Of a stretch of DNA of 64,000 nucleotides, positions 1-64,000 are shown piece after piece (positions within the stretch are counted from its first letter, which is position 1; each line of letters starts with the position of its first letter). The notes below the pieces were generated by a model, which was given only the letters and a program-made list of their open reading frames with translations, was not told the origin of the DNA and ran no database searches. The translations under genes were made by a program, and so were the position numbers. Source of the DNA: Roseibium sp. MMSF_3544 (GTDB taxonomy: Bacteria; Pseudomonadota; Alphaproteobacteria; Rhizobiales; Stappiaceae); contig NZ_JASHKA010000002.1 of NCBI RefSeq assembly GCF_030732845.1, positions 1-64,000 on the forward strand. The letters run 5' to 3'.

Positions 1-42
1 TCTGGCGGTGGCGGCGGCGGTGGCGGTGGCGGCGGTTGGTAA
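1..42 (+). CDS. 3' end of a glycine-rich protein (partial)
   Basis: The first 14 codons read Ser, eleven Gly, Trp and then a TAA stop at 40-42. This is the C-terminal tail of a gene that starts before the window. A poly-glycine tail is typical of some small exported or membrane proteins, but it gives no function. The frame is called only because it is open from the first base and ends in a clean stop 56 bases before the next gene. It could also be a chance reading of a GGN repeat. Confidence 0.45.
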   Translation, partial: SGGGGGGGGGGGW

Positions 43-98
43 TCGCCTGCAACTCACCTAAGCTGAGACAATAGACTGGCGCACAGAAGGGGCGAACG

Positions 99-1319
99 AT
101 GGCAGGCGATACGCTCTCGCTGAACGAGTTTGTGAGTTTCAACCTTGCGATTCTCGTCTATTTTCTGGGCGTCCGGCTCAACAAGAAAATCGCCTTCCTG
201 CGCCACTACAATATTCCTGAACCGGTCTCCGGCGGATTGTTGGTTGCCTTCCTCGCGCTGGTGGTTTTTCTCGTTCTCGGCACGGAAATCGCCTTTTCGC
301 TTCAGTCCCGCGACTATCTGCTTTTTGTGTTTTTCACCACCATTGGCCTGAACGCCAGATTTACCGATCTGGCCAAGGGGGGGAAGCCTCTGCTTGTGCT
401 GCTTTGCCTCACCGTCGGCTACATGGTGCTCCAGAATCTGGTCGGAAGCGGTATCGCGGTGGCGTTGGGGCTACCGGTCGGCTTCGGTCTTCTGGGGGGC
501 ACGATCTCACTGGTCGGCGGGCACGGCACCGCAATTGCCTGGGGGCCGAGGCTTGTCAGCGATTACGGTGTCGTCGGTGCAGTCGAGATTGGGGCAGCGA
601 CGGCGACACTCGGACTGATCGCCGCCAGCTTGCTGGGCGGTCCCGTCGGCAATTATCTGATTGAGCGAAGAGGTGCGAAACCGGACCCGAACAGGCCAGA
701 GGAAGACCCGATGATCGGTATTGAGACCGACAAGGAGATCGGGACCAACGTCACTCATACGGGCCTGATGAGATCCATTCTCGTTCTCAACATTGCGATT
801 GCGCTTGGCGTTGCGCTGCAAGAAGCGCTCAAGACCGGGATCGGACTGGACCTTCCTGTTTTCGTCACCTGCCTCTTCTGCGGCATCCTGCTGTCCAATT
901 CGGTTCCGCTCGTCTTTCGTAAAATGACCTGGCCGGCCCGAAGCCGGTCGCTAGCGGTCATTTCCGACCTTGCGCTCGGGATCTTCCTGACAATGTCGCT
1001 CATGAGCCTGCAATTGTGGACGATCGCCGGGCTGGCCGGCCCGATGATGCTGATCCTCGTCACGCAGATCGTTGTTGCCGCGCTGTTCATCATCCTGGTG
1101 CTGTTCCCCCTTATGGGCAGGGACTACAACGCTGCCGTGCTCGGGTCCGGGTTTGCGGGATTTGCGCTGGGCGCCACGCCGACCGCGATTGCCAATATGA
1201 CCGCGGTCACAAAGCGTTACGGACCGTCGACCCAGGCCTTCCTGATCCTGCCGTTGGTCTCGGCCTTTTTCGTCGACCTGGCCAATGCAGTCATTATTCT
1301 CTTGTTTTTGGGTAGATAA
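99..1319 (+). CDS. gltS: Sodium/glutamate symporter GltS
   Basis: The 406-residue product is a polytopic inner-membrane protein of the GltS family (ESS family), which imports glutamate with sodium; the E. coli protein has 401 residues. It starts with a membrane segment containing FNLAILVYFLGVRLNKKIAF and the conserved IPEPVSGGLL. The family's paired glycine-rich loops are visible as LLGGTISLVGGHGTAIAWGP near residue 135 and GFAGFALGATPTAIANM near residue 355. A hydrophilic loop (about residues 188-225) separates the two halves. The ATG follows AGAAGGGGCGAACG. It is a single gene with no obvious operon partner; the next gene converges from the right with a 9-base gap. The family call is firm; the substrate is taken from the family. 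Confidence 0.93.
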   Translation: MAGDTLSLNEFVSFNLAILVYFLGVRLNKKIAFLRHYNIPEPVSGGLLVAFLALVVFLVLGTEIAFSLQSRDYLLFVFFTTIGLNARFTDLAKGGKPLLVLLCLTVGYMVLQNLVGSGIAVALGLPVGFGLLGGTISLVGGHGTAIAWGPRLVSDYGVVGAVEIGAATATLGLIAASLLGGPVGNYLIERRGAKPDPNRPEEDPMIGIETDKEIGTNVTHTGLMRSILVLNIAIALGVALQEALKTGIGLDLPVFVTCLFCGILLSNSVPLVFRKMTWPARSRSLAVISDLALGIFLTMSLMSLQLWTIAGLAGPMMLILVTQIVVAALFIILVLFPLMGRDYNAAVLGSGFAGFALGATPTAIANMTAVTKRYGPSTQAFLILPLVSAFFVDLANAVIILLFLGR

Positions 1320-1328
1320 CCGGACGGG

Positions 1329-2909
1329 TCAGGCGACGTTGGTATGTTCTGAAAACGGCAACTGGCCATCGGCCTGAGAGCGGAGCAGGTCTGCAGCCTC
1401 TTCTGCTGAAACCGCCCTGGCGTAGAGAAAACCCTGGCCGTAGTGACAGCCATTTGAACTCAGGGCTTCATGCACCTCACCGCGTTCGACACCTTCAGCG
1501 ACCGCATCGATGTCGAGCCCTCTGGACAGGACCAGAACGGCTTCCACGATGGCCGCGCACTGCTTGTCTGTTAGCATGCGTTCGGTGAAGGATTTGTCGA
1601 TCTTCACTTTCTTGATCGGAAAGTCCCTCAAGTAGCTCAATGAGGAGTGGCCGGCCCCGAAATCGTCGAGTGCGATGGTGATCCCGGTCTCGGTCAGTTC
1701 GCTCAAGATACGTTTTGCGGCTTCGGGGTTTTTGACCAGCGATGTTTCCGTGATCTCCAGCACCAGGCGGCTGGCAGGAAAGCCGCAGCTTTCCAGGATG
1801 GATTGGATCTGTGTCGGCAGTGCTGGATCCTGAAGCTGCACCGGAGAAAGATTGAAGGAAAGATAAAGCTCTTCCGGCCAGCTCTGAGCAACCTTGCAGG
1901 CGCCTGCGAGCAGATGACGTGTCAGCTCGGAGATGATGCCGCAGTCTTCAGCGATCGGTATGAATTGCGTCGGCGGCACGTTGCCAAAATCGCTGTCCGA
2001 CCAGCGGGCCAATGCTTCAAACCCAGCGATCCGCCCTTTATCCATGTCCAGGATGGGCTGGTAGTGCACCTTGACCTCTTCATCCTCGATCGCACGACGC
2101 AGTCTCTGCTCCAGAAGTGTCCGGTGCAGGATCGACGCATCCATGTCCACTTCGAAGAAACGGTAGGTGGACCGGCCGGAGGATTTGGCGCGGTAAAGTG
2201 CAATGTCTGCACGCCGCAAAAGCTCGGTGATTGCGTGTCCGTCATAGGGATAAAGCGCAATGCCGATGCCGGTGCCGATGGAGATCTGGCGTTCGCCGAA
2301 TTCGAAGCGGTCACTGATGCGCGTCAACAGCCTGCGGGCGAAGCCGGATGCCTCCGACTTGTCCTGGAAGACGGGTGACACCAGGGCGAATTCGTCACCG
2401 CCGAGGCGCGCAACGATACCATCCTTGCCGACGATTTCTGCGAGGCGGTCGGCAAAGCTGCGCAGCAGGTTGTCACCGAATGCGTGGCCATAGACATCGT
2501 TGATCGGTTTGAACCCGTCGAGGTCAAGCATCATGACAGCGCGAAAGTGGTCCTGTTTCACATCGCGGCTGAGATCGTTGAACGCTTCCAGAAGACGCCG
2601 GCGGTTGGGCAGGCCTGTCAGCGCGTCGTGCTGGGCCATGGCGAGCGCTTCGGAATGTTCAGAAGAACGTGCGTTCAGTTCCTTGCGAAGCCGCCGGGTT
2701 GCCCAAAGCCCGTAAAGCAGACCGACAAGGGCAATGGCCATGAAAAGGCCTGTCGCGGCATCGTAGATCAGGTGGCTGCTGTCTTCGCGATTGTCTTGAA
2801 GCAGGCGCGGGATGAAGTTCAACACGGCATAGCTTACTATTACCGCGGCGATAAGCGCGGCCAGAGGGCGTGCCATGATGCGACCGCCTGCGGCTACCCG
2901 GTTGATCAC
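1329..2909 (-). CDS. Membrane-bound GGDEF/EAL cyclic-di-GMP enzyme
   Basis: The 526-residue protein has two N-terminal membrane segments (about 13-36 and 49-70), a GGDEF domain (about 90-250) and an EAL domain (about 268-512). Both catalytic signatures look intact. In the cyclase these are LDLDGFKPIND and RLGGDEF (GGDEF at 170-174). In the phosphodiesterase they are FEALARW (EAL at 298-300), the Asn of SFNLSP, and ALDDFGAGHSS at 415-420. It could therefore both make and break c-di-GMP at the membrane. No separate sensor domain is visible; the short periplasmic loop between the membrane segments is the only candidate. The start is a GTG preceded by GGGACG; an in-frame ATG 33 bases downstream (2876) is possible but has no Shine-Dalgarno sequence. 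Confidence 0.93.
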   Translation of the reverse strand: MINRVAAGGRIMARPLAALIAAVIVSYAVLNFIPRLLQDNREDSSHLIYDAATGLFMAIALVGLLYGLWATRRLRKELNARSSEHSEALAMAQHDALTGLPNRRRLLEAFNDLSRDVKQDHFRAVMMLDLDGFKPINDVYGHAFGDNLLRSFADRLAEIVGKDGIVARLGGDEFALVSPVFQDKSEASGFARRLLTRISDRFEFGERQISIGTGIGIALYPYDGHAITELLRRADIALYRAKSSGRSTYRFFEVDMDASILHRTLLEQRLRRAIEDEEVKVHYQPILDMDKGRIAGFEALARWSDSDFGNVPPTQFIPIAEDCGIISELTRHLLAGACKVAQSWPEELYLSFNLSPVQLQDPALPTQIQSILESCGFPASRLVLEITETSLVKNPEAAKRILSELTETGITIALDDFGAGHSSLSYLRDFPIKKVKIDKSFTERMLTDKQCAAIVEAVLVLSRGLDIDAVAEGVERGEVHEALSSNGCHYGQGFLYARAVSAEEAADLLRSQADGQLPFSEHTNVA

Positions 2910-3130
2910 GTATTTCGTCCCGTTACAACTAACTACTTTGTAAGTTCAATACTTTCGCATGTATTCCTTGAAGAAGAGTGAAGCAAAGCTCTGCTAAATA
3001 ATTGGTATTTGTGCCGAGGGTGGCGGCCGTGATGAATTCGGGAAAAGGGGTGACAAGAGGCTGCTGACTTGCTAACGGACGCACTGCTGTTTCCAGACCC
3101 ATTCCACCAAGACCGAAGGCCCAGATTTCC

Positions 3131-5218
3131 ATGCCCGATCTTCTGCTTGAACTGTTCAGCGAAGAAATTCCGGCCCGTATGCAACGCAAGGCGGCCGAAG
3201 ACCTCAAATCGCTTGTGACCAATGCTTTGGTGGAGGCGGGCTTGCCGTATGAGGGCGCCAAGGCTTTTGCCACACCGCGGCGCCTTGCCTTGCATGTTGC
3301 CGGCGTTCCGGCAGGCTCGGCTGCGACTCGCGAGGAACGTAAAGGGCCCCGAGTCGGCGCGCCGGACAAAGCCGTTGAGGGCTTTCTGCGCGGCGCCGGG
3401 CTTTCTTCCATTGACGACGCGAGCATTCAGAACGATCCGAAAAAGGGCGACTTCTATGTTGCCGTGATTGAAAAGCCGGGTCGGTCCGCACTCGACATCA
3501 TTGCCGAATTCATGCCTGGCATCCTGCGCGGATTCCCGTGGCCGAAATCCATGCGCTGGGGGGCAACACCCACGCGTTGGGTGCGTCCGCTGCATTCAAT
3601 CGTCGCGACATTCGGTCCGGAAACGGAAGAACCCGACGTGGTCCCATTCGAATTCGATGGCATCAGATCAGGCAATTCGACGCGCGGCCACCGTTTCCTG
3701 GCCGATGAAGCGTTCGACGTGCGCCGCTTTGACGACTATGCAACCGGATTGGAAAAGCACAAGGTCGTGCTGGAAGCTGACCGGCGCAAGCAGATCATTC
3801 TGAATGACGCCAAGGACCGTGCTCTCGCGCTGGGACTGGAACTGGTGGAAGATCCCGGGCTTCTGGAGGAAGTTGCCGGTCTCGTGGAGTGGCCGGTTGT
3901 TCTGACTGGAAGTTTCGACGAGGACTTTCTGGACATTCCGGACGAGTGCATTCAGCTCACCATTCGCGTCAATCAAAAGTGCTTCGTTCTCAAGAACCCG
4001 GCAACGGGGCGCCTTGCCAACCGGTTCGTGCTGGTCTCGAATATCGTTGCCGACGACGGTGGCAAACTGATTGTGGCGGGCAACGAGAAGGTCATTCGGG
4101 CACGCCTTTCTGATGCCCGCTTTTTCTGGGAAACGGACCTGAAATCCAAGCTGTCGGACAATCTGCCGAAACTCGATGGCGTGAAGTTCCACGAAAAGCT
4201 TGGCAGCGTCGGCGCAAGGGTGGAACGCCTTATGACGCTTTCCGCAGATCTTGCGCCTGTAGTCGGCGCAGACGCGGAAAAAGCGAAACGGGCCGCCGAA
4301 CTCGCCAAGGCCGATCTCGTGTCCAATATGGTGTTCGAGTTCCCGGAACTTCAGGGACTGATGGGCCGCTACTATGCCGCAGCACAGGGAGAGGACGCAT
4401 CGGTCGCGACTGCGATCGAGGAACACTACAAGCCCCAGGGACCAAGCGACAGCGTGCCGACCGACCCGGTCGCCGTCAGCGTCGCCCTCGCCGAAAAGCT
4501 GGACCTGCTCGCAGGCTTCTGGGCCATTGACGAAAAACCGACGGGCTCCAAGGACCCCTATGCTCTGCGCCGCGCCGCACTCGGCGTGATCCGGATCATT
4601 CTGGAGAACAATCTCAGGATCAAATTGGGAGATGTGATCCGGGAAGCGCTCGGGCCGATAGAGGTGGAGGTTTCTGACGCCGGTTCGCTGGTCACCGATC
4701 TTCTCTCCTTCTTTGGAGACCGACTGAAGGTGCACCTGAAGGACGAGGGCGCACGTCACGACCTGATCGATGCGGTTTTCGCGCTGGACGGCCAGGACGA
4801 TCTCCTGATGGTGGTCAAGCGCGTCGAAGCGCTCGGCAGCTTCGTGTCGTCGGACGATGGCGCCAATCTGCTTGCAGGATACAAGCGCGCGGTCAACATC
4901 CTGAAAGCGGAAGAAAAGAAGGACGGTGCTCCAGTCAGCGGCAAACCGCACGCCGATCATTTCCGCGAGCAGGCGGAGATTGACCTTGCGTCCGCGATCG
5001 ACACGGCTCGTGCCGAAGCTGCCGAAGCGGTTGCTGCCGAGAATTTCGAGGGCGCCATGGAAGCTCTTTCGAAACTGAGGGCTCCGGTCGACCGCTTCTT
5101 TGAGGATATTCTGGTCAATGCCGATGACCCGGCGCTCAGGATGAACCGCCTGCAATTGCTCGGCGAAATCCGCGACGCGACCCACGTCGTTGCCGATTTC
5201 TCAAAAGTGGCCGGTTGA
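3131..5218 (+). CDS. glyS: Glycine--tRNA ligase beta subunit
   Basis: The 695-residue product matches the beta subunit of the bacterial alpha2beta2 glycyl-tRNA synthetase (E. coli GlyS is 689 residues). It opens with [18 protein letters not shown], the conserved start of the family. The mid-region WPKSMRWG and the later [17 protein letters not shown] are family hallmarks. The C-terminal part is the anticodon-binding-like DALR domain. The beta subunit charges tRNA only together with GlyQ, which is not in the window. glyQ is usually next to glyS, so it is probably upstream of base 1, separated by gltS and the c-di-GMP gene. The ATG at 3131 gives the expected N-terminus. Confidence 0.97.
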
Positions 5219-5270
5219 GCTGATCACGGTGCACGTTGAAATGCCGATCTGATCGGCGCGGGAGGTTACA

Positions 5271-5750
5271 TTGCCGATCGAGATCCGAACCGCTTCGACG
5301 CAAGACACAGACAATATGGCTCTGCTGATCAACCGGATCATTTCAATTGGTGGTACGACGGGCTATCGGGAACCGTTCGACGCGCAGAAAATCAGAAGCG
5401 AATTTCTGCCACCGAACCTCGGCATATGCTGTCACGTGGCTGTCGACGAACAAGGCTGTCGGGGATTTCAGGCACTGTTGTGGTGCGATCCGGAGTGGGA
5501 AGGCGATCACAAGTTGCCTGCAGATTGGGCGGTGATCGCAACCTATGTCGATCCCGACGCGCACGGCCAGGGAATTGGTCGCAAGTTGTTCGCACGCACA
5601 GCGGCTGCGGCAACGCATGCCGGCGTGCGTTTTATCGATGCGACAATCCGCAGGGAAAACAGCGGCGGGTTGGCATATTACGGCAGCATGGGTTTTGCGG
5701 AATATCGTTCCACTGACGAAGCGGTTTCAAAGCGCTTCGCACCGGGCTAA
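5271..5750 (+). CDS. GNAT family N-acetyltransferase
   Basis: This 159-residue cytoplasmic protein has the GNAT fold signature. The acetyl-CoA pyrophosphate-binding loop is visible as DPDAHGQGIGRKLFARTAAA (Q/RxxGxG/A). It is followed by the late motif RRENSGGLAYYGSMGFAEY, typical of motif B. It transfers an acetyl group from acetyl-CoA to an unknown amine; the closest kinds are phosphinothricin-type acetyltransferases, but I cannot assign a substrate. The start is a TTG preceded by GGGAGGTTACA, a strong ribosome-binding site at the right distance, which decides the start. It lies 52 bases after glyS and may be read through from it. Confidence 0.88.
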   Translation: MPIEIRTASTQDTDNMALLINRIISIGGTTGYREPFDAQKIRSEFLPPNLGICCHVAVDEQGCRGFQALLWCDPEWEGDHKLPADWAVIATYVDPDAHGQGIGRKLFARTAAAATHAGVRFIDATIRRENSGGLAYYGSMGFAEYRSTDEAVSKRFAPG

Positions 5751-5806
5751 GCGCTTCTTGCAGCGTCGTCCGGGGAGACGCATAACCGCTTGCCGCTGTT
5801 CGCCGC

Positions 5807-6532
5807 TTACTGCAAGTTCCGGCTAACGGTCAGATACCCGCGTGTTTTGCCGTCATTGTCCTTGTCGACCGTATTCATGGCGTCGAACAGCGTTGCGGCA
5901 TCGACCCAGACCGGCGGATATTTGTAGCGCGCGACATCAAGGATCAGGAAACGGTCCGTGTCCTCGTCATAGGCCGCCAACGGCGAGTGGTGTCCGCCGG
6001 TCTCCTGACCGATGGACTTGCGCAGGTAATTGACGATCACGAAATTGTCGTCCTTTTCCAGGAGGTCGATCGCAGTCTGGCGAAAGGTGTCCGGATCGGA
6101 ATCCGCTGCGTGAACGATATTGACGTCAAGGTCGTGCGCCGCGAAAACGCCGCCAAGTTCATCAAGTGTCATCCCGTAGGGCGGATTGACAATTGCTTCC
6201 GCCGGCTTCACCGAAGCGGCCGCCGGAGTGAAAATATTCTTCTGGTCGAACATCCCGAGCCCAAGCGTCATTTTCGAGGCTGGGCGTGGCACATTCAACG
6301 CATTCAGGACCATCGCGATGGTCGCCGGACCGCAATAGGCGGGATTGTCCTGGGTCGTGAAATGAATGCTCAGGGGGAAATAGTCGTTGTTCGCCTCAGC
6401 GCCTATCAGCAAAGACTGACCCTCCGGACTCGTCAGGTCGATCAGGCTGTCCGGCAGCGGCTTCGTCTGTGCATGCGCATGGGACAAACAGATAAGCGTT
6501 GCAGCCGCAATTTTCAGGGCAATCCGGTACAT
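5807..6532 (-). CDS. Exported phytochelatin synthase-like peptidase
   Basis: The 241-residue protein has a cleavable signal peptide ending at AHA-QT near residue 22, then one phytochelatin synthase domain (papain-like fold). The three catalytic positions of the family can be seen: Cys in AYCGPATIAMVLNAL (near 69), His in GGHHSPLAAYDED (near 180) and Asp in RFLILDVARYKYPP (near 198). Bacterial half-length members mainly hydrolyse glutathione to gamma-glutamylcysteine and make phytochelatins poorly. A signal peptide puts this one in the periplasm. It lacks the Cys-rich C-terminal domain of plant enzymes. The flanking genes run towards it on one side and with it on the other, and there is no metal-resistance context. 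Confidence 0.86.
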   Translation of the reverse strand: MYRIALKIAAATLICLSHAHAQTKPLPDSLIDLTSPEGQSLLIGAEANNDYFPLSIHFTTQDNPAYCGPATIAMVLNALNVPRPASKMTLGLGMFDQKNIFTPAAASVKPAEAIVNPPYGMTLDELGGVFAAHDLDVNIVHAADSDPDTFRQTAIDLLEKDDNFVIVNYLRKSIGQETGGHHSPLAAYDEDTDRFLILDVARYKYPPVWVDAATLFDAMNTVDKDNDGKTRGYLTVSRNLQ

Positions 6533-6664
6533 GACATTCCTCCCTGTTGGTGAGAACCGACAAGGCGAATGTTAGCAGGGCCGCCCCGGAAACGGCATTA
6601 GATTTCCCTTACGGAATTTATTGCCAATCAGATATCGGCTCCGCGGAGAAACAACCCCGCGCTA

Positions 6665-7900
6665 TTACTCGGCGGCCTGTTGCGCCAGTCTCGGCACAGG
6701 TTTTTCTTCGATCGGCCAGTGGATGATCGCCGCCAGAATGCCAAGCACGATGCCGCACCACCAGATGGCGTCATAGGATCCTGTCTCGTCATAGAGCCTG
6801 CCACCGAGCCAGACGCCAAGGAACGCGCCGATTTGGTGGGAGAGAAACACGAAGCCGAACAGGGTCGCCATGTAGCGTGGTCCGAACATCACGGCGACGA
6901 GCCCCGATGTTGGCGGCACAGTCGAGAGCCAAAGGAAGCCCATGACACCCGAGAAAATCAGGACGGAGGCCGGTGTGACCGGCAGCATGATGAACGCGAA
7001 AATCGCGATCGCGCGGCCGAGATAGATCAAAGACAGCAAAATCGGCTTCGAGTACCGCCCGCCTATGACGCCGGAGGCCAACGCGCCAAAGACGTTGCAA
7101 AGCCCGATGATTGCAATCGCCCAGCCTCCCCAGCTTGGATCAAGACCGAGGTCTGCAATGTAGGGTGGGAGATGCACGGTGATGAAGGCGACATGGAAGC
7201 CGCAAACGAAGAAGCCAATGGTCAGGAGTATGAACCCGCGGGTTCCGAAAGCTTCAGAAATGGCGGCCTTCAGGTTTTGGTCAGCGCCCGCGCTGGCGTC
7301 GGTCGGTGCTTCCGACTTGCCCCGAAGCGCTATGGCCAGAAGGGGAATTATTGCAATCAGTCCGGCAAAGATGACCAGTGTGTTTTGCCAACCCATGTGC
7401 TCGATCAGCGTGGCGCCCAAAGGAGCGAAAAGAAACTGTCCAAGCGAGCCCGAGGCCGTGCCAATACCGAAAGCAAGCGAGCGCTGTTCGGGCGAAACAG
7501 ACCGGCCGAAGGCTGCAAGAACCAGCGAGAAGGACGAAAAAGCCACTCCCAGACCGATCAGAACACCGGCAGATACATGAAGCGCCACCGCGCTTTGCGC
7601 ATCAATCATCAAAAGCAGGCCGGCGCAATACATGAGCGCACCCAGCGTCATGCTCTTCCAGGTCCCGAACCGTTCCGCGATCATGCCGGCGAATGGTTGC
7701 CCGATGCCCCACATCAGGTTCTGGATCGCGACAGCGAGCGCGAACAGCTCACGGCTCCAGTCCCTGGCGTCCGTCATGGGTTGAAAGAACAACCCCATCG
7801 CCGACCTGGGCCCGAAGGAAATCAGTGCGATCAAACAGCCGCACACGATTATCAGCGGTACATTTGGGCCGGTGCGGGCTGGAGTGGATGCTGCAGTCAT
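6665..7900 (-). CDS. MFS transporter
   Basis: A 411-residue major facilitator superfamily permease with about 12 membrane segments. The first helix contains VPLIIVCGCLIALISFG. The loop 2-3 region WGIGQPFAGMIAERFGTWK matches the G-x-x-x-D/E-R-x-G motif, and a similar ASGVIGGRYSKP occurs in the second half. The family exports or imports small molecules by proton antiport or symport; the substrate is unknown. The chosen ATG (7898-7900) is preceded by GAGGTCCTTG. The frame stays open to an ATG at 7961-7963, but that start would overlap a perfect palindrome, so it is unlikely. No partner gene is in operon with it. Confidence 0.88.
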   Translation of the reverse strand: MTAASTPARTGPNVPLIIVCGCLIALISFGPRSAMGLFFQPMTDARDWSRELFALAVAIQNLMWGIGQPFAGMIAERFGTWKSMTLGALMYCAGLLLMIDAQSAVALHVSAGVLIGLGVAFSSFSLVLAAFGRSVSPEQRSLAFGIGTASGSLGQFLFAPLGATLIEHMGWQNTLVIFAGLIAIIPLLAIALRGKSEAPTDASAGADQNLKAAISEAFGTRGFILLTIGFFVCGFHVAFITVHLPPYIADLGLDPSWGGWAIAIIGLCNVFGALASGVIGGRYSKPILLSLIYLGRAIAIFAFIMLPVTPASVLIFSGVMGFLWLSTVPPTSGLVAVMFGPRYMATLFGFVFLSHQIGAFLGVWLGGRLYDETGSYDAIWWCGIVLGILAAIIHWPIEEKPVPRLAQQAAE

Positions 7901-7962
7901 CAAGGACCTCATATCGAGAGTTGCCGACAAGATAGCCGCATACTTGAAATGGTAAAACGCCA

Positions 7963-7986
7963 TTTTTTGATCGAAAGATCAAAAAA
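7963..7986. promoter_or_regulatory. Perfect palindrome upstream of the MFS gene (operator candidate)
   Basis: A 10-base inverted repeat, TTTTTTGATC-GAAA-GATCAAAAAA, lies 62 bases upstream of the likely MFS start. The T-run precedes and the A-run follows the stem on both strands, the reverse of a terminator. A dimeric repressor operator is therefore the more natural reading. The regulator is not identifiable from here. Confidence 0.5.
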
Positions 7987-8185
7987 CAGAATGAATTTAT
8001 GTCGCTGAGCGGTTTTTGGCGGGGCGCTAGTGACCGCCTTGGTTAGCTGGCTATGGTGTAGGCAGAAGTGTCAGACGTAACCTGCTGAAAGAAAAAGGGA
8101 AAAATTTAATTTCGGAGATTTGACCGGAAAACGATGGATTTTTGAGCAACATCCGATTATATAAACTCTGAAAGAGCAAAAGGGT

Positions 8186-8210
8186 CTGGGCCATTGCGCC
8201 CGTTTTCTTT
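8186..8210 (+). promoter_or_regulatory. Short hairpin followed by a T-rich run in the nadA leader region
   Basis: The bases GGGC-CATTGC-GCCC are followed by GTTTTCTTTT, resembling a weak intrinsic terminator or attenuator on the plus strand about 80 bases before nadA. The surrounding 7987-8291 region holds no credible gene. The stem is only 4 bp, so this is a weak call. Confidence 0.25.
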
Positions 8211-8220
8211 TGTGGGGTTT

Positions 8221-8270
8221 ATGCTCAGATTGAGTATATTTAGTCTGTGAGCTGAAACGCCGGTTTCAGC
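8221..8270 (+). promoter_or_regulatory. nadA leader: imperfect palindrome and perfect 8-bp hairpin
   Basis: Two dyads lie directly upstream of nadA. The first, ATGCTCAGATTGAGTAT at 8221-8237, is a near-palindrome suited to a dimeric regulator. The second, GCTGAAAC-GCCG-GTTTCAGC at 8251-8270, is a perfect 8-bp stem with a 4-base loop that ends 10 bases before the AGGAGG of nadA. Regulation of nadABC by a NadQ-type repressor is known in alphaproteobacteria and a nadQ-like gene lies at 16.8 kb. That one of these dyads is its operator is my inference. Confidence 0.5.
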
Positions 8271-8291
8271 CTGCTTACAGGAGGGGGCGCC

Positions 8292-9377
8292 ATGACCTTA
8301 GCCCAACAAACAGCCTTTGCGGCGAACGAACCGATTGCGACCGGCCTGACAGCGCTGGAGCGCTACGGACGTGTTGAGCGTCCGGACCTGAGCTATACGC
8401 CGGAAGTCGCCGAGGCGACCGCGCCGATCTACGAGAAGGTCAAGCACATCATTCCCGCGATCGAGTGGCCGGCACTGGCGCCGACCATCCATGCGATCAA
8501 TACGCTGAAGAAAGAGCGTAATGCGGTCATTCTTGCCCATAATTACATGACACCTGACATCTTTCACGGTGTTGCGGATATCTTTGGTGACAGCCTGCAG
8601 CTTGCCATTGAGGCGACGCGGACGGACGCCGAGGTGATTGTTCAGTGTGGCGTGCATTTCATGGCCGAAACTTCCAAGATCCTCAGCCCGGAAAAGACGG
8701 TGCTGATCCCGGATATGCGCGCAGGCTGTTCGCTGGCTGAATCGATCACGGGCGCCGATGTGCGGGCGCTCAGGCAGCGCAATCCCGGGGTGCCGATTAT
8801 CACCTATGTCAACACGTCGGCGGATGTGAAAGCGGAATGCGATATCTGCTGCACGTCTTCCAACGCACTTCAGGTGGTCGAGAGCTTCGGCGTCGACAGG
8901 GTCTTCCTGATCCCGGACAAATACTTGGCCGCCAATGTCGGCAACAAGACCGATGTCGAGGTGCTGATCTGGGACGGTGCCTGTGAGGTGCACGAGCGCT
9001 TCACGGCTGAAGAGCTGCGTGACTACCGCCAGATCGATCCTGACGTGAAAATCATCGCTCACCCGGAATGTCCGCCGGATGTGGTCGCGGAAGCGGACTT
9101 TGCCGGGTCCACCGCGCACATGATCGACTGGGTCAAGACCAAGCGGCCGGAAAAGGTTATGATGGTCACCGAGTGCTCCATGGCGGATAATGTTGCCAGC
9201 GAGACGCCGGATGTGAACTTCATCCGCCCGTGCAACCTGTGCCCGCACATGAAGCGCATCACGCTGGGCAAGATCCTCGACAGCCTTGTCGAGATGAAGG
9301 AAGAGGTAATCGTCGATCCTGCCGTTGCCGATCGTGCCCGTACGGCGGTCGAGCGGATGATCAACTTGAAAATTTGA
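8292..9377 (+). CDS. nadA: Quinolinate synthase A
   Basis: The 361-residue product condenses iminoaspartate with dihydroxyacetone phosphate to quinolinate, the second step of de novo NAD synthesis. Family motifs are clear: [14 protein letters not shown] near residue 77, [28 protein letters not shown] and AHPECPPDV. Three cysteines expected to hold the [4Fe-4S] cluster occur in QCGVHF, ECDICC/AHPEC and RPCNLCPHM. It is cytoplasmic and oxygen sensitive. The ATG follows AGGAGGGGGCGCC, an optimal ribosome-binding site. It is the first gene of nadABC, 105 bases before nadB. Confidence 0.98.
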
Positions 9378-9408
9378 CCATCATTGGTGTAATCCGCGCA
9401 ATACGTCT

Positions 9409-9442
9409 TTTCCGGGCTGGGATTACATCCCTGGCCCGGAAA
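9409..9442 (+). promoter_or_regulatory. Long hairpin between nadA and nadB
   Basis: The arms TTTCCGGGC (9409-9417) and GCCCGGAAA (9434-9442) pair perfectly, and the interior GGGAT-TAC-ATCCC pairs again, giving a nearly continuous stem of about 14 bp. No T-run follows, so it is not a standard intrinsic terminator. It may be an mRNA stabiliser or processing site that sets the nadA:nadB ratio. Confidence 0.5.
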
Positions 9443-9482
9443 GTCATTCGGGCAATGCCCAAACTGTTCCGGGAAGTTTCCA

Positions 9483-11084
9483 ATGGCCGTGTCGGTTGAT
9501 GATTTTGCACCTGCCTATATCGGCAAGGATGTGGATGACGTCGTCATTCTGGGAGGCGGTCTTGCCGGTCTCTTTTGCGCCCTGAAACTGAGCCCGCGGC
9601 CTGTCACCGTCATCACCAACGCGCCGATAGGCGAGGGCGCCTCGTCTGCCTGGGCCCAGGGCGGAATTGCCGCGGCCATTTCCGAGCAGGATTCGGTTGA
9701 AAAACACCGGGACGATACGCTCATAGCCGGGGCCGGCATCTGCGAGCCGAAGATCGTCGATCAGATGACCCGCGAAGGCAGTGATCGCGTGCGCGATCTT
9801 CTGTCTTACGGCGTGCCGTTCGATCAGGATCTTGAAGGACGCCTGCAGCTCTCGCGCGAAGCGGCGCATTCCCACAGCAGGGTTGTTGGCGTGCGTGGTG
9901 ACATGGCCGGGAAGGCCATCATGGATGCGTTGGTCGTGGCAGTTCGGAATACGCCGTCCGTACGTGTCCTGGAAGGCTACATCGGTGAAAGTTTCTTGGG
10001 CGGAGGCCGGTATGTAACCGGTGTCCTGGCCCGCCGCCGCGGCGGCATCACGCGACTTGCCTTTCCCGCAAAGGCCGTTGTCCTGGCCTCAGGCGGCGTC
10101 GGTCACCTTTATGCAATGACCACCAATCCGCACGAGGCGAACGGACACGGCCTTGCCATGGCAGCACGCGCGGGAGCCGTCATTGCAGATGCTGAGTTCG
10201 TGCAGTTTCATCCGACTGCCCTTGATGTCGGCAAGGATCCGTCACCGCTGGCGACTGAGGCTCTGCGCGGGGAGGGCGCCATTCTGGTCAACAAGGCCGG
10301 CGAGCGCTTCATGGAGGGCTTGCATCCGGATCTGGAGCTTGCCCCGCGAGACATTGTCGCCCGTGCAATCTACAGGGAAATAGCCGCAGGCCGCGGCGCG
10401 TTTCTCGATTGCCGGGAAGCCATCGGCTCAAAGTTCAAGGAAGAATTTCCAACCGTTTACGCCGCCGCGACTGCATCGGGCGTCGATCCGGAAAAAGAAC
10501 CGCTCCCGGTCGCGCCCGCAGAGCACTATCACATGGGCGGCGTTTTGACCGATGCGAACGGACGCACGTCGCTCGATGGTCTTTGGGCGGCCGGAGAAGT
10601 GGCCTCGACAGGTGCACATGGAGCGAACCGCCTGGCGTCGAATTCCCTGCTGGAAGCGGTTGTTTTTGCAGCACGCATCGCCGAGGACATCCAGGGCCTG
10701 ATGCCGACGCCCCGCAGCGCCTTTTGGGACACGATGGATGATGCACCCGGGTTGCCCAGCCAGCGCAACGCCGAAGAGCGCGAGGCGATCAGCATTCTGC
10801 GAAAAACCCTGTCCCGAAATGTCGGTGTTCTGCGTGATGCTGCCGGTCTGAAGACTGCACTTGCCGAAATCTCGAGTGCGGAAAAAATCTGCGTGCGCCA
10901 GTCCATCAGGAACATGATGGTCGCCGGCAAGATCATTGCAGCTGCCGCGCTGAAGCGCCAGGAAAGCCGAGGTGGACATTTCCGCAATGACTTCCCGGAA
11001 GAAAACCCGGATATGGCCCGCCGGTCCTACACCAGCCTGAAAGAAGTCGAAGAAATCACGGCCGAAGCCCTGGAAACGGCCTGA
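9483..11084 (+). CDS. nadB: L-aspartate oxidase
   Basis: The 533-residue flavoprotein oxidises L-aspartate to iminoaspartate, the first step of de novo NAD synthesis, and hands it to NadA. The FAD dinucleotide-binding loop [15 protein letters not shown] is at about residue 22. [43 protein letters not shown] and [16 protein letters not shown] are the succinate dehydrogenase/fumarate reductase flavoprotein family blocks in order. The C-terminal helical domain begins near residue 430. The ATG at 9483 follows GGGAAGTTTCCA, a weak site. It is the second gene of the nad operon, with nadC 13 bases downstream. Confidence 0.97.
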
Positions 11085-11097
11085 CCCAGGAGACGGT

Positions 11098-11961
11098 ATG
11101 AGTGACACCCGACTTCCCGACCTTCCAAAGCTGATGGTTGATGACGCCGTGAAGGCGGCTCTTCTTGAGGACTGGGGCCGCGCCGGCGACGTTACAAGCC
11201 AGGCCACCTTGCCAAGGCAGGCACGTGCTTCCGCCGTCATCGCCGCACGCAAGCCGGGAGCTCTGGCAGGGCTGGCCTTGGCGGAAAGCGCGTTCCGCCA
11301 GACGGATGCAATGCTGTCGTTCGAACCTCTGAAACAGGATGGCGATCGTCTGACGCCGAACGACCTGGTCGCCAGGATCGAAGGACCGGCACGGGCGCTG
11401 CTGTCTGCTGAACGTGTCGCGCTGAATTTTCTCGGTCATCTCTCCGGCATTGCCACGGCGACATCGCACTTCGCTGATCGGATTGCCCACACGCGCGCGG
11501 TGATCGTCTGCACGCGCAAAACCACGCCGGGCTTGCGCGCCCTTGAGAAATACGCGGTCAAATGTGGCGGCGGATCGAACCACCGCTTCGGTCTCGATGA
11601 TGCGATCCTGATCAAGGACAATCATATCGCGGTTGCCGGCGGTGTCGCAAAAGCAGTCGAGGCGGCGAAATCCTTTGCCGGTCATCTTGTAAAGATCGAG
11701 GTAGAGGTCGACACGCTTGAGCAGCTTCAGGAGGCTTTGAATGCCGGGCCGGATGTCGTCATGCTTGACAATATGCCGCCCGAGACGCTCCGCAGGGCGG
11801 TCGCGATAACCGATGGCCGCGCGCTGCTGGAGGCCTCAGGCGGCATTGAGCTCGACACGGTCAAGGCGGTGGCAGAGGCGGGTGTGGACCTCATTTCATC
11901 CGGCTGGATTACCCACTCCGCCCCGGTCCTTGATCTCGGTCTCGATATCGAGATTGCGTGA
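11098..11961 (+). CDS. nadC: Nicotinate-nucleotide pyrophosphorylase (carboxylating)
   Basis: The 287-residue product is quinolinate phosphoribosyltransferase. It converts quinolinate and PRPP to nicotinate mononucleotide and CO2, the third step of de novo NAD synthesis. Motifs include [11 protein letters not shown] near residue 24, the substrate-binding [21 protein letters not shown] near 135, [15 protein letters not shown] near 160, EVEVDTLEQ near 200, VVMLDNM near 220 and [11 protein letters not shown] near 243. The ATG is preceded by AGGAGACGGT, overlapping the end of the 13-base nadB-nadC gap. It closes the operon; a 1.6-kb repeat region follows. Confidence 0.98.
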
Positions 11962-12025
11962 CGAAACGCGCGACGTCATTTGGCCACCAAACGAAAGCGG
12001 TTCGAGATACACCGTGAATCACCCA

Positions 12026-12134
12026 GATCCCGGATCAGGTCCGGGACGGCACTGGCGGTTTGTTGAGCGCGCGAGCCAAACACGCATACCGTCACCCCGG
12101 CGATGAGCCGGGGCACAGTGGGTCGATGTGTGTA
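12026..12134. repeat. Partial repeat unit at the left edge of the palindromic repeat block
   Basis: This piece begins with the palindrome CCCGGA-TCAGG-TCCGGG (12029-12045). It carries the same GTTGAGCGCGCGAGCCAAACAC and GTCACCCCGGC...GAGCCGGGGC blocks that recur in the units to the right, so it is a truncated copy of the 578-bp unit. No gene is visible here. Confidence 0.75.
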
Positions 12135-12712
12135 GATCCCGGATCAGGTCCGGGATGGCGCTAGGCGTTTGTTGAGTGCGCGAGCCAAACACACCTGGTG
12201 TCATCCCCGACTTGATCGGGGATCTACTCGTTTGCAGGGTCGCTTTGTGTGAGTTCGGCGTACGCGACCCCACGAACCGAACAGGACGATTGTTGCAAGG
12301 TGGATTGGATCCCCGATCAAGTCGGGTATGACACCGGGATGGAACGCAGGTCACTGCCCCCTCGTTGCCTCCACGGCTTTGAGCCGGGGTCATACACAAG
12401 AACGGTGCAGATTCCGGATCAGGTCCGGGACGGCACTGGCGGCTTGTTGAGCGCGCGAGCCAAACACACACACCGTCACCCCGGCCTTGAGACGGGGCGC
12501 ACTCGCCGGCCAACTTGCCGAAGGGTCTGCATCGGTTGAGGCAGGGCCACGGATCACAACACTCTTTCTGCAAACGAGTAGGCCCCGGATCTCCGCTTTG
12601 CTGCGTCCGGGGTGACACGCAGAATGGGGCACATGTCATCTCTCTCTCGCTGTCGCTCGCAAATCCCATGCCTCCCTGGCCTTGAGCCGGGGTCAAACGC
12701 AAGTGCGGTGCA
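12135..12712. repeat. 578-bp tandem repeat, unit 1
   Basis: Unit 1 of a large direct repeat; the same order of sequence blocks returns 578 bases later. Landmarks are the GATCCCGGATCAGG start (12135), the hairpin ATCCCCGA-CTTGA-TCGGGGAT at 12203-12223, TACTCGTTTGCA at 12225-12236, and its exact inverted copy TGCAAACGAGTA at 12571-12582. CCCCGG...CCGGGG palindromes bound the right side. It holds several palindromes of the CCGGnnTTGAnnCCGG type that are dispersed in many alphaproteobacterial genomes. Open frames inside it (for example on the minus strand at 12019-12768) have low-complexity, repeat-derived translations and are not called. Confidence 0.85.
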
Positions 12713-13294
12713 GGTCCCGGATCAGGTTCGGGACGGCACTGGGGGGTTGTTGAGCGCGCGAGAAACAAACATTCGGGTCATCCCCGACTTGATCGGGGAT
12801 CTACTCGTTTGCAGAGTCGCTTTGTGTGAGTTCGGCGCACGCGACCCCAATGAACCGAACAGGACGCTTGTTGCAAGGTGGATTGGATCCCCGATCAAGT
12901 CGAGGATGACACCAGGATTGCACGCAGCTCACTGCCCCCTCGTTGCCTCCACGGCTTTGAGCCGGGGTCAAACACAAGAAAGGTGCAGATCCCGGATCAG
13001 GTCCGGGACGGCACTGGCGGTTTGTTGAGCGTGCGAGCCAAACATACACACCGTCACCCCGGCCTTGAGCCGGGGCCCACTCGCCGGTCAACTTGCCGAA
13101 GGGTTTGCGTCTGCTGCGGCGTTACTACGGATCACAACATTTTCTCTGCAAACGAGTAGGCCCCGGATCTCCGCTCTGCTGCGTCCGGGGTGACACGCAG
13201 AATGGGGCGCATGTCATCTCTCTCTCGCTATCGCCCGCAAATCCCATGCCTCCCCGGCCTTGAGCCGTGGGGGCACAGTGCCAGGATGTGTGCA
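12713..13294. repeat. ~580-bp tandem repeat, unit 2
   Basis: Second copy of the unit, in direct orientation and immediately adjacent to the first. The matching landmarks are GGTCCCGGATCAGG (12713), the hairpin at about 12780-12800, TACTCGTTTGCA at 12802-12813 and its inverted partner TGCAAACGAGTA at 13147-13158. Point differences and small indels are spread along its length, so the duplication is not recent. The first bases of a third unit (GGTCCCGG) appear at 13295 and then break off before the next gene. Confidence 0.85.
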
Positions 13295-13559
13295 GGTCCC
13301 GGTAGGTTGAGCGCCAGTTCTCTGCTCGCTGTTTCACCTTTTTGGCCAAACAGTCTCGCGCGGTTGCCCGAATGCGCAAACACGCGTCCTTCCCTCGACT
13401 TGTCCGCCGGAGTAAGTCAGTCTGCAAAAGAGCAATTTGTGTCTTCGGCTAACCCTATGGCAGAAGACACGAGCCGCAGGGGCGGGGAGGCAATACGGTA
13501 TCGCAACGCTCAAGGACACTCGACAAGACAGCACCGGAGCGCCGGGTGGAAATGGGAGC

Positions 13560-14540
13560 GTGAGCCGATCTGACGCGGCGACCGTGGACGTCTGCTTCCT
13601 TCTGTTAGAGAATTTTTCCCTGATTTCCTTTGCGTCCGCGATCGAGCCGCTTCGAATTGCCAACAAGGTGCTGAAGCACAACTCCTTCAACTACAGATGC
13701 TGCACCGTTGACGGGCTCGATGCGATTGCCAGCAATGGCAGCGTGATGCGGGCCGATTGCGCGCTTGACCAAATTGCGCACGCAGACCTGTTGGCCGTTT
13801 GCAGCAGCGACGATGTGGAACGCGTCCGGTTGACCCCGAAGCAAAAGGCACTGATCCGTCAGCTGGCAAAGCGCGTTGACGGTGTCGCCGGTATTTGCAC
13901 CGGCGCCTATGTTCTGGCTGACCTTGGATTGCTCGATGGCCGTGCCTGCACGATCCATTGGGAATATGCCGACCTTTTCAGGGAACTGTTTCCAAGAGCC
14001 CATCTGGTCGACAACCTTATTCAGGCCGACGGACGGTTTCTGACATGCGCGGGTGGCACTGCTGCGATCGATCTGATGGTCGGGTTCATCGCCGAAGTAC
14101 ATGGCAGTGCCGTTGCGAGCGATGTCGCGGACATTGCGCTTCATCACGACATGCGCTCAGGCGATGAGCGGCAACACACGCTCTTGCGCGACGATCTGGA
14201 AATGGTGCCAAAAAAGCTGCGTGGTTGTATCGATCTGATGACGGAACATGTCAGCGAACCCCTGTCACTTCAGGAAATCGGCAGTCGGATGTGTGTCAGC
14301 CCGCGTCAGCTCCAGCGCGATTTTCACAAATACCTGAATTGCGCACCACTCGAATACTACAGCAAGATCCGCCTCGATATTGCGCGTCAGATGGTGCGCC
14401 GAACCTCAATGCGCATAATCGATATCGGCATTGCCTGCGGATTTTCGAGCGGTTCGCATTTCTCAAAGCGCTATCGGGCCGCGCACGGTCTGAGCCCGGC
14501 CCAGGACCGGGAGCTCCGCGGACGGATTCGAAAGAACTGA
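13560..14540 (+). CDS. GlxA-type transcriptional regulator (DJ-1/PfpI + AraC HTH)
   Basis: A 326-residue regulator with an N-terminal amidotransferase-like domain (about 1-175; Cys in VAGICTGAYVLADLGLLDG) and a C-terminal AraC-type double helix-turn-helix (about 220-320; PLSLQEIGSRMCVSPRQLQR and IIDIGIACGFSSGSHFSKRY). Relatives in Pseudomonas (GbdR, CdhR, ArgR) respond to amino acids or quaternary amines, the domain binding a ligand rather than acting as an enzyme. The frame is open back to a TTG at 13437, but that extension is low-complexity. The GTG at 13560, after TGGAAATGGGAG, gives the normal family length. No target genes are adjacent. Confidence 0.86.
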   Translation: MSRSDAATVDVCFLLLENFSLISFASAIEPLRIANKVLKHNSFNYRCCTVDGLDAIASNGSVMRADCALDQIAHADLLAVCSSDDVERVRLTPKQKALIRQLAKRVDGVAGICTGAYVLADLGLLDGRACTIHWEYADLFRELFPRAHLVDNLIQADGRFLTCAGGTAAIDLMVGFIAEVHGSAVASDVADIALHHDMRSGDERQHTLLRDDLEMVPKKLRGCIDLMTEHVSEPLSLQEIGSRMCVSPRQLQRDFHKYLNCAPLEYYSKIRLDIARQMVRRTSMRIIDIGIACGFSSGSHFSKRYRAAHGLSPAQDRELRGRIRKN

Positions 14541-14754
14541 CGCGACAGACTTATGGCCGTCCGGTTTTTCGCTGAAGATTTCACTGAAATGGGCGCGGAT
14601 GTTACGCTCAATTTGAAGGTCCGATTTGCCGCCGCACAAAGCCACAAATCTGAAATCAGCCGAAATATTCAAAAGCGAAACGGATTGACTTAAGTAATTC
14701 CGTCTGATCGTTTTTTGTCCTAGCGTCTGGCCCGGGAACCTTTAAACGAGCGAT

Positions 14755-15261
14755 ATGATGAGCGAGCAGAAACCGGCTGCTGAACCTTCAAGAGACTTCG
14801 ATCTGGCGCATCGGCTGACCCGATTGGCCCAGATCCCGATGCTGATCGGATTATCCATCGGCATGGTCCTGTTCCTGATCACGTTTTTCGTCGATATCTA
14901 CGACGCAATCCGCACCTATGAGTTTCTGGACCGCAAGAAGACCATCCTCTTGATCCTGAACCTGCTGGACATGGTGTTTATCGCCAACCTGCTGATCATG
15001 GTGGCGAACAACACCTATAATACGCTCCGGCTGAAATCCTCGGCGCATGGGGAAGGATATATCCAGGAAAGCGAAAGAGCCTACCGGCGGATGAAACACA
15101 GGATCGTCTCGACGATCATTATCATCTCGTCGATCCATGTGCTCAGCGAACTGCTGGAGTTTTCGCAACTCACCACGCTGCAAGTCGTGGCCTTGTTCGG
15201 TTTCCACCTGGTTTTGCTGGCGACTTACGTCGTCACCAACGTCTTCAGGTCAAGCGACTGA
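14755..15261 (+). CDS. YqhA (UPF0114) family inner-membrane protein
   Basis: The 168-residue protein has four predicted membrane segments (about 24-46, 67-88, 107-126 and 134-158). Two stretches match the YqhA family closely: LNLLDMVFIANLLIMVANNTYNTL corresponds to the family's LSLVDM...LLVMV block, and IIIISSIHVLSELLEF to its AISSIHLL block. The function of the family is unknown. ATG codons at 14755 and 14758 are both possible. It converges on the SleB-type gene with only 7 bases between stops. An upstream TTGACT (14694) may be part of its promoter. Confidence 0.85.
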   Translation: MMSEQKPAAEPSRDFDLAHRLTRLAQIPMLIGLSIGMVLFLITFFVDIYDAIRTYEFLDRKKTILLILNLLDMVFIANLLIMVANNTYNTLRLKSSAHGEGYIQESERAYRRMKHRIVSTIIIISSIHVLSELLEFSQLTTLQVVALFGFHLVLLATYVVTNVFRSSD

Positions 15262-15268
15262 TGATCTC

Positions 15269-16513
15269 TTACCAGCCGCCCGCGTAGGTCTTGTAGAAGA
15301 TGTGCAACCCGATCTGGCCGCGCTTGGCCATCGATTTCGCCCAACGCGGATTGACGTAGGTCGCATGATAGTGGGTCGAGGCATCGACCATCTTCAGATA
15401 TTGCTTGCCGTCCAGAACTTCCTTGGTCAGCCGCTGAGCCGTTCTCCAGGCACCCTTGCTGGAGATCCGGTCCTTGATACCGTCGCAGGCGAAGGAGAAC
15501 TGACAGCGGTTCCGCTTGTGCTTGTTCTGGTAGACAACGCCGCAGATGGAATTCGGATAGGACGGGTTCTTGACCCGGTTCAGCACGACCTGGGCAACGG
15601 CAACCTGGCCTTCTTCGCTTTCGCCGCGGGCCTCGAAATAAATGGCTTCGGCGAGGCACCGCTGCTCTTTCTTTGTGCCGACGGAAAGCGGAAGCGGTTT
15701 TTGCGCCCACCAGTGCGGATTGTCCGGGTCTTCCGGCGGCGGCAGCTCCTGCTCATATTTGGCAGCGCCGAACAAAGCGTCGAAGGGCTCCTTGGTTTCC
15801 TTGACGCTGTCGGGCGCGTAGGCGGACACCAGGGAGAAACTGGCAGCAGCAGCGTTGCGCGCCATCATGACTTTCTGAAGATCCAGCGGTCCGCCTTCAA
15901 GCAGCCCGTCCTTGCCGGCTTCGGCGAGGCGGCTGGTTTCATTGGAGTCGAGCGGCTGGGGCTTGACGAAGGCAACGCGCGGCAGATCTTCGTGCTTCTT
16001 CTCGTTCGAGATCAGGCTCGACATGGCGTAGACGTTGCCAGCGGCCATGTCGACCATCTGCCTGTCCGGCGCAACGGTGATCTTCCGGTCGCCCTTCGAG
16101 CCCTGGTTGGTTTCGATCGTTTCGGGAATTTCGGTCGGGCGAACGCTTACGACAACCTCTTCAAGACCGTAGAGCGGCTTTGCCTTGAAGCCCTTTTCCG
16201 CAGAGGTCAGCGTCACGACAGGTGTGTTGGTATAGTCCGGACCGGGCGGGGTGCCGAGCTCAAGTTTCGGTGCAATCCTGGAGGTGAAGTTCGCAGGTTC
16301 AAGCGCCATCATCCAGCGCGGTGACTGTTCCTGCTGCGCGTTGATCAGCGCAAAGATGTCCTGTTGGCCGACGGATCCGCCCAGACCGAAAAAGAGCAGG
16401 GGGCTCGCTGCCAACACAGTTTTGAACCGGCGCATGCGAGCACGGACCGGGCCGTATTCTTGAGTCACTCTAGAAGAAAACCGCTTCTTGTTGCGGGGAC
16501 CTGGGCCAAACAT
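15269..16513 (-). CDS. SleB-type cell wall hydrolase
   Basis: The 414-residue protein has one hydrophobic segment near the N-terminus (about 28-45, an anchor or uncleaved signal), a long polar middle region rich in Pro, Glu and Lys, and a C-terminal Hydrolase_2 (SleB) domain from about residue 285. That domain shows the family signature LAEAIYFEARGESEEGQVAV with the catalytic Glu, then VVLNRVKNP, CQFSFACDG and ATHYHATYVNPRWA. Relatives are peptidoglycan lytic transglycosylases. In non-sporulating alphaproteobacteria they probably act in wall remodelling. The ATG at 16511-16513 is used. The leader region 16514-16791 holds only AT-rich sequence and no gene. Confidence 0.88.
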   Translation of the reverse strand: MFGPGPRNKKRFSSRVTQEYGPVRARMRRFKTVLAASPLLFFGLGGSVGQQDIFALINAQQEQSPRWMMALEPANFTSRIAPKLELGTPPGPDYTNTPVVTLTSAEKGFKAKPLYGLEEVVVSVRPTEIPETIETNQGSKGDRKITVAPDRQMVDMAAGNVYAMSSLISNEKKHEDLPRVAFVKPQPLDSNETSRLAEAGKDGLLEGGPLDLQKVMMARNAAAASFSLVSAYAPDSVKETKEPFDALFGAAKYEQELPPPEDPDNPHWWAQKPLPLSVGTKKEQRCLAEAIYFEARGESEEGQVAVAQVVLNRVKNPSYPNSICGVVYQNKHKRNRCQFSFACDGIKDRISSKGAWRTAQRLTKEVLDGKQYLKMVDASTHYHATYVNPRWAKSMAKRGQIGLHIFYKTYAGGW

Positions 16514-16791
16514 ACGCAGCCAACTCCAACTCGTTGCACACCGTCCCGGGACGCCGGACGAATAGCGCTAACGCTGCGTAAACAGCTGCGCCGCAATTGA
16601 GAATGTCCGCTTAACCTTGAAAGACCGTTAATAGGATGGGAATTGACCGGTTTTCGCCAATTTTTTTCTGAAACGGCGTGAATTATGGTTAATACAACAA
16701 AGTGTTAGACGCCGATCACAGGTGGTTTACTGTCAGAACTGCTAATCTTGCGTGTGGATTTCACCTTGGCTCTTACCCTGGGGTCCGAACC

Positions 16792-17775
16792 CTAACGCCC
16801 GCCGACACGCAGACCCGGTGCGGGACGTTCGCTCATGAGCTGGTGCCGGAACCGGAACAGCGCAGCCGGACGTCCGCCGGTGGCCGTCGAGGTTGCACCG
16901 GTCGGCTCGACAAGATCAGCGTTTTCAACGAGCCGCCGAAAATTCTGCTTATGCAAATGACGGCCAGAGATCGCCTCCACCGAGGTTTGTAGTTCGGTGA
17001 GGGTGAAGACTTCAGGCATCAGCTCGAAGATCACGGGCCTGTATTTCAGTTTGCCGCGAAGGCGCGAGATGGCGGTCGCAAGAACTCGGCGGTGATCGAA
17101 CCGCATCGTCACGCCGAGAAAGGGCAGGCTCTGCCTCGCCAGGGCAGCCGGACGGCCATCGAGGCGGGCCTCGGGAACAAGGCCAGCTTCGTAAAGCAGT
17201 TCGTAGCGTTCCAGGGCGCGTTCTTCGTCCCAGTTTGCCGCGTCTGTTCCGAAAGCAAGACGGATGCGCTCCTGGCGGCCGAGCGGCTTGGGCGGTTCGC
17301 CGGCCAGTGGTGGCGCCTCGGCCCAGGTCTTCAATGCCGGCAGAATGTCACGGTCAAGAAGAGACGGCCTCCCACTGCGCCAGTCCTCCCACGGAAAATA
17401 GTCGTACCAAGAACGCCATGCGGAATCATGCCGCGCAAGCATATCTTCTGAATCCGCAGTCTGGCGCGTCAGCGCGAGGTAACCGACGGAGACCACATGC
17501 GGCCCTTCGTCTCCGGTCACCCTGTGGCGGCCACGGTCACCGAACGTATAAAGCTGTTCCACGTATCCCAGACTGAGGGCCGTCTGGTTCTCCACCCAGT
17601 TTCTGAGACCGATATCGAATGTCCGGTGATGGATCGGGTCGAACGGTCCGAATGGCAGGCTGTCCAGATCCGTTTCTTCAACATCGTTGACATGAACGAT
17701 CTGCGGCATGCCGGCGGCGACGGACACGATCACCGCGTTCAATCCGATTTCGATACTGGCGTGCCCGTGCGGCAT
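16792..17775 (-). CDS. nadQ: NadQ-like NUDIX/winged-helix regulator of NAD synthesis
   Basis: A 327-residue protein of the alphaproteobacterial NUDIX-like family related to NrtR. The N-terminal half (to about residue 160) resembles a NUDIX fold without a proper NUDIX box, so it should bind rather than hydrolyse a nucleotide. The C-terminal half contains the winged-helix part, with RPVIFELMPEVFTLTELQTS and the recognition-helix region HLHKQNFRRLVENADLV. Proteins of this type (NadQ) repress nadABC in alphaproteobacteria. nadABC sits 4.8 kb away in this window, which fits. It is the last gene of a leftward operon of four genes, 23 bases after the phosphatase. I recognise the family by pattern, not by a search. 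Confidence 0.72.
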   Translation of the reverse strand: MPHGHASIEIGLNAVIVSVAAGMPQIVHVNDVEETDLDSLPFGPFDPIHHRTFDIGLRNWVENQTALSLGYVEQLYTFGDRGRHRVTGDEGPHVVSVGYLALTRQTADSEDMLARHDSAWRSWYDYFPWEDWRSGRPSLLDRDILPALKTWAEAPPLAGEPPKPLGRQERIRLAFGTDAANWDEERALERYELLYEAGLVPEARLDGRPAALARQSLPFLGVTMRFDHRRVLATAISRLRGKLKYRPVIFELMPEVFTLTELQTSVEAISGRHLHKQNFRRLVENADLVEPTGATSTATGGRPAALFRFRHQLMSERPAPGLRVGGR

Positions 17776-17798
17776 GAATGCTCCTCAAGAAGCCTCTG

Positions 17799-18305
17799 TC
17801 AGTCGATCGGCATGACAAAGGGCGTTCCTTCGAACGCGTTGGCACCGCGGCCAATGCCCCGGATGGCGTCGATCATGCGGCCGTCGCGTCCAAGCAGTTT
17901 GTCTGCCATGGCGACGATGCGCGCGTTTGGGGTCGCGGAAGGGGAGCTTTCGCGCAGCCTTTCCGCCAACCGGTATTCGTCAGCCTCCGGGCTGAGCGCG
18001 CAAGCGGCGACATAAGCTCCGGCGGTGGAGCGGCTGATCCCGGCCCAGCAGTGAATGACAAGCGGATCGGTTCGGTCCCATGCCCTGACGAAATCCAGAA
18101 ACTCCGCAACGTGACGCTCGTTCGGAGGGGTCAATCCGGCCACCTGCTCCACGATGTCGTTGAAGGCAAGAAAAAGATGCCGGTCCGGTGCAACGCCTGC
18201 CGGTGTCGGAACGTCCATTTCCGCGTTGATCAGGGTTACGACGGACTTCGCGCCGGTTGCGGCAACTATCTCATTGAGTTTCGAAAGGGAGCATACGTGC
18301 AGCAT
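17799..18305 (-). CDS. Tyrosine/dual-specificity phosphatase family protein
   Basis: The 168-residue cytoplasmic protein carries the Cys-x5-Arg phosphatase loop as VIHCWAGISRSTAGAYVAAC near residue 84 (nucleophile Cys in HC, Arg six residues on). An upstream Asp in LAFNDIVEQ is a plausible general acid. The substrate may be phosphotyrosine, a phospholipid or a nucleotide; the family does not decide. It lies between the HD phosphohydrolase (55 bases) and the nadQ-like gene (23 bases) in one leftward operon. That position suggests a link to nucleotide or NAD metabolism, but this is inference. Confidence 0.85.
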   Translation of the reverse strand: MLHVCSLSKLNEIVAATGAKSVVTLINAEMDVPTPAGVAPDRHLFLAFNDIVEQVAGLTPPNERHVAEFLDFVRAWDRTDPLVIHCWAGISRSTAGAYVAACALSPEADEYRLAERLRESSPSATPNARIVAMADKLLGRDGRMIDAIRGIGRGANAFEGTPFVMPID

Positions 18306-18360
18306 GGCAGAACCAGGTTATTCGTTTCTGCCTGTAAGGTAGGGTCATTCGTCCTGAACG

Positions 18361-19023
18361 TCACGCATTTGCGCGCTTGCTTTTGGGTTTGTTCCCAGCT
18401 TCGCGCAGGTTTTCAATCTCATGGAAACGTTGCAGGAATTTTTCCTGAGCCAGGGCCACGGGAAGCGGCTCAAGACCATAGTGCAGTTTGCCGCCGCGCA
18501 CCGCCGGAAAGCCGCGCGGCCGACCGAAGATCTTTGCCGCTTCTGCCTCTTCAAACCCGGCAAGTTCGACGGCCTCGAAGTAGGCGCAGATGATGTCCGC
18601 GCGCTTCGCCAGTTTCTTCACCATCTGGGGAATCTCGGCCGGCAGACCGAAGCGAACATGTATTGCCGCTTGCAGACGTGCCTCAACAGCCTTGTAGGCT
18701 TCGCCGATCACTGCCTTGAAGGGTGAAATCATGTCGCCGATGACATATTCCGGCGCATCGTGCAGCAGCACCGCTTGACGCCACTGTGGTGACAGATCCG
18801 GATTCAGTTTCAGGGCGATGTCTTCGACGACAAGCGAGTGCTCTGCCACCGAAAACGCATGGTCGCCATTGGTTTGACCGTTCCAGCGGGCCACCCGAGC
18901 AAGCCCGTGGGCGATGTCCGAAATCTCGACATCGAGCGGAGACGGGTCAAGCAGATTGAGCCGCCTGCCGGATAGCATGCGCTGCCAGGCGCGGGGAGGG
19001 GTGTCGGAACGGGCAGAAGGCAT
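18361..19023 (-). CDS. HD-domain phosphohydrolase (YfbR-like)
   Basis: The 220-residue protein has the metal-binding HD signature: His in NGDHAFSVAEHSLVV, the His-Asp pair in QAVLLHDAPEYVIGDM, and a later Asp near KRADIICAYFE. The arrangement RVARWNG...AEHSL resembles YfbR, a 5'-deoxynucleotidase, so nucleoside monophosphates are likely substrates. It is the second gene of the leftward operon, 24 bases after the folate-binding YgfZ-like gene and 55 bases before the phosphatase gene. The ATG at 19021-19023 is used. Confidence 0.82.
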   Translation of the reverse strand: MPSARSDTPPRAWQRMLSGRRLNLLDPSPLDVEISDIAHGLARVARWNGQTNGDHAFSVAEHSLVVEDIALKLNPDLSPQWRQAVLLHDAPEYVIGDMISPFKAVIGEAYKAVEARLQAAIHVRFGLPAEIPQMVKKLAKRADIICAYFEAVELAGFEEAEAAKIFGRPRGFPAVRGGKLHYGLEPLPVALAQEKFLQRFHEIENLREAGNKPKSKRANA

Positions 19024-19047
19024 GGGTCCTGGAGCACTTTTGCGGTT

Positions 19048-19932
19048 TCAGTCCGCGGCGCTGGTTTCCGGCCAGGAAAACGATGCCCACTCAGGCAGAC
19101 TTACCTGGATCTCAACGTCGCCGCATAAAAGAGGGCTGCCGTTGTCCTTGGCTTGGGCAACCTTGTCAAGACGAACCAGTGCCAATCCGGCATGCCGGCC
19201 GTTTTCTGCAGCAGAAGATCCAAGTTCGCCGACGGCCTTGCCGCCTGCGAGGATCGATGTCCCCTTGACGGGCAAGGAAGAGCTGCTCTCCACCTGCACA
19301 AACCTTTTCCGGGACGTTCCCCTGTGGTGAACCCTGGAAACCACTTCCTGCCCCACATAGCAGCCTTTGCTGAAGGAGACGCCGCCGAGCTGATCGAGGT
19401 CCGCATCATGCGGGAAGATGTCGGAATAGTCGAAATCCTTCAGGCCTTCCGGCACCCCCAGGACGATACGGTGGCTGTCATAGTCTTCAAGGCTGCCATG
19501 GTCGTTGTTATTTTGAAATGTACTCAAAGGCGCGACAACGCGTCTGCCGAGTGCCGCAAGCCGCGGATCGGGTACGTTGACCAAGGCGCCGGCTGCGTCA
19601 ATGTCGCCGCCCCAGACAGCGAACACGCCGGTGTCCTCGCCAAGCAGCTCGAGATCGACCTTTGCCCTAAGACGGTAAAAGGTCAGCCGCTTCAGGAGAT
19701 CGGCTACCGTTTCGGCGGGCGTGTCGAGCAGATATCCGCCGTCGCTGCCGTACATCAGAAAGTCGAACAGGATCTTGCCCTGGGGCGTCAACAGAGCAGA
19801 CAGGACCGCACCCTTGCTGTCGGCCTCGTCAATATCCGCCGTCACGAGGTTCTGCAGAAAGGTGTGCGCATCGTCACCGGCGACCCGGATCAGCGCGCGA
19901 TCGGTAAGGTGGGCTATTTTTGCGGCCGGCAA
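19048..19932 (-). CDS. ygfZ: YgfZ/GcvT-type folate-binding protein
   Basis: This tetrahydrofolate-dependent protein assists maturation or repair of iron-sulfur enzymes. The signature K-G-C-Y-x-G-Q-E appears as FSKGCYVGQEVVSRVHHRG, with the reactive Cys. The N-terminal ALIRVAGDDAHTFLQNLVTAD is the usual GcvT-like start. A TTG at 19930-19932, preceded by GAGGAAACTGAC, gives a 294-residue protein beginning MPAAKIAHLTDRALIRV, as in relatives. The frame continues to an ATG at 19998, but that leader has no family similarity. It heads the leftward operon ending in nadQ and is divergent from the dihydroorotase gene. NadA itself is an Fe-S enzyme. Confidence 0.9.
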   Translation of the reverse strand: MPAAKIAHLTDRALIRVAGDDAHTFLQNLVTADIDEADSKGAVLSALLTPQGKILFDFLMYGSDGGYLLDTPAETVADLLKRLTFYRLRAKVDLELLGEDTGVFAVWGGDIDAAGALVNVPDPRLAALGRRVVAPLSTFQNNNDHGSLEDYDSHRIVLGVPEGLKDFDYSDIFPHDADLDQLGGVSFSKGCYVGQEVVSRVHHRGTSRKRFVQVESSSSLPVKGTSILAGGKAVGELGSSAAENGRHAGLALVRLDKVAQAKDNGSPLLCGDVEIQVSLPEWASFSWPETSAAD

Positions 19933-20103
19933 GTCAGTTTCCTCAATCGAATGGGTGCGTTTGTACGTACCGGCGAAATAAGTGTTTTGACTGAGCACGA
20001 CAAGGCCGGGAATTCGTATTCGCCATCTGGTTCTTTTGAAAGCGGACGCGTATAAGCCCGATGAATGACGAGCCCAGATGAAGACATTGCGGGAGGATGC
20101 CCT

Positions 20104-21435
20104 ATGAGCGAGACCTATGACCTGATCCTGAAAGCCGGAACGGTGGTCAATCAGGACGGCGAGGGGACGCGCGATGTGGCGGTTCGCAATGGCCGGATTG
20201 CGGGGATCGGCACGTTCGACGCGTCACAGGCGGGCGAGGTGATTGATTGCACCGGGCTTCACGTCTTGCCGGGCGTGATGGACACGCAGGTGCATTTCCG
20301 CGAGCCGGGGCTGGAACACAAGGAGGATCTGGAATCCGGTTCCCGCGCTGCCGTCATGGGCGGTGTCACCACCGTCTTCGAAATGCCCAACACCAATCCC
20401 CTGACCACGTCCGAAGAGGCTCTTGCGGACAAGGTCAGGCGCGGTCATCACCGGATGCACAGCGATTTTGCGTTCTGGGTGGGTGGCACGCGCGAGAACG
20501 TAAAGGACATTCCTGAACTGGAGCGCCTGCCGGCCGCTGCCGGCATCAAGGTGTTCATGGGCTCGTCGACGGGAGATCTCCTGGTGGAGGACGACGACGG
20601 TGTCCGCGACATTCTGTCAGCAACGCGTCGCCGCGCAGCGTTTCACTCTGAGGACGAATTCCGGCTGCGCGAGCGTCAGGGCGAACGTGTGGAAGGCGAT
20701 CCGAGCTCGCACCCGATCTGGCGCGACGAGATTGCCGCGCTACAGTGCACCCGGAGACTGGTCGCGATCGCGCGGGAAACCGGTGCAAAGATCCACATTC
20801 TGCATCTGTCGACCGCAGAAGAAGTCGATTACCTGATCGATCACAAGGATGTTGCCTCTATCGAGGTGACCCCTCACCATCTGACCTTGACGGACGAAGC
20901 CTACAATCGGCTCGGAACACTTGTGCAAATGAACCCACCGGTGCGCGAACCCCGTCATTCGCAACGTCTCTGGTGGGGCCTTGAACAAGGCATTTTGGAC
21001 ATATTCGGTTCCGATCACGCGCCGCATCTGCTGGAGGAAAAACAGAAGCCGTATCCGGCCTCGCCATCGGGCATGACCGGCGTGCAGACACTGGTTCCGG
21101 TGATGCTGGACCACGTTCACAACGGGCGCCTGAGCCTTGCACGATTTGTCGACATGACCAGCGCCGGACCGGCGCGTCTTTTCCAGACAGCGCGCAAAGG
21201 AAGGATCGCGGTTGGCTACGACGCGGATTTCACCATCGTTGATCTGAAGCGGACGGAAACCATCCGCAACGAGTGGATCGCCTCCAAATGCGGCTGGACA
21301 CCTTATGATGGCAAGGAGGTCACCGGCTGGCCGGTCGGCACAATGGTCCGGGGCACGCGGGTCATGTGGGACGGTGAACTGACAACGCCGTCAACCGGAG
21401 AAGCCGTCGTCTTTCAGGATGGCATCAGGCGGTAA
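20104..21435 (+). CDS. Dihydroorotase
   Basis: A 443-residue amidohydrolase of the class I dihydroorotase type, which closes carbamoyl aspartate to dihydroorotate in pyrimidine synthesis. The metal ligands are visible as His-x-Arg in DTQVHFREPG (near residue 60), His in KIHILHLSTAEEVD and EVTPHHLTLTD, and Asp in FGSDHAPHLLEEK. MGGVTTVFEMPNTNP is a family block. ATG 20104 follows GGGAGGATGCCCT; an ATG-like opening at 20065 adds a leader without similarity. Close relatives include allantoinase and dihydropyrimidinase, so the substrate is likely but not certain. The gene stands alone. Confidence 0.88.
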   Translation: MSETYDLILKAGTVVNQDGEGTRDVAVRNGRIAGIGTFDASQAGEVIDCTGLHVLPGVMDTQVHFREPGLEHKEDLESGSRAAVMGGVTTVFEMPNTNPLTTSEEALADKVRRGHHRMHSDFAFWVGGTRENVKDIPELERLPAAAGIKVFMGSSTGDLLVEDDDGVRDILSATRRRAAFHSEDEFRLRERQGERVEGDPSSHPIWRDEIAALQCTRRLVAIARETGAKIHILHLSTAEEVDYLIDHKDVASIEVTPHHLTLTDEAYNRLGTLVQMNPPVREPRHSQRLWWGLEQGILDIFGSDHAPHLLEEKQKPYPASPSGMTGVQTLVPVMLDHVHNGRLSLARFVDMTSAGPARLFQTARKGRIAVGYDADFTIVDLKRTETIRNEWIASKCGWTPYDGKEVTGWPVGTMVRGTRVMWDGELTTPSTGEAVVFQDGIRR

Positions 21436-21471
21436 GGCGTCTCGCACGGTTTGGCCAGCTACCCTGACACC

Positions 21472-21513
21472 TCATCCTTCGAGACAGGCCTTTGGCCTTC
21501 TTCAGGATGATGT
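21472..21513. repeat. REP-like palindrome of the TCATCCT...AGGATGA type
   Basis: The sequence pairs TCATCCT with AGGATGA around an inner AGGCC-TTT-GGCCT hairpin. Palindromes with these ends and a GAGAC/GAAGG core are dispersed in many alphaproteobacterial genomes. It lies just after the dihydroorotase stop. The rest of the 21436-21773 gap shows no gene and probably holds the promoter of the next one. Confidence 0.6.
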
Positions 21514-21773
21514 TGAAGCTCGGTGTGTCGTTGATCGCGGTAGACCGAGCCAGCAAGATTTTTTGCTCCTTCCTGCCTGATTGTCCTCACGGCTGATAAC
21601 CATCCGAACATTTTGTGATGTGAATAACAGCCTGAAGCTGGCTAAGGTGATTGAGTAAATTTGCGGATGGGCAAGGGAAACCAATGGGTAACCGTGTTTC
21701 CTAACCCGATCTAAAAAGGTTTTAGCTAGAGTTTTCGTCGAGCTTTATGGGTTTTGCGTTGGGGAGCTCAGGG

Positions 21774-22997
21774 ATGTTGTCAAAGAAGTTTTCAGTCATG
21801 CGTACCGGCGGATTTAACCGCCTTCTTGCGGTCGCACTCTTGTCCGTAACGGCCATTTCGTCTGCTGCTGCGCGGGATGTTGCGCCTGGGGCCGAGGCCG
21901 AACCGGCTGATGAGCCGCCGCTCCACATGCTCGTTTCCTTGAATGAGCAGAAGATCAAGGTCTATAGGGGCCTCGACCTGATTGAGGTTGCGCCCATCTC
22001 ATCTGGAAAGCGCGGACACAGCACGCCGACCGGGGTCTTCTCGATCCTGGAAAAGCGCCGCAAACACTTCTCCAATCTTTATGACAATGCGCCGATGCCG
22101 TTCATGCAGCGCCTGACCTGGTCGGGTATCGCGCTCCATGTCGGCAAACTGCCGGGGTATCCAGCCTCTCATGGCTGCATCCGTCTGCCGCGACCCTTCG
22201 CCAAGTCGCTCTATTCCATGACGGAGCGCGGCATGCATGTGGTCGTAACCCGTGACCCGGCTGACCCGCGTTCGGTCCAGCACGACGTGCTGCCGCAGCC
22301 TTATGCGCCGGCAACGGAAATTGCGAGCCTGTCCGAAAAGGCCCTTGAAGCGAACCCCGTCTTGCGCGGTGCGTTCCAGCCGACGGCGTTGCAGGCCTCC
22401 CTGCCGGAAACACGGCCGGAGAACCCGCATTTTGATCGCCCGCTTCGCATGATCATCACGCCGCAGAAACCGCCGAGCAAGAACAGGGTGCTGCAGCGGC
22501 TGCTCAACCAGATGGGCTACAATGCCGGTCCGGTTGACGGGGTTGTCGGCCGCAAGACACGCGCCGCGATCCGGCTGTACCAGGAAGGTGCCGACCTTCC
22601 GGTGACCGGAAGCATTACTGACGCGCTTGTTGCTCGCATTTATGCCGAAGCCGGTTACGAGAAACCGCAAAACGCGATGCTGCGGGTTCGCCGGAAGTTC
22701 CGCGACATCTATGCTGCCCCTGTTTCGATCAGGAATGTGGACGAGGCGATCGGCACCCATGTCTATACGGCGCTCGACTTCGAGCCGGGTGACAACTCTG
22801 TCGACTGGATCGCAGTGTCCGCGGAAGGCGACAGGGGTGGATCTTCTAACCACCTGCTTGACCGCATCGAGATCCCGGAAAAAGTGGTCAGGGAGCTGTC
22901 CAAGATGCTGACCCCGGGAACGTCGCTGACGATCACGGATCGCGGTTTCAAGCGCAACACCGGATTGGGTACAGACTTTGTCGTGATCACGCGCTGA
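21774..22997 (+). CDS. L,D-transpeptidase (YkuD) with peptidoglycan-binding domain
   Basis: The protein of about 407 residues has a signal peptide ending near AAA-RD. It is followed by a YkuD L,D-transpeptidase domain (about 45-165) with the catalytic block PASHGCIRLP (nucleophile Cys). A peptidoglycan_binding_1 domain sits at about 240-300, containing LLNQMGYNAGPVDGVVGRKT. The C-terminal 100 residues are a conserved tail of unknown role. It should form 3-3 cross-links or attach proteins to peptidoglycan in the periplasm. Two starts compete: ATG 21747, with a weak site, and ATG 21774 after GGGGAGCTCAGGG, which I prefer. An intrinsic terminator follows 30 bases after the stop. Confidence 0.9.
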   Translation: MLSKKFSVMRTGGFNRLLAVALLSVTAISSAAARDVAPGAEAEPADEPPLHMLVSLNEQKIKVYRGLDLIEVAPISSGKRGHSTPTGVFSILEKRRKHFSNLYDNAPMPFMQRLTWSGIALHVGKLPGYPASHGCIRLPRPFAKSLYSMTERGMHVVVTRDPADPRSVQHDVLPQPYAPATEIASLSEKALEANPVLRGAFQPTALQASLPETRPENPHFDRPLRMIITPQKPPSKNRVLQRLLNQMGYNAGPVDGVVGRKTRAAIRLYQEGADLPVTGSITDALVARIYAEAGYEKPQNAMLRVRRKFRDIYAAPVSIRNVDEAIGTHVYTALDFEPGDNSVDWIAVSAEGDRGGSSNHLLDRIEIPEKVVRELSKMLTPGTSLTITDRGFKRNTGLGTDFVVITR

Positions 22998-23027
22998 TCT
23001 GTACACACAGTCTCAAAGAAGCAGGAG

Positions 23028-23051
23028 CCCCCGCGTTTGCGGGGGTTTTTG
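23028..23051 (+). terminator. Intrinsic terminator after the L,D-transpeptidase gene
   Basis: A perfect 7-bp GC stem, CCCCCGC-GTTT-GCGGGGG, is followed by a run of T. It lies 30 bases after the stop codon and before btaA, on the coding strand of both. Confidence 0.92.
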
Positions 23052-23153
23052 TTATCCGGATAAGTGCAGATTTTTTCCCGAACGTCACCAAATTGTCGTA
23101 CCGGTCACGTATCGGAAGGCAACTTATTCGCGCGGGTGACTCGGGAGGAAAGA

Positions 23154-24416
23154 ATGGCGCACAGCACGCTTGAAGCTTCGAAGAAACGGCTCAGAAATGC
23201 GGTGCACCGTTCAGACGCGACTTCCCGTGAAGGAATTCTGGAGCGCCTCTTCACCTTCGCTTTCAAGGGTCTTGTCTATCCCCAGATCTGGGAAGACCCG
23301 GATGTCGACATGAAGGCGCTGCGCCTGACGCCGCAATCCCGGATGATTACGATTGCCTCCGGCGGCTGCAACGTAATGTCCTACCTCACGGCCAATCCTG
23401 CCGAGATCACCGCGGTGGACCTGAACCGGGCGCATGTTGCACTTGGACGTTTGAAACTGGCCGCCGCCAAGCACTTTCCGAACTACGAAGTGTTCTACCG
23501 GTTCTTTGGCGAGGCTGACGAAAAAGCCAATGTGGCGGCCTATCATCGCTTCTTGAAAGACAATCTCGACCCGGAAACCGTGGCCTACTGGGAGGGGCGG
23601 GACGTTGCCAACTGGGGCCGCAAGCGCATCACTCTCTTTTCGCGCGACCTATATCATCACGGCCTGCTCGGCTATTGCATCGGGCTTGGCCACCTCGTAG
23701 CCCGCCTCTACGGGATCGATCCGAAATACATGGTGAAGACCAAGTCCCTTGAGGAGCAGCGCACGTTTTTCGACACCGCCCTGGCGCCGTTGTTCGACAA
23801 ACGACTGGTGCGCTGGGCAACGTCCAAGAAAATGTCTCTCTATGGTCTCGGTATCCCGCCCGCCCAATACGATGCTCTCGTGTCTGCAAATGCGGATGGC
23901 AACATGTCCGCGGTTTTGCGCGACCGCCTGGAAAAGCTGGCCTGTGACTTTTCCATGAAGGAAAACTATTTTGCCTGGCAAGCATTCGGCAGAGGATATG
24001 CCCCGCAAGCCGGAGAAACGACGGGCGAGTCCGGCCCGCTCCCACCCTATCTGAAACGCGCGCATTTTGACGATATTCGCGAACGTGCCGGACGGGTGCG
24101 GGTGCTGAATCGGAACTTCACCGAGCATCTCCAGTCCACCGCCGATGACAGTCTGGATGCCTATGTGCTCCTCGATGCGCAGGACTGGATGACCGATCAC
24201 CAGCTCAATGCGCTCTGGTCTGAAATCACCAGGACGGCTCGTCCCGGTGCCAGGGTCATTTTCCGCACGGCAGCCGAGCCGACGCTCCTGCCGGGCCGTG
24301 TTGCGGACGAGATCCTGGATCGCTGGACGTACGAGGAAGCGGAAAGTCTGGAGCTTGGCCGTCAGGACCGGTCGTCCATTTATGGCGGCTTCCATCTTTA
24401 CGTATTCAACGGCTGA
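23154..24416 (+). CDS. btaA: S-adenosylmethionine:diacylglycerol 3-amino-3-carboxypropyl transferase
   Basis: The 420-residue protein is BtaA (DUF3419), which transfers the 3-amino-3-carboxypropyl group of SAM to diacylglycerol. This is the first step in making the betaine lipid DGTS, used in membranes when phosphate is scarce. The N-terminal part shows VYPQIWEDPDVDMKAL and the SAM-binding ITIASGGCNVMSYL, then EITAVDLNRAH. The ATG at 23154 follows GGGAGGAAAGA; the frame opens earlier (23064) but without similarity. btaB starts 20 bases downstream. A Pho box would be expected upstream; I did not find a convincing one. Confidence 0.93.
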   Translation: MAHSTLEASKKRLRNAVHRSDATSREGILERLFTFAFKGLVYPQIWEDPDVDMKALRLTPQSRMITIASGGCNVMSYLTANPAEITAVDLNRAHVALGRLKLAAAKHFPNYEVFYRFFGEADEKANVAAYHRFLKDNLDPETVAYWEGRDVANWGRKRITLFSRDLYHHGLLGYCIGLGHLVARLYGIDPKYMVKTKSLEEQRTFFDTALAPLFDKRLVRWATSKKMSLYGLGIPPAQYDALVSANADGNMSAVLRDRLEKLACDFSMKENYFAWQAFGRGYAPQAGETTGESGPLPPYLKRAHFDDIRERAGRVRVLNRNFTEHLQSTADDSLDAYVLLDAQDWMTDHQLNALWSEITRTARPGARVIFRTAAEPTLLPGRVADEILDRWTYEEAESLELGRQDRSSIYGGFHLYVFNG

Positions 24417-24436
24417 ACAACGGCTTGGATTTAAGG

Positions 24437-25090
24437 ATGAGCGAAGCTGTCGAAACTGCCCGGCTCATGGACGCCGTCTATCGCCACCAGCGCCACTTTT
24501 ACGATCTCACGCGAAAATACTACCTGCTCGGGCGCGACCATCTGATTGCAGAACTCCAGCCGCCGGTTGGCGGTGCGGTGCTGGAGTTGGGTTGCGGCAC
24601 CGGCAGAAACCTGATCGCAGCCGCGAAAAGATATCCCGACGCCCGCTTTTTCGGCCTCGATATCTCCCGCCACATGCTGGATACGGCGGAAAAGAACATT
24701 TCGAAGGCTGGCCTCACAGAGCGAATTTCCCTGATCGAGGGAGATGCCGCAAATCCGGAGGCCACAAGCGGCCACGGCGTCCCTGCCTTTGACCGGGTTT
24801 TCTACTCCTATACGCTCTCTATGATCCCGATCTGGCGCGAGGCGCTCTCTGCCGGTGCTCTCCGGCTTAAGGACGGAGGGCGTATTCACGTGGTCGATTT
24901 TGGCCAGCAGGGGAACCTGCCCGGATGGTTTAAGAGAATGCTCTTTGCCTGGCTGAAGTCATTCCATGTCACTCCACGGGTCGAGCTTGAAGCGGAGCTT
25001 GTCCGTCTCGCCGGACAGACCGGGGCGGAACTTGACTTCCAGCATCTTTACCGCGGCTACGCTGACTATGCCGAGCTGCGAAAGACATAA
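24437..25090 (+). CDS. btaB: SAM-dependent N-methyltransferase for betaine lipid
   Basis: A 217-residue class I methyltransferase with motif I as VLELGCGTGRNLIAAA near residue 45, followed by FFGLDISRHML (motif II). The N-terminal block RHFYDLTRKYYLLGRDHLI is characteristic of BtaB. That enzyme methylates diacylglycerylhomoserine three times to DGTS. Its place directly behind btaA settles the role. The ATG at 24437 is preferred; an in-frame TTG 12 bases earlier is possible. The gene converges on the large fusion gene, with 51 bases between stops. Confidence 0.9.
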   Translation: MSEAVETARLMDAVYRHQRHFYDLTRKYYLLGRDHLIAELQPPVGGAVLELGCGTGRNLIAAAKRYPDARFFGLDISRHMLDTAEKNISKAGLTERISLIEGDAANPEATSGHGVPAFDRVFYSYTLSMIPIWREALSAGALRLKDGGRIHVVDFGQQGNLPGWFKRMLFAWLKSFHVTPRVELEAELVRLAGQTGAELDFQHLYRGYADYAELRKT

Positions 25091-25095
25091 ACTCA

Positions 25096-25126
25096 CCCCG
25101 GAGAATGGCGCTCTGATGCGCCCCGG
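25096..25126. terminator. GC hairpin between btaB and the fusion gene
   Basis: GGCGC-TCTGAT-GCGCC (25107-25122) lies inside further GC-rich complementarity between two convergent genes. No T-run follows on either strand, so termination is only suggested by position. Confidence 0.35.
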
Positions 25127-25141
25127 CCGTCACTCCGTACC

Positions 25142-28100
25142 CTAGCTGCATTCAAAATCGTCTCCTTCAAGCGGTCGGCACCGGTCGGGCCAGCCCCGCT
25201 CACGCCAGTAGTCTAGAATGCCGGTTTGTTCTACGAGGAATTTGAACTGCTCTTCTGACCCGACACTGTCGATGACGGTCCATGGAACAGAATAGGAGAC
25301 AGCGGAGCGGCGCAGCGCGAGCGCGTAGTGGAGATAGGCCTTGAGCGCAAGATCCGGTCCACCTATCGCATTAAGCAGCGTGTATCCCATGAAGTTGTCG
25401 TTCTTGTATTCCTCGAAGATATCCTCGGGCGCGTCTTTGCCAATGGAGTTGATCATTTCCATAACTCTGGTCTTCCAGACCGGGTCGCAGTCGTTGCAGG
25501 CGGCGATGAGCGCCCTCAATTCATCGGTTTGGCCTGTCTTTACCATGTAGCCGATCATGGGCCGTGCAATCGGTTCGCGTTGCGGGCTCTTCTCTTCGAA
25601 AAACGCTATCAGCTTCTTGGCGTTCCCCGCGCTCGGGTCTGCCGCCCACTTGGCTTCCAGCTCCCGGAATTGAAAGACGCTGTTGAACGGATCTGCTTGC
25701 GTGGTGTGTTCGGCCATCGCAATCGCCTGCTCATGGCGACCGAGCATCGACAATAACTCCGCGTAGTCCTCCAGCACGTCATATGCATCGGGCACCTGAT
25801 CAAGGGCAGCACGATACATGTCTTCAGCTTCAGACCATTGGCGGTTTCTGCGGAACGTGTTGGCCATTGCATATTGAACCAGTGGGAGTTCCGGATTGAT
25901 GAGATTTGCCCTCAACGCAAACTCCTGCGACCGGGACAACATGAATGCCGTATCGACCCTGCCTTCGTCGTCCGAGACAATGTAGTTCGGGTAAACATTG
26001 TAGACGAGCGAGAGCGCTGCCCAGCCGGCAGCAAAATCCGGATCAAGACTGACGGCTTCGTTCAAAAGGTCGGCAGCTTCCTGCAAAGCCGCACCGCGTT
26101 GCTGGTAGAGGCCCAACCCTTGCAGGAATAGCTCGTAGGCCCTTGCGTTGGACGTGCGTATTTCCATGAGCGCATCTGCCGTGATCTGCAATGGTGTGTT
26201 CAGCGCTTCACCGACTTGCAGGGCAATTTTCTCCTGAATCTGAAACAGGTCTTCCTGCGACTCGTCGAACACGTCCGACCAGATCAGAAACCCGTCGTCT
26301 GCCTCGACAAGCTGCGCTTCGATCCTGAAGTCACCGTCGACGTGACGGACGCTTCCTTCAAGAATGTAATCGACACCCAGCTCCTTTCCGATGACGCGCA
26401 GATCTTCGTTCTTGTCCTTGAAACTGAACGATGAACTCAGGCCGGGCACACGAAACTGACCGGTTCGAGCCAAGGTGCTCATGAGCTCGACCGTCAGGCC
26501 ATCGCTGAAGTTGTCGGACTCATCCATCCGGCTCAGGTTCTTGAACGGCAGGACGGCGATCGACTTGTGATCGTCGCCAATCACGGGCTCGTTCAGGCTC
26601 GGCAGAAAACGACCGTAAATCGGGTTGGCAACGGAGATCGTCAGGATGAGCACGACACCGATGCCGAGAAGGTAGTTGAGCGCGGTTTCCGACTTTGATG
26701 GTGGCGCCTGCTGTCCGAGTTCGGTCGTTCTCTGGAGACCGGTCGGGCTCAGCTCGTAAGCCCAGGCGAGCACGCAGGCAATCGGGAAGCCAAGCGCGAG
26801 AAGCGTCGCAACCAGGCTGTCTGTCCACTCGGGAAGCTTCAGGGTTGATTGCAGAACGAGGGCAACTTGAAGACAGAGCCACGCAACAACAATGTAGCCC
26901 GCCGCGACCTTGACGACGTTGCGCCGCCGCAACTCGTCGAAGAACGAGTGGCGATTGTGATCCTGCTTCGAAAGCGCCTTAGGCGCGGAGACGGGTACAG
27001 CGCGTGCTGTCGTGATGTCGCGGCCAGATGTATTGGAGCGTGAGGTGGCCTGCCGCTTTTCAGGGAGCAGTGCCTGGCTTGTAGTTCGCTCCGGTGCTTC
27101 TGCGCAGCCTATCGAGAAGGACGGGCCGTGCTTAGGCCAGTCGACCCTGTTGAGCTGAAGATAGTCTTTCAGGCTCAAGGCAGCGTAAAGGAAGGCGATC
27201 CGCCGCATGCGCGGGTCGATGTTCTTGTGCGCAAAGTTGAGACCTGCAGCGACCCTTGCAAGAAGACACTGGCTTTCCATGAAAGAAAGCCGATCCGGTT
27301 CGTATGTTTCGATCCAGTCCTTGATGCCGCTTCGAAGGGTGCTCACGATCTCCATGAGACCCAGGTCGTCGGCCTGCAGCCCGCGCGCCGTCTTGTGCCT
27401 GTTGCGGTGGCTCAAGTTTTCGAACAGGCCCTCCCAATACGCGGCGTCCCGGTCTTTTCTGGACATCAGCAGATGCGAGAGTTCGAAATAAGCGTGATCG
27501 AAGAACAGAAACTGGTCCGAGTCGTAGTCTGCAAGATCTATGAGGAAATAGTCCGGGTTCGCCGGGTCTTCCTGTCCGACCAGCAGGTTCATACCGTGTA
27601 AATCACCATGGCTATGGCCTTTGACGGCACGGATATGCAGCCGGTCGTGCAGATCGACAACACCTTCCGCGAAGGCCAGTGGGTTTGGAAACCACTGTCC
27701 CTCGAAAGTGAAGCTCGGATCATGAAAGTCCAGACCGCACTCCTTCGACAAGAAGGTGTGAATACGTCCTCCCGAGCCGGTGACCAACCTGTATCCAAGC
27801 CAGGACGAAAGCAGATCCTGCGGCATATGAATGCCGTCACTGAGCCTGTAGTTCTTGTTCCACTCCGCCAGCAGATCTTTTGACAGATGCCGGATAACGG
27901 GCAGTTGCTTTTCGAACGGGACATCGGGCCAGGGATCAGCATACTCCAGACCACGGCCGGCGATCGTCAGCAAAATGCCGAACTGGTCTCTGTCATGGAA
28001 AGAATAGAGCAATCTTGGAAGATGCTGTCCTGCAAACTCCGGTGAGCTCTCGATGGCCTGCATCAACAGTTCCGGTTCCGGGCGTCCGCCGTGCACCGGG

Positions 28101-28354
28101 TCCCAGGCCTTGTCGAGCTTCAAAATAGCCTGCCCCGTGTAATCTGAGCTGTGGACATCGGCAACCAGAACCTGCGCACCGGACTTGCCGCCACGCAGTT
28201 CGCGGCTCAGGCACATCGTTCCCTCGGCACCCAGCCTCTTCTCTACTTGTGCAAGCAGGCACGAATAGGCCTTTGGCCAGGGCAAGCCTGACTGCAGGGT
28301 CTCTTCCAAAGGGCTGCTTTGCTGACCCAAATTTATGACGTCACTTTCTACCAA
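25142..28354 (-). CDS. Kinase-fold / TolB-like / TPR membrane fusion protein
   Basis: A 1070-residue protein with an unusual order of parts. Residues about 30-390 form an aminoglycoside-phosphotransferase or protein-kinase-like domain: ATP-site Lys in AILKLDKAW (K79), catalytic loop SHGDLHGMNLL (D251, N256) and metal Asp in FLIDLADYDSD (D273). A Ser/Thr-rich linker runs to about 465. FFDELRRRNVVKVAAGYIVV then begins a block with three membrane segments (about 477-503, 512-533, 558-577). Next come a TolB-like domain (about 597-715, SIAVLPFKNLS, DYILEGSVR) and TPR-like helices (about 735-900). The second half is common in proteobacterial adenylate-cyclase-like or CadC-like proteins; fusion to this kinase fold is not familiar to me. 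All three active-site motifs are present, so activity is possible. The upstream 28355-28600 region is AT-rich. The TAG stop lies in a TAGGGTACGGA sequence. Confidence 0.85.
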   Translation of the reverse strand: MVESDVINLGQQSSPLEETLQSGLPWPKAYSCLLAQVEKRLGAEGTMCLSRELRGGKSGAQVLVADVHSSDYTGQAILKLDKAWDPVHGGRPEPELLMQAIESSPEFAGQHLPRLLYSFHDRDQFGILLTIAGRGLEYADPWPDVPFEKQLPVIRHLSKDLLAEWNKNYRLSDGIHMPQDLLSSWLGYRLVTGSGGRIHTFLSKECGLDFHDPSFTFEGQWFPNPLAFAEGVVDLHDRLHIRAVKGHSHGDLHGMNLLVGQEDPANPDYFLIDLADYDSDQFLFFDHAYFELSHLLMSRKDRDAAYWEGLFENLSHRNRHKTARGLQADDLGLMEIVSTLRSGIKDWIETYEPDRLSFMESQCLLARVAAGLNFAHKNIDPRMRRIAFLYAALSLKDYLQLNRVDWPKHGPSFSIGCAEAPERTTSQALLPEKRQATSRSNTSGRDITTARAVPVSAPKALSKQDHNRHSFFDELRRRNVVKVAAGYIVVAWLCLQVALVLQSTLKLPEWTDSLVATLLALGFPIACVLAWAYELSPTGLQRTTELGQQAPPSKSETALNYLLGIGVVLILTISVANPIYGRFLPSLNEPVIGDDHKSIAVLPFKNLSRMDESDNFSDGLTVELMSTLARTGQFRVPGLSSSFSFKDKNEDLRVIGKELGVDYILEGSVRHVDGDFRIEAQLVEADDGFLIWSDVFDESQEDLFQIQEKIALQVGEALNTPLQITADALMEIRTSNARAYELFLQGLGLYQQRGAALQEAADLLNEAVSLDPDFAAGWAALSLVYNVYPNYIVSDDEGRVDTAFMLSRSQEFALRANLINPELPLVQYAMANTFRRNRQWSEAEDMYRAALDQVPDAYDVLEDYAELLSMLGRHEQAIAMAEHTTQADPFNSVFQFRELEAKWAADPSAGNAKKLIAFFEEKSPQREPIARPMIGYMVKTGQTDELRALIAACNDCDPVWKTRVMEMINSIGKDAPEDIFEEYKNDNFMGYTLLNAIGGPDLALKAYLHYALALRRSAVSYSVPWTVIDSVGSEEQFKFLVEQTGILDYWRERGWPDRCRPLEGDDFECS

Positions 28355-28600
28355 CGCTCGACTAGCTCCCGTCTGTCCCCGTGAGATGTCTGATAGATAA
28401 GTGATTTTCGCGAAGTCTGAAGTTAAATTGATGTAATGATAAGATAAAATCGATATTCCAGCGTCAAGGAAAGCAAAATACTTAGGTTTGGAAAATTAAA
28501 CTTGAAAAAGTAATTCTCTATAGGAAAAGTAATGGTGACTAATTGTACAGGCTAAAAAATAGGCGAATCCTTTTGAGGGCGGCATCATGACCTTGCCGAC
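28355..28600. promoter_or_regulatory. AT-rich upstream region of the fusion gene
   Basis: The stretch is clearly poorer in G and C than its surroundings, with runs such as GATAAGATAAAATCGATATT and GAAAATTAAACTTGAAAAAG. It contains no open frame of note and precedes the start of the fusion gene, so it probably holds its promoter. The composition shift may also mark acquired DNA. Confidence 0.4.
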
Positions 28601-28648
28601 CCGCTTAGATCTGGAATCGGCGGTCTTTTGCAATCGCGATTTTGCGGA

Positions 28649-29056
28649 TCAGGCCGAAGCCTGAACCACCATCTCAACTTCAATCTTCAAGTCCGGCGCG
28701 GCCAGTGCGGCAACGCCGATACCGGTAAGGCTCGGCAGCGCGCCTGCCAGAAAGTCCAGAATGAGCGGCATTACCGCTTCCTGCGACTGCGGCGTCAGGT
28801 CGGTCACGTAGATGCGCATGTGAACAATGTCCTCAGGCGTGCTGCCGATTTCTGTCAGTGCATGTCGCAGGTTTTCAATGACAATCTCTGTTTGCTCAAC
28901 AAGCGATGCCGGGACGTCTCCGCCATCGGCCCTCCAGGCGACTTGGCCTGACACAAAGGCCAAACGGCCGGCTTCGGCAACGGAAATCTGGGAATATCCG
29001 ACTTTCCCGGCGTCGGGCAGGCTGTTCGGATTAAGACGCAAGATCGGGGCTGACAT
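28649..29056 (-). CDS. RidA family protein
   Basis: A 135-residue YjgF/YER057c/UK114 (RidA) family member. Such proteins are trimers that hydrolyse reactive enamines and imines to ketoacids and ammonia. The family pattern is visible in AFVSGQVAWRADG, QTEIVIENLRHALTEIGSTPEDIVHMRIYVTD and the C-terminal ALAAPDLKIEVEMVVQA. The usual catalytic Arg near the C-terminus of RidA is not evident (the region reads ALAAPDLKIEVE). This may therefore be one of the Rid subfamilies with another activity. ATG 29056 follows AAGGATGATT; an ATG six bases upstream is too close to it. The LysR-type gene diverges from it. Confidence 0.83.
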   Translation of the reverse strand: MSAPILRLNPNSLPDAGKVGYSQISVAEAGRLAFVSGQVAWRADGGDVPASLVEQTEIVIENLRHALTEIGSTPEDIVHMRIYVTDLTPQSQEAVMPLILDFLAGALPSLTGIGVAALAAPDLKIEVEMVVQASA

Positions 29057-29156
29057 AATCATCCTTTCAAAATGGCAGATTTACGTCACCTGTAGCGCTA
29101 TCATTTGCCGAACTGTATTCGCCTCAATAGCGAACAAATTTCTGCAAAGAGGTTGC

Positions 29157-30089
29157 ATGCTCGGTTCGAAGGTAAATGATATTCTTGTGTTTCTTTCCGT
29201 CGTCGACACTGGAAGTTTCGTGGACGGGGGGAGGGCGTTCGGGCTTTCCCGCTCAACCGCCGGTAAGGCGGTTGCCAGGCTTGAGGACGCCTATGGTGCC
29301 CGCCTTTTGAACCGGACAACACGCGCGCTGGATATGACAGAAGAAGGCCGGAAGCTTTATGAGCACGGTCAAGCAATCCGCGCCGCGATCGAGGAAGCGG
29401 ATCTGAGCCTTTCTGCCGACGCGGGAATTCCGCGCGGGACTTTGCGCATCACCGCGCCAGATGCGGTCGGTCGCCGCATTCTGTTGCCCGTCGTCCGGCG
29501 TTTTCTGGAAAAGTGGCCGCAAATGCGGGTTGAAATCGGGTTTTCAGACCGCGTGGACAACATGATCGAGAAAGGGTTCGATCTTGCAATCAGGGTCGGT
29601 GTCACATCACCTGGTCAAGGTTTTATTTCAAGAACGCTGCTGACCGACGTGCCGGTGCTTTGCGCTGCGCCGGCCTATTTTGAAGGCGGCGGACGTCCTT
29701 TGCGTGCTGAACAACTGGACGCATTTGATCTTCTTCTGTTTGGCGACCAAGGCAAAAATCAGGGATGGCGCATCAGGGACGAAGGCGGCCCCTGGATCCG
29801 CCTGCAGGGTCATGCGCGTTTGAAGCTCGACAGCGCCGAAGCGCTGCGTGAGGCTGCTCTTGCTGGATTGGGAATCGCCTTGCTGCCCCGGCTCGTCGTT
29901 GAAGAAGACCTTGCAGCGGGCCGACTTGAACAGGTATTGCCGCTGGCCGAGTGCGGCTCTGTCCCGATCATCGCGCTTTATCCGCACAAACGGCTGCTCG
30001 AACCGCGTGTCCGGCGCTTCATCGACATGCTGGCGGAGCACCTCAATCGAAATGGTTCGTCCTGCGGTAATGGTAATCGACCGCCTTAA
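29157..30089 (+). CDS. LysR family transcriptional regulator
   Basis: A 310-residue LysR-type regulator with an N-terminal winged helix-turn-helix (ILVFLSVVDTGSFVDGGRAF, LSRSTAGKAVARLEDAYGAR, LLNRTTRALDMTEEG). The C-terminal substrate-binding fold resembles the CrgA/PA2220 group. The frame opens as far back as 28827, but ATG 29157, preceded by AAAGAGGTTGC, gives the canonical N-terminus. It is divergent from the RidA gene over a 100-base spacer, so RidA is the likely target and an enamine- or imine-forming compound the likely signal. Its stop overlaps the end of the next, convergent gene by 4 bases. Confidence 0.9.
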   Translation: MLGSKVNDILVFLSVVDTGSFVDGGRAFGLSRSTAGKAVARLEDAYGARLLNRTTRALDMTEEGRKLYEHGQAIRAAIEEADLSLSADAGIPRGTLRITAPDAVGRRILLPVVRRFLEKWPQMRVEIGFSDRVDNMIEKGFDLAIRVGVTSPGQGFISRTLLTDVPVLCAAPAYFEGGGRPLRAEQLDAFDLLLFGDQGKNQGWRIRDEGGPWIRLQGHARLKLDSAEALREAALAGLGIALLPRLVVEEDLAAGRLEQVLPLAECGSVPIIALYPHKRLLEPRVRRFIDMLAEHLNRNGSSCGNGNRPP

Positions 30090-30958
30090 ACCTTTGTCAC
30101 CAGAGCCTTGAGAGCCGTTTGATGAAGGAGGGAGGCAGCGTCCTCCGGCGAGACCCATCTCCTGGTCCGGTGCTTTTCCTCCCAGGCGTCATCGGGGAGG
30201 ATTTCGGTGACTTCCATCGAATAAACCGTTACTTCGCAGGTCGCGCCCCACTTCTCATATGCATAGGTCCCAAGGGGCGCGGTGCCGACAGTCCCCTTAA
30301 CGCCTGCTTCCTCCAGTGCTTCATTCATGGCTGATGCGGCAGGACCGAGCCCCGGTTCGACAATTCCCTTGGGAACGACCCAGCGGCTGCCGCCGCTCGA
30401 CCCGACGATGAGAATTTCAGTACCGCCACCTGTCCGGCGAAAAGGCACGACAGAAGACTGGGTGTAGTAATACGCCGGCCGTTCTCGCTGATCGGAACCG
30501 TTGGGGGTGGGATAAGGAAAGAGGTCAGGCAGATCTTTCGGGTCGACACGTTTGACAAGACGTGTGTCGCCATTTTCTTGCGAAAGCCAAAGGAAAACGC
30601 CAGGTCCGGGATCCGCATCAAGCCCCATTTTCCGCAAGACTTCCCGGAGTTGCCCGGCAAGTCCGACCAGAAGGGGCCTGCCTTCTTTTGGCAATTCGGG
30701 AACATGCCCGTCGGAAAGCTCCGCCGACAGTGTGATGTTGCGAGCCGTCCAGCCTGCAGCCTTAAGGGCCTTTTCGGCAGTCACCTGCGCGCGCAGCGCA
30801 CTGGTGGTAATTGTCATGTCCGGCTTGAGGCCGTTCCCCGCCATCCAGGTGCCGATTTTCTGCGCCTGACGCTTTCCCTTGTTCCGCAAGGGCCGGTCGA
30901 TGTCCGGGCCGTTCCACGATTTCATCGCAGCGCCGGCGCACAGCATCAAAAGCTCCAT
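30086..30958 (-). CDS. Degenerate histidine-phosphatase / NUDIX two-domain protein
   Basis: The 290-residue protein joins an N-terminal SixA-like histidine phosphatase domain (about 1-150) to a C-terminal NUDIX domain (about 150-290). In the first domain the Arg-His-Gly that carries the catalytic His is replaced by MLCAGAA. The rest of the pattern (LRNKGKRQAQKIGTWM, ITTSALRAQVTAEKAL, SDGHVPEL) remains. The NUDIX box is also off-consensus: PKGIVEPGLGPAASAMNEAL followed by EEAG, with Arg-Glu changed to Asn-Glu and an expected Glu replaced. The relatives that fuse these domains (mycobacterial MutT1-like) have the NUDIX part first. The ATG at 30958 follows GGGAGGCATCT; the longer frame to 31114 has no similarity. 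Confidence 0.75.
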   Translation of the reverse strand: MELLMLCAGAAMKSWNGPDIDRPLRNKGKRQAQKIGTWMAGNGLKPDMTITTSALRAQVTAEKALKAAGWTARNITLSAELSDGHVPELPKEGRPLLVGLAGQLREVLRKMGLDADPGPGVFLWLSQENGDTRLVKRVDPKDLPDLFPYPTPNGSDQRERPAYYYTQSSVVPFRRTGGGTEILIVGSSGGSRWVVPKGIVEPGLGPAASAMNEALEEAGVKGTVGTAPLGTYAYEKWGATCEVTVYSMEVTEILPDDAWEEKHRTRRWVSPEDAASLLHQTALKALVTKV

Positions 30959-31097
30959 AGATGCCTCCCGACAGTCATCGGGCGATGATCGTGCGCCCAC
31001 CAGATCCTGACGTCTGTTAACACCGAAAGCATATCCAAGCCGATGGCGGCTGTCACAAGACGGTCGCCAACAAGAAACACTCGCCGAGACAGCCGGG

Positions 31098-31550
31098 TCA
31101 GCGCATGTCCTCAATCATTGCACGGGCCTCGCTTCGGCACGTCGTGCTGACGTTGTTTGACCATGCATAAATGCAGGCCAGTAATCGCCCCTTGCCAGGC
31201 GCAACGCTCCTGCAATGGGTCCTGATATCCGATGCGCAGACCTGTTTCAGTTTGGCTTCATCAACCCGGACGGTCCCGCTGCGCGCGCCTGCTGGGACCT
31301 TGGGTTCAAAGGCCATTCTTTTTGCAACTTTCGTGACTTCCGGTTTGCATGCCGGCGAGATTCTGTTGCCGTGCGCAAAAAGGCACGCGGAAATGCGTCC
31401 ACGCCCCTCCCGCACGCCCTTGCAAAGGGAGGCGATATCCGGCGAGCACGCGGTCATGAGCGAGCTGGCCTGAGCGGGGGAGCTGTTACCTGTTGTCGTT
31501 GCGCCGGCAAGGGCCATGGCGAACATGGCAGACGTGATCTTTTTGCCCAT
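31098..31550 (-). CDS. Exported cysteine-rich repeat protein
   Basis: A 150-residue protein with a signal peptide (cleavage probable near QAS-SL). It has two copies of a Cys-rich repeat like that of eukaryotic GLG1/FGF-receptor Cys-rich proteins: ACSPDIASLCKGVREGRGRI with further Cys, and VCASDIRTHCRSVAPGKGRL with further Cys. Each repeat has four cysteines, so two disulfides per repeat are likely in the periplasm. Function is unknown; such proteins are widespread in rhizobia-like bacteria. The ATG at 31548-31550 has GGAG at a good distance; an ATG nine bases upstream sits on the ribosome-binding site. Confidence 0.8.
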   Translation of the reverse strand: MGKKITSAMFAMALAGATTTGNSSPAQASSLMTACSPDIASLCKGVREGRGRISACLFAHGNRISPACKPEVTKVAKRMAFEPKVPAGARSGTVRVDEAKLKQVCASDIRTHCRSVAPGKGRLLACIYAWSNNVSTTCRSEARAMIEDMR

Positions 31551-31670
31551 TTGTTCCATCTCCCTTCATGGTGAGTGAACGTTGGCTGATCTGTGCCCTG
31601 CCTGAGAATTTTACCGCATTTTCGCTTTGATCGGAACCGCGCGCGCGAACTGCCTTAAGGTGGAATCGTA

Positions 31671-32348
31671 TCAGTCGCCTGCCACAAAGTAATGCAGGGT
31701 TCCATCGGGACCGATGCCGACACGATAAAACGTCCAGGCACCGAATTCTTCCATTTCGGCATAGTCGCCCGCGGTAATGATCCGGTACATTTCGACCTTC
31801 TGGTCCGGCGTCAGGTCTTGAAGCGGATAGCGGGCAAAATACGGCCACACATACATCTCTTGCGGCGTCCCGACATCGACATGCAGGAAGCCTGCGTCCA
31901 GCGTGTCCGCCAGTATCGCCAGGATCTCGAAACCCTCGCCGTCGCCTGAACTCTGTTTCAGAAAATCGATCGGATCATCGATGTCGCCGAATGAAAGTGT
32001 TGGCGGCAGCTCGTTGCTCTCAAGCACCATGCGCATCCGCTTCATGTCGCCCAGAAGGGCAGCTTCACGAAGTTGCGCGTGCATGCGCGCCACGGGCTTC
32101 GGCAAAACGGAGGTATTGTAGAGAACCTGGGGTGCAGCAAGGTCGGCAGGGGCGGCAGCCTTGTTGCCAGCCGGTGTTGCCGGTTCATCGCTGCTTTGCG
32201 GAACAGACAGTTGATCGTCCGGTATCGGCGCGGATTGCTGGGTCGGCTCTGGACCAATCGGGATGGTTTCCGTCGTGACGTTCTTGGCCAGGCCGACTGC
32301 CGGAAAGAGACAGAAAACCAGAACCGCCGCCGTTTTTGTCCGTCCCAT
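31671..32348 (-). CDS. Conserved hypothetical exported protein
   Basis: I do not recognise this 225-residue protein by name. It has an N-terminal signal peptide (cleavage near GLA-KN), a Pro/Ala/Gln-rich linker of about 50 residues, and a folded C-terminal part of about 145 residues with ankyrin-like helices: QLREAALLGDMKRMRMVLES and GEGFEILAILADTLDAGFLH. It ends in an aromatic block, AWTFYRVGIGPDGTLHYFVA. The build suggests a periplasmic protein, perhaps with a binding role. It has its own upstream region of about 180 bases shared with the divergent LysE gene. Confidence 0.75.
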   Translation of the reverse strand: MGRTKTAAVLVFCLFPAVGLAKNVTTETIPIGPEPTQQSAPIPDDQLSVPQSSDEPATPAGNKAAAPADLAAPQVLYNTSVLPKPVARMHAQLREAALLGDMKRMRMVLESNELPPTLSFGDIDDPIDFLKQSSGDGEGFEILAILADTLDAGFLHVDVGTPQEMYVWPYFARYPLQDLTPDQKVEMYRIITAGDYAEMEEFGAWTFYRVGIGPDGTLHYFVAGD

Positions 32349-32530
32349 GGCGAACTCCCGTAATTGCGATTTGCCGCCCCATCGCCCTTATGGGACATTC
32401 CTTAAACAATTCGTGCGAGAGTTCAAACAGCTTGAGCGTATTTTCCGTCCTTGTGATTGGCCCGCGAGACCAATTTCGGGCGGGAAGAGGCTTTCATAAA
32501 AAATCCAAGGTCTAAAACAAAGGGCCGGCT

Positions 32531-33193
32531 GTGACAGTGTTGGAATACGTTCTGATCGGATTTTTTATTGGCATTCTGACGACAGCGCCAGTTGGTCCGG
32601 TCAACGTCATGGCCATCCAGCACGCCGTCAGAAGCGGCTTCAGCCACGGCGTCTTTGTCGGGTTGGGCGCAGTGGTCGCGGATACGATTTTCGCAATTGC
32701 CGCCATCTTTGGTGTCTCTGCAATCACCAACTTCGTCGAAGGCCAATTCCGTCTCATCGAGGTTGTCGGCGGCGCGCTTCTGATTGTTTTCGGCATCAAG
32801 ATCTGGAATACGCATCCGCATTTGGACAAAGACGGCAACGACCGGGAATACAGCTATTTGGGCGACTCGGCCGCAGCCTTTTTCATGGCAATCACCAATC
32901 CTGGCGCAATTCTGGCTTTCATTGCGATTTTCGGCGGACTAGGCGACTACCGTCCAGCACACGGCGATCACTTCGGTGCCTTGATGATGGTTGCTGGTGT
33001 CGCGAGTGGGGCGACAACCTGGTGGGTCACCGTGTCTGCGACGGTGTCGCATTTCAAAGCAAAGATCGACGACCGGTGGCTGGACCGGGCCAATCACATT
33101 GCCGGCTTTGTCCTAGTCGCCTTCGGCGCCTTGATTTACATGAGCCTTGCGCTGGACGGGTTCAGCCACGCCGCAAGTTTCTGGCGGTCTTGA
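32531..33193 (+). CDS. LysE family amino-acid exporter
   Basis: A 220-residue membrane protein of the LysE/RhtB family with about six membrane segments. The N-terminal GFFIGILTTAPVGPVNVMAI carries the family's Pro-Gly-Pro-like signature (TAPVGPVN), and GLGAVVADTIFAIAAIFG forms the second segment. These carriers export amino acids or related compounds; the substrate is unknown. The start is a GTG, with a poor Shine-Dalgarno match (AGGGCCGGCT). A hairpin terminator follows 15 bases after the stop, facing a convergent small gene. Confidence 0.88.
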   Translation: MTVLEYVLIGFFIGILTTAPVGPVNVMAIQHAVRSGFSHGVFVGLGAVVADTIFAIAAIFGVSAITNFVEGQFRLIEVVGGALLIVFGIKIWNTHPHLDKDGNDREYSYLGDSAAAFFMAITNPGAILAFIAIFGGLGDYRPAHGDHFGALMMVAGVASGATTWWVTVSATVSHFKAKIDDRWLDRANHIAGFVLVAFGALIYMSLALDGFSHAASFWRS

Positions 33194-33202
33194 ACCGGGA
33201 AT

Positions 33203-33227
33203 AAAAAAGGCCGGATGATCCGGCCTT
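33203..33227. terminator. Bidirectional terminator-like hairpin after lysE
   Basis: A 7-bp stem GGCCGGA-TGA-TCCGGCC has an A-run on its left side (33203-33208), so the minus-strand transcript would end in T residues. It sits between two convergent genes. On the plus strand only two T residues follow. Confidence 0.75.
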
Positions 33228-33251
33228 CATGTATCGTTTTGGACGGCAGGT

Positions 33252-33524
33252 CTACTGAAGGACCCGGTTCACCGTGTAATCACCTTGAAGAATGCGATCC
33301 GGCAGTCCCTCGGCAAGTTTGGCGACGGCGTCCTCGCCGTAGGCTGCAACGAGATCGGCAAGCGCGGTGAACATGGCGGCATGTGCAACCGCGTCGGCAT
33401 CGACACCATTGGCGATGGCTTCCGCCCAGGCATCTGAAATGAAGCCGAGAGCGGCGCGTCTGATGTCTTCGTCTTCGGCGAACTCGGCCTCCATGGCCGC
33501 TTCAGCATAATCGTCGTTTATCAT
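33252..33524 (-). CDS. Small acidic hypothetical protein
   Basis: A 90-residue protein I do not recognise. It is acidic and Ala-rich, predicted to be largely helical (AEAAMEAEFAEDEDIRRAAL, AMFTALADLVAAYGEDAVAK), without membrane segment or signal peptide. The ATG at 33524 follows AAGGGAACGA; the frame extends to 33608, but that part is Arg-rich and has no ribosome-binding site. Similar short proteins of unknown role occur next to lysE or TIGR02301 genes in relatives, from memory only. Confidence 0.7.
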   Translation of the reverse strand: MINDDYAEAAMEAEFAEDEDIRRAALGFISDAWAEAIANGVDADAVAHAAMFTALADLVAAYGEDAVAKLAEGLPDRILQGDYTVNRVLQ

Positions 33525-33714
33525 TCGTTCCCTTACCGGTCTGTCCCGAACCCGAGGAGACAACTCCCGCGTGTCCCTCTCCCGAATCTCATGATCTGAT
33601 CCTAGCACGGCGATCCGCGCTGATAAGCAACCGTGAACGCAAACTTAACGGCCACCCACAAATTTGATTCAAAAGGTTAACCAACTCGTAACGTTTCGAC
33701 GTTTTTGCCCGGAT

Positions 33715-34125
33715 TTATCGGCCATAGCGGCTGGTAACGTCGCTTATGATCGTTTCGCCCTCGCTCAGATACTGTCCCATTGCGATACGGGCTGCGTCGG
33801 TGCACTCTCTGTAAGCGACTGAGAATCCACGATATCCTTGGTTAAACCGTTCGATAAATCTGCGCCGCCGGTTTTCGTCGACCGTTTCTGCGTCCAAAAA
33901 ATCTTCCATCCGGTCGCGCCAGGTCGGCTGATCGTTTTCTTTGCATAAGGGCCGCAGAAAATGGAGCGCGCCAAAGACTTCCGACAATCGCATGAGCTGC
34001 TGTTCGTAGGGCGGGGCATCGATCCCGGGCTGCTGGGCGAATGCAACCTGTGAAGGTGCCGTCGACCCAAGCACCGCCAGAACGATTATCCGGTGCAGGA
34101 AATTAGGGGCGCATTTGTTCCTCAT
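33715..34125 (-). CDS. TIGR02301 family exported protein
   Basis: A 136-residue exported protein with a signal peptide ending near AFA-QQ. The mature part follows the TIGR02301 pattern: PPYEQQLMRLSEVFGALHFL, then LC, W-R-D-R-M, FNQGYRGF, then YRECTDAA and a final SEGE..I..DVTSRYGR. The family is confined to Hyphomicrobiales and its function is unknown. It supports the taxonomic guess for the window. A DUF3179 gene lies 39 bases upstream on the same strand. Confidence 0.88.
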   Translation of the reverse strand: MRNKCAPNFLHRIIVLAVLGSTAPSQVAFAQQPGIDAPPYEQQLMRLSEVFGALHFLRPLCKENDQPTWRDRMEDFLDAETVDENRRRRFIERFNQGYRGFSVAYRECTDAARIAMGQYLSEGETIISDVTSRYGR

Positions 34126-34163
34126 GGCCGGATCATGCGCGCGGCGAGGGTGCTCCGCAAGCG

Positions 34164-35177
34164 TTACGGCTGAGTGATCCCAAGAATTGGTACCTCTGGA
34201 TGGAAGGCATGCACCACAAACGCGAAGGTGACATCGTGGACAAGTGGCGTGTCCCCGTTTGCGTCCATCCTCACTGCCTCGACAGAACCGATCGGCCGGC
34301 CGCGTTCCGTCTCCCTTTTGTCGAGTATGGATGCCTGCTCACCGGTCCAGCGAAGATGAACAGCGTCGGCAAAGGCAACGCTGCCTGACGTTCTGACGTG
34401 ATCAAGTGTTGCCGCGTAGGTCTCGTCTTCATCCCGCACAACAACGACGCGCACCATTGGATTGATGTTGTCGGGCAGATCACCCTGGTAAAGCGGATAA
34501 GGGGCCGACCGGCTGTCATAGCCGACATAAGGATTGGAGCCGTAATCGCGCCGGGGTGAAGGAGGACGCGCCAGGACCTGCCCATCCGGGTGGTCTTTGC
34601 GAAACGTCTCGAACGCGGCGACCGTGGAGGGGATCATTTTCAGCTCGCGCCCCGCGTGGGTGCCGACGATCCCTTCTCCGGTGAACTGCTGCCACCACGT
34701 CTCGCTCTGGCGGTCGTACATCACCAGATCCGAATTCCTCAAGAGTCCGGTCGTTCCGAAGTCGAGAATGTCGCCGTCGAGACGTCGATCAAAGACAATG
34801 GAAGAGTTGCACAAGGGACAGTAGGTCACCGAAACCGGCCTGTTGCCGATCCGGTCATTGACGATCTCGTGCCAGATGAGAATTTGCAGCGGATAGGCTT
34901 TCACCTCGCCGTCCAGTTCCAGAACGATGACCGGTTCCGGGTCTTGAAGCCAGTCTACGCCGCTTGCCGATTGAAATGTCGGTTCGTCGATCGACGGAAT
35001 GCCATCCTTGGGCGGACCGCCCGAAAAGATCGTCCCCAGATCAACGGTTGATATGGAAAAGTCCGTCGAAAACCCCGCGCGGCGCCATTTGTCAGGATCC
35101 GCCGTTGCGGTCGACACCGACGTGAATATCAGGACAAAGGCCAGGAAAACGCCTTTGATGGGGTCTGCAGACCGCAT
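34164..35177 (-). CDS. DUF3179 domain-containing exported protein
   Basis: A 337-residue protein with a signal peptide (cleavage near ATA-DP) and a DUF3179 domain over nearly all of the rest. Conserved blocks are visible: AYPLQILIWHEIVNDRIGNR, VSVTYCPLCNSSIVFDR with the CPLC pair, LDFGTTGLLRNSDLVMYDR, TWWQQFTGEGIVG and the basic ARPPSPRRDYGSNPY. The Cys-Pro-Leu-Cys motif suggests a redox or metal site. The function is unknown. ATG 35177 follows GGAGGCAGTC; the longer frame to 35249 lacks a site. Confidence 0.88.
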   Translation of the reverse strand: MRSADPIKGVFLAFVLIFTSVSTATADPDKWRRAGFSTDFSISTVDLGTIFSGGPPKDGIPSIDEPTFQSASGVDWLQDPEPVIVLELDGEVKAYPLQILIWHEIVNDRIGNRPVSVTYCPLCNSSIVFDRRLDGDILDFGTTGLLRNSDLVMYDRQSETWWQQFTGEGIVGTHAGRELKMIPSTVAAFETFRKDHPDGQVLARPPSPRRDYGSNPYVGYDSRSAPYPLYQGDLPDNINPMVRVVVVRDEDETYAATLDHVRTSGSVAFADAVHLRWTGEQASILDKRETERGRPIGSVEAVRMDANGDTPLVHDVTFAFVVHAFHPEVPILGITQP

Positions 35178-35268
35178 GACTGCCTCCGGAGCTGGGATCT
35201 CCGGAATGCTCTCAGAGCTCAGGCGCAATTGGGAATCACGGTTCTGCAAACCTCCGTGAAGGTTTGCC

Positions 35269-35302
35269 TAGGGTAGGGCCTCGTTTATGAGTCCGTACCC
35301 TA
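35269..35302. mobile_element. Collapsed TAGGGT-ended element (two terminal repeats fused)
   Basis: These 34 bases run from TAGGGTAGGGCCTCGTTTAT to GAGTCCGTACCCTA. The right end reversed, TAGGGTACGGACTCATAAA, matches the terminal repeat of the 268-bp element at 38358-38625 over its first 18-19 bases. The left end is a diverged copy of the same. It looks like a remnant from which the interior was lost, between a DUF3179 gene and a NUDIX gene. TA dinucleotides stand at both ends. Confidence 0.65.
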
Positions 35303-35308
35303 GTGCAG

Positions 35309-35731
35309 TCAGGCGGGTATGTGGCGCCGGATCCGCTCCGGCGTTCCGGGTGTGGTCGGTCGGCCATCGAGTTCTTCGGGATGAACCCACTCGGTTTCGA
35401 CTGCATCGTCGCCTGCAACCGCTTCCCCGGACAGGAAAGTCCCGCAAAAGACGGTCAGAACGAAATGTGTGAGGACCTTGCCGGTGTCATCGCGCTGGAT
35501 GGAATCGAAACTTTCGACCGGTTCGCCGATAAGGGCTTCGACGCCGGTCTCTTCCCGGAGTTCACGGGCGGCGGCCTCCGCCAGGGTTTCACCCAGTTCG
35601 ACGAGACCGCCCGGCAGGCTCCAGTGATCCTTGAAAGGGTTCTTGCCGCGTTTGATCAGGAGCACGTGCCCGTCGCGATGACACAGGACACTGACGCCCA
35701 CGCGCGGCGCATCTGGATAAAACCGGGACAT
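35309..35731 (-). CDS. NUDIX hydrolase
   Basis: A 140-residue single-domain NUDIX hydrolase with a complete NUDIX box: GGLVELGETLAEAAARELRE followed by ETGV. The catalytic Arg-Glu and Glu-Glu positions are all present. It follows the strand-opening GVSVLCHRDGHVLLIKRGK and HWSLPGG. It cleaves a nucleoside diphosphate linked to a moiety X; ADP-ribose or a damaged nucleotide are possible, and the sequence does not decide. The remnant element described at 35269 begins 6 bases beyond its stop. The neighbour upstream on the same strand is an unknown gene at 35767. Confidence 0.92.
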   Translation of the reverse strand: MSRFYPDAPRVGVSVLCHRDGHVLLIKRGKNPFKDHWSLPGGLVELGETLAEAAARELREETGVEALIGEPVESFDSIQRDDTGKVLTHFVLTVFCGTFLSGEAVAGDDAVETEWVHPEELDGRPTTPGTPERIRRHIPA

Positions 35732-35766
35732 AAGCGTTTCTCGAACTAGAAAAGCAAGAATATGGC

Positions 35767-36279
35767 TTAGGCGAACAGCGCGTCGATTTCCGCCTGGGCA
35801 CCATCACCTTCATGCTGCGTGGCTTCCGGCTCAACATGGCCGTGAATGACAGCGCCTGCAAGGGCGATCAGCGGCTTGATCTCATGTGTTGCCCGATAGG
35901 CGATCTCCGGCGCGATCGATGCGGCGTCGCCGGTCTGGCGCAACTGGGCCTGGATTTGACCGACAAGTTCGTTGATGCCGGCGACATGGGCTTCCAGGTG
36001 TTCTCTCAAAAAGCCGGGGGCCGCGTAATAGGCCCTGATCGCCAGCTGTTTGTCCTTGAACGTTGAATTCTCGAAATGGCCCTCATAATCCAGCGGTTCC
36101 CATTCAAGAACATCTTCAGCGCAGTCGGGCATATCGGGAAGCATTTCAAGAAGCATCATGACTTCGTTGAAATGGTTGAGATAATCAGTGGCGAGACCGG
36201 TTTGCGGGTTGATGTTTGCCTGCTCCAGCCGTTCGGCGGCCAGATCTCCGGCGCCCAAAACTGGATCCAAACATTCCAT
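35767..36279 (-). CDS. Conserved hypothetical cytoplasmic protein
   Basis: I cannot name this 170-residue protein. It is acidic and helical, without a membrane segment: NPQTGLATDYLNHFNEVMML, WEPLDYEGHFENSTFKDKQL and REHLEAHVAGINELVGQIQA. The last of these could be a coiled coil. Similar proteins occur in Hyphomicrobiales, as far as I recall, without assigned function. A complete small mobile element begins 28 bases upstream of its start, so its promoter region may be carried by or interrupted by that element. Confidence 0.72.
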   Translation of the reverse strand: MECLDPVLGAGDLAAERLEQANINPQTGLATDYLNHFNEVMMLLEMLPDMPDCAEDVLEWEPLDYEGHFENSTFKDKQLAIRAYYAAPGFLREHLEAHVAGINELVGQIQAQLRQTGDAASIAPEIAYRATHEIKPLIALAGAVIHGHVEPEATQHEGDGAQAEIDALFA

Positions 36280-36307
36280 ACCTGCCCCCTGATTATTGAC
36301 TTCGCGC

Positions 36308-36575
36308 TAGGGTCAGGACCCATTAATTTGGTTGAATTGGCGCAGCAAACGGCGATGAGCTGCAAGGAAAAGCGCGACTAGCGGGCTTCCTGCCCGGTTG
36401 AGCGGTTTGACGCCGCAGATCGAAGCCGTTTTTGCGTCCCTTCAGGATAGGGTGAATTTGCCCGGCAACGTCGTTGCAAATCTTTGGAAACCGGACGGTT
36501 TCCTGCAGCTTTGCGCCTCGTATCCGAACAAATTCATCCCTACCAATTCAGTCAAATTAATGGGTCCTGAGCCTA
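36308..36575. mobile_element. 268-bp MITE-like element, copy A
   Basis: The element is bounded by 33-base terminal inverted repeats, TAGGGTCAGGACCCATTAAT... at the left and the reverse complement of TAGGCTCAGGACCCATTAAT... at the right (about 30 of 33 positions identical). TA stands at both ends, as in IS630/mariner-type insertions. It has no coding capacity for a transposase. The interior aligns, in opposite orientation, with the element at 38358-38625, sharing blocks such as AGCGGGCTT..TGCCCGGT and GAAGCC.TTTT. It fills most of the 36280-36677 gap; the 36576-36677 remainder is the leader of the SRAP gene. Confidence 0.85.
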
Positions 36576-36677
36576 GGCTACTTCTTTTTTGTTTCCAATT
36601 GCCTAACTTGGAGGCAACTTGGGTGCGGCGAGACGTCGCCGGCGCATATCGAGCGCTGCGAATTGTGGAGAAATCAG

Positions 36678-37424
36678 ATGTGCGGCCGACTTGCGCTGAC
36701 AACCCCGCCGGATGCCGTAAGAGACTTCTTCGAGTATGCCGAAAAGCCGAATTTTCCGCCGCGTTACAACATCGCGCCGACCCAGCCAATCGCAACGGTC
36801 CGCTATGAATACGGCAAGCGCCGCTTTCATCTGGTGCGTTGGGGGCTTATCCCGTCCTGGGTCAAGGATCCGGCAAGTTTCACGCTTTTGATAAACGCAA
36901 GGGCGGAAACGGCAGCCGAAAAACCGTCCTTTCGCGCGGCCATGCGTCACCACCGGTGCCTGATACCGGCAACTGGCTTTTATGAATGGCGCCGCACGCA
37001 GCATGGCAAACAGCCCTTCTGGATCAAGCCGAGGGAAGGGGACATCATGGCCTTCGCCGGTCTGTGGGACACATGGTCCGATCCGGATGGCGGCGACATG
37101 GATTCGGGCGCGATCCTGACAATCCAGTCCAACCGCATGATGTCGGAGATCCATCACCGAATGCCGGTGATCCTGAAGCCTGATGCGTTCGAGACCTGGC
37201 TCGACACGGCCAATGTCGATGCGCGCGAAGCCAAGAAATTGCTCATGCCGGTCGAGGACGAATTTCTCGTAGCGACGCCGATATCCACGCGCGTGAACAA
37301 GGTCGTCAATGACGATGCTGATGTTCAAACGCCCGTCGATCTGGATGAAGCTGCAGAGCCGACGAAGAAGACCGGAGCGAAAGAAGCGTCCAAACCGGAC
37401 GACAGCCAGCTCGACCTGTTTTAA
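36678..37424 (+). CDS. SOS response-associated peptidase (SRAP/YedK/HMCES)
   Basis: The 248-residue enzyme forms a stable thiazolidine cross-link with abasic sites in single-stranded DNA and so protects them. The start is decided by chemistry: the reactive Cys must be residue 2, and ATG at 36678 gives MCGRLALTTP after GGAGAAATCAG. Other active-site residues are visible: Asn in LLINARAET, Glu in TGFYEWRR and His in HHRMPVIL. The C-terminal 35 residues are charged and extend past the usual domain. It lies between two inverted copies of the same small mobile element, together with the next gene. Confidence 0.94.
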   Translation: MCGRLALTTPPDAVRDFFEYAEKPNFPPRYNIAPTQPIATVRYEYGKRRFHLVRWGLIPSWVKDPASFTLLINARAETAAEKPSFRAAMRHHRCLIPATGFYEWRRTQHGKQPFWIKPREGDIMAFAGLWDTWSDPDGGDMDSGAILTIQSNRMMSEIHHRMPVILKPDAFETWLDTANVDAREAKKLLMPVEDEFLVATPISTRVNKVVNDDADVQTPVDLDEAAEPTKKTGAKEASKPDDSQLDLF

Positions 37425-37499
37425 TGCTCGCCGTCACAATTACCGTGCAAAGGATCGCGCACCGGTGTAGTGGGAGAAAAAATCAGTCAGGCAGGCGGT

Positions 37500-38360
37500 A
37501 TGAGCGAAACGGAAAACAGTTCATCGAACTTGGACGACATTGAGGAAGATGATGCGCTTGCCCAGGCTTATAACCGCGGACTTGCGCTGCAGAAGTCGGG
37601 CGATCTGAAAGGCGCTGAGCAGGCGTTTCGGCAAGTGCTCGCTTTGGACCCGGAAGACACCGGCGGCGCTAGCGTGCGTCTTGCAGCCATCGGTGCCGAC
37701 GCGGCACCGGAAAAAATGCCGGATGCTTATGTTGCCACGCTCTTCGATCAGCATGCAGACGTTTTCGACGAAATCCTGGTCGATGAACTCGGCTATTGCG
37801 TACCGCTGCTTTTGCGGGACCTGATCCAGCGCCTCGGAGCGGGGCCGTTCGAAAGGTTGCTTGATCTCGGGTGCGGGACGGGGCTGACAGGGATGGCGCT
37901 TTCGGATTGCACGTCCCATCGGACCGGTGTCGACTTGTCGGAAAAGATCGTTGAATTGGCCTTCGACAGAGAGGTCTATGACGATCTCTATGTCGGCGAG
38001 GCGGTGGAATTTCTGGCTGATTTCGAGGAAGAAGGCGGCGCGCGCCCGCACTGGGATCTGATAGCAGCAACCGATGTCTTCCCGTACCTGGGAGCCGTCG
38101 AACCCTTTCTAGAAAACTCGGCCGGACGTCTGACGCCCGGAGGCTTTCTCGCCTTCTCAACCGAAACACTCCCCGACGAGGTCTTGAACGGTCGCTCCTA
38201 CATGGTGGGACCCAAGAACCGGTTCGCGCAGGCGGAGGGATATATCCGTACGTCGCTCGAGGCGGCCGGCTTCGAGTGCCTCGCCATGGAGCCGATAACC
38301 GTCCGGCTTGAAGAAGGTGATCCGGTACCCGGGCACCTTGTCATTGCCCGGTTGCGTTAG
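37500..38360 (+). CDS. TPR-containing class I methyltransferase
   Basis: A 286-residue protein with an N-terminal TPR-like pair (about 15-60: AYNRGLALQKSGDLKGAEQA, FRQVLALDPED) and a SAM methyltransferase domain (about 75-285). Motif I is LLDLGCGTGLTGMALSD near residue 122, and ATDVFPYLGAVE is the motif IV region. The opening AYVATLFDQHADVFDEILVD is typical of a methyltransferase group found with TPRs. The target is unknown. ATG 37500 is preferred over GTG 37470. The TAG stop at 38358-38360 is the first three bases of the mobile element that follows, so the reading frame may originally have been longer. Confidence 0.85.
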   Translation: MSETENSSSNLDDIEEDDALAQAYNRGLALQKSGDLKGAEQAFRQVLALDPEDTGGASVRLAAIGADAAPEKMPDAYVATLFDQHADVFDEILVDELGYCVPLLLRDLIQRLGAGPFERLLDLGCGTGLTGMALSDCTSHRTGVDLSEKIVELAFDREVYDDLYVGEAVEFLADFEEEGGARPHWDLIAATDVFPYLGAVEPFLENSAGRLTPGGFLAFSTETLPDEVLNGRSYMVGPKNRFAQAEGYIRTSLEAAGFECLAMEPITVRLEEGDPVPGHLVIARLR

Positions 38361-38625
38361 GGTACGGACTCATAAATGAAGTCAATTTGGTTTGGATCGT
38401 TTTGACCAGCGGCAAGGAGCGAAAGCGCAGGAAATGTGGTTCATTTTCAAGCCTTTCGCGACGAAGCAGATGGCCAAAACGGCCAAATCCGAAGGACGGC
38501 AAAATGGCTTCACCTCGCAGCGTCAACGCGCTTGACCGGGCATAAAGCCCGCTCTTCACACGCTTCCTTGCGTGATTTCGCCATTTATGCCGCCAAATCG
38601 GCTTCATTTATGGGTCCGCACCCTA
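38358..38625. mobile_element. 268-bp MITE-like element, copy B
   Basis: This copy has the same length as copy A and lies in opposite orientation. The terminal inverted repeats begin TAGGGTACGGACTCATAAAT (left) and, reversed, TAGGGTGCGGACCCATAAAT (right), agreeing at about 29 of 33 positions. TA is present at both ends. The interior has no usable open frame. Its left TA plus G makes the stop codon of the methyltransferase gene. Its right end lies 12 bases from the stop of the caspase-like gene. Confidence 0.87.
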
Positions 38626-38636
38626 GGGCTCCGATC

Positions 38637-40436
38637 CTAGTTCTTGAAGTAGAACTCCTTGCGCAGCGCCGAATTGTGCCACGGTGACTGCGTGCCCCGT
38701 GTGGCTGCATAAACGTCCGCCTTGACCCGTTTCATCATGATCTCGATTTCAAGGCCGGGGGTTTCAATGTGGCTGAGAAGCGCGGTGGTGAAGGGACTGT
38801 TGTCCTCGTCGCCGTCAAGAGCAACTTCGCCCGGAGCGGTTGCGAAGCCGATGAGAATGTTGCCGCCGCCAGCCTGCGGCGCTGCCAGACCACGCTCGAC
38901 CTGCGAACTTCGGCTGACACCCAGACTGCGTGAAAAGCGGCGGGACAACGGGTTGTCACGGCACGCATCGAGCAGTGCGATCGACAGGCGGCCGGGCGCA
39001 TTCATGTAATCCAGCAGCGTTCCGAGTTCGATGGTTTCAAAGTCCACCGCCGTTTGGTCTTCGAGCTTCGCGTCGATCGGAATGAGATAATTTCGGCCAC
39101 CAAGCTGCATCGCATGACCGGCATAAAAGAACAGGGCCACATCCGCATCCTGGATCGTTCGCACATATGTTCTGACCGTCCCTTCCATGGCGACCTTGCT
39201 CTGGTCGAGACCCAGGATGACGGTGAATCCCAGGCGTTTGAGCGATTCCATCAGATCGGTTGCGTCGTTTTTCGGGTTGGGAAGAAACGGAGCATGTTCA
39301 TAGGCCGAGTTGCCGATGATAAGCGCAACGCGTTTTCCTTCCGGGAGTGTCCCGAGGTCCGGCAAGTTCGAATTCGGCTCGGTAACGCCGTTCTGATTTG
39401 GCAGGCCTGCCTGCTGCTCCGGTTCCGGGCCGATTGTTGGAACGGAAGGCGTTTCGGCCTGCTTCGGCGGTGCTGCGTCAAGGTATCGGCCATAGGCCCA
39501 GCCACGCATGCCGTTTGACAGTTCAACCTCAAACCAGGCGCCCTGCTGTGCGAGCATGGTGACCTCGGTGCCTTCCAGCATTCGTGCGATTTCAGAATGC
39601 GAAGCACCTGCACCGGCTCTGAGCGACAGGAAGTCGTCGCCCGTGCGGGCGAGATCCCCAACGATGCCGCGCCGTGGTGGCGTGATCGAGCGTTTGGCGA
39701 CAGTCGGCGGCGTGACGGGAGAGGGCGCAACGGTTGGCGGCGTTGGTTGGGGGGCAAACCCCGGCGTGGAGGCGACGTACTTTCCATAGGCCCAGCCGGA
39801 TCGCCCGTCTGCCATCGCGACGTTCAGCCAGGAGCCGCTTCTTCCGAGGATCGTCAGGGGTGTGTTCATACCCATGCGGGCGATTTCCCGGTATCGGGTG
39901 CTTGGTCCGGTGCGCAAGGACAGGAAATTGTCCCCTCGAGGGTCCAGACCGGTCACATAGCCCTGCTGCGATGTTGGCGGTGAGACCGTGCCGCCACCGG
40001 AGCCCGCGTTGAGACGCGTAGACGCAAAAAGCGCCTGGGAGGCCCCGCCGGTGATGCCTGTTGCCGACCAGACAGCAAACTGAAACCGTTGGCCGTTGTG
40101 AAAGTAGCTGTCGCCGGGTATGAGGCCGCTCGCCAGGAGACTGGATTTGTAGCGATTGCCGGCTGGCTGGGTCATCCAGCCCAGTGTGATTGCGAACCAG
40201 CCGTTGTTCGATTGAAAGACCGTCGTCTGGGGAAAGCGGTTGGAATAGCTGCGGGCTACGTTGATGGCATCCGGTGCAGTGGGACGGCTTGCAACAACGA
40301 GCCAGCCACCATTGCCGCCCGGCATGACGGCGGCTTCGGCTTGCCGAACGCTCGCCGGACTGAACCAGAAAAGCACCGTCAGAACGATGGCAATTGCCTG
40401 CAGAACCCTTGCAGCACGAAATCCAAGCTGATTCAC
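38637..40436 (-). CDS. Caspase-family (metacaspase-like) exported protein with SH3 domains
   Basis: A protein of about 599 residues with an N-terminal signal or anchor (LQAIAIVLTVLFWFSPASV), a sporulation-related-like region and two bacterial SH3 domains (DNFLSLRTGPSTRYREIARM; DDFLSLRAGAGASHSEIARM, each ending in GWAYG.Y). A C-terminal caspase-like p20 domain follows from about residue 355. The catalytic dyad is present: His in FFYAGHAMQLGG and Cys in ALLDACRDNPL. The first strand is KRVALIIGNSAYEH. Orthocaspases cleave after basic residues and appear in stress or death responses; SH3 domains suggest attachment to peptidoglycan. The GTG at 40434-40436, after GGGAGGCGATAAG, gives a clean signal peptide; an ATG at 40487 is the alternative. 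Confidence 0.85.
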   Translation of the reverse strand: MNQLGFRAARVLQAIAIVLTVLFWFSPASVRQAEAAVMPGGNGGWLVVASRPTAPDAINVARSYSNRFPQTTVFQSNNGWFAITLGWMTQPAGNRYKSSLLASGLIPGDSYFHNGQRFQFAVWSATGITGGASQALFASTRLNAGSGGGTVSPPTSQQGYVTGLDPRGDNFLSLRTGPSTRYREIARMGMNTPLTILGRSGSWLNVAMADGRSGWAYGKYVASTPGFAPQPTPPTVAPSPVTPPTVAKRSITPPRRGIVGDLARTGDDFLSLRAGAGASHSEIARMLEGTEVTMLAQQGAWFEVELSNGMRGWAYGRYLDAAPPKQAETPSVPTIGPEPEQQAGLPNQNGVTEPNSNLPDLGTLPEGKRVALIIGNSAYEHAPFLPNPKNDATDLMESLKRLGFTVILGLDQSKVAMEGTVRTYVRTIQDADVALFFYAGHAMQLGGRNYLIPIDAKLEDQTAVDFETIELGTLLDYMNAPGRLSIALLDACRDNPLSRRFSRSLGVSRSSQVERGLAAPQAGGGNILIGFATAPGEVALDGDEDNSPFTTALLSHIETPGLEIEIMMKRVKADVYAATRGTQSPWHNSALRKEFYFKN

Positions 40437-40516
40437 CTTATCGCCTCCCAACCACCGAAACAGATCGCATGGGATCGGCTCATTCACCGATGTGTTTGGA
40501 GCGATTATGGCACGGC

Positions 40517-40539
40517 TCCCGCCGTATTACACGGCGGGA
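40517..40539. promoter_or_regulatory. Perfect 9-bp hairpin upstream of the caspase-like gene
   Basis: TCCCGCCGT-ATTAC-ACGGCGGGA lies about 80 bases before the caspase-like start and 83 bases after the stop of the gene at 40622 (same strand). No T-run follows on the minus strand. It may be a weak terminator of the upstream gene or an operator. Confidence 0.4.
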
Positions 40540-40621
40540 AGTTGGTCGTGGAGGACGGGTCGGAACAACACTGGGTTATCGACCCGAAATCGGCTTCAGC
40601 AGTTCCGCAACAGTCGGCGCG

Positions 40622-41056
40622 TCACAAAACGGCCGGCTGCATTTTCAGATAGGGCTCACCATTCGATGTCTGTTTCACCGCAATGCCGTCCGCTCGAATG
40701 ACACAGGTCACCCGGCTCCGGTAGGCGGAAAAACTGTCGAACGTGACCACATCAACGGCCTGGTCGAACTGCACTGTGACCTGGTAGCGGTCTTTCGCAC
40801 CAAGCTTGGTGAGGGCAACAATTTCGCCTTCGAATGCCTGCTGCATATAGCTGCCGGAAACCCGGTCGCCGACCGCAAACGGGAGGCGGTTGGGTCGTAA
40901 CGCTGTCGCACTTGCAGTGTTCCAGTCCCGGAAGCCGTGTTGGGCAGAAACAAGCTCTAGCGCCTGGCCGTGCGAAAGTGTCTGACCTTTCGCATTGAGC
41001 GCTTTTTTCAGGCGTTTCGCCTGGGATTTCAGTTCATCGACGCTTGGAAGTGTCAT
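40622..41056 (-). CDS. Glyoxalase-superfamily (Glyoxalase_8-like) small protein
   Basis: A 144-residue cytoplasmic protein whose N-terminal 45 residues match a conserved helical module seen in proteins annotated as glyoxalase superfamily: ELKSQAKRLKKALNAKGQTL, then SHGQALELVSAQHGFRDWNT. The remaining part is beta-rich (GDRVSGSYMQQAFEGEIVAL, YQVTVQFDQAVDVVTFDSF) and has no visible metal ligands of a glyoxalase. The function is unknown and the enzyme name should not be taken literally. It starts with ATG at 41056. Confidence 0.65.
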   Translation of the reverse strand: MTLPSVDELKSQAKRLKKALNAKGQTLSHGQALELVSAQHGFRDWNTASATALRPNRLPFAVGDRVSGSYMQQAFEGEIVALTKLGAKDRYQVTVQFDQAVDVVTFDSFSAYRSRVTCVIRADGIAVKQTSNGEPYLKMQPAVL

Positions 41057-41264
41057 GGTTTTACCTTTTCAAGAAAAGGCAGGACAAAAGGTTTGCACCT
41101 TTCAATGGGGCCCGCATTGCCATCAGCCTGCGCAATCTTGCAAAAGGCGGCATTGGCGAAAACCGTTTCGCCAGAAGGAATTCACCATGGACACTGCCGC
41201 GGGCGGCTGGCTCCTTCAAACCGGCGCTTCTCATAAGCGGCAAGACCTGTTCTGTCAATGAAAG

Positions 41265-41290
41265 AAAAAAGAAGCCGCTCAGGCGGCTTC
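41265..41290 (-). terminator. Intrinsic terminator of dnaA
   Basis: On the minus strand the transcript reads GAAGCCGC-CTGA-GCGGCTTC followed by TTTTTT, a perfect 8-bp stem and T-run, 31 bases after the dnaA stop. The preceding 41057-41264 stretch shows no gene. Confidence 0.92.
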
Positions 41291-41321
41291 AGGTATGGGA
41301 GGGAAACTTATCGTTTGCAAG

Positions 41322-42788
41322 TCAGGTGTGGACCAGGCGTTTGAGGAGTTCGACCTCCTGGGCAAGCACGTTGTCCGTGGTCACCATGGCCTCGATTTTC
41401 CGGACCGCATGCAGCACCGTTGTGTGGTCACGGTTGCCGAAGCGGCGACCGATCTCGGGCAGCGATCGCCCGGTCATGACCTTTGCGATATACATCGCGA
41501 TCTGCCGCGGGCGCACCAGGGTCCGTGCCCGGCAGGACGACAGCAGGTCCGCCTTCGTCACACTGAAATGCTTGCAGACGATCTGCTGGATTTCCTCCAC
41601 CTTGATGGAGCGCGGCTCGCCGATCCTGACGAGGTCGTGCAGGGTTTTCTCGGCAAGATCCATCGTGACCGGCTGCTTGGTCAGCTGGTTGTGAGCGAAC
41701 AGACGGTTCAGAGCCCCTTCCAGGTCCCGGGCAGACGAGATGACGTACCGCGCAATGTAGTCGGCAACTTCGTCGGGCACAGTGAAAGCCGGATGGGTCT
41801 GCCGGGCTGACGCGATCCGCTTTCGCAGGATGTCTTGGCGCAGCGCGTAATCTGTCGCCTGGATGCCGACGACTTCGCCCGTCTGGATCCGTTGCATGAC
41901 TTTTGCGCTGAGGGTTCCAAGCTCTTCGGGAACCCGGTCTGCAGCCATGATGATCTGCGACGGCGCCTCCATCAGCATTTCCAGCGTCTTTCCGAACTCC
42001 TCGTGGGCCTGCTTTCCGTGCAGGAACTGGAGATCGTCCACCAGAAGCAGGTCGATGGATTTCATTGCCTGCCGTAACACGGGAAATGCCGGCGTGCGCA
42101 GGGCCGGAACAAGGTGATACATGAAGAATTCAGCCGAAAGATAGGCGATCTGCCGGCCGGTCCTGCGCGCTTCCATCGCCGCAGCCTGAAGCAGATGAGT
42201 CTTGCCGATGCCGGTCGGCGAATGAAGAAAGAGCATCTCCAGGGTGCCCTCATGCCCGGCAGCCATCTGACGCACTGCAGCACAGGCCAGACTGTTTGAC
42301 GCCCCCTCAGCGAATGTGTCGAAAGTCAGTTTCGGGTTGAGAGCAGCACCGCTCAAAAATTCCTTCGCCGCCTCTTCGCCGGTATCGGCAAGGCAGGGTA
42401 TGGAGGAGGCGTTAGAAGCGCCGGCACCGAATTGCGCCGTGTCGCCAAAGGCAGCCGAGCGGCTGCTGATCCGCCGCGCGGTGATGGCTTTGGGTGGCTG
42501 GGTGACGTTGAGCGGGCGCGGGCGAAGGGCACCGCGAACGGTGAGCTCGATACGATTGATATCGTCGATTTCGCGCTTCCAGAGCCCGACCAGTTTCTGT
42601 TCGTAATTGTTCTGGATCCAGTTTTTCAGGAAACGTGTAGGCACCGATAGCCGAACTGAATCGCCAACGGTTTCCTCGTGTTTCACTCTTCCAAACCAGT
42701 TTGAAAAGACGTCCTCACCGAGCTCGTTCTTCAGTTCATTCTTCACACGATCCCAGTGATCCGAACTTGCTAAGTTCTGAACCTGCAT
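41322..42788 (-). CDS. dnaA: Chromosomal replication initiator protein DnaA
   Basis: The 488-residue product starts replication by binding DnaA boxes and melting the origin. Domain I is at about 1-90 (VFSNWFGRVKHEETVGDSVR), followed by a Pro/Ala/Arg linker. The AAA+ domain is at about 150-370, with Walker A as HSPTGIGKTHLLQAA and Walker B as LLLVDDLQFLHGK. Domain IV has the DnaA-box helix NRDHTTVLHAVRKIE. The details, such as AEGASNSLACAA and YLSAEFFMYHL, match the rhizobial form of DnaA. The first Gly of the P-loop is Ser, as in rhizobia. ATG 42788 follows GGAGGCCACA; the frame reaches 42836. dnaN is not adjacent, which is usual in this group. Confidence 0.95.
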   Translation of the reverse strand: MQVQNLASSDHWDRVKNELKNELGEDVFSNWFGRVKHEETVGDSVRLSVPTRFLKNWIQNNYEQKLVGLWKREIDDINRIELTVRGALRPRPLNVTQPPKAITARRISSRSAAFGDTAQFGAGASNASSIPCLADTGEEAAKEFLSGAALNPKLTFDTFAEGASNSLACAAVRQMAAGHEGTLEMLFLHSPTGIGKTHLLQAAAMEARRTGRQIAYLSAEFFMYHLVPALRTPAFPVLRQAMKSIDLLLVDDLQFLHGKQAHEEFGKTLEMLMEAPSQIIMAADRVPEELGTLSAKVMQRIQTGEVVGIQATDYALRQDILRKRIASARQTHPAFTVPDEVADYIARYVISSARDLEGALNRLFAHNQLTKQPVTMDLAEKTLHDLVRIGEPRSIKVEEIQQIVCKHFSVTKADLLSSCRARTLVRPRQIAMYIAKVMTGRSLPEIGRRFGNRDHTTVLHAVRKIEAMVTTDNVLAQEVELLKRLVHT

Positions 42789-43289
42789 TGTGGCCTCCAT
42801 ACGAGAGAACGTTGGGGGGCGTTCTCCCTCGTGCACTGTCTAATGAGCAGCAAGTTCCGCCTTCGCCGCTCAATTGCTTATGTCCGGTCTTGTGACCGGA
42901 TGGCTTATTTGACGCCTATGCCACATGATTAACCTTTTACTTACCATGTTTACAAATAGCTTATTCTTATGAAGCCATAGACGTTTCGTATCGTAAGTTT
43001 TGTAGATGATGAGGTGTTCAGATGTATAAGTTACATGGCAAGATCTGTGCCCCACCGATTTCAGGACATGCCGCAAGTCCTGAATGAGATGTTCCTCCGT
43101 TGCTGTTTCCTCAATGCCTGTTGGCATGCAAGCAAATTTAATAAAAATTTAACTTCTGAGTACATTTTCTGCAAGTTTTCAAAAGGCGGTTGCGTTTTCT
43201 GTAAGTTTCCCCGAGGAATTGCTTGGTTTTATTTTGAAAAGGAAGTCATTTTTGACAAGGTTCGCCGAAGAGCAGGAAAAGCCTTTGAT

Positions 43290-43308
43290 CCCGATAATCG
43301 GGTTTTTT
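43290..43308 (+). terminator. Intrinsic terminator on the plus strand in the dnaA upstream region
   Basis: CCCGA-TAA-TCGGG is followed by six T residues. No protein gene precedes it on the plus strand, so an untranslated transcript from the AT-rich region may end here. Confidence 0.6.
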
Positions 43309-43449
43309 GTTGGTAGCGACACACTGAATCGTCTTGTTTGCCGGCGTGCTTGACAATTCCTGGCTGTATCTCAAATCCAGTGCGGCGCGCACATCTCGGC
43401 CCATTCGTGGCTGCGTGTTTGTGTAAACTCAAGCGATTTCAGGAGGCTG

Positions 43450-43474
43450 AAAAGCCCAGCCGACAAAGCTGGGC
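43450..43474 (-). terminator. Terminator-like hairpin on the minus strand
   Basis: Read on the minus strand, GCCCAGC-TTTGTCG-GCTGGGC is followed by TTTTC. There is no protein gene upstream on this strand up to 43790, so it may end a small RNA transcribed leftwards. Confidence 0.5.
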
Positions 43475-43842
43475 CGTTATGTCACCAGCGCCGCTCTCTC
43501 CGAACTTCTCCCGGGAGTTGAATGTGCTCGGCGCGTTGTGGGTTTTGAAAATTCAGCCCTGTGGCAACAGGAATTTCGCGTATTAAGGGAAGTCACGGCA
43601 CTGTTTCATGCGTTGTGCTTTCGAACTGAAGACTTGAACAGTATTTGTGATGAAAAAGCAGTTTGGCGCTTCCGTCAGCTGAAATGGATTGCGACATTCA
43701 GGCAGGCACTGGGTCTGAAAGCCTGATCTGAACGTGCAAACCGGTTCGTGATTGTTAAATCTTCCGCTAAAAGCGGAGACTCACCGCTTCGTTGAAACAG
43801 TCGGGACCGGTAGCCGGCACCGCAAACGGGATTTTCTCAGGC

Positions 43843-44997
43843 ATGCTCAGCCGACGATCTTTCAGCGCCATGGCCGCTTTGGCCTGTTTGACTTCACCGA
43901 GTGTGCTCAACGCGCGATCAAAAGCCCGCGTTCTTGTTGTCGGCGCGGGGGCAGCGGGTCTAACCGCGGCCTACCATCTCGCCAATGCCGGTGCCGATGT
44001 CCGCATTCTTGAGGCTTCAAGCCGTTGGGGAGGGCGTTTGAAGCGCGTCGACGGGTTTTCGGAGGTGCCTCTCGATCTTGGTGCGGAGTGGCTTCACGAC
44101 GATCCGACCATGCTGGGCCAGATCATTGGTCGCGGTGACACGGATCTTGATGTTGAGACGATTGACTACCGGCCGCAAACCTACAGGTTTTGGCATGAGG
44201 GCGAACTACACAGCCTGAACGCCTTGAGGCACGCATATGGGGAGGTGAAGTTCTACGACACCACGTGGTACGGCTTTTTCGAGCGATTCATTTTGCCCAC
44301 CGTTCGCAACCTGATTGAATTCAATGCACCCGTTTCGAAAATTGCAAGCATTGGCGACGGCATCTCGGCCCATCTGGAAAGTGGCGCCATTCTTAACGCC
44401 GACAAGATCCTGATCACGGTGCCACTGTCCGTCTTGCAGCAGGACCGAATTGTGTTCTCTGCCGACCTTGCCGAGCCGCGGCTGCGCCACTTGAAGGACA
44501 TTCGCTTCGGTCAAGGGTTCAAGATATTCATGAAGTTTACCGAGCGGTTCTACCCGGACATTTTGATGTTCGGGTCCAGATGGAAAGTGCTGCAAGACAG
44601 CTGGGATGAAAAGATCTACTACGACGCGGCATTGGGCAAACCCACAAGGGACAATATCCTCGGCCTGTTCACCGTCTCCGAAGCATCTCTCCCGCGCGCC
44701 GTGCTCGACGATCGTGCCCTGTTGCAAAGCGTGATGACGGAGCTGACCGAAATCTTCGGGGATGTCGTAGACCGTACCTTCGTCAAGGCAGAAGTGCAGA
44801 ACTGGAGCCGCGACCCGCATATCCTGGGTAGCTATTCCATGTCGAACAATAGCGACATGGACATTGGCGACATCCTCGCGCCGTTGTCCGGGCGCGTATA
44901 TTTTGCCGGAGAAGCGCTTGGTGGTGACGCGCAGTCGACGGTTCACGGCGCCGCGTTTTCCGCGATCGATGCCGTTGAGAGTTTGATTGGCGACTGA
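43843..44997 (+). CDS. Flavin-dependent amine oxidase with Tat-type signal
   Basis: A 384-residue flavoprotein of the monoamine oxidase family. The N-terminus MLSRRSFSAMAALACL fits a twin-arginine signal, so the folded enzyme is probably exported. The FAD-binding loop RVLVVGAGAAGLTAAYHLAN is at about residue 30, followed by ILEASSRWGGRLKR and LDLGAEWLHD. The C-terminal FAD contact is VYFAGEALGG...TVHGAAFSA. The substrate is a primary or secondary amine but not identifiable. ATG 43843 is chosen; a TTG at 43792 would bury the Tat motif. The next gene converges. Confidence 0.85.
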   Translation: MLSRRSFSAMAALACLTSPSVLNARSKARVLVVGAGAAGLTAAYHLANAGADVRILEASSRWGGRLKRVDGFSEVPLDLGAEWLHDDPTMLGQIIGRGDTDLDVETIDYRPQTYRFWHEGELHSLNALRHAYGEVKFYDTTWYGFFERFILPTVRNLIEFNAPVSKIASIGDGISAHLESGAILNADKILITVPLSVLQQDRIVFSADLAEPRLRHLKDIRFGQGFKIFMKFTERFYPDILMFGSRWKVLQDSWDEKIYYDAALGKPTRDNILGLFTVSEASLPRAVLDDRALLQSVMTELTEIFGDVVDRTFVKAEVQNWSRDPHILGSYSMSNNSDMDIGDILAPLSGRVYFAGEALGGDAQSTVHGAAFSAIDAVESLIGD

Positions 44998-45017
44998 GCG
45001 TCGTCGGCGCTGAGTTC

Positions 45018-46430
45018 CTAAAGGACTCTGCCCGGATTGAGCAGGCCCTTGGGGTCAAGGGCAACCTTGATGCGCTGCATCAGGTCCATCTCGATGTCCG
45101 ACTTCACATCTTTCAGGAGCGTGCGCTTGAGCCGGCCAATTCCGTGCTCTGCAGAAATGCTGCCGCCAAAATCCGCGACGATACCGTGAACGATGGCGTT
45201 CATCTCATCCCACTTTGCAAGATAGGCATCCTTGTCGGCTACGACCGGCTGACTGACGTTGAAGTGGATGTTGCCGTCACCGATATGACCGAACGGAACA
45301 GGTCTGCAGCCGGGTACAAAGTCTTGGACTGCCGCCATGGCCACATCGAGAAACTCCGGGATTGCGGCAACGGGAACGGAAACATCATGTTTGATGGAGC
45401 CGCCCTCCGGTTTCTGGACTTCAGACATACCGTGACGCAGATGCCAGAAGTCGTGAACCTGCGACAGGTTCTGGGCGAAGGCGGCATCCTCGATGAGCCC
45501 GTCCTCAAATGCCTGCCCCAGAATGGTTTCCATGAGATCCCTGATTGGGAATGCTTCGGAACCGCTGGAGAGCTCCATGAGAATGTACCACGGGTGAACC
45601 CCCTCCAGCGGATCGCGGGCCCCTTCCAGATGCTTCAGACAGAATTCCAGCCCGACGCGGGGCATGATTTCAAATCCGGTCAGGACTGGCCCGGCTTGTG
45701 CCTTCGCCATTGTAAAGAGCTTCAGTGCATCCTGCGGAGTGGGTAGTCCGATGAAGGCGGCCTCGAGTTTTTTGGGCTTTGGAAACAGCTTGAGCGATGC
45801 GGCGGTAATTATCCCCAGGGTGCCCTCAGCGCCGATAAATAATTGTTTCAAATCATAACCGGTATTGTCCTTACGAAGCGTTCTAAGACCGTTCCAGATT
45901 TCACCGCTTGGCAGCACCACTTCCAGTCCGAGGACGAGGTCGCGGGTGTTGCCATAGGCAAGAACAGCGGTGCCGCCGGCGTTGGTCGAGATGTTGCCGC
46001 CAATTTGGCAGGAGCCCTGTGCACCGAGGGAAAGAGGAAACAACCGGTCGACTTTGTCGGCTTCGTTCTGAAGCGTTTCCAGAATGACGCCAGCCTCCAC
46101 AGTGATGGTGAATCCGGCCGGATCAACTGATCTGACCGTGTTGAGCCGTGACAGCGACAGGACGATTTCATCCCCGGTTTCCTGCGGAATCTGGCCGCCG
46201 ACGAGGCCTGTGTTACCACCCTGCGGTACGATCTTGAGGCCTTGTTTATAGGCATAGGCCATGACCGTCGAAACCTCCTCCGTGCTGCCAGGACGCAGCA
46301 CCATCGGCGTCACGCCCTGGTAGAGATCGCGCCATTCTGTCAGGAACGGTGCCTGCTCGTCGGGGTTGGTCAATACATTGGCTGCACCGATCATTTCAGC
46401 AAAGCGGTCGGTGTGTGCAGTGCGCTCCAT
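45018..46430 (-). CDS. FAD-binding oxidoreductase (D-2-hydroxyacid dehydrogenase type)
   Basis: A 470-residue enzyme of the FAD_binding_4/FAD-oxidase_C family, to which D-lactate dehydrogenase (cytochrome), glycolate oxidase GlcD and D-2-hydroxyglutarate dehydrogenase belong. The FAD-binding part shows IVPQGGNTGLVGGQIPQ near 78 and GGNISTNAGGTAVLAYGNTR near 150. The C-terminal part has the metal-ligand blocks PFGHIGDGNIHFNVSQP and SAEHGIGRLKR. The combination favours a D-2-hydroxyglutarate or D-lactate dehydrogenase; no cysteine-rich Fe-S tail is present. Its start is divergent from fabI, with about 170 bases between the two starts. Confidence 0.9.
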   Translation of the reverse strand: MERTAHTDRFAEMIGAANVLTNPDEQAPFLTEWRDLYQGVTPMVLRPGSTEEVSTVMAYAYKQGLKIVPQGGNTGLVGGQIPQETGDEIVLSLSRLNTVRSVDPAGFTITVEAGVILETLQNEADKVDRLFPLSLGAQGSCQIGGNISTNAGGTAVLAYGNTRDLVLGLEVVLPSGEIWNGLRTLRKDNTGYDLKQLFIGAEGTLGIITAASLKLFPKPKKLEAAFIGLPTPQDALKLFTMAKAQAGPVLTGFEIMPRVGLEFCLKHLEGARDPLEGVHPWYILMELSSGSEAFPIRDLMETILGQAFEDGLIEDAAFAQNLSQVHDFWHLRHGMSEVQKPEGGSIKHDVSVPVAAIPEFLDVAMAAVQDFVPGCRPVPFGHIGDGNIHFNVSQPVVADKDAYLAKWDEMNAIVHGIVADFGGSISAEHGIGRLKRTLLKDVKSDIEMDLMQRIKVALDPKGLLNPGRVL

Positions 46431-46600
46431 GAGCGAGTGTCCTCGTGAAGATTATCAGGGTAGGCGGGCGTCAACATAGTGTGTGTTTGCGCGACCGTCG
46501 ACGGCGTATTCCGTCGCTGCGACTCTTGAAGGAACTAACCCCTTGTGCCATAGGAAGCCAGCCCGCTCGGGTGGTAATGGAATCCTTTTCGGAGATAACG

Positions 46601-47419
46601 ATGGCGGAAACGCGCGGACTGATGAATGGCAAACGCGGCCTGATCATGGGCGTGGCAAACAACAAATCTATTGCCTGGGGTATTGCCAAAGCGCTGGCCG
46701 ACGCGGGAGCCGATCTGGCTCTGACTTATCAGGGCGACGCATTGAAGAAACGGGTTGAGCCGCTTGCTGAGCAATTGGGAGCAATCGTGGTCGGGCACTG
46801 CGATGTGACCGAAGGCGAGACGATCGATGCCGTGTTCAAGGAACTGGAAGACAAGTGGGGCAAGATCGATTTTGTCGTGCACGCCGTGGCGTTTTCCGAC
46901 AAGGCGGAGCTCACCGGACGGTTTGTCGATACATCGTCGGACAATTTCGCCCGCACCATGGATATCTCCTGCTATTCCCTTACAGCTGTCACCCAACGCG
47001 CCGAGAAGCTGATGGCCGATGGCGGGTCGATCCTGACATTGACCTACTACGGCGCTGAAAAGGTCATGCCGCACTACAATGTCATGGGTGTTGCTAAGGC
47101 GGCGCTTGAAACAAGCGTCAAGTATCTGGCCATGGACCTTGGACCGCAGAACATCCGTGTCAACGCGATCTCGGCGGGACCGATCAAGACCCTGGCGGCA
47201 TCGGGTATCGGCGACTTCCGCTATATCCTGAAGTGGAATGAGTACAACTCGCCGCTTCGGCGTACGGTAACGATCGAGGAAGTTGGCGACAGCGCCCTGT
47301 TTCTTCTGTCCGACCTCGGGCGCGGCGTGACCGGTGAAATCCAGCACGTTGACTGCGGATACAACATCGTCGGCATGAAGGCGGTGGATGCCCCGGACAT
47401 CTCGGTCGTCAAGGACTGA
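46601..47419 (+). CDS. fabI: Enoyl-[acyl-carrier-protein] reductase (NADH)
   Basis: The 272-residue short-chain dehydrogenase carries out the last reduction in each fatty-acid elongation round. The nucleotide loop is GLIMGVANNKSIAWGIAKAL near residue 14, the FabI-specific pattern. The active-site Tyr-x6-Lys is PHYNVMGVAKAAL, with the first Tyr in LTYYGAEKVMP. RVNAISAGPIKTLAASGI follows. ATG 46601 is preceded by CGGAGATAACG; the frame opens at 46445 without similarity. A strong terminator follows. In rhizobia fabI often sits near fabA-fabB; here the neighbour is a phosphatase-like gene. Confidence 0.96.
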   Translation: MAETRGLMNGKRGLIMGVANNKSIAWGIAKALADAGADLALTYQGDALKKRVEPLAEQLGAIVVGHCDVTEGETIDAVFKELEDKWGKIDFVVHAVAFSDKAELTGRFVDTSSDNFARTMDISCYSLTAVTQRAEKLMADGGSILTLTYYGAEKVMPHYNVMGVAKAALETSVKYLAMDLGPQNIRVNAISAGPIKTLAASGIGDFRYILKWNEYNSPLRRTVTIEEVGDSALFLLSDLGRGVTGEIQHVDCGYNIVGMKAVDAPDISVVKD

Positions 47420-47430
47420 CCAAACAAGGT

Positions 47431-47457
47431 GGCCGGTTCTGACCGGCCATTTCTTTT
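47431..47457 (+). terminator. Intrinsic terminator after fabI
   Basis: GGCCGGT-TCTG-ACCGGCC is followed by ATTTCTTTT. It ends the fabI transcript 11 bases after the stop codon; the next gene begins 43 bases later. Confidence 0.9.
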
Positions 47458-47499
47458 CCGGCACGGTCGTGGCGCCGGCCTACCTTCTGGAAGCAAGAT

Positions 47500-48144
47500 A
47501 TGACTACGCCTCAGACTGCCGGCGCATCGAAGCGGCTGGCGAAAATGCATGACCCGGAGCTTTTGATTTTCGTCCGGCACGGTCAGACCGACTGGAATGC
47601 CGAAGGCCGCATGCAAGGTCACCGCGATATACCGCTCAATGAAACCGGCCGGGCGCAGGCCACTTCGAACGGTGAACGGCTTGAGGCATTTCTCGCCAAA
47701 GACGGGCTCAATGCGGAAGACTTCGACTATGTTTCCTCTCCGCTGGGGCGCACGCGCGTCACAATGGAGCTTTTGCGCGCAGGCATGGGGCTGAGGGCAG
47801 ACAATTACCGCTTGGATGATCGCCTACTGGAACTGACTTTCGGCGCATGGGAAGGCTTCACGTTTGAAGATCTTGCCGACGAGGAACAGGATCTGATCCT
47901 GCAGCGGCGCGCTGACAAATGGCGCTTCGTTCCGCCGGGCGGCGAAAGCTACGAAATGCTGACCGAACGTGTTCGCGACTGGCTCGGGACAGTCGACAAG
48001 CCAACCGTCGTCGTTTCGCATGGCGGCGTTTTTCGCGTGTTGCGCGGTTTGCTTGAAGGTTTGGAAACCGCTCACGTGCCGAAACTGGATGTGCCGCAGG
48101 ACAAGGTTTTTGTCTGGCACGGCAGCCGGTTCAGAGCAATCTGA
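47500..48144 (+). CDS. Histidine phosphatase family protein (phosphoglycerate mutase-like)
   Basis: A 214-residue protein with an intact phosphohistidine motif LLIFVRHGQTDWNAEGRMQG near residue 25. It continues with the family blocks IPLNETGRAQA, YVSSPLGRTRVTMELL and TFGAWEGFTFEDL, and the second His in VVVSHGGVFRVLRGLL. All catalytic residues (Arg-His, Arg, Glu, His) are present, in contrast to the degenerate domain at 30-31 kb. The substrate may be a sugar phosphate, cobalamin precursor or nucleotide. Right after the stop there is a TAGGGT palindrome. Confidence 0.9.
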   Translation: MTTPQTAGASKRLAKMHDPELLIFVRHGQTDWNAEGRMQGHRDIPLNETGRAQATSNGERLEAFLAKDGLNAEDFDYVSSPLGRTRVTMELLRAGMGLRADNYRLDDRLLELTFGAWEGFTFEDLADEEQDLILQRRADKWRFVPPGGESYEMLTERVRDWLGTVDKPTVVVSHGGVFRVLRGLLEGLETAHVPKLDVPQDKVFVWHGSRFRAI

Positions 48145-48146
48145 AT

Positions 48147-48162
48147 TAGGGTCCTGACCCTA
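48147..48162. repeat. TAGGGTC palindrome after the phosphatase gene
   Basis: The 16-base palindrome TAGGGTCCTGACCCTA begins 3 bases after the stop codon. Its ends equal those of the MITE-like elements (TAGGGTC...), so it may be a minimal remnant. The rest of the 48163-48352 gap shows no gene; TTGCGA...TCGCAA near 48225 is another small dyad. Confidence 0.5.
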
Positions 48163-48352
48163 AACCGCACAGGTGCTGCCCGCCGCTTTGGTGGACTGTG
48201 AACCTGTAGATTGATTGATCGCATTGCGACCAGTTGCATCGCAACGCACTCTGACCCCACACTTTACACAATTAAGTGACTGTTTTTGTTCGTGGCATTG
48301 GTGATCGACTTTCTGCGCTGCCACGTAGGATCGGCAATTTCAGGGGGAAGCA

Positions 48353-49522
48353 GTGTCTGCAGAAAATTTTTATCGTGAGCTGCCGAGCTTTTCAGATTTC
48401 AGCAATGTCGCCGAACTGAACGACTATCGTCCCGTTCCAGATGACTGGTATGTGCTTGCCGCCGATATTGTCCGTTCAGGTGATGCGGTGGCGGAAGGCC
48501 GTTACAAGGACGTCAACATGGTGGGCGCTTCGGTCATCGCGGCAGTCCTCAACAGCGTCAGCCGGGATCGTGTGCCGTTCGTCTTCGGCGGCGACGGCGC
48601 CATGTTGCTGGTCCCTGAAGGAGACCTCGAGAGTGGCAAGGCAGCGCTTGCTGGCGTTGTGGGTCTTGCCAGGCAGGTCATGGACCTGGAATTGAGAGCC
48701 GCAGCCATCCCGGTGGCGGAAATCAGGAGCAGGGGCGGTGACATCAAGCTGCGCAAATATCTTCTGAGCCCGGGAAACCATCTGGCCATGATCGTTGGTG
48801 ACGGTCTTGGAATTGCTGACGAGCTTCTAAAAGATCCGGAAGCCGTCCGGCCCTACGCGATCAAATCCGAAGACACTGATCTGCCGCCGCTGGACGGTCT
48901 TTCATGCCGCTGGGAGCCACTGCCGGCGCAAAACGGGCAGATTGTCTCGCTGATCCTGAAGCCGGCGGGCGCGCGGTCTCTGACGGAATTGATGGACCGG
49001 ATCGGTGAGGAACTCGGTTTCAACCCCCTCGTCGATGATGCCCGGGCGATGATGGCGACAAAGCAACGCCTGAAGTTCCGTTTTCCACCCAAGGGGCTCG
49101 GACTGGAAGTCAATCTGGGCTCCGCCGGCCAGCTTGCGAGCGGATGGACGAAAACCGTCCTTGAATGCGTCTTCTTCGTCTGGAGTTATACGACGGGTTG
49201 GCGGGTCGGTCCTTTCGATCCCAAGAAGTACTTCAAGGAACTCAGTCTCAACACGGACCACCGAAAAGTCGGCGACAGCCTGCAACTCGTGCTCGACCTC
49301 ACACCCGAACAGCTTGAGGCCCTCAAAACCTGCCTTGGTACAGCCTTCGCGGAAGGCGACGTGGTGTACGGCATGCATGTATCAAATGAGGCGCTCATGA
49401 CCTGTTTCGTGCAAGACATTGCCAATAGCCAACACATCCATTTCGTCGATGGTGCCGATGGCGGTCTCTCAATGGCCGCGGCCGAATTCAAGGAGCGTCA
49501 GGCAAGTTCTGCGGCCGCCTGA
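48353..49522 (+). CDS. DUF3095 domain-containing protein
   Basis: A 389-residue protein matching DUF3095. The N-terminal YRPVPDDWYVLAADIVRSGD and RVPFVFGGDGAMLLVP resemble the palm domain of class III nucleotide cyclases: Asp in ADIVRS and Gly-Gly-Asp-Gly where the second metal Asp stands. The last third is a separate domain with the motif LECVFFVWSYTTGWRVGPFD and ends ...HFVDGADGGLSMAA. The family is thought to be cyclase-related, but no product is established. The start is a GTG after AGGGGGAAGCA. It stands alone, with the second GGDEF/EAL gene convergent 44 bases away. Confidence 0.85.
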   Translation: MSAENFYRELPSFSDFSNVAELNDYRPVPDDWYVLAADIVRSGDAVAEGRYKDVNMVGASVIAAVLNSVSRDRVPFVFGGDGAMLLVPEGDLESGKAALAGVVGLARQVMDLELRAAAIPVAEIRSRGGDIKLRKYLLSPGNHLAMIVGDGLGIADELLKDPEAVRPYAIKSEDTDLPPLDGLSCRWEPLPAQNGQIVSLILKPAGARSLTELMDRIGEELGFNPLVDDARAMMATKQRLKFRFPPKGLGLEVNLGSAGQLASGWTKTVLECVFFVWSYTTGWRVGPFDPKKYFKELSLNTDHRKVGDSLQLVLDLTPEQLEALKTCLGTAFAEGDVVYGMHVSNEALMTCFVQDIANSQHIHFVDGADGGLSMAAAEFKERQASSAAA

Positions 49523-49566
49523 CATCGTTCAGGTAAAATCCCCGAACTCTGGTTGCCCACCCGGTC

Positions 49567-51849
49567 TCATCCGACGGCGGCTGTATGTCCGGTCTGGGGT
49601 TTCGGCCGTTGCACGAAGTTCTGCTTGAGGATCATGGTGGCAAGTTCATTTTCCGGGACGGCCCTGGAAATGAGGAAGCCCTGGATAACATCGCAGCCAT
49701 TTTGTTCCAGCCACTGGCGCTCACCAGGCGTTTCAACACCTTCGGCAAGTACGCTGATATCCAGGCTTTTGGCCAGGTTGATCAAGGCGCTGGTGAATTT
49801 TTGCAAGTCCGGCTTGCTGTCGACGCCGGCAATAAAGCTGCGGTCAATCTTTACCCGGTCAATCTTGAGGTCTCGCAGGCTGGATATGCTGGAATGGCCT
49901 GTACCGAAATCGTCAAGTTCGATGAAAAAGCCAAGATCCGACAATCTGGCGATGTTTTCCTTGATCGGCATCGCCTTGTCCTCGTCGATCATGACGGCCT
50001 CCAGGATTTCAAGACTGATCAGGGAGGGGTCAAGTCCGGCCTCTTCAACCTGGCGATAAAGCGCCTCGACGGCCTTCGCGCTGCTCAGGAGATCCGCCGT
50101 GACATTCAAGCCGAAATGCACATTGCGCCGTGTTCTGCCGGACAATTCGGCGGCGAGCGCAACCGTCTTCTCGCGCACAATGGTCTCGATCCGATCCATA
50201 TGGCCCGCTTCGGCAGCAGCCGGAAGGAAATATCCCGGATAGCGAATGTGCTTGTCATCCAGCCAGCGGACGAGCGCCTCTGCTCCAACCACCTCGTCGG
50301 TGTGGATATCCACCTGCGGTTGGAACCAGGGCGTGATGTCGCCATTGATCAGGGCTTTGGATAGATTCTGGGCAATTTCTCCGTATTCCTCAAAGGCGTC
50401 ACGCATCTTCGCGGTGAAGATTTCGCACTTCCTTGGGGCTTTTTGTTTCGCGGAACGCAGCGCCAGCGCTGCATCGACCAGCGTCTGGTCGCTCACCGGA
50501 TCGCCGGGTTGGCTGATTAGCAGACCGGCACTCGATTCAAGCACCGTCTTCTTGTCCTCAACCAGGCGTTCCTTGCCAAGCTCTCGAATGATCCGTGCGG
50601 GCAGCTTTTCGAAGTCTTCCGTGTCGGTGACACGCGGACGCATCAGCGTGAATTCGGTACCGCCCGTGCGGCACAAAAAGTCCTGAGCGTCCGCGAACTG
50701 GACCAGTTCTTCGGCAACGTCCCTCAGGATCGCGTCACCGTTCTGGTCGCCAAACAGATCGTTGACCTTCTTGAAATGCCTGACATCGATGATCACGAGG
50801 CCGGCGCGATCCGTCTCCTGCGCGCTGGGCATGGCTCTGATTGTCTTCAAAAGGGCGCGGCGGTTGGGCAGGCCCGTCAGCGGATCGTGAAATCCGAGGT
50901 TATCGAATTCTTCCTGGGTGCGGACCGCCAGTGCCCTGCTTAGTGCGACGGCGATGGCAAAGGCGGCAATGATCACAAGGCCGCCGACAAGGCCAGCGAG
51001 GGCAACCGCAAACAGCGTTTCGGCCCGTTGTTCCTGCAGGTCTTCGTGCAGATAGTCCGCTGCCACCTGCCAGAGGGCGAAAATCGTGCGCACGAAGTCG
51101 GGCTGTATGACGTTCAGCTGCTCGTTGGTAATGTCACCGCCACTTGAGCCCTTGATCGTGGAGGAGAGCAGTTTCGCGCCTGCAGACTGATAGGCGAGAT
51201 TTGCGCTTCGGAAGGCCGCCGCTTTATCGCGCAGGATGTCCGCCTTCGGCCCTTTGAGGTTTTTGAAGTTTTCGATCGTTGCACGGGAGGCGCCGTCGGC
51301 AGCGACCTTGAACTGGCCACCCTGAACGGGAACCAGCATCTTGTCCCACGTGTTGATGCTGTCCTTGGCGCTCAGCATTTTGCCGTTCTTCACCATCACG
51401 GACGTCTCGATGACGACACTCAGCAGCGTGTCATTGATCAGATGGGGGAATTTCGAAGTCTCGTAAGATGCCGACGAGTTGAGCTTTGCAAGCCGAGATA
51501 TCGAGGATGTCAGCGTCCTTGCGTTGCGCAATGCATTGGGAATGTTCGGTTCTTTAAGAAAGCCGTCCAGCTCTGCCAAGAGTTCGTCCGACCGATCCGG
51601 CGACCCGAACTCGGCGAGCTTCATATGCAACATTTCGGTTGGCTGGTCGATCTTGCCCGTCAATGCCTTCTCCTGCATCAACGGTCCGAGAGCCTGAATA
51701 AGGTTCAAGCCGGCGAGGCTCCGGTCGATCGAGCTGACATTTTCGAATTTGCTGTTGAACCAGAGAGAGGCAAACAGCAGGCAGGGTGCCAGCAAGAAAA
51801 CGATAAGACCTGTCAGCCAACCTCGGATGTGCACCTTTGTGCCCCACAT
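49567..51849 (-). CDS. Membrane GGDEF/EAL protein with degenerate cyclase domain
   Basis: A 760-residue protein with an N-terminal membrane segment (about 10-30), a periplasmic sensor-like region of about 245 residues, a second membrane segment (about 280-303), a GGDEF domain (about 315-480) and an EAL domain (about 495-750). The cyclase signature is broken: GGDEF reads GGTEF (396-400) and the first metal motif is IIDVRHFKKVND, with Asp replaced by Arg. The EAL part keeps GAEALVRW (524-526) and ELDDFGTGHSS. The likely role is c-di-GMP phosphodiesterase controlled by the periplasmic domain, with the dead cyclase as a GTP sensor. The ATG at 51849 has a poor ribosome site. Confidence 0.9.
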   Translation of the reverse strand: MWGTKVHIRGWLTGLIVFLLAPCLLFASLWFNSKFENVSSIDRSLAGLNLIQALGPLMQEKALTGKIDQPTEMLHMKLAEFGSPDRSDELLAELDGFLKEPNIPNALRNARTLTSSISRLAKLNSSASYETSKFPHLINDTLLSVVIETSVMVKNGKMLSAKDSINTWDKMLVPVQGGQFKVAADGASRATIENFKNLKGPKADILRDKAAAFRSANLAYQSAGAKLLSSTIKGSSGGDITNEQLNVIQPDFVRTIFALWQVAADYLHEDLQEQRAETLFAVALAGLVGGLVIIAAFAIAVALSRALAVRTQEEFDNLGFHDPLTGLPNRRALLKTIRAMPSAQETDRAGLVIIDVRHFKKVNDLFGDQNGDAILRDVAEELVQFADAQDFLCRTGGTEFTLMRPRVTDTEDFEKLPARIIRELGKERLVEDKKTVLESSAGLLISQPGDPVSDQTLVDAALALRSAKQKAPRKCEIFTAKMRDAFEEYGEIAQNLSKALINGDITPWFQPQVDIHTDEVVGAEALVRWLDDKHIRYPGYFLPAAAEAGHMDRIETIVREKTVALAAELSGRTRRNVHFGLNVTADLLSSAKAVEALYRQVEEAGLDPSLISLEILEAVMIDEDKAMPIKENIARLSDLGFFIELDDFGTGHSSISSLRDLKIDRVKIDRSFIAGVDSKPDLQKFTSALINLAKSLDISVLAEGVETPGERQWLEQNGCDVIQGFLISRAVPENELATMILKQNFVQRPKPQTGHTAAVG

Positions 51850-52144
51850 TCAACTACCCAAGCATCAGTTTAATAACCGCGGAGCCTTAAAGATTGGCAA
51901 ATAGGAAGTCGTGATTCCGATCAATACGGCGTATTACAGAGCTTCTTTTTTGCGCCTCACGCAACCGTGATAGTATTGCTGCGGGTTTGCTTAACTTTGA
52001 TTTCAAGGCATCCGGTGTTCTGCTCGAACTCATCTGATGCGGATCGACATGCGGCTCGGATCTGGATGAAGGGCTTGAGCTTCTTCCCATGATGGCTTAT
52101 CGCTCGGCGCCTGACGTCTTTCCCGTTTGCATTCGGAAATCTTC

Positions 52145-53230
52145 ATGTCCCACAACAGTTTTGGTCATTTGTTTCGTGTCACCACCTGGGGGGAAAGCCA
52201 CGGCCCGGCAATCGGCTGTGTTATCGATGGATGCCCGCCGCTGGTCCCGCTGACGGAAGCGGACATTCAGGGATACATGGAAAAGCGTAAGCCCGGTCAG
52301 TCCCGGTTCACGACGCAGCGGCGCGAAGCCGACGAAGTGAAGATCCTGTCGGGTGTCATGGTCGACGACGACGGTGTTCAGAAAACGACGGGCACACCGA
52401 TTTCGCTCATGGTGGAAAACACCGATCAGCGGTCCAAGGACTATTCGGAGATCAAGGACCGCTTCCGGCCCGGCCATGCCGATTTCACATACGATGCCAA
52501 ATACGGCATACGCGATTACCGCGGCGGTGGACGTTCGTCCGCGCGTGAAACCGCGATGAGGGTCGCTGCCGGTGCGGTTGCCAGAAAGGTGCTGCACGGG
52601 GTAACCATTCGCGGCGCCCTTGTTCAGGTTGGGGAACACCGCATTGACCGGGGAAACTGGGATTGGGCAGAAGTGGGCAACAATCCCTTCTTTTCGCCTG
52701 ATGCCGAAGCCGCCGCACATTGGACGACCTATCTCGATGGTGTCCGCAAGGCCGGGTCTTCGGTCGGTGCCGTGATCGAAGTGGTTGCTGAAGGTGTACC
52801 GGCCGGCTGGGGCGCACCGATCTACGGCAAGCTTGATACGGAACTGGCGTCGGCCATGATGTCGATCAACGCGGTAAAGGGCGTTGAGGTCGGCAACGGC
52901 TTTGAGGCAGCGCGCCTGACTGGCGAGGAAAATGCCGACGAGATCCGCATCGACGATGTCGGACGGCCGGTTTTCCTGACGAACAATTCCGGCGGTGTTC
53001 TCGGCGGCATCTCCAATGGCGACCCCGTCGTCGTTCGCTTCGCCGTCAAACCGACGTCATCGATCCTGACCGAACGCAAGTCGATCACTCGAAAGGGTGA
53101 GGAAGTCGATGTCATGACCAAGGGCCGCCACGATCCGTGCGTCGGCATCAGGGCAGTCCCGGTCGGCGAGGCCATGATGGCCTGCGTGCTGGCTGACCAC
53201 TTTCTGCGTCACCGCGGGCAGGTTGGGTAA
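52145..53230 (+). CDS. aroC: Chorismate synthase
   Basis: The 361-residue FMN enzyme converts 5-enolpyruvylshikimate 3-phosphate to chorismate, the last common step to aromatic amino acids. The three signatures are clear: [20 protein letters not shown] near the start, [20 protein letters not shown] near residue 125, and near the end [13 protein letters not shown] followed by [17 protein letters not shown]. The ATG at 52145 ([10 protein letters not shown]) is the usual start; a TTG 18 bases earlier is open. The upstream gap 51850-52144 has no gene. aroC stands alone; the exporter gene converges 17 bases after it. Confidence 0.97.
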
Positions 53231-53247
53231 GCGAACGTTCACGTTTA

Positions 53248-54012
53248 TCAGAACGCGACGAGCCGAACGAGACCAGCGCTCGCGAATACGACAAGCAGAT
53301 AGAGGCAGACACGCCGGTAAGTCTGATCGAGGCTGCGGCTGAACAGTTTGCTCCCAATGAAGACGCCGGCAAGAACGAGTGGCGACAGGATTGCGCCGCG
53401 CGCGGCTGCCTGTTCGTCGAGGACGTCGAACAGGAACAGTGTGATCGAAGACGTGAACAAGCTGAAAAAGAGATAGAGCACCAGTGCGCCGCGCATTTCG
53501 CGGGCCTTTTTCGGGGACGCCAGCACATAGAGTGCGATGACCATACCGCCGACGGATGCAAGTCCACTGACAACACCTGCAGCGAAACCTGTCGCCGGAA
53601 GGGCGTACCGCTCTGAGGTCGGGAGCACATTGATTTTCAGCAGTTGCAGGAAGGTCAGGAAAAGCACCAGCAGGAGCGCAAACAGTTTCGAAAGTTCGGC
53701 ATCGATGCTCGTGGTCAGGGCAAGGCCAAGCGGAATGCCGATTGCGCTGAAGAGTGCCAGGGTTACAGCGGTTCCCCAGGAAGCATCTCTCAGACCTCCG
53801 CGAAACATCGCCAGACTTGCCGCCGCTTCGAGCAGAAAACAAACGGGGATGAGTTCAACCGGCGGAATGATCACAACGATGCTGGCCATGAGAACCGCCG
53901 ACAGGCCGAACCCGGCAAATCCACGCACCAGCCCGGCGATGAACACCATCGTCGCGCTGATGACCAGATGGCTTGGCGGCAATCCGGTCCAGAGGCTTAA
54001 GTCTTCGAGCAT
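53248..54012 (-). CDS. TauE/SafE (TSUP) family membrane permease
   Basis: A 254-residue inner-membrane protein with about eight segments. The two family repeats are visible: VFIAGLVRGFAGFGLSAVLM near residue 25 and ATGFAAGVVSGLASVGGMVI near 140, each with the glycine-rich signature. Relatives export sulfite, sulfoacetate or other organic anions. The divergent LysR-type gene (93 bases between starts) probably controls it, so the signal may be the exported anion. The frame begins at ATG 54012. Confidence 0.88.
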   Translation of the reverse strand: MLEDLSLWTGLPPSHLVISATMVFIAGLVRGFAGFGLSAVLMASIVVIIPPVELIPVCFLLEAAASLAMFRGGLRDASWGTAVTLALFSAIGIPLGLALTTSIDAELSKLFALLLVLFLTFLQLLKINVLPTSERYALPATGFAAGVVSGLASVGGMVIALYVLASPKKAREMRGALVLYLFFSLFTSSITLFLFDVLDEQAAARGAILSPLVLAGVFIGSKLFSRSLDQTYRRVCLYLLVVFASAGLVRLVAF

Positions 54013-54105
54013 CGTTTTCTCTTTGTAGAAGAAGACCGCTTTTAGCAGCCTGCATTAACGCAAGTAAATTCTCGAAAATGCAGACGAGAGCTGCAACAAT
54101 GCAGA

Positions 54106-54957
54106 ATGAACTGGGAAAACCTGAAATACCTGCTGGCATTTTATCGCACTGGCTCGCTTTCCGGCGCCGCCAACCGATTGAACGTCGATGCGACAACGGT
54201 TTCCAGGCGGCTTGGCGCGCTGCAAACCGAGATAGGCGCGCAATTGATCGAAAAGTCGGCGAACGGTTCACTCGAGTTGACCGCGGCCGGTCTGACGGCG
54301 GTATCGCACATTGAAACCGTCGAGACGTCTCTTGACCGGCTGACCTCCGAATTGACCGGCGCTCGTTTGGCGGAAGAAGGTATCGTCCGGATTTCTTCCG
54401 TCCCGGTCGTGAACACAAAAATACTGATGCCGCAGATGAAACGTTTTGCCGAACAGCACCCGGGGATCGAGCTGCATCTTGCATCCGAAGTCAGGAATGT
54501 CAGTCTCACACGCCGGGAGACGGATATGGCCATTCGCCTCGGCCGGCCCCAGGATGGTGGATACAATGTGACGGTGAAGCGGATTGCGGTTCTGGAGCAC
54601 GCGGCCTATGGCCCCGCCGGGGTCACAACACCTGACTTGCCTTGGATCATGTATCACGAAAACATGAGCTTCCTGCCGCAGGCGCGGTGGATGGCGGAGC
54701 ACCTGAAATCCGATAGTGACAGGATCTCGAGTGTTCGGCCGAGCGACCTGGAAGGCGTGATAGAAGCGGTTGCGAGCGGCTTGGGGCGTTCCGTCATTCC
54801 AATCAAGATTGCCGAAACGGACCAGCGTCTGAAGCGATTGCCGGACCCAAAGCCTGATCTCCTGCGGGAAGTCTGGCTCATGCAGCACTCAGATCAAGCC
54901 GGTCTCGCGCGCATGCTGGCGGTCAGCCGCTGGATTGAGGAAATCTTCTCGCACTAG
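54106..54957 (+). CDS. LysR family transcriptional regulator
   Basis: A 283-residue LysR-type regulator. The winged helix-turn-helix is MNWENLKYLLAFYRTGSLSG with VDATTVSRRLGALQTEIGAQ following. The ligand domain runs from about residue 88 (GIVRISSVPVVNTKIL). It is divergent from the TSUP permease, its probable target. The TAG stop at 54955-54957 is the start of a TAGGGTCCTGG sequence like the ends of the small mobile elements in this window. The last residues, ..RWIEEIFSH, lie at the normal end of the family, so little or nothing has been cut off. Confidence 0.9.
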   Translation: MNWENLKYLLAFYRTGSLSGAANRLNVDATTVSRRLGALQTEIGAQLIEKSANGSLELTAAGLTAVSHIETVETSLDRLTSELTGARLAEEGIVRISSVPVVNTKILMPQMKRFAEQHPGIELHLASEVRNVSLTRRETDMAIRLGRPQDGGYNVTVKRIAVLEHAAYGPAGVTTPDLPWIMYHENMSFLPQARWMAEHLKSDSDRISSVRPSDLEGVIEAVASGLGRSVIPIKIAETDQRLKRLPDPKPDLLREVWLMQHSDQAGLARMLAVSRWIEEIFSH

Positions 54958-55080
54958 GGTCCTGGCTCCAGGGTGAAAAGGGGATGCAACACAGATTTGC
55001 ATCATCGCCTGTTACAAACCGTTACAACTTATCGGTCGATCAAGTGTGGACCTTGTCCATCATCGGACTAAGGTACCCTA
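54955..55080. repeat. Possible 126-bp TAGGGT-ended element remnant
   Basis: This gap begins with TAGGGTCCTGG (sharing TAG with the LysR stop) and ends with GGTACCCTA, whose reverse is TAGGGTACC. The end match is only about 7-9 bases, so membership of the MITE family is uncertain. Inside there is a hairpin GATGCAA...TTTGCATC at 54981-55003. The promoter of the following gene must lie partly in it. Confidence 0.35.
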
Positions 55081-55107
55081 GGTTCGCACTGATCAGGGAG
55101 CAATGAG

Positions 55108-56013
55108 ATGAACGACATGACACCGGTTCGCCGCATGACGGCGAAGGACTTCCCGCAGGAACTGCTCGACCTTTATGACTATTACGCCCACGGCAAGATC
55201 ACGAAACGCGAGTTTTTGAACGGAGCGGCCAAGTTCACCGTTGCAGGCGTGACCGCCGCGATGCTGCTGGATCAGCTCTCTCCGAACTACGCGCTTGCCC
55301 AGCAGGTGGACCCGGACGATGCCGCTATCGAAACGCAGCGCATCACCTATCCGTCCCCTAACGGGCATGGAGATGTCAATGCCTACCTGGTGAAGCCGGC
55401 GGGCGCTACAGGCAAGCTGCCGGCGGTTCTGGTCATTCACGAGAACCGTGGCCTGAATCCCTATATCGAAGACGTCGCACGTCGTCTCGGCAAGGCTGGA
55501 TTCATGGCAATGGCTCCGGATGGTCTGACCTCGGTCGGTGGCTATCCGGGTACCGACGACGAGGGCCGTGAGCTCCAGCGCACCGTCGACCGTGAGAAGC
55601 TTCTGAACGATTTCTTTGCCGGCTTCGAATACCTTTTGAACAGTGATGACAGCACCGGCAAGGTCGGAGCGGTCGGGTTCTGCTACGGCGGCGGTGTCGT
55701 CAACGCCATTGCGGTTGCCTATCCGGAACTGGCCGCTGGTGTTCCGTTTTACGGCCGTCAGGCCGATGCAGCGGACGTGCCGAAGATCCAGGCGCCTCTC
55801 ATGCTGCAATTTGCCGAACTGGACGAGCGTATCAACGCGGGCTGGCCGGCCTACGAGGAAGCGCTCAAGGCCAATGGCAAGAACTACGTGGCCCACATGT
55901 ATCCCGGCGTGAACCACGGCTTCCACAACGATACGACGCCTCGCTACGACGAAGCCGCGGCCAAGCTAGCGGAAGAGCGCACGATTGCGTTTTTCAACGA
56001 ATACCTGAAGTAG
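55108..56013 (+). CDS. Dienelactone hydrolase family protein
   Basis: A 301-residue alpha/beta hydrolase of the dienelactone hydrolase family. The catalytic triad can be read as Cys in [11 protein letters not shown] near residue 192, Asp or Glu near [12 protein letters not shown], and His in [13 protein letters not shown] near 272. [20 protein letters not shown] is the oxyanion-side block. The first 60 residues contain [21 protein letters not shown], resembling a twin-arginine or anchor-type leader with Lys-Arg, which occurs in the YghX-like subgroup. The true substrate is unknown. ATG 55108 follows GGGAGCAATGAG. Confidence 0.87.
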
Positions 56014-56025
56014 GTAAAGCTAGTG

Positions 56026-56075
56026 CCCTGACCTAAAACCTGTGCGGGCGGCAGCACGCCCGCATTTGGTCAGGG
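56026..56075. terminator. Long nested hairpin between convergent genes
   Basis: The outer arms CCCTGACC (56026-56033) and GGTCAGGG (56068-56075) enclose an inner GCGGGCG-GCAGCA-CGCCCGC hairpin, with AAAA and ATTT near the stems. It lies between the stops of the dienelactone hydrolase and the ribB gene and could end transcription from both sides. The ends resemble the palindrome at 48147. Confidence 0.65.
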
Positions 56076-57395
56076 TCAATTGTCGAGAATTTCGGTTTCG
56101 TCGATCTTGATGTCAAAGCCTTCCAGGCCAACATAGTGGCGCTCGCGAGAGGCGAGGAGGCGGATTGAGCTGACCCCAAGATCTTTCAGGATCTGAGCAC
56201 CAAGACCAACCTCACGCCATTGTTCCTGGCGTGCCTGGGCGGAGCCGTGCTCTTCGGTGTCCGCTGCTTCGAAGTCGGAGCGTGGCCGCCGCGACTGGCG
56301 CGCCACACCGACCGAACCTTCCCTCAAGAACACGATGATGCCTCGCCCGCGTTCGGCAAAGAGATTCATGATGTGATCGAGGGGCCTCGTTTCGCCGAAG
56401 ACGTCATCCAGAACCGATTCCAGTTGCAGACGGACGGGAACACCGCGGCCGTCGAGAATGTCCCCATAGACAATGGCAAGGTGGTGCATCGGGTCATAGG
56501 GCGTCGAATATGTCATCGCATAGGCCGCGCCTGCGATCGTTTCGACCGGTTGCTCGTTGACCCTTTCAACCATGCGTTCCGTTCGCTGCCGCCAGGCGAT
56601 CAGGTCGGACACGGACACCATCTTGAGGTCGTGCTCGGCTGCAAACTCGGCAACCTGGGCTCCGCGCTTGACGGTGCCATCGTCGTTGACGAGTTCACTG
56701 ATGACGCCGACCTCCTCAAGGCCTGACAAACGGCACAGATCAACGGCGGCTTCCGTGTGTCCGGACCGCATCATCACGCCGCCTTCCTTGGCAACCAGCG
56801 GAAAGATGTGACCCGGGCGCACAAAATCATCGGCAGCAACGTTCGGGTTGGCAAGCGCATGCACCGTGGCGCAGCGTTCTTCGGCGGAAATACCGGTAGT
56901 CAGCCCTTGCCGATAGTCGACGGAAATCGTGAAGGCGGTCGCCAGAGGTGCATCATTTTCAGCAACCATCGGGTCGAGCCTGAGACGCCTTGCATTGGCC
57001 GGCGTCATCGGCGCGCAGATGATCCCCGATGTGTGGCGGACCATGAAAGCCATCTGTTCGGAGGTGATTTTCGACGCGGCAACAATCAGATCGCCTTCGT
57101 TTTCGCGATCGTCATCGTCGGTCACGACCACCATTTCACCACGTTCGAACGCACGGATTGCTTCAGCGACACGGGCCTGGGACACAGGATGCTCCTTGGT
57201 TGTGGACAGTCCGAGAAAGTCGTTTGGTGTGACGGCGCCATCGGTTGCGATGGCGATCTTTCGGGCCATGTCCCGTGATACCCAAACGTTCGGGTCGTTG
57301 CAAAGAGCCGTCACAGACGCAGGCGACAGGTCTGCCCGCCGCGCAAAGGCGCTCCGGCTTTCCCCAGTCTGCAACAGCCATTGATCGAGTCTCAT
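56076..57395 (-). CDS. ribB: HTH-fused RibB with zinc-free RibA-like domain
   Basis: The 439-residue protein has three parts. Residues 1-65 form a helix-turn-helix of the Cro/YdaS type (RSAFARRADLSPASVTALCN; VSRDMARKIAIATDGAVTPN). Residues about 72-272 are 3,4-dihydroxy-2-butanone 4-phosphate synthase, with TDDDDRENEGDLIVAA, GLTTGISAEER and MRSGHTEAAVDL, which makes the four-carbon precursor of riboflavin. Residues about 278-435 align with GTP cyclohydrolase II but lack the zinc ligands: no cysteines where the CxxGD...CDCG motif should be. The RibA half is thus probably not catalytic, as in RibBX proteins. The HTH suggests DNA binding and self-control. It is the last gene of a leftward operon behind a methyltransferase gene (79-base gap). 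Confidence 0.88.
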   Translation of the reverse strand: MRLDQWLLQTGESRSAFARRADLSPASVTALCNDPNVWVSRDMARKIAIATDGAVTPNDFLGLSTTKEHPVSQARVAEAIRAFERGEMVVVTDDDDRENEGDLIVAASKITSEQMAFMVRHTSGIICAPMTPANARRLRLDPMVAENDAPLATAFTISVDYRQGLTTGISAEERCATVHALANPNVAADDFVRPGHIFPLVAKEGGVMMRSGHTEAAVDLCRLSGLEEVGVISELVNDDGTVKRGAQVAEFAAEHDLKMVSVSDLIAWRQRTERMVERVNEQPVETIAGAAYAMTYSTPYDPMHHLAIVYGDILDGRGVPVRLQLESVLDDVFGETRPLDHIMNLFAERGRGIIVFLREGSVGVARQSRRPRSDFEAADTEEHGSAQARQEQWREVGLGAQILKDLGVSSIRLLASRERHYVGLEGFDIKIDETEILDN

Positions 57396-57474
57396 GCTAT
57401 CGCGTATAAGCCCATTCCCTTTCAGTCACAAGAGAAAGAGCGCAAAAAATTCAGCGATACTGAAAGGGGTGGCG

Positions 57475-58587
57475 TTACCTGGTTTTCACGAATTCCGCCG
57501 CGCGCGAGACGAAAGCCGGCGTCATCCAGCGTTCTTCAAGTCCTTCATCAGAACAAAGGCTGGTGAGATCCTCTTTGAGATAAGAGTTATAATACGGTTC
57601 GTGGAAAAGCTGCGGGAAAAGCGACAGGAGACCGTCATAGTCCGGCACGTCGCCGGTCTGCAGGCTATCAACGAAAAGGAACGAGCCACCCGGCTTCAGA
57701 ACCCGCGACACTTCCGCCAGCACCTTGCGCCGGACCTTCGGTGGCAACTCGTGAAAAAGGAATACGCAGGAGATGACGTCGAATGAGCCATCAGCGAATG
57801 GCAAATTTTCCGCCATTGCAGTGACATAGCTTGCGCGGCGTGTCTTTGCCCGTTCGCGGGCAACATTCAGGTAAGGCTCGGAAAGATCGAGGCCAACGCC
57901 TTTGAGGCGCGGGAACGCTTTGAGCGCCGGGCGCAGCAGACCACCGGTTCCGCAGGCAATGTCGAGATAGGCGACCTTGCGCTGGTCCTTTTGTTTCAGG
58001 ATCTCGGCAAACGGCAAAAGGACCTTGCGGCGCATCGCAGCCGTTGCTCCCGAGAAAAGAACATCCACCTGGAAGTCGTAGAGTTTTGCGCTGTCTTCAG
58101 ACAGCCAACCATCGGTCTGGAAGTGAAAGTTCTGGCGATAGTAGCGCGGCAACGCTTCGGCAAAGCCGGCCGGCTCTTCGTTGACTTCCTGATGGGCTCC
58201 GGTTGCGCGGCGCCGGGCGACTTCCGGCACGTCCTTGAAAAAGGCCCGGCTGGTGTCAAGCAGTTCGCGGGCTGTCATGGTCCCGTCCGACGGCATTGGA
58301 TAAAGACCGTCTTCGACGGCTTGCAGATCGTCCGCGAACAGTTTGAAAATGTCGGCAAGCATGCGCCGCTGACTGGGGACCGGACCGTCTGGTGTGATCT
58401 TCGGCGTGTCGGGCAGATCCTTTTGGATCCGCTTGTTCATGCGGCGCATGGCTTCAGAATGAAGTGTGTAGAGCGCCACGCGGCTGCCCTGGTGAAGCGC
58501 GTATCTGGTACGCCGGGCAAGGCTGAGGAGCGGAGGGGTACTCTTGTTTCCCACCGGAGGTTGAAGCTTCTCGTCTGCCGCTCCCAT
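57475..58587 (-). CDS. Class I SAM-dependent methyltransferase
   Basis: A 370-residue protein with a C-terminal SAM methyltransferase domain: motif I VAYLDIACGTGGLLRPALKA near 205, GVGLDLSEPYLNVARERAK, DVISCVFLFHELPPKVRRKV and VLKPGGSFLFVDSLQ. The N-terminal 180 residues form a helical domain of their own, with RYYRQNFHFQTDGWLSEDSA, typical of a methyltransferase group found in proteobacteria. The target is unknown. It begins 3 bases after the stop of the RNA methyltransferase gene, so the two are co-transcribed and probably translationally coupled. Confidence 0.85.
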   Translation of the reverse strand: MGAADEKLQPPVGNKSTPPLLSLARRTRYALHQGSRVALYTLHSEAMRRMNKRIQKDLPDTPKITPDGPVPSQRRMLADIFKLFADDLQAVEDGLYPMPSDGTMTARELLDTSRAFFKDVPEVARRRATGAHQEVNEEPAGFAEALPRYYRQNFHFQTDGWLSEDSAKLYDFQVDVLFSGATAAMRRKVLLPFAEILKQKDQRKVAYLDIACGTGGLLRPALKAFPRLKGVGLDLSEPYLNVARERAKTRRASYVTAMAENLPFADGSFDVISCVFLFHELPPKVRRKVLAEVSRVLKPGGSFLFVDSLQTGDVPDYDGLLSLFPQLFHEPYYNSYLKEDLTSLCSDEGLEERWMTPAFVSRAAEFVKTR

Positions 58588-58590
58588 CGC

Positions 58591-59823
58591 TCACTCCCTG
58601 ACTAAAACCGCCACCACTTCAATATGGGGCGAATAGAGGAACTGGTCCACCGGTGTGACGCTTTGAAGCGTGTAGCCGCCATCGATCAGGAGGCGCAGGT
58701 CCCGGGCCAGTGTTGCCGGATTGCAGGAGACGGCGACAATCGTCCTGACAGTCGATCCAGCCAGCGTTTCTACCTGAGCCTGCGCTCCGGCGCGCGGCGG
58801 GTCGAAGACCACGGCGTCGAAGGCTTCCAGTTCCTCGCGAACGAGGGGGCGTCGAAAGAGATCGCGGCGTTCAAACGTGACCTTTTTCAGGCCCTGGGGC
58901 TTTCTGAGCGCCTTGTCGAACGCAGCGACGGCGGCCGCATCGCCTTCAACCGCATGAACATTCGCATGACGGGCGAGCCGCAACGCGAAGGTTCCGACGC
59001 CTGAAAACAGATCCGCAACCGTTCTGGCTTCACCGACCCCCGCCAGCACGAGCCGGGAGAGGGCCTCCTCTGCCGCGAGCGTTGCCTGGGTAAACCCGCC
59101 CGGCGCTGCCACCAGTCCGATCCCGCCCATGTCGAGCATTGGTGGTCGTATCTCAAGTAGAACCTCGCCGTTCACCGACAGCCGCGCGAGATCCAGTTCC
59201 ACCGTCTTCTGAGACAGGACCGGGATTTTCCGGTCATAGGTCTTGTCCGCCTTGTCGAGGGCCACATCGAGACCGGTGGTGGTGTTCAGCACGGTCATGC
59301 GCAGGTCGCCTTTTTTCGGCAGGACTTCTGCCGCCAGCGATTTCAAGCCGGGAAGCGCGTTGGCAATTGCCGGGTCGAGAACGGGGCACTCCATGATATC
59401 AACCAAGCGGTTGCTGGACTTCTCGTGATAGCCGAGCAAGGGGTGCCGTCCGGCGCGTGTGGCCGTCAAAACGGCACGGCGGCGGCCGCCTTGTGTCGCC
59501 GGGAGAGCTTCATTGACTGTCTTCTCAATACCCCGGTCGCGAAGCGCTCTGCTTACGAGCTCGCGTTTCCAGGCGAGATAAGGTTGTGCGGAAAGATGCT
59601 GAACCGAGCAGCCGCCGCAAACCTCAAAGTGTTTGCAAACCGGTGAAACCCGGTCCGGCGACATTGATTTGAAAGTCACGTTTTGGGCACGCCCGTCCAC
59701 GATATCGGCGTGGACGACTTCGCCTGGAAGCGCGCCTTTGACATATATGGCGCCCTCTTGCGTGTGCGCGATGCCGTCGCCGCGGTGGCCGAGGTCGGTA
59801 ATTTGAATCTCTCTCTCACTCAT
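58591..59823 (-). CDS. TrmA/RlmD-type RNA 5-methyluridine methyltransferase
   Basis: A 410-residue RNA uracil-C5 methyltransferase. An N-terminal TRAM domain (about 1-55: ITDLGHRGDGIAHTQEGAIY) is followed by an iron-sulfur cluster site with cysteines in PVCKHFEVCGGCSVQHL and a later C in IMECPVLD. The Rossmann part has VADLFSGVGTFALRLA near 275 and VVFDPPRAGAQAQ. The nucleophile is Cys in TIVAVSCNPATLARDL. Substrates of the family are 23S rRNA (RlmC/RlmD) or tRNA (TrmA); in alphaproteobacteria one enzyme often serves 23S rRNA, so RlmD-like is my guess. Between tlyA and a methyltransferase gene in one operon. Confidence 0.91.
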   Translation of the reverse strand: MSEREIQITDLGHRGDGIAHTQEGAIYVKGALPGEVVHADIVDGRAQNVTFKSMSPDRVSPVCKHFEVCGGCSVQHLSAQPYLAWKRELVSRALRDRGIEKTVNEALPATQGGRRRAVLTATRAGRHPLLGYHEKSSNRLVDIMECPVLDPAIANALPGLKSLAAEVLPKKGDLRMTVLNTTTGLDVALDKADKTYDRKIPVLSQKTVELDLARLSVNGEVLLEIRPPMLDMGGIGLVAAPGGFTQATLAAEEALSRLVLAGVGEARTVADLFSGVGTFALRLARHANVHAVEGDAAAVAAFDKALRKPQGLKKVTFERRDLFRRPLVREELEAFDAVVFDPPRAGAQAQVETLAGSTVRTIVAVSCNPATLARDLRLLIDGGYTLQSVTPVDQFLYSPHIEVVAVLVRE

Positions 59824-59874
59824 GGCCGAGCGATAGCCTCTGGCGCCGCATTGAGCAAGTCTCCTTCAGCGGCT

Positions 59875-60618
59875 TCAGAACGGGTCTTTCTTCCCATAGA
59901 GCAGCCATTCGGCATTGCCATCGCCACCTTTGACAGGTGAGGGGATCAAGTCGCCTGCCGTCCAGCCGGGCTGGGAGGAAAGCCAGTGCTGAAGGTCCTG
60001 GGCGGTTTCTTTTGCAACAGACGCATCGACCAGGCCGCCTTTGCCGATCTTGTCCCTACCGGCTTCGAATTGCGGTTTGACCAGCAAGATCGCTTCAGCG
60101 CCGGGGGCTGCGAGGTCGAGTGCCGGTGGCAGGGCGAGTTTCAGGGAGATGAAGCTGACGTCGGAAACAACGAGGTCATGTGCGTCATCTTGAAGGTGGT
60201 CTCGCTGAAGATCTCGTGCGTTTAGGCCGTCCTGCGCGAAAACGTTGGGATGACCGCGCAGGGAGGCGTGCAGTTGATCATGGCCGACATCGATCGCATG
60301 CACTTTCAGCGCACCGCGCTCCAGGAGAACTTGCGTGAAACCGCCCGTCGATGCACCGACATCCAGGCAGATTTTGTCTTTCGGATCGACGCCGAAGCTC
60401 TCAAGTCCTGCCAGGAGTTTCAATGCCGCTCGCGAAACGTAGTTTGCTGCCGGGTCCGCAACGTGAAGGTCGGAATCCGAGGCGACTTTTTGAGCCGGTT
60501 TGCGGCAAACACGTCCCTGTACCGTGACAGTGCCGCGCAAGATGGCGTCACGTGCGCGTGCCCGGCTTGCGAAATGTCCGGTGTCGACGAGATGCTGATC
60601 GAGGCGCTTGGAGGTCAT
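59875..60618 (-). CDS. tlyA: TlyA family rRNA methyltransferase
   Basis: A 247-residue protein with an N-terminal S4 RNA-binding domain (KRLDQHLVDTGHFASRARAR, DAILRGTVTVQG) and an FtsJ-like methyltransferase domain. Motif I is CLDVGASTGGFTQVLLERGA near 80, and DLVVSDVSFISLKLALP holds the catalytic Lys-region block. TlyA methylates ribose 2'-OH in 16S and/or 23S rRNA and, when present, sensitises ribosomes to capreomycin. It is the first gene of the leftward operon, 51 bases before the next. In related genomes tlyA often follows dxs; that gene is not present here. Confidence 0.93.
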   Translation of the reverse strand: MTSKRLDQHLVDTGHFASRARARDAILRGTVTVQGRVCRKPAQKVASDSDLHVADPAANYVSRAALKLLAGLESFGVDPKDKICLDVGASTGGFTQVLLERGALKVHAIDVGHDQLHASLRGHPNVFAQDGLNARDLQRDHLQDDAHDLVVSDVSFISLKLALPPALDLAAPGAEAILLVKPQFEAGRDKIGKGGLVDASVAKETAQDLQHWLSSQPGWTAGDLIPSPVKGGDGNAEWLLYGKKDPF

Positions 60619-60667
60619 GCCCTTAAGTCAGGCGTTTGTGGAAGAGATGAAAAGCAGAGCCGGACAC

Positions 60668-60805
60668 TTAGCCGAAACAGTTTGCGATCGCTGAAAGCAG
60701 CCTGTCGGCGTAGACCCGCTCTCCGGCATAAAGCCAAAGCAGGGCCGACAGCGCGACGAGACCCGTCGCGCCGGCAGTCAGTCCGATGTAGAGCGGCATG
60801 CGCAT
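60668..60805 (-). CDS. 45-residue single-pass membrane protein
   Basis: A short frame (start ATG 60805, stop TAA) directly behind the SCO1 gene (25 bases). It encodes Met-Arg-Met-Pro followed by one hydrophobic helix, LYIGLTAGATGLVALSALLW, and then a charged and amphipathic tail (AGERVYADRLLSAIANCFG). It has no recognised family. Position at the end of the copper-delivery operon suggests a small membrane partner of SCO1 or cytochrome oxidase assembly. The ribosome site is weak (GGAG 13 bases away). I call it because of its composition, spacing and lack of any other content in the gap. Confidence 0.55.
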   Translation of the reverse strand: MRMPLYIGLTAGATGLVALSALLWLYAGERVYADRLLSAIANCFG

Positions 60806-60830
60806 TTTTGAATGTCCACTCCGCAATTCT

Positions 60831-61457
60831 TTATGAGGAAGCCGGTGCGTTGTCGATCAGTCGCCGCAACTTCTTCAAGGCGTTGTCTTCCGCTTCCTGG
60901 TAGGCGATCGTGCCAACAAACTTGTTGTCCGCGTTCATCAGATAAACGGCTGCGGAATGGTCCATCGTATAGTCGCCGTCGTCAAGGGGCACCTTCTTGG
61001 CATAGACGCGATAGGCCTTGATCATCGCATCCACCTGCTCGTTTGAGCCCGTCAAGGGTGTGATCCGCTTGTCGAAGGCCCAGACATAATCGCGCATGAC
61101 ATCAGGTGTATCCCGTTCCGGGTCCACGGAGACAAAGGCGTAGTTCAGCTTGTCCGCGTCGTCTCCGAGCGCTTCCATCCAGCCCTGCAATTCCGACAAG
61201 GTGGTCGGACAGACATCCGGGCAGTAGGTGAAGCCGAAGAAAAGAACCAGCGGTTTTCCGGCAAAGGTCGCGTCGGTGACGGTTTCACCATTGCCGTCGA
61301 CAAGTTCGAATGGTCCTCCGATCGCTGCCAGTGGTTCAAGCAGGTCTCCAGAATTCTGATTGCTTGCGGTCTGCTGATAGACCAGGAAGCCGGACACGGC
61401 CGCCAGGACGGCAACCGCCGCCCAGGCCATGTACCGGAAGAGTTTCAAGCCAGACAT
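60831..61457 (-). CDS. SCO1/SenC family copper chaperone
   Basis: A 208-residue membrane-anchored protein with a thioredoxin fold. An N-terminal anchor (about 8-27) is followed by the Cys-x3-Cys copper motif in FTYCPDVCPTTL near 80 and the copper His in YTMDHSAAVYL near 168. SCO proteins help to build the CuA centre of cytochrome oxidase. It lies between the PCu(A)C gene (22 bases upstream) and a small membrane protein gene, forming one operon on the minus strand. Confidence 0.94.
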   Translation of the reverse strand: MSGLKLFRYMAWAAVAVLAAVSGFLVYQQTASNQNSGDLLEPLAAIGGPFELVDGNGETVTDATFAGKPLVLFFGFTYCPDVCPTTLSELQGWMEALGDDADKLNYAFVSVDPERDTPDVMRDYVWAFDKRITPLTGSNEQVDAMIKAYRVYAKKVPLDDGDYTMDHSAAVYLMNADNKFVGTIAYQEAEDNALKKLRRLIDNAPASS

Positions 61458-61479
61458 GGTTTGTCCTCTTCAAACGAGA

Positions 61480-62001
61480 TCAGTTGTGACTGTGACTCTC
61501 GTGGTTGTGGTTTTCATGGTTGTGACCCTCTTGGTCGTGAGCCATCGACTTGGCGCCCATCTTGGCAACGTCGAGTTCAACGGCGACGTCTCCTGCTTTT
61601 TCGAAAGTCAGGACAACCGGTACCGTCGAACCTTCCTCGAACGACTGGTTCAGGCCCATGAACATGATGTGCAGGCCGCCCGGCTTCAAGGTGACGGTCT
61701 CACCGGCCGGAATTTCAATTCCGCCTTCAAGTTCCCGCATTTTCATCACGCCGTCGGTCACGGACATCTCATGGATCTCGACTTTTGCAGCGACATCGGA
61801 TTGAGCGGCAACAAGCCTGTCGGTTTCAGAGCCGTTGTTGACGATTTCCACGAAACCGCCGCCTGCCTTGGCTTTCGGCGGCGTCGCACGGGTCCAGGTG
61901 TTGGACAGTGTCAGGTCACCGGCCTTGTAGTCTGCGGCGATTGCGGAAAGAGAAACGAGCGTAAGCGCCGTCGCAGCGGCGATGGAAGTCCAGAGTTTCA
62001 T
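61480..62001 (-). CDS. Periplasmic copper chaperone PCu(A)C
   Basis: A 173-residue periplasmic protein with a signal peptide (cleavage near AIA-AD). The PCu(A)C copper motif H(M)x10Mx21HxM is present as EIHEMSVTDGVMKM ... GGLHIMFMGL. The C-terminal 20 residues are rich in His (HNHENHNHESHSHN), an extra metal-binding tail. It delivers Cu(I) to the oxidase CuA site and works with SCO1, the next gene. The gene upstream on the same strand is DUF2946-like. Confidence 0.94.
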   Translation of the reverse strand: MKLWTSIAAATALTLVSLSAIAADYKAGDLTLSNTWTRATPPKAKAGGGFVEIVNNGSETDRLVAAQSDVAAKVEIHEMSVTDGVMKMRELEGGIEIPAGETVTLKPGGLHIMFMGLNQSFEEGSTVPVVLTFEKAGDVAVELDVAKMGAKSMAHDQEGHNHENHNHESHSHN

Positions 62002-62039
62002 TGGGATTTTCCTCGGTATGTCTGAAAGTTTTTGTGAGT

Positions 62040-62438
62040 TCAGATAACGGAGGAAGGTGGGCCGCGAATGGGAGCTACGCGGTCCTTGGCGGCATCGCTG
62101 GCAGAAAGATCTCTGTCATGAAGACACGCGCCGGAACCGGCGGCGCACTCTGGTGCTGCCGAAAGTGAACCTGCCAGAGCAGATCCTTGTGCGCAGCCAT
62201 GCGAACACACCGGTCCGCATTGGCAGGCCAGCATGTCGTGTGACCAGGGAACGCTTTGCTCCTGGCCAGCAGGAGACCTGCAGATGTCCGATAGGCCGGA
62301 AGCGGCAGCGCGGTCAGCCGAGAAAGCCGTTGCGAGAATGACCAGACACAGGCGCAGCGAAAAGGCGAGCGTTGCCAGCGCCACCAGAGGATGGCGCTCC
62401 TGCCGCAAGATCTGCAAATGTGATCCACGCAAAGCCAT
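62040..62438 (-). CDS. DUF2946-like Cys-rich protein at the head of the copper operon
   Basis: A 132-residue protein with one hydrophobic segment (about 20-38) and a later Cys-rich stretch, DMLACQCGPVCSHGCAQGSA, with further Cys in APECAAGSGACLHD. This build (short membrane or signal segment, then Cys/His-rich extracytoplasmic part) is that of DUF2946 proteins seen near copper-delivery genes. The exact assignment is uncertain, but the position just before PCu(A)C and SCO1 supports it. ATG 62438 is used; the 37-base gap to PCu(A)C fits an operon. Confidence 0.7.
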   Translation of the reverse strand: MALRGSHLQILRQERHPLVALATLAFSLRLCLVILATAFSADRAAASGLSDICRSPAGQEQSVPWSHDMLACQCGPVCSHGCAQGSALAGSLSAAPECAAGSGACLHDRDLSASDAAKDRVAPIRGPPSSVI

Positions 62439-62504
62439 CAGACGGCTATAGGCCTGTTCCGTGCGTCTGTCGAGTGGCGAAACCGCGCAGGTTGCTTGCG
62501 ATTG

Positions 62505-63965
62505 TCATGAAGAGCCGGGCTTCGTGCTCTTCTCGGTCCCGTCCGGTGTGTCGGTGTTGGCGTCGCTCGCGCTTTCCGTATCGGTCTCCGGCGCTTTCTC
62601 ACCAGCGTCTGAAGCCTTTTCGGGAGTTTTATCTTTGTCGCCTGCGTCGTCACTCTCTTCTTCCGAAGCTGTATCGAAATTATAGATGTCGTCCTCGTAG
62701 GCCGGGAACTCTTCCGGCGGAATGACGTATTCTTCCGATTCAACGTCAAGCGGCTCGGGCGAAATGACGGTACCGACTTGTGCCGTTGCCGCATATTCGA
62801 AGTCTGTCTTTTCGTCTTCGGTAAGCGCCTGGCGCGTGAAGATACGTGTCAGGACAAAGGCGGCCATCATCAGACTGACCACCGCGATCATGACATAGAG
62901 GCCGGACGGTCCGATTTGACCCATGATCAGCGAGGCAACGATCGGGCCGATGATCGAGCCAATCCCGAATGAAAGCAGCATGCCGGACGACGTTTCGACA
63001 AAATCCTCCGGGGCTGCGTGGTCAAAGGCATGGGCAACCGCAATCGCGTAGAGCGGCTGCGTGAACATGCCGACAAGCACGGCGGTCAGGATGGCAACCG
63101 GAAGCAGGGTCGGTGAAAACGCGACAATCAGGAGCGACGACACCGCGGTTGCTGTGCCCATTCCAACGAGAACGAGGCGCCGGTCCATACGGTCTGAAAG
63201 GCGGCCGACGGGCCACTGTGCAATCATGCCCCCGCCGATAATTGCAGCTGCGTAGTAAGCAGACTGGTTGGTCGACAGTCCGATCTGCGATCCGTAGAGA
63301 GGCGACAGCGTGAAAATCGCGCCTTGCGAAACGCCGATCAGCAGGATGCCAACGAACGCGGCCGGTGAGGTTTTGTAGAGCTGTACCGGCCGGAAACGAA
63401 CCAGTGTGATCGGCGCCGGTTGCGTCGCCGTCGTCAAGGAAATCGGCATCACGGCGAGGCTGAGCGCAACTGAAGCCACGGCAAACGGGACGAAGGAGGC
63501 GATGCTCATGCTGGCAATCGAAACCTGCCCCAGGATCAGGGCGCCGAACACGATCACGATGTAGACCGACATGATGGTGCCGCGGTTTTCATTGGTCGCG
63601 CTCTCGTTCAGCCAGCTTTCGACGATCATGTAGAAGCCTGCCAGACTGAACCCGGACACGACGCGGATGACAAACCAGGCGTAGGGATCGATGATGATCG
63701 GGTGCAGGATGGCGGCACCTGACATCAGCGAAACCAATGCGGCAAAGGCACGAATATGACCGGCGCGCATGATGAGAAGCGGCGCGCCAAGGCATCCGAG
63801 TACCAGGCCGACAAAGTAAGCCGAGGAAATGAAGCCGATTTCAAAGTCCGTGAAATAGAATCGGTTCGCGGCCAGCGGCAGGAGCGTGGTTTGAAGGCCG
63901 TGCCCGAAAATGAGCAGGGCAACGGACAACAAAAGGGCTGACACGGAAATGAGTGTCTGTGCCAT
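62505..63965 (-). CDS. MFS transporter (YcaD-like) with acidic C-terminal tail
   Basis: A 486-residue major facilitator permease with 12 membrane segments over the first 390 residues. Typical parts are FYFTDFEIGFISSAYFVGLV, the loop GCLGAPLLIMRAGHIRAFA and PVGRLSDRMDRRLVL (D-R-x-x-R motif) in the second half. The last 90 residues form a charged, disordered tail (DKDKTPEKASDAGEKAPETD), which is unusual for the family. The substrate is unknown. ATG 63965 follows GGGAGGCAGCC; the frame extends to 63980. The final 35 bases of the window hold no further gene. Confidence 0.88.
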   Translation of the reverse strand: MAQTLISVSALLLSVALLIFGHGLQTTLLPLAANRFYFTDFEIGFISSAYFVGLVLGCLGAPLLIMRAGHIRAFAALVSLMSGAAILHPIIIDPYAWFVIRVVSGFSLAGFYMIVESWLNESATNENRGTIMSVYIVIVFGALILGQVSIASMSIASFVPFAVASVALSLAVMPISLTTATQPAPITLVRFRPVQLYKTSPAAFVGILLIGVSQGAIFTLSPLYGSQIGLSTNQSAYYAAAIIGGGMIAQWPVGRLSDRMDRRLVLVGMGTATAVSSLLIVAFSPTLLPVAILTAVLVGMFTQPLYAIAVAHAFDHAAPEDFVETSSGMLLSFGIGSIIGPIVASLIMGQIGPSGLYVMIAVVSLMMAAFVLTRIFTRQALTEDEKTDFEYAATAQVGTVISPEPLDVESEEYVIPPEEFPAYEDDIYNFDTASEEESDDAGDKDKTPEKASDAGEKAPETDTESASDANTDTPDGTEKSTKPGSS

Positions 63966-64000
63966 GGCTGCCTCCCGCATGCATCACAGAGTGCGAAAAC

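What the first reader, a model, noticed from the sequence alone, without database searches (positions are those of the whole stretch)
25142..28354. Kinase-fold domain fused to a membrane-anchored TolB-like/TPR protein
Seen: one continuous 1070-residue frame with an ATP-site Lys (AILKLDKAW), catalytic loop (SHGDLHGMNLL) and metal Asp (LIDLADY), then three membrane segments, a TolB-like domain and TPR helices. Known: the second half is a common proteobacterial architecture that usually carries a DNA-binding or adenylate-cyclase domain in place of the kinase part, and kinase-like TCAD9 domains occur in conflict-system proteins. Inference: a signalling protein in which a phosphotransferase output or input replaces the usual partner. 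The N-terminal GGKSGAQVLV and AILKLDKAW are consistent with a TCAD9-type pseudokinase, but the active-site residues look intact. The AT-rich upstream region and the lack of operon partners hint at acquisition.
Basis: partly seen in the sequence, partly recalled or inferred. Interest (0 to 1): 0.75.

Follow-up and report, generated by a model that had tools for sequence, protein, structure and literature searches.

The report
Membrane-anchored APH-like kinase with TolB/TPR sensor
A marine bacterium carries a rare protein that joins an apparently intact small-molecule-type kinase to a membrane-anchored sensor half that related proteins usually join to DNA-binding or cyclic-nucleotide-making domains, so it looks like a sensor with a phosphorylating output.

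Summary
One 1070-residue frame lies on the MINUS strand (25142-28354): an N-terminal APH-like kinase domain, three hydrophobic segments, a TolB-like domain and TPR repeats.

The kinase domain belongs to the wider TCAD9/APH relationship. All 9 members scanned as domains match TCAD9. The window copy scores below Pfam's cut-off (30.6-34 versus 40 bits); a 30%-identical homologue scores above it (47.7). The putative ATP-site Lys, HxDxHxxN loop and metal Asp are present in 11 of 11 homologues, so "pseudokinase" is not supported.

The kinase-TolB-TPR fusion is rare: 8 genomes found, all in the same class, with no, one or three hydrophobic segments. Their TolB domains reject a single origin (p-AU 0.0003; 0.055 in an earlier test with fewer rows), which suggests related kinases joined to several sensor lineages. 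More distant homologues carry weak NTPase-like or trypsin-like matches instead.

Best reading: a sensor-regulated phosphotransferase with the kinase as output. Ligand and substrate are unknown. A Hanks-kinase-TolB-TPR protein also exists, so this is a new variant of a known kind. Both structure predictions failed (mean pLDDT 37 and 33), so the fold rests on sequence.

The parts
25142..28354 (-). whole gene, 1070 aa, TTG start at 28354
   Evidence: open frame; start position and upstream GGGAG shared with two orthologues
27110..28285 (-). APH/TCAD9-like kinase domain, residues about 24-415
   Evidence: profiles A2/A5, Pfam TCAD9 (below cut-off) and hhalign to APH
28175..28192 (-). glycine-rich ATP-loop motif GGKSGA, residues 55-60 (G56, S58, G59 in 11 of 11 homologues; K57 in 8 of 11)
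28118..28120 (-). Lys79, putative ATP-binding Lys, 11 of 11
27587..27610 (-). catalytic loop HGDLHGMN, residues 249-256; H249, D251, H253, N256 in 11 of 11
27524..27541 (-). putative metal-binding motif IDLADY, residues 272-277; D273 in 11 of 11
26948..27109 (-). fast-evolving linker, residues 416-469
   Evidence: gapped and variable in alignment; higher dN
26852..26908 (-). hydrophobic segment 1, residues 483-501
   Evidence: hydropathy 2.33
26759..26815 (-). hydrophobic segment 2, residues 514-532
   Evidence: hydropathy 2.24
26627..26683 (-). hydrophobic segment 3, residues 558-576
   Evidence: hydropathy 2.19
26006..26563 (-). TolB-like domain, residues 598-783
25679..25879 (-). TPR repeats, residues about 826-892; the rest of the C-terminus has no clear family hit
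28355..28648 (-). AT-rich leader (41.2% GC) with GGGAG 11 bases before the TTG
28649..29062 (-). RidA-family gene (PF01042), same direction; next to the kinase gene in the 3 genomes that have the kinase at this site

Best explanation
A signal-transducing phosphotransferase. The N-terminal APH/TCAD9-type kinase, with an intact-looking active site, is the cytoplasmic output. The TolB-like plus TPR half is the sensor, held outside the inner membrane by three segments in this protein. A ligand, peptide or envelope state sensed by the TolB/TPR half would change the conformation or clustering of the protein, switch the kinase on, and lead it to phosphorylate a cytoplasmic small molecule or protein. 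Shown by sequence: domain order, conserved active-site residues, purifying selection, rarity in the draws searched, and TolB halves of different lineages joined to related kinases. Inferred: catalysis, membrane topology (hydropathy, with an Arg-rich stretch before segment 1), the kinase as output rather than input, and regulation. Unknown: ligand, substrate and cell response.
For: Active-site residues conserved in 11 of 11 homologues, three of them only 24-30% identical to the window copy. The N-terminal slot before TolB/TPR holds a wHTH, a cyclase or both in 16 of 20 proteins scanned and a Hanks protein kinase in 1 of 20, that is, output domains. The sensor half varies: TolB domains of the 8 kinase proteins reject one clade (p-AU 0.000265; 0.055 with 6 rows), and the TolB of G1006/G1065 groups with the TolB of a cyclase in G139 (100/99). 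Versions with 0, 1 and 3 hydrophobic segments exist. Low dN/dS in both halves.
Against: No catalytic data, and structure predictions are uninformative (mean pLDDT 37.3 and 33.3), so the kinase fold rests on sequence profiles. The Pfam cut-offs for TCAD9 and APH are not reached by the window copy. Three family members have no hydrophobic segment, so their TolB half would be cytoplasmic, which sits badly with a purely periplasmic sensing role. In the kinase-domain tree the eight TolB-borne kinases are not resolved as one clade (open fork, long-branch warning), so 'one kinase lineage' is not proved. Several TolB rows have long branches. The 11 homologues were found with profiles, which favours intact motifs. 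G1065 lacks the otherwise conserved E291.
Confidence: 0.55

Rival explanations
1. Conflict (immune or abortive) effector: the TolB/TPR half senses invasion or envelope damage and the kinase then modifies a vital host molecule or invader component. Mechanically like the best explanation, but the response is defence.
For: Related kinase domains are fused to a region with a weak STAND-NTPase match (G577 scanned; G581 similar by eye) and to one with a weak trypsin-like match beside an FGE-sulfatase gene (G478); a G577 neighbour matches a PADLOC defence-candidate model; the G581 neighbour looks like a type I restriction subunit by eye only. The same genome has a caspase-TCAD9-like gene. Patchy distribution.
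Against: No PADLOC hit for the 4 kinase-TolB proteins scanned, nor for the G577 and G478 kinase proteins. The six window neighbours scanned are ordinary families. No phage match better than E 7 and none in viral contigs.
Confidence: 0.25
2. The kinase domain is a nucleotide-binding scaffold or input without phosphotransfer, and the membrane/TPR half is the working part.
For: Most S/T/Y kinase domains in VMAP systems are reported as disrupted (PMC7159879, passages); no activity shown here.
Against: The catalytic positions are invariant in 11 of 11; the same paper calls a few APH-type versions active (passages).
Confidence: 0.12
3. A metabolic small-molecule kinase placed at the membrane; the TolB/TPR half is only an anchor. 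The neighbours at this site, DUF3419 (BtaA-like) and methyltransferase (BtaB-like) genes, would hint at lipid head groups.
For: APH-like family; adjacency to these genes in 3 genomes.
Against: Neighbours differ for the other kinase-TolB genes, and the BtaB-like gene is present in 45 of 45 genus genomes while the kinase is in 4.
Confidence: 0.08

Closest known systems
[quoted passage not shown]
   Same: same motifs; 9 of 9 family members scanned as domains match at E <= 0.01; homologue G577 is over the cut-off with 47.7 bits
   Different: window copy is below the cut-off; no vWA-MoxR-VMAP partners seen among six neighbours; fused to TolB/TPR
APH phosphotransferase family (PF01636)
   Same: HxDxHxxN and ID motifs; hhalign 87.7% over the catalytic loop
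   Different: no or marginal Pfam scores; about 400 residues with its own conserved positions after the catalytic loop; part of a receptor-like protein
wHTH-TolB-TPR (CadC-like) and class III cyclase-TolB-TPR proteins
   Same: homologous TolB/TPR half with a domain N-terminal to it
   Different: N-terminal domain is an APH/TCAD9-like kinase
Hanks-type kinase-TolB-TPR protein (L029, Latescibacterota MAG)
   Same: kinase N-terminal to TolB-like and TPR parts
   Different: classical Pkinase domain (PF00069), to which the window protein gives no hit; no hydrophobic segment over the threshold used
Membrane-TolB proteins without an enzyme domain (L028, L065, L066)
   Same: homologous membrane module beginning ELKRR, and a TolB-like domain; TPR by Pfam in L028, L065 and L066 not scanned
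   Different: no N-terminal enzyme domain seen; L065 and L066 were held only in part

Membership tests
TCAD9 (PF19974) | score over the Pfam gathering cut-off (40 bits) | tested here: not met
   window copy 30.6-34 bits; homologue G577 47.7; full-length G478 listed no TCAD9 at E <= 0.1, though its domain alone did at E <= 0.01
TCAD9 (PF19974) | association with vWA-MoxR-VMAP components | tested here: not met
   six neighbouring genes give other families
APH (PF01636) | HxDxHxxN loop, metal Asp and ATP-site Lys | tested here: met
   11 of 11 homologues; roles of the residues by recalled analogy
APH (PF01636) | score over the Pfam cut-off (23.2 bits) | tested here: not met
   no hit for the window domain; homologues 12.2-20.1 bits where bits were shown
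APH / protein-kinase fold | kinase fold | tested here: inconclusive
   AlphaFold2 models with mean pLDDT 37.3 and 33.3; no significant kinase among solved structures by sequence, one Ser/Thr kinase chain at E 0.46 over profile positions 232-265
Hanks-type Ser/Thr kinase (PF00069) | Pkinase match | tested here: not met
   none listed for the domain at E <= 10 (HMMER's filters drop most matches above about 0.1)
TolB-like/TPR sensor proteins | homology to TolB-like and TPR parts of CadC-like and cyclase proteins | tested here: met
   E 8.2e-31 to L002, whose TolB_N is over the cut-off; TPR hits; Pfam TolB_N itself not hit by the window protein
Transmembrane receptor | periplasmic sensor, cytoplasmic kinase | not testable with these tools
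   hydropathy only
Transmembrane receptor kinase | phosphotransfer activity controlled by the sensor | not testable with these tools
   needs biochemistry

The most novel reading that the evidence does not exclude
A distinct class of bacterial receptor phosphotransferases, in which an active APH/TCAD9-type kinase from the conflict-system world has been placed several times under different TolB/TPR sensor halves and transmits an envelope or cytoplasmic signal by phosphorylating a small molecule that serves as a messenger.
Probability: 0.15. Interest if true: 0.8.

Novelty: new variant of a known kind. Interest (0 to 1): 0.5.

Why it matters
It links two groups that are usually treated apart: TCAD9/APH-like kinases of conflict systems and the TolB/TPR signalling proteins. 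If the kinase is active and controlled by the sensor half, it would be a membrane receptor whose output is APH-type phosphorylation. Naturally occurring sensor differences on related kinases would make it testable which half sets the input. It would also give a handle on what TCAD9 domains do, which the passages seen here leave open.

Tried and rejected
No fold search was run on them because the matches would be meaningless. Solved structures by sequence: the full protein hit only TPR proteins and weak unrelated chains. The kinase profiles gave no significant kinase: one chain named serine/threonine protein kinase at E 0.46 over profile positions 232-265, and better-scoring hits to translation elongation factor 1 epsilon-1 (E 0.0075 over 66 positions), which I take as chance.

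Phage or viral origin: tblastn in phages gave only E 7-9 hits, and viral contigs gave none. Known defence family: no PADLOC hit for the four kinase-TolB proteins scanned. Operon with btaAB or RidA: adjacency is limited to 3 related genomes, so it is not used as a functional clue. Foreign base composition of the gene: not seen.

Single origin of the kinase-TolB fusion: with 6 kinase rows the AU test did not reject it at 0.05 (p 0.055). After two more members were found, and one further cyclase row (the Ruegeria plasmid neighbour, a long branch) was added, it did (p 0.000265). The kinase-domain tree of 11 rows does not resolve the TolB-borne kinases as one clade. Partner labels: of the 25 TolB proteins extracted, 20 were scanned with Pfam; L022-L026 were not. 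L018, L022 and L023 are called cyclase in the trees by eye only; L007 and L024-L026 were left out of both trees. The G475 match is short and holds two stops; it was left out of the list of members. The full-length G478 protein listed no TCAD9 match at E <= 0.1, although its domain alone matched.

Literature: searches for TCAD9, ternary complex associated domain, TolB-like with kinase and cyclase terms, and APH kinase with TolB and TPR (the last listed 15 of 178) showed no description of this architecture in the open-access library. Subscription papers were not searched.

Full report
Observation. The interval 25142-28354 holds one 1070-codon frame, on the minus strand, beginning with TTG at 28354. 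The start is supported by two orthologues whose first start codon is TTG at the matching place and which share the GGGAG site 11 bases upstream. The kinase motifs, three hydrophobic segments, TolB-like region and TPR repeats are all present. The upstream leader has 41.2% GC, the gene 56.9% and the window 58.0%.

Relatives. Full-length orthologues with 70-71% identity occur in G024 and in Roseibium sp. isolate 2-83 (L027; the same contig appears as G451, judged from contig length). A profile of the kinase domain matched 4 of 45 genomes of the genus, 2 of 385 in a draw from the class, 3 of 397 in a draw from the order and 5 of 398 in a draw from the phylum, where G475 is a short match with stops. 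Each count includes the window's own genome, the draws overlap, and cut-offs differed (1e-6, 1e-10, 1e-5 and 1e-6). A Ruegeria sp. SCSIO 43209 plasmid carries another, annotated 'phosphotransferase'. In all, 8 genomes carry kinase-TolB-TPR: three with three hydrophobic segments (window, G024, L027), two with one (G1006, G1065) and three with none (G023, Ruegeria, G139). Three more carry the kinase on other partners: G577 with a region that weakly matches nSTAND_NTPase5 (25.0 bits, cut-off 34) and weak TPR hits, G581 similar by eye (not scanned), and G478 with a weak Trypsin_2 match (19.2 bits, cut-off 27.6).

What the N-terminal domain is. Pfam gives TCAD9 for 9 of 9 members at E <= 0.01 and APH for 5 of 9 when the domains are scanned alone; the full-length G478 protein listed APH but no TCAD9 at E <= 0.1. 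G1006 and G1065, found later, also match TCAD9, below its cut-off. The window copy is below the TCAD9 cut-off, while G577, 30% identical to it over the domain, is above it. Profile comparison with eight APH-type proteins of the same genome gives 87.7% probability over 46 columns around the catalytic loop; a cyclase-TolB control gives 0.2%. G56, S58, G59, K79, E93, H249, D251, H253, N256, D273, D286, R341 and W347 are identical in 11 of 11; E291 is in 10 of 11 and K57 in 8 of 11. The roles given to these residues (ATP-site Lys, catalytic and metal Asp) are assigned by recalled analogy with APH and protein kinases. AlphaFold2 gave no usable model.

What the C-terminal half is. Of 20 TolB-type proteins scanned, picked by similarity to the query, 7 had a wHTH (Trans_reg_C), 7 a class III cyclase, 2 both, 1 a Hanks kinase and 3 no N-terminal family at E <= 0.001. 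The membrane module itself is rare in the phylum draw (3 of 299 genomes at E <= 1e-6, own genome included); it occurs without an enzyme domain in L065, L066 and L028, and after a wHTH-like region (by eye) in L067. A TolB-domain tree puts the window's TolB with such proteins and with L029 (unstarred branches), the G023/Ruegeria TolB elsewhere, and the G1006/G1065 TolB with a cyclase of G139 (100/99). One clade for all kinase-borne TolB domains is rejected (p-AU 0.000265, 8 rows against 25); the earlier test with 6 rows against 24 did not reject it at 0.05 (p 0.055). Several rows have long branches, so the number of origins is uncertain. The kinase-domain tree of 11 rows leaves the relations among the TolB-borne kinases open, with a long-branch warning.

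Locus. In the three genus genomes with the three-segment form, LysR, RidA and the kinase lie together beside the BtaB/BtaA-like genes. All 45 genus genomes have the BtaB-like gene, 15 have a RidA match at E <= 1e-15, and only these three have it at this place. I looked at the site in 7 further genomes (15 kb each); none shows the kinase there. In G035 the orthologue of the window gene at 31671-32348 lies next to the place where one search puts the BtaB-like gene, which looks like an empty site. The G023 copy abuts an IS630-like transposase gene. This favours gain at different places; loss cannot be excluded.

Mechanism. The kinase stands in the place that output domains take in related TolB/TPR proteins, its active-site residues are intact, both halves are under purifying selection (dN/dS about 0.08 and 0.06 between L008 and L027; dS is saturated for pairs with the window), and different TolB lineages are joined to related kinases. 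I infer a sensor-controlled phosphotransferase, kinase inside, TolB/TPR outside in this form. The versions without hydrophobic segments suggest that sensing may also be cytoplasmic. Ligand and substrate are unknown. A conflict role is a serious rival because of the TCAD9 link and the partners of distant homologues.

Literature seen. PMC7159879 (passages) describes vWA-MoxR-VMAP conflict systems, reports most of their S/T/Y kinase domains as disrupted, and mentions a few active APH-type kinases that might act on low-molecular-weight substrates; the word TCAD9 does not occur in it. PMC8195603 (passages) lists small-molecule kinases related to aminoglycoside kinases among effectors. PMC10910872 (one passage) names TCAD9 as associated with vWA-MoxR-VMAP. 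PMC1262709 (passages) describes Hanks kinases with TPR repeats and does not contain the word TolB. None of the passages seen describes a TCAD9/APH kinase with TolB/TPR; searches.

Verdict. It is a new variant of a known kind: known modules in a rare combination, with evidence for repeated sensor exchange.

Noticed in passing
L056 4410-6884 (own genome, contig C9): An 824-aa gene joins a caspase domain (PF00656, E 9e-11) to a TCAD9-like kinase (below cut-off) with HGDMHQKN and LIDFEN motifs; nearby are a gene that looks like a resolvase and a second one that looks caspase-like, both by eye, as in a defence island.
   Followed up: partly
L048 1706-5023: A STAND-like NTPase-TPR gene with an N-terminal match to PADLOC candidate PDC-M54A lies just upstream of the kinase-NTPase-like gene.
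   Followed up: partly
L050 1331-8537: A kinase gene with a weak trypsin-like match lies beside a gene with two FGE-sulfatase stretches, reminiscent of VMAP-type systems.
   Followed up: partly
L052 6510-11329: A cyclase-like TolB gene and a kinase-TolB gene are divergent neighbours (cyclase by eye); an annotated cyclase gene is also the third gene downstream of the Ruegeria kinase.
   Followed up: partly
window 23064-25090: DUF3419 (BtaA-like) and methyltransferase (BtaB-like) genes, probably for betaine lipids by recall, convergent with the finding; BtaB-like gene in 45 of 45 genus genomes.
   Followed up: partly
window 30086-31114: A gene that joins a histidine-phosphatase-like domain to a NUDIX domain.
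   Followed up: no
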